A stretch of 36,780 nt of DNA. Source: Candidatus Opitulatrix roisinitermitis. Its GTDB lineage: Bacteria; Actinomycetota; Actinomycetes; Actinomycetales; Bifidobacteriaceae. The position numbers and the translations under genes are program-made. Location: NCBI GenBank assembly GCA_031288355.1, contig JAITRN010000028.1, forward strand, positions 1 through 36,780. The letters are read 5' to 3'. The notes below the pieces were generated by a model that saw only the letters and a list, made by a program, of their open reading frames with translations, did no database searches and was not told the origin of the DNA. Below are positions 1 through 36,780 of this stretch, in pieces. Positions within the stretch are counted from its first letter, which is position 1; the number at the start of each line of letters is the position of its first letter.

Positions 1-2
1 GA

Positions 3-113
3 CTGCAGACTAATTTTTCAGGAGATTTATCTTCTGAAAAATTAGGCTTTGCAGAACGGTTTACGGCAATTTCGGAAAAGTATATTGTTGGTTGGAAAAA
101 ATATTTAAATTAA
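3..113 (+). CDS. C-terminal fragment of an unidentified protein, truncated by window start (…LQTNFSGDLSSEKLGFAERFTAISEKYIVGWKKYLN*)
   Basis: Frame 3 is open from the window edge to TAA at 111-113; composition looks protein-like; no family recognised. Confidence 0.35.
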   Translation: MQTNFSGDLSSEKLGFAERFTAISEKYIVGWKKYLN

Positions 114-172
114 CAATCCGGTAATAATTTGTTGGGGCAGTGAGTGTTTTTTTTTTTTGTAAAAATTTAGGT

Positions 173-1333
173 ATGAGTGATTTTACAAATTTGAAATTAA
201 AGAAAATTAAATTGGAAAAATTAGGAGCTTTAGCCATTTTTGCGCTCTTCACAGTTGCCTCATTTTTAACAGGCTCTTCAGTTTCTGAAGCTGCTATTTC
301 AAAAACTGCTTTGCCTATCAGCTTTGGAGGCACAGGAGCTAGCACTCAAAGCACTGCACTAACCAACTTAGGGATAAATAATACAATAGATGAAAATTCT
401 AGCAACAGCACTTTTCCATCAGCCAAAACAGTTTATGATTATACTAAAAATGAGCTAGAACCAGATACACCTAAATCAGTATTTATAGCATCAGCCAATA
501 ATTCTTGTCACTCATGTTTTTCCACTAGCCTAACTTCGCTCAATAACGGCGCCAGCTGGGAAAGTAAATCCATAGGAAATAATACATTACGTGGCATTGC
601 TTATGGAGACGGAACATTTATAATGGTATCTGTTGGTAATTTAGGAATTTTTCGTTCAACCGATAAAGGACAAAACTGGTCCAGCCTCTCTTACACGGTT
701 GATCTATACAGCATAACTTTTGGAAATGGGGTATTCGTTGCTGTAGGAGACAGCGGAAATATTATGAGATCCACCGATTTGGGAGTCACTTGGACTTCTG
801 CCACTGTTGGCACCATTAGTCGATATGGTGTAGCTTTCAGAAATGGAGTATTTATTGCTGTAGGAGACAACGGAAATATTGTGAGATCCACCGATTTAGG
901 GACCACTTGGACTTCTGCCACTGTTGGCACCATTAGCCGATATGGTGTAGCTTTCAGAAATGGGGTATTTATTGCTGTAGGAGACGACGGAAATATTATG
1001 AGATCCACCGATTTAGGGGCCACTTGGACTTCTGCCACTGTTGGCACAAAAAAATTGAGAACAATAACTTATGGTAATAATACATGGATAATTTTAGGTT
1101 TTGATACAGTTTTAAGATCAACCGACAACGGAAAAACTTGGCAACAATCTAGTCTGGGCTACAATGGCTATGGAATTGCTTATGGAAATAAAACATTTAT
1201 AGGCGTAGGAAGAGCTACAAATGATAGCTATGGTTATATATTTACGTCAACTGACGATGGCTTATCTTGGAAATTAGTCTATTCCATTACTACCAATAAT
1301 TACAATCAAATTTATGGCATTGCCACCGATTAA
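173..1333 (+). CDS. Secreted BNR/YCF48-like beta-propeller repeat protein with an N-terminal tail-fibre-like motif
   Basis: Signal-peptide-like N-terminus (KLKKIKLEKLGALAIFALFTVASFLTGSSVSEAA); 'LPISFGGTGASTQSTALTNLGI' and 'STFPSAKTVYDY' resemble phage tail-fibre segments; repeated 'GNGVFVAVGDSGNIMRSTDLGVTWTSATVG' blades. ORF track starts at GTG 140; ATG 173 fits the signal peptide better. Confidence 0.75.
   Translation: MSDFTNLKLKKIKLEKLGALAIFALFTVASFLTGSSVSEAAISKTALPISFGGTGASTQSTALTNLGINNTIDENSSNSTFPSAKTVYDYTKNELEPDTPKSVFIASANNSCHSCFSTSLTSLNNGASWESKSIGNNTLRGIAYGDGTFIMVSVGNLGIFRSTDKGQNWSSLSYTVDLYSITFGNGVFVAVGDSGNIMRSTDLGVTWTSATVGTISRYGVAFRNGVFIAVGDNGNIVRSTDLGTTWTSATVGTISRYGVAFRNGVFIAVGDDGNIMRSTDLGATWTSATVGTKKLRTITYGNNTWIILGFDTVLRSTDNGKTWQQSSLGYNGYGIAYGNKTFIGVGRATNDSYGYIFTSTDDGLSWKLVYSITTNNYNQIYGIATD
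724..1047 (+). repeat. Intragenic tandem repeat, 117 bp (39 aa) unit, about 2.8 copies
   Basis: 'aaatggggtatttattgctgtaggaga...' begins at 724, 841 and 958, exactly 117 bp apart, with only scattered substitutions. Confidence 0.93.
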
Positions 1334-1356
1334 AATATTAAAAATTACTCCGAAAA

Positions 1357-2421
1357 TCAATTCATATACAACTTTTTTAAAGACATAGATGAATCTATTG
1401 AAAAATTTTTCGGCGACTGTGCTTTATTAGCAGTAAATAAAATTTCTCCCAATTTTGCTACCATTACTCCATTATCTGTACAAAGTTTAACTGGCGGAAT
1501 AAATAATTCGTAGCCTAACTGCAAACATTGGCTTTGCAAAAAACTCCGCAAATAGGAATTTGCTGAAAAACCTCCCCCTATACAAATAGTTTTAATGTTA
1601 AAATATTGAGCAGCATCTAAAGTTTTTTTCACTAAAACTTCTGTTACTGCCTTAGATAAAGAGGCAATAATATCATATTTAAATTTAGAAGAATTGGAAT
1701 TTTTTTTAGAATTCAATTTATCTAAATTGGCCCCAATATATCTAGCCACAGCAGTTTTTAGCCCAGAAAAAGAAAAATCAAATCTATGTTCATCAAAATG
1801 TTTTTTTTGAGTATAACCCTTAGGAAATTGTACAAAGTTCTCATCGCCTTTTTTAGACATTTCATCCATTTGAGGCCCAGCTGGATAATCTAAACCTAGC
1901 AAACGCCCAATCTTATCAAAGCATTCACCAGCAGCGTCATCAGTGGTTGATCCAATAATTTCAATTACTTTACCTGCAACTTTAATAATTGCTGTATGCC
2001 CTCCTGAAACCACTAAACCAATAAATTCATCAACAAAATTATCAAAAACTAAACTATTAACAAAAATATGTGCTGCAACATGATTCACGCCAAAAAGCGG
2101 ACAACCTAGAGAAAAAGCTAAACCTTTAGCAAAACTAACACCAGTTGCTAAACAGCCCGCTAAACCTGGCCCAGCGCTAACAGCAATTACATCTATTTCA
2201 TTTAGGTCTATATTAGCCGTATTTAAAGCTCTATCGAGTGTCGGTCGCAAAGCTTCTAAATGGGCCCTAGAAGCAATTTCAGGGATAACTCCGCCAAACC
2301 TCGCATGTTCATCAGCCGATGAAGCAATTTCATTAGCCAGAATTTTTCCATTTTGCAAAATGCCTACACCTGTTTCATCACAAGTTGATTCTATTCCTAA
2401 AACAATTAAATTATTAGCCAT
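1357..2421 (-). CDS. tsaD: tRNA N6-adenosine threonylcarbamoyltransferase TsaD (Gcp/Kae1 family)
   Basis: N-terminal 'VLGIESTCDETGVGI', 'NHVAAHIF', 'GLVVSGGHTAII', 'DDAAGECFDKIGRLLGLDYPAGP', 'FSFSGLKTAV'. Confidence 0.97.
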   Translation of the reverse strand: MANNLIVLGIESTCDETGVGILQNGKILANEIASSADEHARFGGVIPEIASRAHLEALRPTLDRALNTANIDLNEIDVIAVSAGPGLAGCLATGVSFAKGLAFSLGCPLFGVNHVAAHIFVNSLVFDNFVDEFIGLVVSGGHTAIIKVAGKVIEIIGSTTDDAAGECFDKIGRLLGLDYPAGPQMDEMSKKGDENFVQFPKGYTQKKHFDEHRFDFSFSGLKTAVARYIGANLDKLNSKKNSNSSKFKYDIIASLSKAVTEVLVKKTLDAAQYFNIKTICIGGGFSANSYLRSFLQSQCLQLGYELFIPPVKLCTDNGVMVAKLGEILFTANKAQSPKNFSIDSSMSLKKLYMN

Positions 2422-2434
2422 TTTATTTATAAAA

Positions 2435-3520
2435 TTAAATAATTTTTTTAGAATTCATACCTTCTGTATAAAGCGGCAAATTCATCAACTTTTTTTCTAA
2501 ATAATCAAGAGGGGCGCCATCAAACAAAATTTTGTAAACACCTGAAACAATAGGCATAGGCACAATATATTCCTTTGCCAACTGCAAAGCAGCCTTAGTG
2601 GTCATACATCCTTCAGCTACACCATTTAGGCGTTCTTTAGCTTGTTCAAAATCCAAACCTTTTCCTAAATTCAAGCCGAAGGAATAATTGCGAGAATTAG
2701 GTGACATACAAGTGGTAATTAAATCGCCAACTCCAGCCAAACCATAGAAAGTTTTCGTTTGAGCACCCATAGAAACGCCTAAACGCATAATTTCCTCTAA
2801 TCCGCGAGCCATAATTGCCGATTGTGTGTTAAATCCATAATCTTTACCATTAGCCATCCCTATTGCTAAGGCTATAATATTCTTCAACGCGCCGCATAAT
2901 TCCACACCTAACACATCTGACGAAGCAAAAGGTCTAAAATATTGAGTGGCTACAGCCTGACTTATTTGTTTTACAACTTCATTTGATTTGCCTGCAACCA
3001 CTGTAGCTGATGGTTTTTTGTCTAATACTTCTCCAGCTAAATTAGGGCCTGAAAGAGAGGCTACATTAACCTTATCTAGCAACAACACTTCACGAATGAC
3101 TTGTGTCATAGTTTTATTGCTGGTCAATTCTATTCCTTTTGATAAAGAAACACAGACTGTTTCAGAAGAAATAAAAGCTTTTACTTCCTTTAAAGTATTT
3201 CTTAAATATTGCGAACTAACACAAAAAAACAAACAATCTTTCTCGCTAATTGCTTCTTCTAAAGAATTAGTTGCAACAATTCTTTCACTAAATTTTTTGC
3301 CTAAATGCCGTTGATGAATATGCTGGGAATTCATATTTTCAACCACATCAACTTCTCTATCCCATAGCACAACTTCATTATAATTAGTTGTTAGAATATT
3401 GGCAAAAACGCTCCCCCAAGCTCCGCCTCCAATAACTGCAACTTTTCTAAACACTTTTGCTCCTTTTTTATAACATCTAAATTTTCTAAATATATATTTT
3501 ACAAGAAAACGCCACAACAT
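2435..3520 (-). CDS. gpsA: NAD(P)-dependent glycerol-3-phosphate dehydrogenase
   Basis: 'VAVIGGGAWGSVFANIL' Rossmann motif, 'ELCGALKNIIALAIGMANG', 'GLAGVGDLITTC'. The true start is probably internal (about 3450), because the first ~25 residues precede the Rossmann fold and overlap plsC. Confidence 0.96.
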   Translation of the reverse strand: MLWRFLVKYIFRKFRCYKKGAKVFRKVAVIGGGAWGSVFANILTTNYNEVVLWDREVDVVENMNSQHIHQRHLGKKFSERIVATNSLEEAISEKDCLFFCVSSQYLRNTLKEVKAFISSETVCVSLSKGIELTSNKTMTQVIREVLLLDKVNVASLSGPNLAGEVLDKKPSATVVAGKSNEVVKQISQAVATQYFRPFASSDVLGVELCGALKNIIALAIGMANGKDYGFNTQSAIMARGLEEIMRLGVSMGAQTKTFYGLAGVGDLITTCMSPNSRNYSFGLNLGKGLDFEQAKERLNGVAEGCMTTKAALQLAKEYIVPMPIVSGVYKILFDGAPLDYLEKKLMNLPLYTEGMNSKKII

Positions 3521-4152
3521 CTTTTAGGTGAAAAATTTTCACTATCAATTTGACGAATTCCTTTTAATAGTTTATCTATTTCTATACTCATTTTATTAGT
3601 TAAATCTAAAACAGAATCATTAATGTCAAATTTTAATGGTAAACCAACGCAAAACCGCAAACGACCTTTCACAAAATCGCAAGCTGCTGGAATAACGCAA
3701 ACTCCAGGATAAGATAAAGCTAATCTAGCAGCGCCTGTTTTAAATTTTAAGAGCTCACCATTTTTTATTTTTGAAGTCGTTCCCTCTGGAAAAATAACTA
3801 TATATTCATTTTGTTCCAAATGCTCTTTAGCAATATCTAAACTACTTTTAGCTTTTTTTGAATTTCTTTCCACCGGAATTGCTTCTATAAAAGTCAAAAA
3901 TTTCTTCAAAATAGGAACATCCCAGAGGTTAACTTTGGCAAATACTTTTGGATATCTTCCTCTTTTAAAGCCTGCAAATACAGGAGATGGAGCATCTAAA
4001 TTTCTTATATGATTGCAAATAAAAATCACTGAACCCATCTTAGGGATATTACCTAAACCATAAAATTTTATTCTAGTTAAAATAAAATAAATTCCAAAAA
4101 GAACTTTTCCTGTAATAAAATATGCCATTTTATAGCCAAAACTTTTTTTCAT
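3499..4152 (-). CDS. plsC: 1-acyl-sn-glycerol-3-phosphate acyltransferase (PlsC family)
   Basis: HX4D motif 'NHIRNLD' and 'FPEGTTS'; adjacent to gpsA; ATGA overlap with smpB at 4149-4152. Confidence 0.93.
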   Translation of the reverse strand: MKKSFGYKMAYFITGKVLFGIYFILTRIKFYGLGNIPKMGSVIFICNHIRNLDAPSPVFAGFKRGRYPKVFAKVNLWDVPILKKFLTFIEAIPVERNSKKAKSSLDIAKEHLEQNEYIVIFPEGTTSKIKNGELLKFKTGAARLALSYPGVCVIPAACDFVKGRLRFCVGLPLKFDINDSVLDLTNKMSIEIDKLLKGIRQIDSENFSPKRCCGVFL

Positions 4153-4607
4153 AAACTATATTTATTTACCTCTTTAAATGCTCTTCGTTTATCTCTATCG
4201 TCCTGTTTTTCTTTTAAACTTTGTCTTTTGTCATAAAGTTTTTTGCCTTTAGCTGTGCCTATTTCTAATTTAAAAAAACCTCTTTTTTCATATAATTTTA
4301 AAGGCACAATAGTTATGCCTTTGGCTTCCACAGCTTTTTGTAATTTATTTATTTCACGAGCATGCAACAACAATTTTCGTTTTCTGACTGGATTATGATT
4401 AGTCCAACTGCCTTGAGAATATTGCGATATATGAGCATTTTCTAAAAAAGCTTCCCCTCCTGAAAACCCTATAAAAGAATCTTTAAAATTGACAGACCCC
4501 GCCCGAATAGATTTCACTTCTGTGCCTAACAAGCTCAATCCAGCTTCATATTTGTCTAATATAAAATAATCATGATAAGCCTTTTTATTTTGGGCTATTA
4601 TTTTCAT
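4149..4607 (-). CDS. smpB: SsrA-binding protein SmpB
   Basis: 'IAQNKKAYHDYFILDKYEAGLSLLGTEVKSIRAGSVNFKDSF', 'GKKLYDKRQSLKEKQDDRDKRR' tail. Confidence 0.97.
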   Translation of the reverse strand: MKIIAQNKKAYHDYFILDKYEAGLSLLGTEVKSIRAGSVNFKDSFIGFSGGEAFLENAHISQYSQGSWTNHNPVRKRKLLLHAREINKLQKAVEAKGITIVPLKLYEKRGFFKLEIGTAKGKKLYDKRQSLKEKQDDRDKRRAFKEVNKYSL

Positions 4608-4609
4608 TT

Positions 4610-5779
4610 TTAAAATTGACTAGCAAAATTTTTATAAGCTTGCAGAGCCTGCGCAAAAACCTGATCCATATCAAAATATTTATATTCGCCTAATCTGCCT
4701 CCAAATATAACACCAGGCTCTGCTTTCGCGTTTTGCTGATATTTCGCATAATTATCAGCGTCTTCAGGAGTGTTTACTGGATAATAAGGTTCATCATCTC
4801 TTTCAGCAAAACGTGAAAACTCTTTTACTACAACAGTTTTATCAGATGAATAACTTCTTTCTGGATGAAAATGTCTAAATTCTAAAATTCTGGTGAAAGG
4901 CTCTTGTAAATCAGCATAATTCATAGCACCTATACCTTGATAATCAGCCGTATTTTCAATGGATTTCACAAAATCTAATGTTCTCCAACCAAGCTGTCCA
5001 TATTCATAATTAAAGTATTTATCTATTGGCCCTGTATAAATAACAGGTATTTTTCCCACAACATTCTTTTTTGAAAAAATAAAATTTTCATCAAAAAAAT
5101 CAACTGACAATTTAATATCTATTAAATTTTCTCTAACCATGTTTTCAAATAATTTAGCATAGCCTTCCTCGGGCAAACCCTCATATTTATCATTAAAATA
5201 ACGATTGTCATAATTATAACGAACTGGCAAACGCCGAATTATAGAGGGGTCCAAAAGTTTAGGATCTGTTTGCCATTGTTTAGCAGTATAATTCTTTATA
5301 AAAGCTTCATAAAGCGGACGGCCTATTAACGAAATGCCTTGTTCATCAAGATTTGCTGGCTGAGTTCCGGCTAATTGAGAAGCATGCTTTTTAATTAAAT
5401 CCCGTGCTTCATCAGGCGAATAAGACGCTCGAAAAAATTGATTAATAGTTCCTAGATTTATTGGCATAGGAAACACTTCTCCTTTATGCGTTGTATAAAC
5501 TCTATGAACATAATTTGTGAATTTGGTAAATTGATTAACATATTCCCAAACTTCATCATTACTTGTATGAAATAAATGAGCGCCATATTTATGAACTTCT
5601 ATACCTGTCTCTTGATCAAATTCAGAATAAGCATTTCCGCCTATATGGTTTCGCTTATCAATAATTAATACTTTTTTGCCGCTTCTAGCAGCCCTTTCAG
5701 CAAATGTTAAACCAAAAATTCCAGCGCCAACAATTAACAAATTATAATCGTTTAAATCGTTATTCACAAAATCAGACAT
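4610..5779 (-). CDS. glf: UDP-galactopyranose mutase
   Basis: 'LLIVGAGIFGLTFAERAARSGKKVLIIDKRNHIGGNAYSE', 'IEVHKYGAHLFHTSNDEVWEYVNQFTKFTNY', 'EFSRFAERDDEPYYPVNT'. Confidence 0.96.
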   Translation of the reverse strand: MSDFVNNDLNDYNLLIVGAGIFGLTFAERAARSGKKVLIIDKRNHIGGNAYSEFDQETGIEVHKYGAHLFHTSNDEVWEYVNQFTKFTNYVHRVYTTHKGEVFPMPINLGTINQFFRASYSPDEARDLIKKHASQLAGTQPANLDEQGISLIGRPLYEAFIKNYTAKQWQTDPKLLDPSIIRRLPVRYNYDNRYFNDKYEGLPEEGYAKLFENMVRENLIDIKLSVDFFDENFIFSKKNVVGKIPVIYTGPIDKYFNYEYGQLGWRTLDFVKSIENTADYQGIGAMNYADLQEPFTRILEFRHFHPERSYSSDKTVVVKEFSRFAERDDEPYYPVNTPEDADNYAKYQQNAKAEPGVIFGGRLGEYKYFDMDQVFAQALQAYKNFASQF

Positions 5780-5813
5780 ACCTAAATTATAGCAGGTTTA
5801 TTATCCAATAAAT

Positions 5814-7127
5814 CTACCGTTTGAGCTGTTTTTTAGCAATACGCCCTTTTATTATCATATAAAAAGCCCAAACAATTAAACTTAGAAATTCCACGCCAAA
5901 AAACACTAATGCTATTTCGCCAGATTGCCATAATCCATCAACTCCTAGATGTTTAAAACTCGATTTGCCCACAACACCAGAAGATAAAAAGAAAAAAGAA
6001 GCTAAAAAACAAAAATTTAAAATACTTGAAATTAAGCAACATATAAATACTGCAAATATGCGATTGGCTAATTCAGGCGTGTAAAGTTGAGCTAGTGTAT
6101 TGCCAAAATTAAAACGCTCAATTTTTAAAACATTCTTTTTTTCTTTTATAAAATTAAATCTATAATTATTTTTTTTAGTCATTTTTATAATTGCCCATGC
6201 TCCCCATACAGCAATTGACAAAAAAGCTATTAAAACCGCTAAAAAAATAAAATGCATAGAATTGTTAGTTGGATATATTGCTAAAAAAGGCACTGTTGGC
6301 GCTAAAGTTTGATTGGTTTCCCAAAGCGAAAAAGGAATAGTGTATTGAAAGCTAACTCCCATATGCGTAAACCAAGCAGGTATTAAAAAGATAAGATTAG
6401 GAAGAAATACTATTTGAATGAATATCAAGCCAACGGCTCCAAAAGCAGAAATATTCAATAAGCTATAAACTGCTGATATTTCCCGAAACGATAAAATAGT
6501 CCATAAAATAAAAACCAAACAAGAAAAAATTCCTATAAAAGCTAACGTCACAACTGATATCTTTATGCTCAAACGCGCGAAATTCAAAATAACTTTAAAT
6601 TTTCTTGAATATTTAGCCGTTTGAATAATTTCTGCTCTAGCTCGCAAATATACCGCTGCCTGCCCTGAAAATAAAATCAAACTAGGCAATAATAAAATTT
6701 TTATCACCGACTCTTGACTAATAGTTTTGCTAAGTATAGAAATTATAATTGAAATTGCTGACTGAATTATAAAAGACGTTACTAAAGTAATAACATCTAT
6801 TTTTTTGACTCGTTTAGCACATATATACGAAAAAAATATAAACAAAAATGTTAAAAAAAGAGGCATTAAAGATATGGTCTGATCTCCTAAAGACAAAGAT
6901 AATCCAAACGGCAAAAAATATAAACTAAAACTTAAACTAAAAATATATTGCCAAAGAGGCGTATCGGAACTAATAGCTGGAGGGGATGAAATAATTATAA
7001 AAGCCAAGATAATAAAAATTGAGGCATAACAAAAAAAGACTGTTTTGAAAGCCAATTTTATACCTGATAAAATCCTAATGCTCTTTTTAATAGCGTTTAT
7101 AGTATTAGTATCTATTGTAGAAACCAT
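5814..7127 (-). CDS. Polytopic membrane protein, DUF6350-like (actinobacterial)
   Basis: Many hydrophobic helices; 'GLSLSLGDQTISLMPLFLTFLF' resembles the DUF6350 pattern; position near glf/smpB. Confidence 0.6.
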   Translation of the reverse strand: MVSTIDTNTINAIKKSIRILSGIKLAFKTVFFCYASIFIILAFIIISSPPAISSDTPLWQYIFSLSFSLYFLPFGLSLSLGDQTISLMPLFLTFLFIFFSYICAKRVKKIDVITLVTSFIIQSAISIIISILSKTISQESVIKILLLPSLILFSGQAAVYLRARAEIIQTAKYSRKFKVILNFARLSIKISVVTLAFIGIFSCLVFILWTILSFREISAVYSLLNISAFGAVGLIFIQIVFLPNLIFLIPAWFTHMGVSFQYTIPFSLWETNQTLAPTVPFLAIYPTNNSMHFIFLAVLIAFLSIAVWGAWAIIKMTKKNNYRFNFIKEKKNVLKIERFNFGNTLAQLYTPELANRIFAVFICCLISSILNFCFLASFFFLSSGVVGKSSFKHLGVDGLWQSGEIALVFFGVEFLSLIVWAFYMIIKGRIAKKQLKR

Positions 7128-9171
7128 ATTTTGATTTAAAACTATTATTGTTATTAGTATATTTATTATTTTTAAAAACTTGATTTATTGTTAAACCTAA
7201 ATCTATATCGTTTACATAAGGCGAAACAGTTAAATGAGTCACCTGGCCCCAAACTAAACGACTTGCAGCCCAAGTTAAATAGAGTCTTTCTTTTGCTCTG
7301 GTGACCCCCACATAAGCTAGACGCCTTTCTTCATTTAGCTCTTCCAAATTATCCATTGAAAGTCTGCTAGGAGTCGTCCCGTTTTCTAACCCCATAAAAA
7401 ATACTATTGGATATTCTAATCCTTTAGCAGAATGCAGGGTCATAAGCGTCACAAAACCATTGTCTTTACCTGATATAGGCAAAGCGTCAGTATCAGACAT
7501 AAGGGCCAGCATTTCCAAAAACTTCTCTAATGTCGGAGAGGGGGTATCATCTTTCCAGCTTTTAGCAACATTAACAAAAGCTTCAACATTTTCTAAACGC
7601 ACCTGATCTTGCGGATCGGTGGAAAATTCAAAATATTGTCTTATTCCGCTTTTCTCAACAACGTCATTTACAAATGAAACAATATCTGTAGCAGTTTTTG
7701 AATTAGAAATATCGTCAGCGGTTATTTTTGCAAACCTAAGCATCTGCATAAAATCCTGAAATTTGCGCTTAGCTGCCAAGCTCAAATTAGTTATTTCTTC
7801 GACTTTATTTAAAGCATCATAAAATGAAATATTGTTTATTTTGGCAAATTGAGCGACCTTTTCAACACTAGTTTTTCCAAGCCCTCTTGCAGGAAAATTT
7901 ATAACTCTCAATAAACTAATATCATCAAATGGATTATTTATAACTTTCAGATATGCCATAATATCTCTTATTTCTTTACGATCATAAAATTTTGTGCCGC
8001 CTAAAATTTTATAAGGAATTGCTTTTTCTATTAAAGCCTGCTCTATTGGGCGACTCATAGCATTAGCTCTATAAAAACAAGCCACATCTTTAGGCTTATA
8101 ATTTTCAATATTGATTAACCTCTCTATTTCATTTGAAATAAATTGAGCTTCAGCTTCATCATTATCAGTTTCGCAAATTACTATTTTTTCGCCAACTCCT
8201 AAATCAGACCAAAGTTCTTTTTTATAATGCGAGCTGATGTCTTTTATTATTGAATTGGCGGCTTGTAAAATAGTATTTGTTGAACGATAATTTTGATTTA
8301 AAATAATAGTTTTTGCACCTGCCCAATCAGCTTCAAACTCTTGAATATTCCGTATATCTGCTCCTCTAAAAGAATAAATTGATTGATCTGTATCACCAAC
8401 AACTGTTATATAATTTTCAGGGCTATATAGACTTTTTAAAAGCATATATTGAGCAATATTTGTATCCTGATATTCATCCACAAAAATATATTTAAATTGT
8501 TGACGATATTTATTTGCAGTTTCACAAGAATTTTTAAAAAGATCTATTGTTCGTAAAATAATATCATCAAAGTCCAAAGCATTGGCCATTTTTAATCTAT
8601 TATTATATATTCTAAAAACATCATATAATAATTTTTCAAAACAATAGCCTTGGGCTTCCTCCGGCTCAGACATTTCGGACTTCAAACTGCTAATTTCGGA
8701 CAAAAATGAATTAGGCCTAAATCTTTTGTCATCAACTGCTAAATCTCGTAAAATATTTTTAATCAATTGCAAAGAATCGGAAGTGTCGTAAATTACAAAA
8801 TTAGAAACTAATCCCGCTTTATCATGCTCCTTCCGCAAAATTCTCAAACAAGCAGCATGAAATGTGTGGGCCCATATAGCATTAGCGTCCTTTTGAGTGT
8901 CAGATAATATTTTATACAAACGGCGTTTTAGTTCAGACGCAGCTTTATTTGTGAAAGTAATTGCTAATATCTGCCAAGGCTGAACATTTTTATATTGCAA
9001 AATATGAGCAATTCTATAAGTTATAACTCTGGTTTTTCCAGAACCTGCACCAGCTAAAACTAAAAGGCTTTTTCCCTCATATTCAACAGCCGCTTTTTGC
9101 TCAGGATTTAAAGGAAAAAAATCTTTTGACACATATTTAATTATAGCATTTATTAAAAGCGTTTGGCGCAA
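7105..9171 (-). CDS. pcrA: ATP-dependent DNA helicase UvrD/PcrA
   Basis: 'LNPEQKAAVEYEGKSLLVLAGAGSGKTRVITYRIAHIL', 'FVDEYQDTN', 'VVGDTDQSIYSFRGAD', 'LNQNYRST', 'TLHSAKGLEYPIVFFMGLENG', 'EERRLAYVGVTRAKERLYL'. Start may be internal at VSKDFFPLN. Confidence 0.95.
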   Translation of the reverse strand: MRQTLLINAIIKYVSKDFFPLNPEQKAAVEYEGKSLLVLAGAGSGKTRVITYRIAHILQYKNVQPWQILAITFTNKAASELKRRLYKILSDTQKDANAIWAHTFHAACLRILRKEHDKAGLVSNFVIYDTSDSLQLIKNILRDLAVDDKRFRPNSFLSEISSLKSEMSEPEEAQGYCFEKLLYDVFRIYNNRLKMANALDFDDIILRTIDLFKNSCETANKYRQQFKYIFVDEYQDTNIAQYMLLKSLYSPENYITVVGDTDQSIYSFRGADIRNIQEFEADWAGAKTIILNQNYRSTNTILQAANSIIKDISSHYKKELWSDLGVGEKIVICETDNDEAEAQFISNEIERLINIENYKPKDVACFYRANAMSRPIEQALIEKAIPYKILGGTKFYDRKEIRDIMAYLKVINNPFDDISLLRVINFPARGLGKTSVEKVAQFAKINNISFYDALNKVEEITNLSLAAKRKFQDFMQMLRFAKITADDISNSKTATDIVSFVNDVVEKSGIRQYFEFSTDPQDQVRLENVEAFVNVAKSWKDDTPSPTLEKFLEMLALMSDTDALPISGKDNGFVTLMTLHSAKGLEYPIVFFMGLENGTTPSRLSMDNLEELNEERRLAYVGVTRAKERLYLTWAASRLVWGQVTHLTVSPYVNDIDLGLTINQVFKNNKYTNNNNSFKSKYGFYNRY

Positions 9172-9300
9172 GCTACAAAAAATTAGAAAACAAATAATTA
9201 AATTAAATAACGCCTATAAAACAAGTGCAAAAAATTGGTTTTCAACAATTTAATACACAAAATTTGACTTTTGAATTAGCTAAATGGCAAAATTAAAATT

Positions 9301-10068
9301 ATGAATGAAAAATTTCTGAACTCAACTTATAAACAAGGCAATGGAGTTTTTAGTAATAAACAAAATCTCCACGACTATCACTTGGAAGATCTGACCACTA
9401 TCACTCAAAAAGATGCCCTTAATTTTTCTCCAAAAACCAAAAGACGCACTCTTTTATCTTGGAAAACGCTTCTGCCCACAGCTCTAGCAATTAGTTTAGT
9501 CTTTGCAGGTGTTATAATTGCTTTTACTGCATCTAACCCCTCTCAAGATCAATCCTCTCAACTGGATAAAACTGATAATAATATGCTTCAAGCCGATTCA
9601 AACAATTTACTTACTTTGCAAAATAGCAAAATTTTTATAGACATTCAGGGAGAAATTGTCAAACCCGGCGCCTATGAATTACCGGGTGATTCGCGAGTCA
9701 GCGATATTATAAAACTAGCTGGTGGATTAAAAAAAGACGCCGATGCTCAAGCCTTTAATCAGGCTAGAAAACTCCAAGATGGAGAACAAATATATATTCC
9801 TAAAAAAGGCGAAAACGATTCAAACGCCTTATCTGAATTAACTCAAAATCCAAATAACTCCCCCAAAAACATCGCTGGTAGTATAAACATCAATACTGCA
9901 ACATTAGCTCAACTAGATACCCTGAATGGAATAGGACCAGCTATAGCACAAAGAATAATTGATTACAGGATTTCAAATGGGTCTTTTTCATCCATAGAAG
10001 ATATAAAAAATGTTAAAGGCATTGGTGAATCAATTTTTGAAAAAATTAAAAATATGATAAGGATCTAG
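9301..10068 (+). CDS. comEA: ComEA-like competence DNA-binding protein (SLBB + helix-hairpin-helix)
   Basis: One TM segment; SLBB 'IFIDIQGEIVKPGAYELPGDSRVSDIIKLAGGL'; HhH 'SININTATLAQLDTLNGIGPAIAQRIIDYR...IEDIKNVKGIGESIFEKIKNMI'. Confidence 0.92.
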   Translation: MNEKFLNSTYKQGNGVFSNKQNLHDYHLEDLTTITQKDALNFSPKTKRRTLLSWKTLLPTALAISLVFAGVIIAFTASNPSQDQSSQLDKTDNNMLQADSNNLLTLQNSKIFIDIQGEIVKPGAYELPGDSRVSDIIKLAGGLKKDADAQAFNQARKLQDGEQIYIPKKGENDSNALSELTQNPNNSPKNIAGSININTATLAQLDTLNGIGPAIAQRIIDYRISNGSFSSIEDIKNVKGIGESIFEKIKNMIRI

Positions 10069-10109
10069 GATAAGTATTTTGCATTTACAAAACTTCATAT
10101 TAACAAATA

Positions 10110-10181
10110 ATGTCAGATTTTAGATTATTTATTCCTGCGGTTATATTATGGTTAAGTGCTTTAATAATTATGCTAAGCTGA
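10110..10181 (+). other. Out-of-frame canonical ComEC N-terminus (MSDFRLFIPAVILWLSALIIMLS*)
   Basis: ATG at 10110 encodes 23 aa ending at TGA 10179-10181. The pattern 'DxRLxxPAxxxWxxALxxxL' matches the expected start of actinobacterial ComEC but lies in a different frame from ORF 10148. Confidence 0.6.
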
Positions 10182-12508
10182 TACCAAGCCTGCTTTTCAT
10201 AATTCTAATAATAGTAATATTTGCTTTTTCTTTCACTATTCAAAATAAAATTTATAAACCTGACTCAATTATTGATCTTGCAAAGAACACCAAGTCTTAT
10301 TCTAGTTCGGGACAAATAGACTCTGATATGACTCCATCAAAAAGTTTTGGGACTAAAAATTGTTCATTTTCTATCAAAACCAAACAAGGATTCTATTTAT
10401 ATGCCGAAGGGCAAGACAACTGGTGCTATTTAAAATATCATGAAGAAATAGTTTTCACAGGAAAATTGGCTAATTATGATTACAAAACTTCATCTTCCAG
10501 TCCTTCAGCAAAATACGCTGCTAAAATAAATATATCTTATTTCAAAATAACTAAGCTATCAAATGGGATTGATTATATAACAAATTCCATAAGATCTTCA
10601 TTCATTGAAGTGACTAGTAATCTACCAAAAACAGCTCAAGCACTAGTCCCAGCTATGGCAATAGGTTACACAAATAATTTTGACAGTGATTTATCAGATA
10701 TTTTTAAAGTGTCAGGGCTAACTCATCTTGTGGCAATTTCAGGAGCCCATTTTGTTATAATAATTTCATTAATAGGTGCAATACTTTTATCTTTGAATGT
10801 TAAAAAAGAAGTTTTAGCGATAATCGAAATTATAAGTATTTTAGCATTTGCCGCTTTAGTTCACCCGACACCATCCGTTTTGCGAGCATCTTTTATGGGA
10901 ATTATAGGACTTATAGGATTAATTTTACATCGACGAGCCTTTTCGTTGTCTGCATTATCGTTTACCATCATTGTACTTTTGATTGTAGATCCATATTTAA
11001 CAACATCTTATGGTTTTGCTATGAGCTGTTCAGCCACTGCTGGAATTATACTCTTAGCGCCCTATTTGGCCCAAATTCTGTCAAAATTAATTAACCAAAC
11101 ATTAGCAGAGATTATAAGCGTCACTTTATCAGCTCAATTTTTTTGCGGTCCTATTATAGTTTTGATTTATCCTTTTTTCACTCCATATTCTTTAATTGCT
11201 AATTTTTTAGTAACCCCATTTGTGGCGCCTGCAACAGTTTTAGGTGTGGCAGCAGCACTTCTGTCACCAGCTTTGCCGGCATTAGCCTACATAATTTCTT
11301 ATTTATCAGGAATTTTTTGCTACCCAATTTATCTAGTTGCAAAAATTATAAATTATTTACCTTTTTCTAAAATTAGCTTTTTTGAAGATTTACCTGGCCT
11401 AATAATCCTAATTTTTTTCAACTTAATTATAGTCCTTATTATTTCTGGAAAAATTTGGGATTTATTTTACATTTATTTCAAAAAAGTTTTGCCTCCGAAA
11501 ATAGAATCAAAGTTATCATTAATTAAAATGGATATATCAGAAAAAATAAATCAATATAAGCTGTTCTTTTTACGTCGAAAAATTCTCAATTTTTCTTTAA
11601 CGGCATTAATTTTTCTCCCTTTAATAATTGCTAGCTCTATATCTATACCTAAATTTTTTACAATTCAAATAGACCAAAATTGGAAAATGGCCGCTTGCAA
11701 TGTTGGGCAAGGTGATTCCAGTGTTATCAAAACTGGCCAATTTTCAGCTATAGTTATAGACACTGGTCCCGATGAAACAAAAGAAAACCAATGCTTAAAA
11801 GATTTAGACATAAAAACTATTGATCTTTTAATTTTGACCCATTTTCATGATGACCATATAGGCGGATTATCAGGGGCAATTAACGGCAGAAAAGTCAGTC
11901 AAGCATTAATAAGTAATTCTCACACTCCTAAAAAGGAAGCTGAAATAGTTTTGTCAAAACTAACCAAACAATCAATCCCTTATAAAAACGCTGAAGAAAA
12001 CAGTGAAGAAAATTTTCAAGGGGTTCGCTGTTATACTTTTCAGGCCTTGACATCAAATAACAACTCAATAAATACAAACATATCCAATAACGCAAAACAA
12101 ACAAACTCCAAATCATCATATAACGAAGATTCTTTTAGCAATGATTCTTCTATTGGAACAATTATCTTCTCAAATAATTTAAAAATGATTTTTTTAGGAG
12201 ATATGGAAAAAAATGCTCAAACCCAAGCACTGAAAAAACTAAAACAACTAGGTTTATCTAATTTTGATATTCTAAAAGTCGCCCACCACGGCAGCAAAAC
12301 ACAAAATGAAGAATTGGCCAAACTTATACACCCTAAAATAGCCATATTTGAAGTGGGAAAAGGCAATAGTTATGGCCACCCTAACGAAAAAACTTTAAAT
12401 CTTTTTTCATCTTTAAATTCAAAAATTTTAAGAACAGACCAAGATGGATTGTTAGGCGTTAGCGTCAATGATAAAAATATTATTTACACATTTTCTCAAA
12501 ATATTTAG
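10148..12508 (+). CDS. comEC: ComEC/Rec2 competence channel with C-terminal metallo-beta-lactamase-like domain
   Basis: 'GLTHLVAISGAHFVII', 'HPTPSVLRASFMGIIGL', MBL motifs 'NVGQGDSSVI', 'LTHFHDDHIGG', 'VAHHGSKT'; immediately after comEA. Confidence 0.93.
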   Translation: MVKCFNNYAKLIPSLLFIILIIVIFAFSFTIQNKIYKPDSIIDLAKNTKSYSSSGQIDSDMTPSKSFGTKNCSFSIKTKQGFYLYAEGQDNWCYLKYHEEIVFTGKLANYDYKTSSSSPSAKYAAKINISYFKITKLSNGIDYITNSIRSSFIEVTSNLPKTAQALVPAMAIGYTNNFDSDLSDIFKVSGLTHLVAISGAHFVIIISLIGAILLSLNVKKEVLAIIEIISILAFAALVHPTPSVLRASFMGIIGLIGLILHRRAFSLSALSFTIIVLLIVDPYLTTSYGFAMSCSATAGIILLAPYLAQILSKLINQTLAEIISVTLSAQFFCGPIIVLIYPFFTPYSLIANFLVTPFVAPATVLGVAAALLSPALPALAYIISYLSGIFCYPIYLVAKIINYLPFSKISFFEDLPGLIILIFFNLIIVLIISGKIWDLFYIYFKKVLPPKIESKLSLIKMDISEKINQYKLFFLRRKILNFSLTALIFLPLIIASSISIPKFFTIQIDQNWKMAACNVGQGDSSVIKTGQFSAIVIDTGPDETKENQCLKDLDIKTIDLLILTHFHDDHIGGLSGAINGRKVSQALISNSHTPKKEAEIVLSKLTKQSIPYKNAEENSEENFQGVRCYTFQALTSNNNSINTNISNNAKQTNSKSSYNEDSFSNDSSIGTIIFSNNLKMIFLGDMEKNAQTQALKKLKQLGLSNFDILKVAHHGSKTQNEELAKLIHPKIAIFEVGKGNSYGHPNEKTLNLFSSLNSKILRTDQDGLLGVSVNDKNIIYTFSQNI

Positions 12509-12535
12509 AAATAATATTTGTGCTAATATTTATAT

Positions 12536-13024
12536 ATGGCAATTAGACCAATAAGATTAATCGGTGACCCTGTTTTACGAACTCAATGCGAAACAATTAA
12601 AACAATAAATAAAGACATAAAACAGCTTATAAAAGATTTGCTTGACACCACCAAACTTGAAGGCAGAGCTGGAGTGGCAGCAAATCAAATAGGTGTTCCT
12701 CTTAGAGCTTTTAGTTTAAATATTGAAGGCCAGACTAATTATTTAATAAATCCTGAAATAGTCTTTTTATCAAAAGAACTCCAAACCCAAATTGAAGAAG
12801 GTTGTTTATCCATACCTGACAAATGGTATAAAACACCCAGGTCTGTCAAAGCAATTTGCCAAGGCATAGATTTAAACGGTCAAGAAAAAATAATAAAAGG
12901 TGAAGGTCTTTTAGCTAGAGCTTTGCAGCATGAATGTGATCACTTAGACGGAAAACTTTATATAGACAGGTTAAAAGGCTCTGTTAAGCGTCAAGCCTTA
13001 TCAGAAATTATTAATAATATTTAA
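12536..13024 (+). CDS. def: Peptide deformylase
   Basis: Motifs 'GVAANQIG', 'EEGCLSIP', 'QHECDHLDG' (HExxH-type metal site). Confidence 0.96.
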   Translation: MAIRPIRLIGDPVLRTQCETIKTINKDIKQLIKDLLDTTKLEGRAGVAANQIGVPLRAFSLNIEGQTNYLINPEIVFLSKELQTQIEEGCLSIPDKWYKTPRSVKAICQGIDLNGQEKIIKGEGLLARALQHECDHLDGKLYIDRLKGSVKRQALSEIINNI

Positions 13025-13031
13025 CTGAAAG

Positions 13032-13105
13032 TGGGCGATACTGGACTCGAACCAGCGACCTCTTCCGTGTCGAGGAAACGCGCTAACCAGCTGCGCCAAT
13101 CGCCC
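13032..13105 (-). tRNA. tRNA-Val (anticodon GAC), CCA not encoded
   Basis: Reverse complement GGGCGATTGGCGCAGCTGGTTAGCGCGTTTCCTCGACACGGAAGAGGTCGCTGGTTCGAGTCCAGTATCGCCCA folds as a cloverleaf: acceptor GGGCGAT/ATCGCCC, D-stem GCGC/GCGC, anticodon stem TTTCC/GGAAG, T-stem GCTGG/CCAGT with loop TTCGAGT. Confidence 0.93.
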
Positions 13106-13148
13106 TATTTATTCTATTATAGTTATATAAATATAATTAAATTATACC

Positions 13149-14450
13149 TTAAATCCAACCCCTTAAATAAGGTTCAGGATTAACAAAATTGCCATTAACT
13201 AAAATTTCGAAATGGACATGACAGCCTGTCGCCCAACCTGTCGCTCCTTCGTAACCTATAACTTGACCTTTGCCAACTCTAGCCCCTGCGCCAACAGCAA
13301 ACGCTGTCAAATGGGAATATCTAGATTCATATCTAATTCCCCCTAATGTGCCATGGTCTATTATAACTTTATTATTCCCACCCTCATAAGCCACACTTGC
13401 TGCCCAAATAACTGTTCCGCCCGCTGAAGCATAAACTGGCGCCCCGCAAAATGACGCTAAATCATCGCCTGTGTGAGGCAGCCCTCCCCAAGTTGAAATT
13501 CCATAATTATCAAAATCTATAAAATCTCCGCCTAAAGGATAACCAAAAAAGCCTTTAGAAGGGGCTGGCCCTATGCCACCGCCCCCCGAAGGGCGCAACT
13601 TAGCTATTTGAGCTTCAAAATCAGCTGCTTGCTGCCTAACTCTTTGCTGTTGAACAGCTATTTCGCCTTTTCTAGATTCATATTCAGCTTTCCTAATAGT
13701 TAAAGTTTGCTGCAGAGAATGCAGTCTGGCTTGCTCTGAATCAGCCCTAGCTTTATCAGCTTTAGCAGCGGCTAAGGCTGCATCAGCGTCGCGCTTTAGA
13801 TTAGCCACTAATTCTTCAACAACTTTTATTCTCTCCTGCTTACTAAGTGACGTTGATTTTAGAATTGCTGCGTCATTTAATACTCTTGATGAAATTCTAT
13901 TTATAGCATCATTGACTTCAATACGGCGAATAAATTCGTCCACCGAAGTCGAGCCAATTATAACATCAAAATCCTCAAATTGGCTTTCCCCTCCCAGCTG
14001 TTCACGAGCCTGCTTAGCTATTGCAGCTCTAGCTTGATCCATAGTGTCCCCTGCTTTAGCAGCATCATGAACTATTTTTTTCTTTAAAGCCTCAGCTATA
14101 GATAAACGCTTTTTTAAATTCTCAGCTTTCTGTTTGTTTTGATTATAAGATTTATTAGCTTCTTTAGCGGCTTTATCTGCCCTGGGTATTTCAGACTTAG
14201 CGGTTATAAGATCAGAAATTATTTTTCCCAAATCTCCCTGTACAGATTCCAAAGCTGCATCTAAAGTGGCCGCTAAATTTTGAGCGTCCCTAGCCTTAGC
14301 CTCTAAATCAGCCAATTCATCAGAATAAGATAAAGAACAAAATGGCGTCCCAAAAAAGCCAAACGATAAAACTAAAACAAATGCATTAAATATACCAAAT
14401 AATCTAAATTTGCAACTAGCACTTCTATTAACACTCTTACTAGAATTCAT
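13149..14450 (-). CDS. Secreted coiled-coil M23 (LytM/EnvC-like) peptidoglycan peptidase
   Basis: Signal peptide, long Ala/Lys/Glu-rich coiled coil, then M23 motifs 'HTGDD' and 'HVHFEI'. Confidence 0.92.
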   Translation of the reverse strand: MNSSKSVNRSASCKFRLFGIFNAFVLVLSFGFFGTPFCSLSYSDELADLEAKARDAQNLAATLDAALESVQGDLGKIISDLITAKSEIPRADKAAKEANKSYNQNKQKAENLKKRLSIAEALKKKIVHDAAKAGDTMDQARAAIAKQAREQLGGESQFEDFDVIIGSTSVDEFIRRIEVNDAINRISSRVLNDAAILKSTSLSKQERIKVVEELVANLKRDADAALAAAKADKARADSEQARLHSLQQTLTIRKAEYESRKGEIAVQQQRVRQQAADFEAQIAKLRPSGGGGIGPAPSKGFFGYPLGGDFIDFDNYGISTWGGLPHTGDDLASFCGAPVYASAGGTVIWAASVAYEGGNNKVIIDHGTLGGIRYESRYSHLTAFAVGAGARVGKGQVIGYEGATGWATGCHVHFEILVNGNFVNPEPYLRGWI

Positions 14451-14487
14451 ATATATATTTTATCACGCCAAAAATGCCCCAAAAGAC

Positions 14488-14527
14488 AATTTTTGAAAAT
14501 TTTGTAAAAAGATAAATTTCAAAAATT
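14488..14527. terminator. Possible terminator hairpin downstream of the array
   Basis: Perfect 11-bp inverted repeat AATTTTTGAAA (14488-14498) / TTTCAAAAATT (14517-14527) in the gap between 14450 and 14538; very AT-rich, no strong U-tract. Confidence 0.25.
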
Positions 14528-14537
14528 CGTAATTTAC

Positions 14538-17500
14538 CTATGTTTTAATTTTTATTCGTGTGTCGTCACTAATACCGGTATTGGTGATTAGGAAAGTTCT
14601 AGTTCCAGCATTTTTAACAAATATAAAATGGTTATTCCAAACAGTGTTAGTAAACATCTGATCCGCAAGCGCAGTAGAATCAGTTAAATCAATACTTGAC
14701 CAATCAATATAATCATTTAATACAGCATAAGAAAACATATACCGCATATCAGTAGCCTGATTTCCGAAACCTTGAGGCAAACTAAAACCAGCTGGTAAAG
14801 TAACATACATAAACATCCAATGCATACTAGTAGCGACCTGGCCAAAGCCTTCTGGCAAAGAAAATATATCAGGCAAAGAAGCATGATAAAACATACAGCT
14901 CATGTCTGAAGCCTGGCTTCCAAAGCCTTGAGGAAGCGTAAATCCATTAGGCAACGAAGCGTAATAAAACATATAACTTATATTTGCCGCCTGGCTTCCA
15001 AAGCCTTGTGGAAACGTAAATCCGCTTTTCATAGAAGATTGAAAAAACATACTATTCATATTAGTAATAGCTGTAGTTTTCAGATTGGATAAATCGATTT
15101 CAACTCCGCCTGGCGCAGTTAAATTACTAAACAAATAAGAACTATCCGGATTAGCTAACACTCCTCCATCGCCCCCTATAACAATTTCTGTGCTATTTTT
15201 CACACAAGCTATTACACCCCACTCGCGATATTGAGACACATCTATTGGATTAGAACAAACAGGTGTTGCATTTTGGAAAGATATTTTAGTGATAGCATTT
15301 CTAGTCGGGTTAGTTATTCCCAAAAATTTAGTCGGATAATTATCTTCCGTTCTCAGCATTGTTTCAGTGCCTTTAACCCTAACATTAGAAGAATCACTAA
15401 TATCACTACCATTAATTAAAAAATTTCTACTATTCTCATTTTGCACAATCATAAACCAATTATTCCAAATAACATTAGTAAACATATGAGTTTTGCTAGC
15501 TCGAGAATTAGTTAAATCAGTACCAGACCAATCAATACTGCCGTTAAACAGAGCTCCTTCAAACATCCCGCTCCCATCTAAAACCGCGCTTCCAAAGCCT
15601 GCAGGAAAAGTTAATCCTCTAGGTAAAGAGGTGCTTTCAAACATACCGCTCATATTAACAATACTTGAAGTTTTCAGATTAGACAAATCAATATCAACAC
15701 TGCCAGAAAACGTTAAATTACTAAAAAGATAAGAACTATCAGGATTAGCTTCAACTCCGCCATCAGATCCTACAATTATCTCAGTGTTGTTTTTAACACA
15801 CCCTAAAATGCTTTTATCGCCATCATAAGATAAATCAGTCGGATTAGAACAAGTCGGTTTTGCTTTTTGAAAGGATATTTTAGTAATTTGAGCACGAGTG
15901 GGGCCAGGCATTCCCAAAAAAGTGACCGGATTAGATTTTTCAAATTTTAATACTGATTCTTCCCCTTCAATTACAATTCGAGAAGGGTCACTAATATTGC
16001 TATTAGTGATTAAAAAAGTTTTACTAGCAGAATTTTGCGCAAAAATAAAATAATTATTCCAAACAGTGTTAGTAAACATATCACTTTTGCTGGCCTTAGA
16101 AATTGAAAAATTAGTTTCCGACCAGTCAATATCACCATTTAAAGTAGCTCCGCTAAACATGCCATTCATATTATTAGCATTTCTAGCGAAATCTTCTCCA
16201 AAAATTTCATTTTGGGCAAAAACCCTATTAGCAAACATATATGCCATATTCTCTGATTTTGCCCCAAAGTCTTTCAGAAAAGCAAAATTATTTGGAATAG
16301 CGCTATTTGCAAAACCTTGATCCACTGCAAACGCCGCATAAGCAGAAAACACATTCTCTAAATTAGATATTGTTGAAAAATCCAAACTTTGTAAAGCGCT
16401 TGTGGAAAGATTAGAAAAAAGTCCATCAGCACTGTATGGATTTCCCCTAACCCCTAAAGGCTCACCAATAACTATTTCAGTTCCGTTTTGAACACATCCT
16501 AAAATACTTCCATTTTTGCTTGATGAAACATCAACAGGATTATTGCAAACCGGCAAAGTTTCTATAAAACTAATTTTAGTTATGTCTTTTCTATTTAAAT
16601 TAGGAATATTTAAAAAGTTAGTTGGCAAGACAAGATTCCCATTTGTTTCAATAGCCTCTCTAGCTAAATAAGGCGTTATATTTAGGATATTAGCTAATCT
16701 TGCTAAGAAAACTGCCATTTGTTCACGACTGACCCTTGTGCTCGGTCTATATGTACTGTCAGGATAACCCTGTGTTATATTATATTTCAAAAGCCAAGCA
16801 ACAGCTTCAGCCTGGCCATTATCACGCAATTTTTGGCTATCAGAAAACTCCTCCATATATGAATTTACTTCATCAGGAGAAATATAAGGCTGGCCAACAT
16901 ATTTATATATAAATTGAGCCATTTGTCCACGATTTACAACAACATTGGGCATATAAACAGCGTCTCCCGCTTTAGTACAAGCCTTATCTGGTTTGCCTTT
17001 TGCAGTGCATACATAACCTGTTGTTATTCCTGCAGCCGAAAGCCAATCTATATCGGCTTTATTTTGTTCTTTATCAGTCACATCTTTGAATTCGATAGGC
17101 TGACCGCTAGATGCTGGACTACCAGCTAATCTTTTGAAAAAACTAGCCATCTGACGTCGATTAACTGCCTTTTTAGGATTATAAGTTGTGGGAGTATAGC
17201 CCGTGGTTATGCCAAAAGCCGCTGCCCATTTAATTTTCGCTTGGCTTTCGGCTTCTAAACTAGAAATATCTGTAAAATTAATATTTGTAGCCGCAGCCCC
17301 AAGCGCTATCTGAACAGGCCTTGACTTATCAGATTCTGCTGGAGGGCTAATTTGGCCGCCTGATATTTGAACATAAACTTTAGCTCTATAGTTTGAAGTA
17401 AACATATTTTGAAAAGTTTGAGTTAAAACCAATTTAGAAATATCTTGAACAGTTTGAACTACCCTATCTATTCCATCCACTAATTCCACTTTATAAGTCC

Positions 17501-17753
17501 AATCACCAGAGGGTTCAGGAAACGGAGCAGCCCAAGATACTCCCAAAGAATCGCCATTTTGGGCAATTACAACATCTCTAGGTGCAGGCGGGATATCATT
17601 TGTATTAGCCTTAGCTAAAGGTGTTTGAAAATTTATACAAGCTGCTTGGAAACCAAAAACCACTATCAAACAAAAAATCATTTTCTTAAATAAACTTTTT
17701 GAACAAATAAAATTTTTATATCTATTTACTATATCGGTTTTTAAATTATTCAT
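14538..17753 (-). CDS. Array paralog 1: Fn3 + 3x SLH + three header/repeat/cap BspA-like modules (1071 aa)
   Basis: Fn3 'PPAPRDVVIAQNGDSLGVSWAAPFPEPSGDWTYKVEL'; SLH 'INFTDISSLEAESQAKIKWAAAFGITTGYTPTTYNPKKAVNRRQMASFFKRLAG' and two more; 'DLSNLKTSSIVNMSGMF' DUF285-like repeats; three copies of the 'ITKISF…C.NP.D.S…I..CV' header. Confidence 0.88.
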   Translation of the reverse strand: MNNLKTDIVNRYKNFICSKSLFKKMIFCLIVVFGFQAACINFQTPLAKANTNDIPPAPRDVVIAQNGDSLGVSWAAPFPEPSGDWTYKVELVDGIDRVVQTVQDISKLVLTQTFQNMFTSNYRAKVYVQISGGQISPPAESDKSRPVQIALGAAATNINFTDISSLEAESQAKIKWAAAFGITTGYTPTTYNPKKAVNRRQMASFFKRLAGSPASSGQPIEFKDVTDKEQNKADIDWLSAAGITTGYVCTAKGKPDKACTKAGDAVYMPNVVVNRGQMAQFIYKYVGQPYISPDEVNSYMEEFSDSQKLRDNGQAEAVAWLLKYNITQGYPDSTYRPSTRVSREQMAVFLARLANILNITPYLAREAIETNGNLVLPTNFLNIPNLNRKDITKISFIETLPVCNNPVDVSSSKNGSILGCVQNGTEIVIGEPLGVRGNPYSADGLFSNLSTSALQSLDFSTISNLENVFSAYAAFAVDQGFANSAIPNNFAFLKDFGAKSENMAYMFANRVFAQNEIFGEDFARNANNMNGMFSGATLNGDIDWSETNFSISKASKSDMFTNTVWNNYFIFAQNSASKTFLITNSNISDPSRIVIEGEESVLKFEKSNPVTFLGMPGPTRAQITKISFQKAKPTCSNPTDLSYDGDKSILGCVKNNTEIIVGSDGGVEANPDSSYLFSNLTFSGSVDIDLSNLKTSSIVNMSGMFESTSLPRGLTFPAGFGSAVLDGSGMFEGALFNGSIDWSGTDLTNSRASKTHMFTNVIWNNWFMIVQNENSRNFLINGSDISDSSNVRVKGTETMLRTEDNYPTKFLGITNPTRNAITKISFQNATPVCSNPIDVSQYREWGVIACVKNSTEIVIGGDGGVLANPDSSYLFSNLTAPGGVEIDLSNLKTTAITNMNSMFFQSSMKSGFTFPQGFGSQAANISYMFYYASLPNGFTLPQGFGSQASDMSCMFYHASLPDIFSLPEGFGQVATSMHWMFMYVTLPAGFSLPQGFGNQATDMRYMFSYAVLNDYIDWSSIDLTDSTALADQMFTNTVWNNHFIFVKNAGTRTFLITNTGISDDTRIKIKT

Positions 17754-17783
17754 AATCTCTGCCTTTATATTTACTAAAAATAA

Positions 17784-17812
17784 CCTATACTATAACTTTA
17801 ACATTAACTCAA
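17784..17812 (-). promoter_or_regulatory. Predicted promoter of 14538-17753 (-35 TTGAGT, 17 bp, -10 TATAGG)
   Basis: Read on minus strand; conserved in position and sequence with the intergenic regions upstream of three other array genes; adjoins an interrupted A/T tract. Confidence 0.5.
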
Positions 17813-17890
17813 AAGAAAAAAAATGATTTTTGCAATTCGTTTATAAAAAAATAATTATAGTTCTCGAAATATAATTATAAAAAGTTCTTT

Positions 17891-17947
17891 CTAAACTTTT
17901 ATCTGCGCTCTATCATCCAGGGCCTCGCCTGCTATTAAAGCGTCTTT
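17891..17947 (-). pseudogene. Orphan 3'-end relic of the ~830-aa array subfamily (KDALIAGEALDDRAQIKV*)
   Basis: The intergenic minus strand encodes KDALIAGEALDDRAQIKV*, matching the common C-terminus SKDALIAGGAPADRVQIKV* of the five ~830-aa paralogs. It is not in frame with the upstream gene's stop at 17971. Confidence 0.85.
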
Positions 17948-17970
17948 TCTATCAAAGCGCCTATTTTATT

Positions 17971-20900
17971 TTAACTTCCTTTAACTTTAACATTTGCAGC
18001 AGTAGCTTCAGTCCCATTAATTAACCAATCAACCGAACCTTGATTTTTAGCTAATACAAAGTGTCCCTGCCAAGATGTCTGAATAAACATATTGTATTTT
18101 TCAACACCTGTTTTATTTGTAAAGTCAACACCAGACCAATCAATATCGCCGTTCAACAAGGCATCAGCAAAAATAAGACTCATGTCCAAAGCTACATTTC
18201 CAAAACCCTGAGGCAAGGAAAAATCGCTTGCAAAAGCGACTCCTTGAAACATGGTGATCATACTAGTTGCCACGCTTCCGAAGCCCTGAGGCAGGGAAAA
18301 CCCACTTGGAAAAGAGGCGCTGTCAAACATAGCATTCATATTAGTTGCTGCGCTTCCGAAGCCTGCGGGAAATGAAAATCCACTTAAAAAAACGACATCT
18401 ACAAACATAGCACTCATATTAGTCGCTGCGCTTCCAAAACCTTGAGGCAAGGAAAAATTAGTTGATAAAGTGGTACTATAAAACATATAACTTACGTCTA
18501 AAGCAACAGCACCAAATCCAACAGGCAAGGAAAATCCACTTCGCAAAGTAGTATCATGAAACATATAACTTATATCTAAAGCAACAGCGCCAAATCCTGT
18601 GGGCAGGGAAAAATTGTTTGGTAATGAAGTCTGCTCAAATATATGACTCATATTAACTACCTTGCTTCCGAAGCCTGCGGGAAATGAAAATCCACTTGGC
18701 AAAGTTGACATATAAAACATGCCTTGCATATTAGTTACCACGCTTCCGAAGCCTGCGGGTAACGAAAATCCACTTGGCAACAAAGTAAACATAAACATAT
18801 AATTCATATTTGTAGCAACAGCGCCAAATCCTGCGGGCAATGAAAAATCGCTATTTAATTTTGTCTGCTGAAATGTGCGATTCATACTAGTCGCCAGGCT
18901 TCCGAAGCCTGCGGGTAACAAAAATCCACTTGGCAAAATGGCATTTTGAAACATACCATCCATATCAGTTGCCACGCTTCCGAAGCCTGAAGGAAATGAA
19001 AATCCGCTTGGCAACGAAACCTGACCAAACATAAATTTCATATTGGTTGCCATAGAACCAAATCCAACAGGCAAGGAAAATCCACTTGGCAAAGCAGAGT
19101 CATAAAACATATCCAGCATATTAGTAACCACGCTTCCGAAGCCCTGAGGCAGAGAAAGGCCGCGAATTAACCGAGTATTTGTAAACATATATGACATATC
19201 AGTAATGTCTGAAGTTCTCAAATTAGATAAATCAATACTAGCACCGTTAGGGGAAAGTGATAAATTACTAAAAAGCCAAGAACTTATAGGATTAGCTTCA
19301 ACTCCGCCATCAGACCCTATAATTATTTCAGTGTCATTTTCAACACATCCTAAAATGCTCTTGTCTCCATCAGAAGATACATCAGTCGGATTAGAACAGG
19401 TCGGTTTTGTTTTTTGAAAAGATATTTTAGTAATCTGAGACCGAGCCGGGCCAGATATTCCTAAAAAAGTGACCGGATTAATACTTTCCATTTTCAATAT
19501 TGATTCTCCCCCTTTAACTCTAATTCGAGAAGGGTCGCCAATATTGCTATTAGTGACTAAAAATATTCTGCTAGCCTCATTTTGCACAAGTATAAAATAG
19601 TCATTCCAAATAACGCCAGTAAACATATCAGTTTTGCTGGCCGTAGAAGTTAAAAAATTAGTTTCTGACCAGTCAATATCGCCATTTAAAGTAGCTCCGC
19701 TAAACATAGCATTCATATTAATGACATTTTTAGCAAAATCTTCCTCAAAAATTCTATCATGAGCAAAAATTCTATTAGCAAACATATATGCCATATTCTC
19801 TGAATTCACCCCAAAGCCTTTCGGAAACACAAAATTGCTTGGAATAACACTATTGACAAAACCTTGATCCACCGCAAACGCTGCATAAGATGAAAAAACA
19901 TTTCCCAAATTAGATATTACTGAAAAATCCAAACTCTGCAAAGCGCTTGTGGAAAGATTAGAAAAAAGCCCATCCGCGCTATATGGATTGCCCTTCACCC
20001 CTAAAGGCTCACCAATAACAATTTCAGTGTTGTTTTTAACGCATCCTAAAATACTTCCATTTTTACTTGATGAAACATCAACAGGATTATTGCAAACCGG
20101 CAAAGTTTCTATAAAACTAATTTTAGTTATGTTTTTTCTATTTAAATTTGAAATTCCCAAAAAGTTAGTTGGTAAAACAAGATTGCCATTTGTTTCAATG
20201 GATTCTCTAGCCAAATAAGGCGTTATATTTAAAATATTGGCTAATCTTGCTAAGAAAACTGCCATTTGTTCACGACTGACTCTTGTAGTTGGTCTATATG
20301 TACTGTCAGGATAACCCTGCGTTATATTATATTTCAAAAGCCAAGCAACGGCTTCGGCCTGGCCATTATCGCGCAATTTTTGGCTATCAGAAAACTCCTC
20401 CATATATGAATTTACTTCATCAGGAGAAATATAAGGCTGGCCAACATATTTATATATAAATTGAGCCATTTGTCCGCGATTTACAACAGAATTAGGCATA
20501 TAAACGGCGTCTCCCGCTTTAGTACAAGCCTTGTCTGGTTTGCCTTTTGCAGTGCATACATAACCTGTTGTTATTCCTGCAGCCGAAAGCCAATCTATAT
20601 CGGCTTTATTTTGTTCTTTATCGGTCACATCTTTGAATTTAATAGGCTGACCACTAGGTGCCGGTCCGCCAGCTAACCTTTTGAAGAAACTAGCCATCTG
20701 ACGTCGATTAACCGCCTTTTTAGGATTATAAGTTGTGGAAGTATAGCCCGTGGTTATGCCAAAAGCTGCTGCCCATTTAATTTTCGCTTGGCTTTCAGCC
20801 TCTAAACTAGAAATATCTTTAAAATTAATGTTTGTAGCCGCAGCTCCAAGCGCTATCTGAACGGGCCTTGACTTGTCAGATTCTGCTGGCGAACTAATTT

Positions 20901-21303
20901 GGCCACCTGATATTTGAACATAAACCTTAACTTTATAATTTGAAGTAAATAAATTTGCAAATGTTTGCGTTAAAACTGATTTAGAAATATTTTGAGCAGT
21001 TTGAACTACTCTATCTATTTCATCCACTAAATCCACTTTATAAGTCCAATCACCAAGCGGTTCAGGAGACGGCGGAGACCAGGATACTCCGAGAGAATAA
21101 TTGCTGATCCGCTCAATTACAACATTTTCGGGTGCAGGAGGGGCATCATTCATGCTAGCTTGAACTAATGGAGTTTGAAAACCTACACCAATTGTTTGGA
21201 AAACAAAAGCTACCACTAAACAAAAAATTGCTTTTTTAAATAGACTTTTAAAATAAACAAAATTTTTATATCTATTTACTATATTCGTTTTTAAACTATT
21301 CAT
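17971..21303 (-). CDS. Array paralog 2: Fn3 + 3x SLH + two modules, the second with thirteen 26-aa repeats (1110 aa)
   Basis: N-terminal half nearly identical to paralog 1; C-terminal tandem 'LPSGFSLPAGFGSVATNMxxMFxxxx'. Confidence 0.88.
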   Translation of the reverse strand: MNSLKTNIVNRYKNFVYFKSLFKKAIFCLVVAFVFQTIGVGFQTPLVQASMNDAPPAPENVVIERISNYSLGVSWSPPSPEPLGDWTYKVDLVDEIDRVVQTAQNISKSVLTQTFANLFTSNYKVKVYVQISGGQISSPAESDKSRPVQIALGAAATNINFKDISSLEAESQAKIKWAAAFGITTGYTSTTYNPKKAVNRRQMASFFKRLAGGPAPSGQPIKFKDVTDKEQNKADIDWLSAAGITTGYVCTAKGKPDKACTKAGDAVYMPNSVVNRGQMAQFIYKYVGQPYISPDEVNSYMEEFSDSQKLRDNGQAEAVAWLLKYNITQGYPDSTYRPTTRVSREQMAVFLARLANILNITPYLARESIETNGNLVLPTNFLGISNLNRKNITKISFIETLPVCNNPVDVSSSKNGSILGCVKNNTEIVIGEPLGVKGNPYSADGLFSNLSTSALQSLDFSVISNLGNVFSSYAAFAVDQGFVNSVIPSNFVFPKGFGVNSENMAYMFANRIFAHDRIFEEDFAKNVINMNAMFSGATLNGDIDWSETNFLTSTASKTDMFTGVIWNDYFILVQNEASRIFLVTNSNIGDPSRIRVKGGESILKMESINPVTFLGISGPARSQITKISFQKTKPTCSNPTDVSSDGDKSILGCVENDTEIIIGSDGGVEANPISSWLFSNLSLSPNGASIDLSNLRTSDITDMSYMFTNTRLIRGLSLPQGFGSVVTNMLDMFYDSALPSGFSLPVGFGSMATNMKFMFGQVSLPSGFSFPSGFGSVATDMDGMFQNAILPSGFLLPAGFGSLATSMNRTFQQTKLNSDFSLPAGFGAVATNMNYMFMFTLLPSGFSLPAGFGSVVTNMQGMFYMSTLPSGFSFPAGFGSKVVNMSHIFEQTSLPNNFSLPTGFGAVALDISYMFHDTTLRSGFSLPVGFGAVALDVSYMFYSTTLSTNFSLPQGFGSAATNMSAMFVDVVFLSGFSFPAGFGSAATNMNAMFDSASFPSGFSLPQGFGSVATSMITMFQGVAFASDFSLPQGFGNVALDMSLIFADALLNGDIDWSGVDFTNKTGVEKYNMFIQTSWQGHFVLAKNQGSVDWLINGTEATAANVKVKGS
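18157..19170 (-). repeat. Intragenic tandem repeat, 78 bp (26 aa) unit, 13 copies
   Basis: Codons 712-1049 of the 1110-aa ORF divide exactly into thirteen 26-aa units from LIRGLSLPQGFGSVVTNMLDMFYDSA to FASDFSLPQGFGNVALDMSLIFADAL. Confidence 0.95.
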
Positions 21304-21334
21304 AATTCCTGCCTTTATATTTAACTAAAAATAA

Positions 21335-21363
21335 CTTATATTACAACTTTAACATTAATTCAA
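21335..21363 (-). promoter_or_regulatory. Predicted promoter of 17971-21303 (-35 TTGAAT, 17 bp, -10 TATAAG) with adjacent A8/T8 tract
   Basis: Minus-strand hexamers conserved between array intergenic regions. Confidence 0.5.
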
Positions 21364-21438
21364 AAAAAACGATTTTTGCAATTCGTTTATAACAAAAGAA
21401 TTATGGCCCTCAAAAAAAATATAATTATAAAAAATTTT

Positions 21439-23931
21439 CTAAACCTTTATCTGCACTCTATCAGCCGGAGCTCCGCCTGCTATCAAAGCATCTTTGGAAG
21501 CTTCGTTTTTCACTAAAACCACATGATCATTCCACACCGCATCAGTGAAAAGATCTTTAAGATTCGTCCCTTTATCAGTTAAATCAGCCGCTGACCAATC
21601 AATATTATAAGATAAATTCACATTTATAAAAGTGGAAGAAATGGAATAATTTATTCCAAAATCATTTGGCAAAACAAAAGGTCCTTGAAAAATTGCACCA
21701 TTAAAAATACGGTCTCCTGAACCCGCGTTCTGAAAAAAGCCAACAGGCAAGGTCCAGCCGCTCGCTATAGTGGCCTTCTCAAACATATTTTCTTTCAAAT
21801 CTTCCCAAGGAGGATAACTTTCATAATTTAATTTAAAAGTTGGAACTTTAAAATCAGCCGGAATAACAGCTTCTGAAAACATTCCTTGACCATCTGAGTA
21901 TGAACAAAAATCATCTGGCAAAGTGAAACCACCAGGAATTACCACTTTTGAAAGCATATATTCTACATGAGCATATTTACCAAAATTCTCAGGAAATGAA
22001 TAATTTTCTGGGAAAACAGCGCCTTTAAACATATTGTCCATTAAAATATCTCTACGCTGTATAGTATCTTCTGTCGAACCAAAATTTTTCGGAAAAACTA
22101 AGCTAGACGGAATTTTAGAATAAGCAAAAGCATAATACAAAAGGGATCTGTGCGTACTCCCTGACGAAACAGTAGCAAAATTCTTGGGCAAATGAAAGCC
22201 GGCTGGAAAATTAACTTTTACGAAAATATATGACAAATTGACAACATTCATACCAAAATCATCTGGGAAAGAAAAGCCGGGCGCAAAAACAGTTGAATCA
22301 AACATATAGCTCATAATAGCAGATCCATATTTTCCATTATTTTTAGTCATCAAAAACTGTGGCAAGGAAAAATCCGCCGGGAGTGTTGCTGACCTGAACA
22401 TGCCACTTGCAATTTCGCAATCCCAGGCAAATTTAGCTGGAAAAATTATGCCTGATGGAAAAATAACATTATCAAACATACTCAACGCACTTTTAGCGTT
22501 TTGGCCAAAATTGTCTGGAAAAATTATACTATTTATTTTGCCAAAATGATAAAACATATTATCCAACCATCTTGTAAAATGAACATTCAAATGCCTAAGA
22601 TTTAGCGAAACCCCTAAATTGGAATTAAAATTGGCAAAGAGGTATCCATTGTTAAAACTGTCTACCATAACTCCGCCTATTTGACCAATAGTTATTTCGC
22701 TCCCGTTCACACAAGCCAAAATCGCGCCTGTGTCACCATAAGAAACATCTATTGGAGAAGAACAAACTGGTAAATAATCTATAAATTCAATTTTGGTTAT
22801 AGCGCTTCTGGCAACTCCTGTATTCAAAAAACCTTCTCTAAAATTTTCAATTTTTAAAAATGGCGCAACTGCTAAATTCTGTGATGAATAAGCCATAAAT
22901 TTAGCCATCTGAACTCGCGAAACAGTGTTATTTGGTTTATATTGGCCGTCAGCATAGCCCGAAATAATTGAATTTTTTATAAGACAGGCCACAGCCTGCT
23001 TTTGCTCGTCATTGGTCAATTTAGAAGAATCGGTAATCTTATCTAAATATTTGTTAATATCAAGATCAGAGAATGGCGATCCAAAATATCTGTAAATCTC
23101 TAAAGCTAATTGAGAACGAGTTATAAATTTGCTGCCATAAAAAATTTTATCACCTTTTTTAGTACAAGCTTTATATGGTTTGCCTTTGGCCGTGCAATCA
23201 TATCCCTGAATAATTCCTAGGCTAACAGCCCATAAAATAGCATTTTTATGTTCATTATCAGCTAAATCCACAAAAGGGTTCTCTACTTCAGCCACAGAAG
23301 GCTTGCCAGCTGAGCGATAAATAAATGAAGCCATTTGTTCGCGGCTGACTTTCCCGCTAGGGTGATAGCCCCCATCTTGATAACCTGTGGTTATTCCGTA
23401 GTTGGCTATCCAATTAATTTGCTCTTGAGAATCAGCTGGCTGATCACTTATATCATTGAATTGATCCCTATCAACAGCGTTCAAATAAATATTTACCGTA
23501 TCGTTTGTTTCAAGCGGTATACCATAAGGGAAAGACCACGCTGTTGCTTTATAATTGCCTGCCACTACATTATTAAAAGTATATTCAAATACATTTCCAT
23601 CTAACGTTCCGGACTGGTAAAAAGTTTCTCTGTAGAAAGAATTACTTAAATTAAACTGAATGCTATCTTGACCATAACCTGGCGGAGTTTGAAGATCTAT
23701 TTTAATTGAATTACTGCCGATTTTTGTTATTGAAACCGCAAAGTCATCAACCGCTTTTGGATTAGCCACTTTTGAATTAACTTCACTTAAACTACCCTCA
23801 TTTAAATTAATTGCGTTCGCTTCTGATGCAGACACTGCACCAAATAATGAAAAACAAAAAACCGCTATTAAGCAAAAAGCTAATTTTTTGAATAAACTTT
23901 TTGAACAAAAACTATCTTTATATTTATTCAC
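21439..23931 (-). CDS. Array paralog 3: SLH/BspA-like surface protein (830 aa), GTG start after loss of the ancestral ATG
   Basis: SLH x3 ('FNDISDQPADSQEQINWIANYGITTGYQDGGYHPSGKVSREQMASFIYRSAG'), header 'ITKIEFIDYLPVCSSPIDVS...ILACV', cap 'NIDWSAADLT...SKDALIAGGAPADRVQIKV'. Confidence 0.85.
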   Translation of the reverse strand: MNKYKDSFCSKSLFKKLAFCLIAVFCFSLFGAVSASEANAINLNEGSLSEVNSKVANPKAVDDFAVSITKIGSNSIKIDLQTPPGYGQDSIQFNLSNSFYRETFYQSGTLDGNVFEYTFNNVVAGNYKATAWSFPYGIPLETNDTVNIYLNAVDRDQFNDISDQPADSQEQINWIANYGITTGYQDGGYHPSGKVSREQMASFIYRSAGKPSVAEVENPFVDLADNEHKNAILWAVSLGIIQGYDCTAKGKPYKACTKKGDKIFYGSKFITRSQLALEIYRYFGSPFSDLDINKYLDKITDSSKLTNDEQKQAVACLIKNSIISGYADGQYKPNNTVSRVQMAKFMAYSSQNLAVAPFLKIENFREGFLNTGVARSAITKIEFIDYLPVCSSPIDVSYGDTGAILACVNGSEITIGQIGGVMVDSFNNGYLFANFNSNLGVSLNLRHLNVHFTRWLDNMFYHFGKINSIIFPDNFGQNAKSALSMFDNVIFPSGIIFPAKFAWDCEIASGMFRSATLPADFSLPQFLMTKNNGKYGSAIMSYMFDSTVFAPGFSFPDDFGMNVVNLSYIFVKVNFPAGFHLPKNFATVSSGSTHRSLLYYAFAYSKIPSSLVFPKNFGSTEDTIQRRDILMDNMFKGAVFPENYSFPENFGKYAHVEYMLSKVVIPGGFTLPDDFCSYSDGQGMFSEAVIPADFKVPTFKLNYESYPPWEDLKENMFEKATIASGWTLPVGFFQNAGSGDRIFNGAIFQGPFVLPNDFGINYSISSTFINVNLSYNIDWSAADLTDKGTNLKDLFTDAVWNDHVVLVKNEASKDALIAGGAPADRVQIKV

Positions 23932-23969
23932 TAAATTTATCTTTGAATTATTAACAATCTTCCCCTTTT

Positions 23970-26525
23970 CTAAACCTTTATCTGCACGCTGTCAGCCGGC
24001 GCTCCTCCTTCTATCAAAGCATCTTTAGAAGCCTCGTTTTTCACTAAAACCACGTGATTATTCCATACCACATTGGCAAAAAGATTAGAAAATTGCGAGC
24101 CCCTATTAGTCAAATCAGCCGCCGACCAATCAATATTATAAGATAAATTCACATTTCTAAAAATTGACTGAATAGAATAATTTAAGCCAAAATCATTCGG
24201 CAAAACAAAAACTCCTTGAAAGACCGCACCATTAAAAATAAGATTTCCTGAACCTGCGTTCTGAAAAAAGCCGACTGGCAAGGTCCAGCCGCTTGCTATA
24301 GTGGCCTTATAAAACATATTTTCTGTCAAATCTCGCATATAGGAATAACTTTTATAATTTAATTTAAAAGTCGGAACTCTAAAATCAGCTGGAATAACAG
24401 TCTCGGAAAACATCCCTGTACCCTCGCAGTATGAGCAAAAATCATCTGGCAAAATAAAACCGTTCGGAATATTCACTTCCGAAAACATATAACTTACCAA
24501 AGCACGCTCAGCAAAATTTGCTGGAAATGAATAATTCTCTGGGAAAACAGCACCCTTAAACATGTTATCCATACGGAAACTAGTTTTTGGCTCATAAATA
24601 GATTCTGAGCCAAAATTTTCTGGAAACACTAAGCTAGACGGAATTCTAGAATAGGCAAAAGCATAATTTAAATACACTCCTAAATGGTAACCGCTAAAAT
24701 TTTTGGCAAAATTATTAGGTAAATGAAAACCTGCCGGAAAATTAACATTTGCAAAAATTCCGATCAAATCACTAACGTTCATACCAAAATCATCCGGCAA
24801 TGAAAATCCTGGTTCAAAAACAGCTGAATTAAACAAATATCCCATATAAACAGGAGGGTCATATTCAGAATTACTTTGATTTAACAAAAATTTCGGCAAG
24901 GAAAAATCTGCGGGCAGCTTGTCTCCGCTAAACATAGCCTCTGCAGAGCTGCAATTTTGACCAAATTTAGCTGGAAAAACAAAGCCTGACGGAAAAGCAG
25001 AATTTTCAAACATATAGTCCATACTTTTAGCAGTTTGGCCAAAAGTATCTGGATAAATTAGATTATTTATTTTGCCAAAATGATAAAACATATAATTCAA
25101 GGATTTAGCAAAATTAGCATTTAAATGCGTAAGGTCCAATGAAACCCCTTCTCCAAGGTTAAAATTAGAAAAAAGATATTGGGTATTATAATCATCTAGC
25201 AAAACTCCGCCTATTTGACCAATAGTTATTTCGTCCCCATCAACACAAGCCAAAATTGCGCCTGTATCACCGAAAGAGACGTCTATTGGAGAAGAACAAA
25301 TTGGCAAATAATTTATAAATTTAATGCTAATTACAGCCCTTCTGCCAAGCCCTGTATTCAAAAAATTAACTGGATTAGAACTTTCAGTTTTCAAAAATGG
25401 CACAATTTTTAAATCTTGAGATGAATAAGCCATAAATTTAGCCATCTGGGCGCGCGAAACAGTGTTGCTCGGCTTATATTCTCCATCTGGATAACCTGAA
25501 ACAATTGAATCCTTTAAAAGATATGCCACAGCCTCTTTTTCTTCAAAACTAGTCAATTTAGCAGAATCAGTAATCCTATCTAAATATTTATAATATTCAC
25601 CTGGCTCAAAAAATGGCGTTGAAAAATATCGGTAAATCTCTAAAGCTAATTGAAGGCGGGTTATAAATTTACTGCCATAAAAAACCTTATCGCCTTTTTT
25701 GGTACAAGCTTTATATGGTTTGCCTTTAGCTGTGCAGTCATATCCTTGAACAATTTCTCGGCTGGCCACCCATAAAACAGCATTTTTATGCTCATTATTA
25801 GCTAAATCCACAAAAGGGTTTTTTATTCCCGACACAGACGGCTTACCAGCTGAACGATAAATAAATGAAGCCATTTGTTCACGACTAACTTTTGTGTTAG
25901 GGTGATAGCCTCCGTCTTGATAGCCTGTGGTTATTCCATAACTAGCCACCCAATTAATTTGATCTTGCGAATCAGCTGACTGATTGCCTATATCATTGAA
26001 TTGCGGCTTATTAACGGCATTCACATAAATACTAACTGAATCAACTGAAGATCTCTTTACGTCACCAACACTGCGCCCTATTGAATATACATTTGCTCTA
26101 TAGTTGCCCGTAGCCACATTATTAAAAGTATATTCAGTGATGGAGCTATATATCCTTGAAGTCCTATAAGCATTTTTAAATGTCCAGTTAATATCACTTG
26201 TTGAAAGAGTGTTGCATAAACGAAAAGCAATTGATTCTTGATCATAATCCGGCGGCGTTTGTAAATTTATTTTAACTGAATTGGCGCCAATTTTTGTTAT
26301 TGAAACCGAAAAGTCATCATATGCTTTTGAATTAGCCTCGCTTGAATTAACTTCACTTAAATTACTCGTATTTAAATTAACTGCGCTTGCATTTGGCATA
26401 GACACTGCACTAAATGAAGAAAAACAAAAAACTGCTATTAAACAAAAAACTATTTTTTTGAATAAATTTTTTGAGTAAAAACTATCTTTATATCTATTTA
26501 CTAAATTTATTTTTGAGTTATTCAT
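23970..26525 (-). CDS. Array paralog 4: SLH/BspA-like surface protein (851 aa)
   Basis: Same architecture as paralog 3; ATG start MNNSKINLVNRYKDSF and signal peptide. Confidence 0.88.
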   Translation of the reverse strand: MNNSKINLVNRYKDSFYSKNLFKKIVFCLIAVFCFSSFSAVSMPNASAVNLNTSNLSEVNSSEANSKAYDDFSVSITKIGANSVKINLQTPPDYDQESIAFRLCNTLSTSDINWTFKNAYRTSRIYSSITEYTFNNVATGNYRANVYSIGRSVGDVKRSSVDSVSIYVNAVNKPQFNDIGNQSADSQDQINWVASYGITTGYQDGGYHPNTKVSREQMASFIYRSAGKPSVSGIKNPFVDLANNEHKNAVLWVASREIVQGYDCTAKGKPYKACTKKGDKVFYGSKFITRLQLALEIYRYFSTPFFEPGEYYKYLDRITDSAKLTSFEEKEAVAYLLKDSIVSGYPDGEYKPSNTVSRAQMAKFMAYSSQDLKIVPFLKTESSNPVNFLNTGLGRRAVISIKFINYLPICSSPIDVSFGDTGAILACVDGDEITIGQIGGVLLDDYNTQYLFSNFNLGEGVSLDLTHLNANFAKSLNYMFYHFGKINNLIYPDTFGQTAKSMDYMFENSAFPSGFVFPAKFGQNCSSAEAMFSGDKLPADFSLPKFLLNQSNSEYDPPVYMGYLFNSAVFEPGFSLPDDFGMNVSDLIGIFANVNFPAGFHLPNNFAKNFSGYHLGVYLNYAFAYSRIPSSLVFPENFGSESIYEPKTSFRMDNMFKGAVFPENYSFPANFAERALVSYMFSEVNIPNGFILPDDFCSYCEGTGMFSETVIPADFRVPTFKLNYKSYSYMRDLTENMFYKATIASGWTLPVGFFQNAGSGNLIFNGAVFQGVFVLPNDFGLNYSIQSIFRNVNLSYNIDWSAADLTNRGSQFSNLFANVVWNNHVVLVKNEASKDALIEGGAPADSVQIKV

Positions 26526-26565
26526 AATCGCTATCCTTTATTGGCCTTTATATTTACTAATAATC

Positions 26566-26593
26566 ATTATACTATGATTTAACAATAATTCAA
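26566..26593 (-). promoter_or_regulatory. Predicted promoter of 23970-26525 (-35 TTGAAT, 16 bp, -10 TATAAT) with adjacent A10/T10 tract
   Basis: Consensus -10; aligns with the other array promoters. Confidence 0.55.
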
Positions 26594-26669
26594 AAAAAAA
26601 ACAATTTTTGGAATTTATTTATAACAAAAATATTATTAATCCATAAAAAATAAATTGCGAAAAACTTTC

Positions 26670-29180
26670 CTAAACCTTTATCTGCACACTATCGGCTGGA
26701 GCTCCGCCAGCTATCAAAGCATCTTTAGAAGCCTGATTTTTCACTAAAACCACATGACCGTTCCACACTACGTCAGTAAAAAGATTTTTCAGATTTGGCC
26801 CTTTATCGGTTAAATCAGCCGCCGACCAATCAATATTATAAGATAAATTTACACTTTTAAAAATTGACCGAAGAGGATAATTTACTCCAAAATCGCTCGG
26901 CAAAACAAAAGGACCTTGAAAAATAGAGCCGTTAAAAAAAGAGAACCCTGACTTTGCACTCTCAAAAAAGCCAACTGGTAAAGTCCAGCCATCCGCTATA
27001 GTGGCCCTTTCAAACATATTATCTTTCGGGTCATATCCCTCTTGGTAACTTTCATAACTGAATCTAAAAGTTGGGACTCTAAAATCGGCTGGAATAACAG
27101 CATTTGAAAACATTCTTGGACCTCGGCAATATGAACAAAAATCATCCGGCAAAGTAAAGCCTCTGGGAATTGTCACGTCTGAAAACATATAATCTACCAA
27201 AGCATGCTCACCAAAATTCGCCGGAAATAAATAATTTTCTGGAAAAACGGTCCCATGAAATATATTGCGCATATAAGAACCTGGAGCAAAATTATCTGGA
27301 AAAACTAGACTAGACGGAATTGAAGAATAGGCAAAAGCATAAGATAAATTAAGTTCCCCTCTTTTGGAAAAAGCGTCAAAATTTTTCGGCAGATGAAAAC
27401 CTGCCGGAAAATTGACATCTGCAAACATGTATGCCATGCTTGAAACGTTTGTGCCAAAATCATCTGGCAAGGAAAATCCTGGCGCAAAATCAGCTGATTC
27501 AAACATATGCTCCATACTAACACCCGCACTAACATTAAAAACTTTTTGATTTAGGATACCCTTCGGAAACGAAAAATTCGTAGGAATTGCGGCTGATTTA
27601 AACATGCCGTCTACCCGTTCGCAATTTTGACCAAATTTAACTGGAAAAACAAAACCTGGTGGAAAAACGGCATTCTCAAACATATATGACATATTAAAAG
27701 CATTTTCGCCAAAATCATCTGAAAAACTTATACTATTTATTTTGCCAAAATTATAAAACATATGATCCAGCGATTTTGCAAAATCAACATTTAAATGCAT
27801 AAGATCTAATGAAATTCCTGAATCAGGATTAAAATTAGAAAACAGATATTGACTATCATAGTTATCTGGCATAACTCCACCTATTTGTCCAATAGTTATT
27901 TCACCACCATTAACGCAAGCTAAAATTGCCCCTGTATCACTATAAGAAACATCTATCGGGGAAAAGCAATTCGGCAAATAGTCTATAAATTTAATACTAG
28001 TTATAGCACTTCTGGCAACTCCTGTATTCAAAAAATTAACTGGATCAGAATCTTCAATTTTTAAAAATGGCACAACTCCTAAATCTTGTGATGAATAGGC
28101 TATAAATTTAGCCATCTGAGCTCTTGAAACGGTGTTGTTCGGTTTATATTCCCCATCTGGATAGCCCGAAACAATTGAATCTTTTAAAAGATATGCCACA
28201 GCCTGCTTTTGTTCAGCGGTAGTCAATTTAGCAGAATCAGTAATTTTCTCTAAATACACATTACTAACACCCCGCGACCCAAAATATCTGTAAATTTCTA
28301 AAGCTAATTGCACGCGAGTTATAAATTTGCTGCCAGAAAAAACCTTGTCGCCTTTTTTGGTGCAAGCTTTATATGGTTTGCCTTTAGCTGTACAGTCATA
28401 TCCCTGCACAATTCTTAAACTCGCCGCCCACAAAACAGCGTTTTTATGTTCATTGTTAGCCAAATCCACAAAAGGATTTTTTATTCCGGAAACAGATGGG
28501 CTGCCAGCTGAACGGTAAATAAATGAAGCCATTTGTTCGCGGCTGACTTTTGTGCTAGGATGATAGCCTCCGTCTTGATAACCTGTGGTTATTCCATAAC
28601 TAGCTATCCAATTAATCTGCTCTTGGGAGTCCGCTGGCTGAGTGCTTATATCATTAAATTGCGGTCTTGTGACAGTGTTCAAATAAATACTTAATGAATC
28701 TGCTGATTCGTAGTACATTCGATTCCTTTCATCAGGACTGGAAGAGCTTACCCATGCTTTATAATTACCTGTCATTACATTGCTAAAAGTATATTCAAAT
28801 ACATTTCCATATAACGTTGCTGACCGATAAAAATTACTTTGGTAGAGAGAATTATTCAGATAAAAGTAAATACTTGTTTGATCATAATCTGACGGAGTAT
28901 GAAAATTTATTTTAACTGAATTGCTGCCAATTTTTGTTATTGAAACCGAAAATTCGTCAGCCGCTTTTGAATTAGCCTCACTTGAACTAGTCGCACTTGA
29001 ACTAGCCGCAGTTGAATTAACCATATTCAAATTAACAGCATTCGCTTTGGGCGCAGATACTGCGCTAAATGAAGAAAAGCAAAAGATGGCTATTAAACAA
29101 AAAGCTAATTTTTTGAATACATTTTTTGGATAAAAAAAGCCTTTATATTTATTTATTGAATTTATTTTTGGATTGTTCAT
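26670..29180 (-). CDS. Array paralog 5: SLH/BspA-like surface protein (836 aa)
   Basis: Same architecture as paralogs 3-4. Confidence 0.88.
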   Translation of the reverse strand: MNNPKINSINKYKGFFYPKNVFKKLAFCLIAIFCFSSFSAVSAPKANAVNLNMVNSTAASSSATSSSEANSKAADEFSVSITKIGSNSVKINFHTPSDYDQTSIYFYLNNSLYQSNFYRSATLYGNVFEYTFSNVMTGNYKAWVSSSSPDERNRMYYESADSLSIYLNTVTRPQFNDISTQPADSQEQINWIASYGITTGYQDGGYHPSTKVSREQMASFIYRSAGSPSVSGIKNPFVDLANNEHKNAVLWAASLRIVQGYDCTAKGKPYKACTKKGDKVFSGSKFITRVQLALEIYRYFGSRGVSNVYLEKITDSAKLTTAEQKQAVAYLLKDSIVSGYPDGEYKPNNTVSRAQMAKFIAYSSQDLGVVPFLKIEDSDPVNFLNTGVARSAITSIKFIDYLPNCFSPIDVSYSDTGAILACVNGGEITIGQIGGVMPDNYDSQYLFSNFNPDSGISLDLMHLNVDFAKSLDHMFYNFGKINSISFSDDFGENAFNMSYMFENAVFPPGFVFPVKFGQNCERVDGMFKSAAIPTNFSFPKGILNQKVFNVSAGVSMEHMFESADFAPGFSLPDDFGTNVSSMAYMFADVNFPAGFHLPKNFDAFSKRGELNLSYAFAYSSIPSSLVFPDNFAPGSYMRNIFHGTVFPENYLFPANFGEHALVDYMFSDVTIPRGFTLPDDFCSYCRGPRMFSNAVIPADFRVPTFRFSYESYQEGYDPKDNMFERATIADGWTLPVGFFESAKSGFSFFNGSIFQGPFVLPSDFGVNYPLRSIFKSVNLSYNIDWSAADLTDKGPNLKNLFTDVVWNGHVVLVKNQASKDALIAGGAPADSVQIKV

Positions 29181-29221
29181 AATCTACACCTTCTATTGAC
29201 CTTTATATTTTACTAAAACAA

Positions 29222-29249
29222 TTTATACTATGGTTTAACGATAATCCAA
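29222..29249 (-). promoter_or_regulatory. Predicted promoter of 26670-29180 (-35 TTGGAT, 16 bp, -10 TATAAA) with adjacent A13/T13 tract
   Basis: Position and sequence align with the other array promoters; A13 at 29248-29260 overlaps the -35 edge. Confidence 0.5.
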
Positions 29250-29328
29250 AAAAAAAAAAACGATTTTTGGAATTTGTTTATAACAAAAATATTATTAATC
29301 CATAAAAAATAAATTGCGAAAAACTTTC

Positions 29329-31836
29329 CTAAACCTTTATCTGCACTCTATCAGCTGGTGCTCCGCCAGCTATCAAAGCATCTTTAGAAGCTTGATTTTT
29401 CACTAAAACCACGTGATTATTCCACACCGTGTTAGTAAAGAGATTTGAAAAATTTGAGCCTTTATTAGCCAAATCAGCCGCCGACCAATCAATATTATAA
29501 GATAAATTCACATTCATAAAAATTGAATAAAGACGATAATTTATTCCAAAATCACTTGGCAAAACAAAAGGGCCTTGAAAAATTGTGCCATTAAACATAT
29601 CTGACAAATAACTCGCTTTTGACATAAAGCCAACTGGCAAAGTCCAGCCGCTAGCTATAGTGGCCCCCTCAAACATATTATCTTCCAAAGATGTTGAAAG
29701 CCAAACAAAACTAAAAGTCGGAATTCTAAAGTCAGCCGGAATAACAGCCTGTGAAAACATTCCCTCACCGCTACAAAGTTCACAAAAACCATCTGGCAAA
29801 GTAAAACCGCTTGGAATATTCACTCCTGAAAACATATGTCCCGCATCAGCGAGTTTAGCAAAATTTTCAGGAAACGAATAATTCTCTGGGAAAACGGCGC
29901 CCTGAAAAATATTCCACATGGAAAAGGTTAACTGCTTATCAGAAATATATGAGCCAAAATTTTCTGGAAAAACTAAACTGGACGGAATCCTAGAATAGGC
30001 AAAAGCAGAATTTAAACGTATTTCTCTGTTAAATCCACTAGAAAATGTAGCAAAATTTTTCGGAAGCTGAAAGCCGGCCGGAAAATTAACATTTCTGAAA
30101 ATACTGTTCATATAAACAGCATTAACACCAAAATCATCTGGCAATGAAAAACCCGACTCAAAAACAGCTGAATCAAACATATTTGACATATCAACTAAAA
30201 AGCCAGCTTCAAGATTATCTTTATTTAGCAAAAATTGTGGCAAAGAAAAACCCGCCGGCAGCGTGGCTCCGCGGAACATGCCGGCAGCGGATGTGCAATT
30301 TTGCCCGAATTTAGCCGGAAAAACAAAACCTGACGGAAAAACAGTGTTTGCAAACATACTCCCCATATTTTCAGCATTTTGACCAAAAGTGTCCGTATAA
30401 ATTAAATTATTTATTTTGCCAAAATGATAAAACATAGAATTTAATTCTTTTGCGAAATTAGCATTTAAATGTGCCAAATCTAATGAAACTCCTAGATCAG
30501 AATTAAAATTAGAAAAAAGATATTGACTATCATAATCATCTAGCATAACCCCGCCTATTTGGCCAATAGTTATTTCACCGCCATTCACACAGGCTAAAAT
30601 TGCCCCTGAATCGCCAAAAGAAACGTCTATTGGGGAAGAGCAAACTGGTAAATAATCTATAAATTTAATGCTAGTTATAGCGTTTCTGGCAACTCCTGTA
30701 TTCAAAAAATTGACGGGAGAGGAATTTTCAATTTTCAAAAATGGCACGACTTGCAAATCTTGGGATGAATAAGCCATAAATTTAGCCATCTGGACGCGCG
30801 AAACAGTGTTATTCGGTTTATATTCCCCATCCGGATAACCCGAAATAATTAGATCTTTTAAAAGATAGGCTACAGCTTTTTTTTGTTCATCACTAGCTAA
30901 TTTAGCAGAATCAGTGATCTTGTTTAGATATTTGGTAATATCATCTCTATGAAGATCAGGTGATCCAAAATATCGGTAAATCTCTAAAGCTAATTGAGCG
31001 CGAGTTATAAATTTGCTGCCATAAAAAATCTTAGCACCATTTTTGGTGCAAGCTTTATATGGTTTGCCCCTAGCTGTGCAATCATATCCCTGAACTATTC
31101 CTCGGCTAACAGCCCATAAAACAGCGCTTTTATGTTCATTATTAGCTAAATCCACAAAAGGATTTTTTATTCCCGACACAGACGGCTTGCCGGCAGAACG
31201 ATAAATAAATGAAGCCATTTGTTCGCGGCTGACTTTTGTGTTAGGATGATAGCCCCCATCTTGATAGCCAGTAGTTATTCCATAGCTGGCTATCCAATTG
31301 ATTTGCTCTTGGGAATCCGCTGGCTGAGCGTTTATATCATTAAATTGCGGCTTGTCAACAGCATTTATATAAATACCGACTGATTCAAATGAACTTACCG
31401 TTATGTCCGCAGAGCCATCGCGCGGATCAGAACGCACGCTGGCCTTATAATTGCCCGCAGCTACATTAGCAAAAGTGTATTCAGTGGCACCGCCTTCAGA
31501 TATCCAGTTAGTATAACTGGAGTCATTTAGCATAGTATTATGTAGAAAAAAACCAGTTGACCCTTGTTCATAACCTGCTGGAGTATAAAAATTTATTTTA
31601 ACTGAGTTGCTGCCAATTTTGGTTATTGAAACCGAGAATTCATCAGCCGCTTTTGAATTAGCCGCACTTGAACTAACCATATTCAAATTAACAGCATTCG
31701 CCTTTGGTGCAGACACTGCGCCGAATGAAGAAAAGCAAAAGATGGCTATTAAACAAAAAGCTAATTTTTTGAATACATTTTTTGAGCAAAAACTAGCTTT
31801 ATATTTATTTGCTAAATTTATTTTTGGATTGTTCAT
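29329..31836 (-). CDS. Array paralog 6: SLH/BspA-like surface protein (835 aa)
   Basis: Same architecture; 13 bp downstream of paralog 7, probably co-transcribed; AAGGGAAAA ribosome-binding-like sequence before ATG. Confidence 0.88.
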   Translation of the reverse strand: MNNPKINLANKYKASFCSKNVFKKLAFCLIAIFCFSSFGAVSAPKANAVNLNMVSSSAANSKAADEFSVSITKIGSNSVKINFYTPAGYEQGSTGFFLHNTMLNDSSYTNWISEGGATEYTFANVAAGNYKASVRSDPRDGSADITVSSFESVGIYINAVDKPQFNDINAQPADSQEQINWIASYGITTGYQDGGYHPNTKVSREQMASFIYRSAGKPSVSGIKNPFVDLANNEHKSAVLWAVSRGIVQGYDCTARGKPYKACTKNGAKIFYGSKFITRAQLALEIYRYFGSPDLHRDDITKYLNKITDSAKLASDEQKKAVAYLLKDLIISGYPDGEYKPNNTVSRVQMAKFMAYSSQDLQVVPFLKIENSSPVNFLNTGVARNAITSIKFIDYLPVCSSPIDVSFGDSGAILACVNGGEITIGQIGGVMLDDYDSQYLFSNFNSDLGVSLDLAHLNANFAKELNSMFYHFGKINNLIYTDTFGQNAENMGSMFANTVFPSGFVFPAKFGQNCTSAAGMFRGATLPAGFSLPQFLLNKDNLEAGFLVDMSNMFDSAVFESGFSLPDDFGVNAVYMNSIFRNVNFPAGFQLPKNFATFSSGFNREIRLNSAFAYSRIPSSLVFPENFGSYISDKQLTFSMWNIFQGAVFPENYSFPENFAKLADAGHMFSGVNIPSGFTLPDGFCELCSGEGMFSQAVIPADFRIPTFSFVWLSTSLEDNMFEGATIASGWTLPVGFMSKASYLSDMFNGTIFQGPFVLPSDFGINYRLYSIFMNVNLSYNIDWSAADLANKGSNFSNLFTNTVWNNHVVLVKNQASKDALIAGGAPADRVQIKV

Positions 31837-31849
31837 ATTATTTTTTCCC

Positions 31850-34315
31850 TTAAACCTTTATCTGCACTCTATCAGCTGGTGCTCCGCCAGCTATCAAAGC
31901 ATCTTTAGAGGCTTGATTTTTCACTAAAACCACGTGATTATTCCACACCGTGTTAGTAAAAAGAGTTGAAGGATTTGAATTGGTTAAATCAGCCGCTGAC
32001 CAATCAATATTATAAGATAAATTCACATTTATAAAAATTGAATAAAGACGATAATTTATTCCAAAATCATTCGGTAAAACAAAAGGACCTTGAAAAACCG
32101 TACTATTAAAAATACGAGTCCCTACAATCGAATTCTCAAAAAAATTGGTTGGTAAAGTCCAACCACTGGCTATAGTGGCTCTTTCAAACATATCTTCTTC
32201 CAAATCTCCTCCTGGGATATTTAATTTAAAAGATGGAACTCTAAAATCGGCAGGAATAACAGCTTGTGAAAACATTCCTTCCCCTTTACAATATGAACAA
32301 AAATCATCTGACAAAGTAAAGCCTTGAGGAATCGTTACTTCTGAAAACATATAACCCGCCCTAGCATATTCACCAAAATTGGCGGGAAATGAATAATTCT
32401 CCGGAAAAACTGCACCTCGAAACATATTATTCATCCAAAAACGTTTCTGATCTGATAAGGAATAATCAACCGAACCAAAATTTTCGGGAAAAACTAAACT
32501 AGACGGAATTGAAGAATAGGCAAAAGCATAATTTAAAGTGCTTCCTGAATTATCAGAAGAGGTGGCAAAATTTTTCGAAAGCTGAAAGCCAGCTGGAAAA
32601 TTAACATTTGCGAAAATGTATGACAAATCGCCAGGATTCATGCCAAAATCATCTGGAAACCTAAATCCTGGCGCAAAAACAGCTGAATCAAACATATGCT
32701 CCATATTAACAGAAAAGCCGTATTTTATACTATTGTTATTCGTCAAAAATTGGGGTAAAGAAAAATCTGCTGGCAGAGCGGCCGCCCTAAACATACTTTC
32801 TGCATATTCACAATTTTGACCAAACTTTTCAGGAAAAACAAAACCTGATGGGAAAACAGTATTCTCAAACATGCCCGATGTATTTTCAGCATTTTGGCCA
32901 AAATTATCTGAAAAAATTATATTATTTATTTTGCCAAAATGATAAAACATATAATTCAACGATTTGGCAAAGTTGGTATTTAAATGCGTTAGATCTAATG
33001 AAACTCCTGGATCAGAATTAAAATTAGAAAAAAGATACTGATTATCAAGACTGTCTGGCATAACTCCGCCTATTTGGCCAATAGTTATTTCACCCCCATT
33101 GACACAGGCTAAAATTGCCCCTGTATCCCCATAAGAAACATCTATTGGGGAAGAACAGGCAGGCAAATAATCTATAAATTCAATTTTGGTTATAGAAGAA
33201 CGCGTCTTTCTTGTATTTAAAAAATTAACTGGACTAGAATTTTCAATTTTTAAAAATGGCACAACTTCTAAATCTTGGGATGAATAAGCCATAAATTTAG
33301 CCATTTGGACGCGCGAAACAGTGTTGTTCGGTTTATATTCCCCATCCGAATAACCCGAAATAATTAAATCTTTTAAAAGATATGCCACGGCTTTTTTTTG
33401 TTCATCACTAGCTAATTTAGCAGAATCAGTGATCTTATCTAAATATCCGCTAATTTGACCAGAATAAAGATCTGGCGATCCGAAATACCGATAAATCTCT
33501 AAAGCTAATTGAGCGCGAGTTATAAATTTGCTGCCATAAAAAATCTTAGCACCTTTTTTAGTGCAAGCTTTATATGGTTTACTTTTAGCAGTGCAATCAT
33601 ATCCCTGGACTATTCCTCGGCTAACAGCCCATAAAACAGCGTTTTTATGTTCATTATTGGCTAAATCTGCAAAAGGGTTTTTTGTTCCCGACACAGACGG
33701 TTTACCAGCTGAACGATAAATAAATGAGGCCATTTGTTCACGGCTGACTTTTGTGCTAGGATGATAACCTCCGTCTTGATAACCGGTGGTTATTCCATAA
33801 CTAGCTATCCAATTAATTTGCTCTTGAGAATCAATCGGTTGACTGTCTATATCATTGAATTGAGGTCTTATAACGGCATTTAAATAAATACTTACTGAAG
33901 AATTTGATTGACGCGATATACGCGATCCCTCACTAGAATTAGATGTTACTCTTGCTGTATAATTTCCTGTATCTACGTTATTAAAAATATATTCTGTGGA
34001 ATTTCCATTTATCCAACCAGAAGAAATAACGTCTTTTTGAAAATCATTGACTAAAGAAAAAACAATTGCGCTTTGGCTATAATCTGGCGGGGTTTGAAAA
34101 TCTACTTTAATTGAATTGCCTCCGATTCTCATCGCAATAACATTAAAATAACCTGCGGTATTTGAATTAACTGCATTTGCCTTTGGTGCAGACACTGCGC
34201 CAAATGAAGAAAAGCAAAAGATGGCTATCAAACAAAAAGCTAATTTTTTGAATATATTTTTTGAATAAAAAAAGTCCTTATATTTATTTATTGAATTTAT
34301 TTTTAGATTGTGCAT
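31850..34315 (-). CDS. Array paralog 7: SLH/BspA-like surface protein (start corrected from 34339)
   Basis: Same architecture. The track start MNRKGKNN encodes the ribosome-binding-like AAGGGAAAAAATAAT that precedes ATG in paralog 6; the homologous start is MHNLKINSINKYK at 34315. Confidence 0.85.
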   Translation of the reverse strand: MHNLKINSINKYKDFFYSKNIFKKLAFCLIAIFCFSSFGAVSAPKANAVNSNTAGYFNVIAMRIGGNSIKVDFQTPPDYSQSAIVFSLVNDFQKDVISSGWINGNSTEYIFNNVDTGNYTARVTSNSSEGSRISRQSNSSVSIYLNAVIRPQFNDIDSQPIDSQEQINWIASYGITTGYQDGGYHPSTKVSREQMASFIYRSAGKPSVSGTKNPFADLANNEHKNAVLWAVSRGIVQGYDCTAKSKPYKACTKKGAKIFYGSKFITRAQLALEIYRYFGSPDLYSGQISGYLDKITDSAKLASDEQKKAVAYLLKDLIISGYSDGEYKPNNTVSRVQMAKFMAYSSQDLEVVPFLKIENSSPVNFLNTRKTRSSITKIEFIDYLPACSSPIDVSYGDTGAILACVNGGEITIGQIGGVMPDSLDNQYLFSNFNSDPGVSLDLTHLNTNFAKSLNYMFYHFGKINNIIFSDNFGQNAENTSGMFENTVFPSGFVFPEKFGQNCEYAESMFRAAALPADFSLPQFLTNNNSIKYGFSVNMEHMFDSAVFAPGFRFPDDFGMNPGDLSYIFANVNFPAGFQLSKNFATSSDNSGSTLNYAFAYSSIPSSLVFPENFGSVDYSLSDQKRFWMNNMFRGAVFPENYSFPANFGEYARAGYMFSEVTIPQGFTLSDDFCSYCKGEGMFSQAVIPADFRVPSFKLNIPGGDLEEDMFERATIASGWTLPTNFFENSIVGTRIFNSTVFQGPFVLPNDFGINYRLYSIFINVNLSYNIDWSAADLTNSNPSTLFTNTVWNNHVVLVKNQASKDALIAGGAPADRVQIKV

Positions 34316-34343
34316 ATTATTTTTTCCCTTTCTATTCATTTAC

Positions 34344-36068
34344 TTATTCCACTTTACAAGACTCACCAGGTATTAATATATCTTCATTTGTAGCACCAGT
34401 TATAGAATTTATAAAAAGATTTCTATACGTATCATTTTTAACATATACACAATGCTTATTCCAAACAACATTTCCAAACAATTCATTAACATCTGGAATA
34501 ATTCCACCTTTACCGTCTGATTTAATCACAAAATCAGTATCTGACCAATCAATACTAGTTTTCAGATTTGCTGTCATAAACATACTTTTCATAATTTGTG
34601 ATTCAGCTGCAAAATCTTTAGGAAGTTCAACTAAGCCTAATGTAGACCACTCAAACATATGATCGGTCACTCTAGTTTTAGAAGCATTTAATTTTTCCAA
34701 GTCTAATGAGACTCCGGCGCTATTACCTAACTTACTAAATAAATACGCACTACTATAAATATTTGCCACAACCCCGCCATAAGCTCCAACAACTATTTCA
34801 TCTCCATCCACACAGGCATAAATTGCGTTTTGGAAACCATCTTCGGACACATCCACTCGATTATCGCACTTCGGCAAAGTATTTATAAAAGAAATTTTAG
34901 TTATACTAGAACGCGATTTACCTGTATCTAGAAAATCTGAATCAATTTCTTTTGCTTCTCTTAAATAAGGTGTTGTGCCTAATTTACCGGCTATTCTTTT
35001 CAAAAATTGGGTCATCTGAATCCGAGAAACTCTTCTTTTAGGTCTAAATGTTTTGTCCTCATATCCTGTAGTTATGCTCTCTTTAATTAACCAAGCAATT
35101 GGCTTTTGCTGATCCAAAGGAATTTCGTCTTTGTCAACCAGCGAATCAAGATACTCAGTTACTTCATCACTAGAAATTTCTGGCGTTAAAGCCAATTTAT
35201 ACAAAAATTGCGCCATATTCCCGCGGCTAGTTTCTCCATCAGGCAAAAAATAATGATCATCAGCGGCTTGGCAAATAGAATTAGGCACGCCTTTGCCTGT
35301 GCATGTATAGCCTTGCAATATTCCTTTGGATGACAGCCAGTCAATAGCTCCTTCATGAACCCCAAATTTGCCAGAATCTAAAAATTTCACTGGTTTATCA
35401 CCTTCTGATATTTCAGGTTTGCCAAAAGCTCTATATAAAAAAGAGGCCATTTCTTTGCGCTGCACAATATCTCTTGGCCTAAAATCGCCGCCTGACCCAA
35501 GAGCAATTTTATAAGATGAAGCCCAATTTAGCGAATCTTTTTCATCATCATTCAGCAAATAAAAATCGTCAAATGTTTTAGCATCTCCTGGACTAAAAGC
35601 AATATGGCCGTCATTGGTCTCTTTCTCACTTAAAGGAAAAACGTCTGACTCTTTTGGGGGACTTTCTTGACCGCCTGCTTCAGCATAAACTCTGGCTGAA
35701 TAAAAGCCTGCCGGAACATTAGAAAATATACAACTATTTTTAACATCTTTAATAGGTACACACACTTTTTCAGAAATCGCTGTAGAACTTGCTTTCTCCT
35801 CCCAAACGCTACCAAAATTATTTAATAACTGAACTTTATATTCAAACGATTCAGCTAAATTAGATGGTGGCCCCCATTTTACGACTTCCTGTTTTGTTTC
35901 AGAATTAGCACTTACACTAGCCCAACTTGGCGGATTTGGAGCTTCATCAGCCTTCGCTGGCGGCGCAAAGCTGGCAAAAACTAAACTAACTATCAGCCCG
36001 AAACTGACCAAAAACATATATGCAGACATATATGCAGTTCTACTAGTTCTATTTCTTAAATTATTCAT
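34344..36068 (-). CDS. Array paralog 8: short Fn3 + 3x SLH + one minimal module (start corrected from 36089)
   Basis: 'MNNLRNRTSRTAYMSAYMFLVSFGLIVSLVFASFAPPAKA' signal peptide preceded by AAAGGT; Fn3 'PNPPSWASVSANSETKQEVVKWGPPSN'; SLH repeats; header 'ITKISFINTLPKCDNRVDVS...IYACV'. Confidence 0.85.
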   Translation of the reverse strand: MNNLRNRTSRTAYMSAYMFLVSFGLIVSLVFASFAPPAKADEAPNPPSWASVSANSETKQEVVKWGPPSNLAESFEYKVQLLNNFGSVWEEKASSTAISEKVCVPIKDVKNSCIFSNVPAGFYSARVYAEAGGQESPPKESDVFPLSEKETNDGHIAFSPGDAKTFDDFYLLNDDEKDSLNWASSYKIALGSGGDFRPRDIVQRKEMASFLYRAFGKPEISEGDKPVKFLDSGKFGVHEGAIDWLSSKGILQGYTCTGKGVPNSICQAADDHYFLPDGETSRGNMAQFLYKLALTPEISSDEVTEYLDSLVDKDEIPLDQQKPIAWLIKESITTGYEDKTFRPKRRVSRIQMTQFLKRIAGKLGTTPYLREAKEIDSDFLDTGKSRSSITKISFINTLPKCDNRVDVSEDGFQNAIYACVDGDEIVVGAYGGVVANIYSSAYLFSKLGNSAGVSLDLEKLNASKTRVTDHMFEWSTLGLVELPKDFAAESQIMKSMFMTANLKTSIDWSDTDFVIKSDGKGGIIPDVNELFGNVVWNKHCVYVKNDTYRNLFINSITGATNEDILIPGESCKVE

Positions 36069-36240
36069 AAAATCGACCTTTTCTATCAAATTCTTTATAC
36101 TATTAGTACAAGCTTAGCAGAAAAAAATATTTTACAAAATTATAACACAAATATTAGTTTTATAAAAAACAAATTAGCTTTATAAAAAACGAATATTATG
36201 TAAAAAAGAAAATGTTTATACTAAATTTTGGTATATTATA

Positions 36241-36780
36241 TTAAATTTTAGTATAGCGTTTTAATGTGGCAAAAGACGCCACAGCTGATAAAATCACACT
36301 AGCGCCTATTAAAATAGGTGTTATAACTAAAACATCATAAACTGTCACAAAAGCTATCCAATGAATTGAAGAACCTAGCCAGTCATCTATAAAAAACTTA
36401 ACCACTAAAAATAAACCGCCAACAGCCAAAAGAGAACCTATCAAAGAAGCAATTACCCCTTCTAACAAAAAAGGCAGCATAATAAAAGAATTAGAAGCGC
36501 CCACCAGCCTCATAATTTCTGTTTCTCGGCGGCGAGACTGAGCCGATAATCTTATAGTCGTGGTAATTAAAAGCACTGCTGCTAAAAGCATAACTATAGC
36601 TAAACTAGCTGACATGGCGCTAGCAGCATTTAGTGTTCTAAATAAAGGCTCAAAAAGTTGTCTTTGGTCTCTAACTTCAGCCACGCCTGGCCGCCCTGTC
36701 AGAACATCAGCAATCACCTGATATTTTTCAGGATTTTTCAATTTCAGACGCATAATAACTTGCATATCATCAGGCGTGAG
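36241..36780 (-). CDS. ftsX: Cell division protein FtsX, C-terminal part, truncated by window end
   Basis: ORF open to the window edge (…LTPDDMQVIMRLKLKNPEKYQVIADVLTGRPGVAEVRDQRQLFEPLFRTLNAAS…); four-TM topology, 'SAQSRRRETEIMRLVGASNSFIMLPFLLEGVIASLIGS'. Confidence 0.92.
   Translation of the reverse strand, partial: LTPDDMQVIMRLKLKNPEKYQVIADVLTGRPGVAEVRDQRQLFEPLFRTLNAASAMSASLAIVMLLAAVLLITTTIRLSAQSRRRETEIMRLVGASNSFIMLPFLLEGVIASLIGSLLAVGGLFLVVKFFIDDWLGSSIHWIAFVTVYDVLVITPILIGASVILSAVASFATLKRYTKI

Follow-up and report, generated by a model that had tools for sequence, protein, structure and literature searches.

The closest described case of a gene array built in this way is that of the yeast CUP1 repeats, which are tandem arrays arising through unequal nonhomologous recombination (PMC4232551). 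The locus described below resembles CUP1 in that a segment appears to have been copied in tandem, with a joint other than an in-register crossover of homologous copies. It differs from CUP1 in that the array is bacterial and encodes surface proteins, that its junction is old and decayed and holds a filler that looks templated, and that it is known from one genome rather than from a population series. Other reports on duplication breakpoints that we found concern mostly eukaryotic cases. Within the same genus, the Bifidobacteriaceae MAGs Roe453_bin58 and Roe453_bin66 share the architecture of SLH domains and repeats, in both clustered and single genes (another Roe453 bin derives from the termite Roisinitermes ebogoensis; PMC11707648), but no relative examined has an array between ftsX and the M23 peptidase gene, nor the junction.

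The window, which is the whole stretch of 36,780 nucleotides that was analysed, belongs to genome G000 (also the source of contigs C34, C40, C55 and C65), and was compared with three genomes of the same genus, G001, G002 (source of contig C50) and G003. It carries an array of SLH-domain genes at 14538-36089, between an M23 peptidase gene and ftsX (flanks 13149-14450 and 36241-36780). The array comprises one 581-aa gene, five ~830-aa genes, one 1110-aa gene and one 1071-aa gene. The 1110-, 1071- and ~830-aa genes match SLH (PF00395) at 70-81 bits, against a Pfam cut-off of 20.8, and ftsX matches the NCBIfam model FtsX_actino (5.9e-70). The PARCEL/BspA-type repeat model TIGR02167 stayed below its cut-off of 30, with a best score of 14.2 bits in the 1071-aa gene.

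Table 1. Features at and around the junction, in window coordinates
Feature	Coordinates	Strand	Evidence
1071-aa sister gene, apparently without the terminal module of the 1110-aa gene	14538..17753	minus	DNA tree 100/100; C-terminus matches an internal module of the 1110-aa gene
Putative duplicated segment, downstream copy: relic tail, spacer and N-terminal two thirds of the 1071-aa gene	15660..17947	minus	2293-bp blastn alignment, 86.6%
Relic of an ~830-class 3' end (KDALIAGEALDDRAQIKV, then stop)	17891..17947	minus	48/57 to the tail of gene 21439; controls at most 34
Putative junction filler; with base 17947 reads GCTTTGATAGAA, a second, shorter ~830 tail copy	17948..17958	minus	exact 12-mer match to 24020-24009
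AATAAAATAGGC after the 1110-aa gene's stop, probably the native 3' flank of an 1100-class gene end	17959..17970	minus	resembles ATTAAAAGAGGA in C65
1110-aa SLH-domain surface-protein-like gene, terminal module SVDWLINGTEATAANVKVKGS, then stop	17971..21303	minus	Pfam SLH E=1.7e-20; terminus common to C65 and many G003 genes
Upstream copy of the putative duplicated segment, from the tail of ~830 gene 21439 across the spacer into the 1110-aa gene (N-terminal part)	19210..21495	minus	alignment
~830-aa gene, nearest relative of the relic by its 3' end	21439..23931	minus	tail comparison with controls

Behind the 1110-aa gene lies a 57-nt relic of the 3' end of an ~830-class gene, which we take, with a probability of about 0.8 and from sequence comparison, to be the left edge of a tandem duplication of an ~830 tail, a spacer with its promoter and an 1100-class gene. 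The preliminary description had placed an ~830-subfamily tail on the minus strand at exactly this position, and both the identity and the coordinates proved correct. Read from 17947 to 17891, the relic agrees in 48 of 57 bases with the closing 57 nt of gene 21439-23931 and in 44-46 with the tails of the remaining ~830 paralogs, of contig C40 and of two G002 copies. Alignment to the 3' ends of the ~830 paralogs, which that description had called for, is therefore beyond chance (44-48/57): the best of 1500 random 57-mers from the non-array part of the window reached 34/57, and the best of 1500 shuffles 31/57. BLAST of the relic against the window gave an E-value of 1e-14. Having the nearest 3' end, gene 21439 is the probable source of the relic.

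Between the relic and gene 21439 there are four synonymous changes and five in amino-acid-changing codons, whereas the tails of genes 21439 and 29329 differ by three synonymous changes and no amino-acid-changing one. The protein-changing decay therefore sits on the side of the relic, and the tail of gene 21439 has stayed constrained. This relaxed constraint relative to the intact copies marks the relic as a pseudogene fragment.

Similarity continues well past the relic. A genome search with 17700-17975 returned a single contiguous match, to 21252-21495 at 84%, spanning relic, spacer and gene start, and direct comparison by blastn gave an unbroken alignment of 2293 bp at 86.6%, from 17947 to about 15660 against 21495 to about 19210. 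It begins at the first base of the relic (17947 paired with 21495), goes about 2.2 kb past the relic's stop, crossing the spacer and entering the 1071-aa gene, a continuation that the preliminary description had missed, and ends with a sharp drop in the identity profile near 15660. What the relic runs into is thus homologous to what follows the intact source, and gene 21439 precedes the 1110-aa gene in the same arrangement as the relic precedes the 1071-aa gene. The relic tail with its spacer is 87.6% identical to the spacer between gene 21439 and the 1110-aa gene, versus 74.8-76.3% to two spacers between ~830 genes. The gap before the 1071-aa gene measures 217 bp against 135 bp for the homologous gap, and the excess of 82 bp corresponds roughly to the tail and the junction. 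Altogether, the 57 bp of the relic probably form the front end of a duplicated segment extending into the 1071-aa gene.

In a DNA tree, the 1071- and 1110-aa genes are sisters (100/100), and both the genes of contig C90 and the G002 gene fall outside the pair; a protein tree built on the N-termini (first 470 residues) did not recover it, with a non-significant 80/61 against. In their 3' thirds the two genes lack collinearity, and the 3' flanks differ, so that the 1071-aa gene must have been truncated or reshuffled later, presumably losing its terminal module. The flanks also count against the duplication, which would predict matching flanks behind the 1110- and 1071-aa genes if the downstream copy took the ancestral 3' flank with it and neither copy changed afterwards. 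Elsewhere in the family, a 1028-aa gene of G002 ends at an early stop, with the family's terminal module (LVNWLIDGTGASSGNVKIK, then stop) just behind it (L161 1397-1470), and on contig C90 a 2504-aa paralog of the 1100 class adjoins a phoH-like gene (L061 1537-9051).

Between the stop codon of the 1110-aa gene and the relic lie two short pieces. The 11-12 bases directly behind the stop (AATAAAATAGGC) resemble ATTAAAAGAGGA, found behind the same KVKGS-stop terminus in contig C65, and are probably the native 3' flank of an 1100-class gene, a match that is short and weak alone and from which the flanks of the G003 genes differ. The second piece, the 12-mer GCTTTGATAGAA at 17958, matches exactly the tail of gene 23970 and ends on the relic's first base. 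A duplicated tail string just upstream of the relic had already been noticed in the preliminary description; it is borne out by GCTTTGATAG at 17958-17949, and no 12-base match to the ~830 tails turned up among 5000 shuffles or among 5000 random 24-mers. Judged by these matches, the 12-bp filler is probably a second ~830-tail fragment. It could alternatively come from the leader of the 581-aa gene, which shares the 13-mer TTTGATAGAAAAG; within the window, the 10-mer GCTTTGATAG is otherwise confined to the five ~830 tails. Microhomology or template-switch joining can leave a second short tail piece at a joint. We rejected a homologous crossover in register between the 3' ends of genes, since the 1110-aa gene keeps its complete terminus and stop ahead of the relic.

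From this we infer the following order of events. On the minus strand, the ancestral locus would have held an ~830-class gene, a promoter-bearing spacer, one 1100-class gene and the M23 gene. The segment copied in tandem would have taken in the final 57 bp of the ~830 gene, the spacer and the 1100-class gene, its upstream breakpoint falling within the ~830 tail. At the joint, one 1100-class copy, today's 1110-aa gene, would end with some 11 bp of 3' flank of its own and be followed by the cut-off ~830 tail; beyond that tail would come the spacer and gene of the second copy, today's 1071-aa gene. The 12-bp filler from an ~830 tail would point to joining by microhomology or template switching and not to a crossover in register. 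Afterwards, the tail would have decayed unconstrained, and the two genes would have grown further apart as 3' repeat modules were lost or shuffled. The unbroken homology together with the sister genes makes it probable that the segment was duplicated in tandem; since the filler matches the tail type of gene 23970 and not that of gene 21439, more than one step may have been involved. The pre-duplication arrangement was not found in any genome examined, G001, G002 and G003 being without an array at the site.

The same relic, spacer and sister genes would result if a whole ~830 gene, its spacer and an 1100-class gene had been duplicated together, and the second ~830 gene had subsequently either been lost save for its final 57 bp or given way to an 1110-class gene. 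Whole ~830 units were indeed duplicated elsewhere in the array, where the stretches of tail and spacer at 26526 and 29181 share 88.7% identity. We nevertheless consider this course unlikely, as it requires an additional deletion ending within the tail; moreover, only ~830 tail pieces were found between the 1110-aa gene's stop and the relic, and no genome was found with an ~830 gene in such a position. The preliminary description had proposed a replacement of this kind, leaving a scar. The scar left by unequal recombination within the array is upheld, and the lost ~830 gene swapped for an 1110-class gene is superfluous: nothing at the relic needs it, and its loss would be an extra step without independent support. 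Relatives, in which an intact ~830 gene was sought at this position, could not decide the matter because G001-G003 have no array at the ftsX/M23 site.

That the relic was retained for a function, whether to terminate transcription, to encode a small peptide or to extend the 1110-aa protein by frameshifting, is very improbable. A weak A/T hairpin overlaps its stop, but a terminator search over the relic returned no terminator-like site and folding of the region gave ordinary energies (z-scores -0.43 and -0.58); terminator, structured-RNA and promoter readings yielded nothing convincing. Its reading frame contains no ATG, GTG or TTG start, has a stop codon just upstream and differs from the frame of the 1110-aa gene, which closes it to frameshift and small-ORF readings, and the excess of amino-acid-changing differences likewise argues against a retained function. 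Hardly credible at all is an assembly or binning artefact, even in a metagenome-assembled genome rich in near-identical repeats. The assembly does break at ~830 tails elsewhere, with C40 starting near one and C55 beginning and ending in one, but the relic is unlike every known tail and has its own decayed sequence, which a mis-join of intact copies would not yield; its divergence also resembles that of the flanking spacer.

In G001, G002 and G003, ftsX and the M23 gene are adjacent. The G002 spacer between them (L109, C50) can be aligned with the outer flanks on either side of the array (128/132 and 58/63) and contains a stretch like the array spacers (49/56 to 26526-26672), so that G002 may have lost an array here rather than never having had one, the stretch perhaps being a deletion scar. 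Behind a DinB-type polymerase gene (recognised by eye), G002 carries a 573-aa gene like the 581-aa gene, followed by an ~830 gene; in G000, the ~830 gene behind dinB (contig C34) has the leader of the 581-aa gene (107/108; 36051-36200; L159 1690-1960). AAACTAATATTTGTGTTATAA is common to the arrayless G002 site, the 581-gene leader and the leader of the C34 ~830 gene, a possible recombination site. A second ~830 array is likely in G000, with C34 as start piece, C55 as a single unit and C40 as end piece, broken by the assembly at repeats (L017, L002, L159). Upstream of the PBP gene, G000 has a tmRNA gene versus an ~830 tail in G002 (L159 5139-5489; L068 1-196). With the tail present twice at the junction, and array pieces at chromosomal sites that differ among close relatives (at ftsX/M23, behind dinB and upstream of a PBP gene), the ~830 tail (with GCTTTGATAG) might be a preferred breakpoint for repeated SLH-gene rearrangement in the lineage, a proposal that we regard as quite doubtful.

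G000 and G002 are 93-97% identical at the DNA level in PBP, dinB, ftsX and phoH, and 86% in M23, against 75% between the 581-aa gene and its 573-aa counterpart, an example consistent with SLH genes evolving faster than PBP, dinB, ftsX and phoH. Because of this faster evolution, the duplication, whose copies are 86.6% alike, may have occurred before or after the split of G000 and G002.

The junction is polarised, and shows a surface-protein array growing by the copying of a segment that ends inside a neighbouring gene. The genome, from a Bifidobacteriaceae lineage, is small, and the case is a clean example and not a new process. Finding the relic of a gene tail next to a different gene does not in itself mean that a gene was lost; here, the stub is what the ordinary growth of such gene arrays leaves behind.
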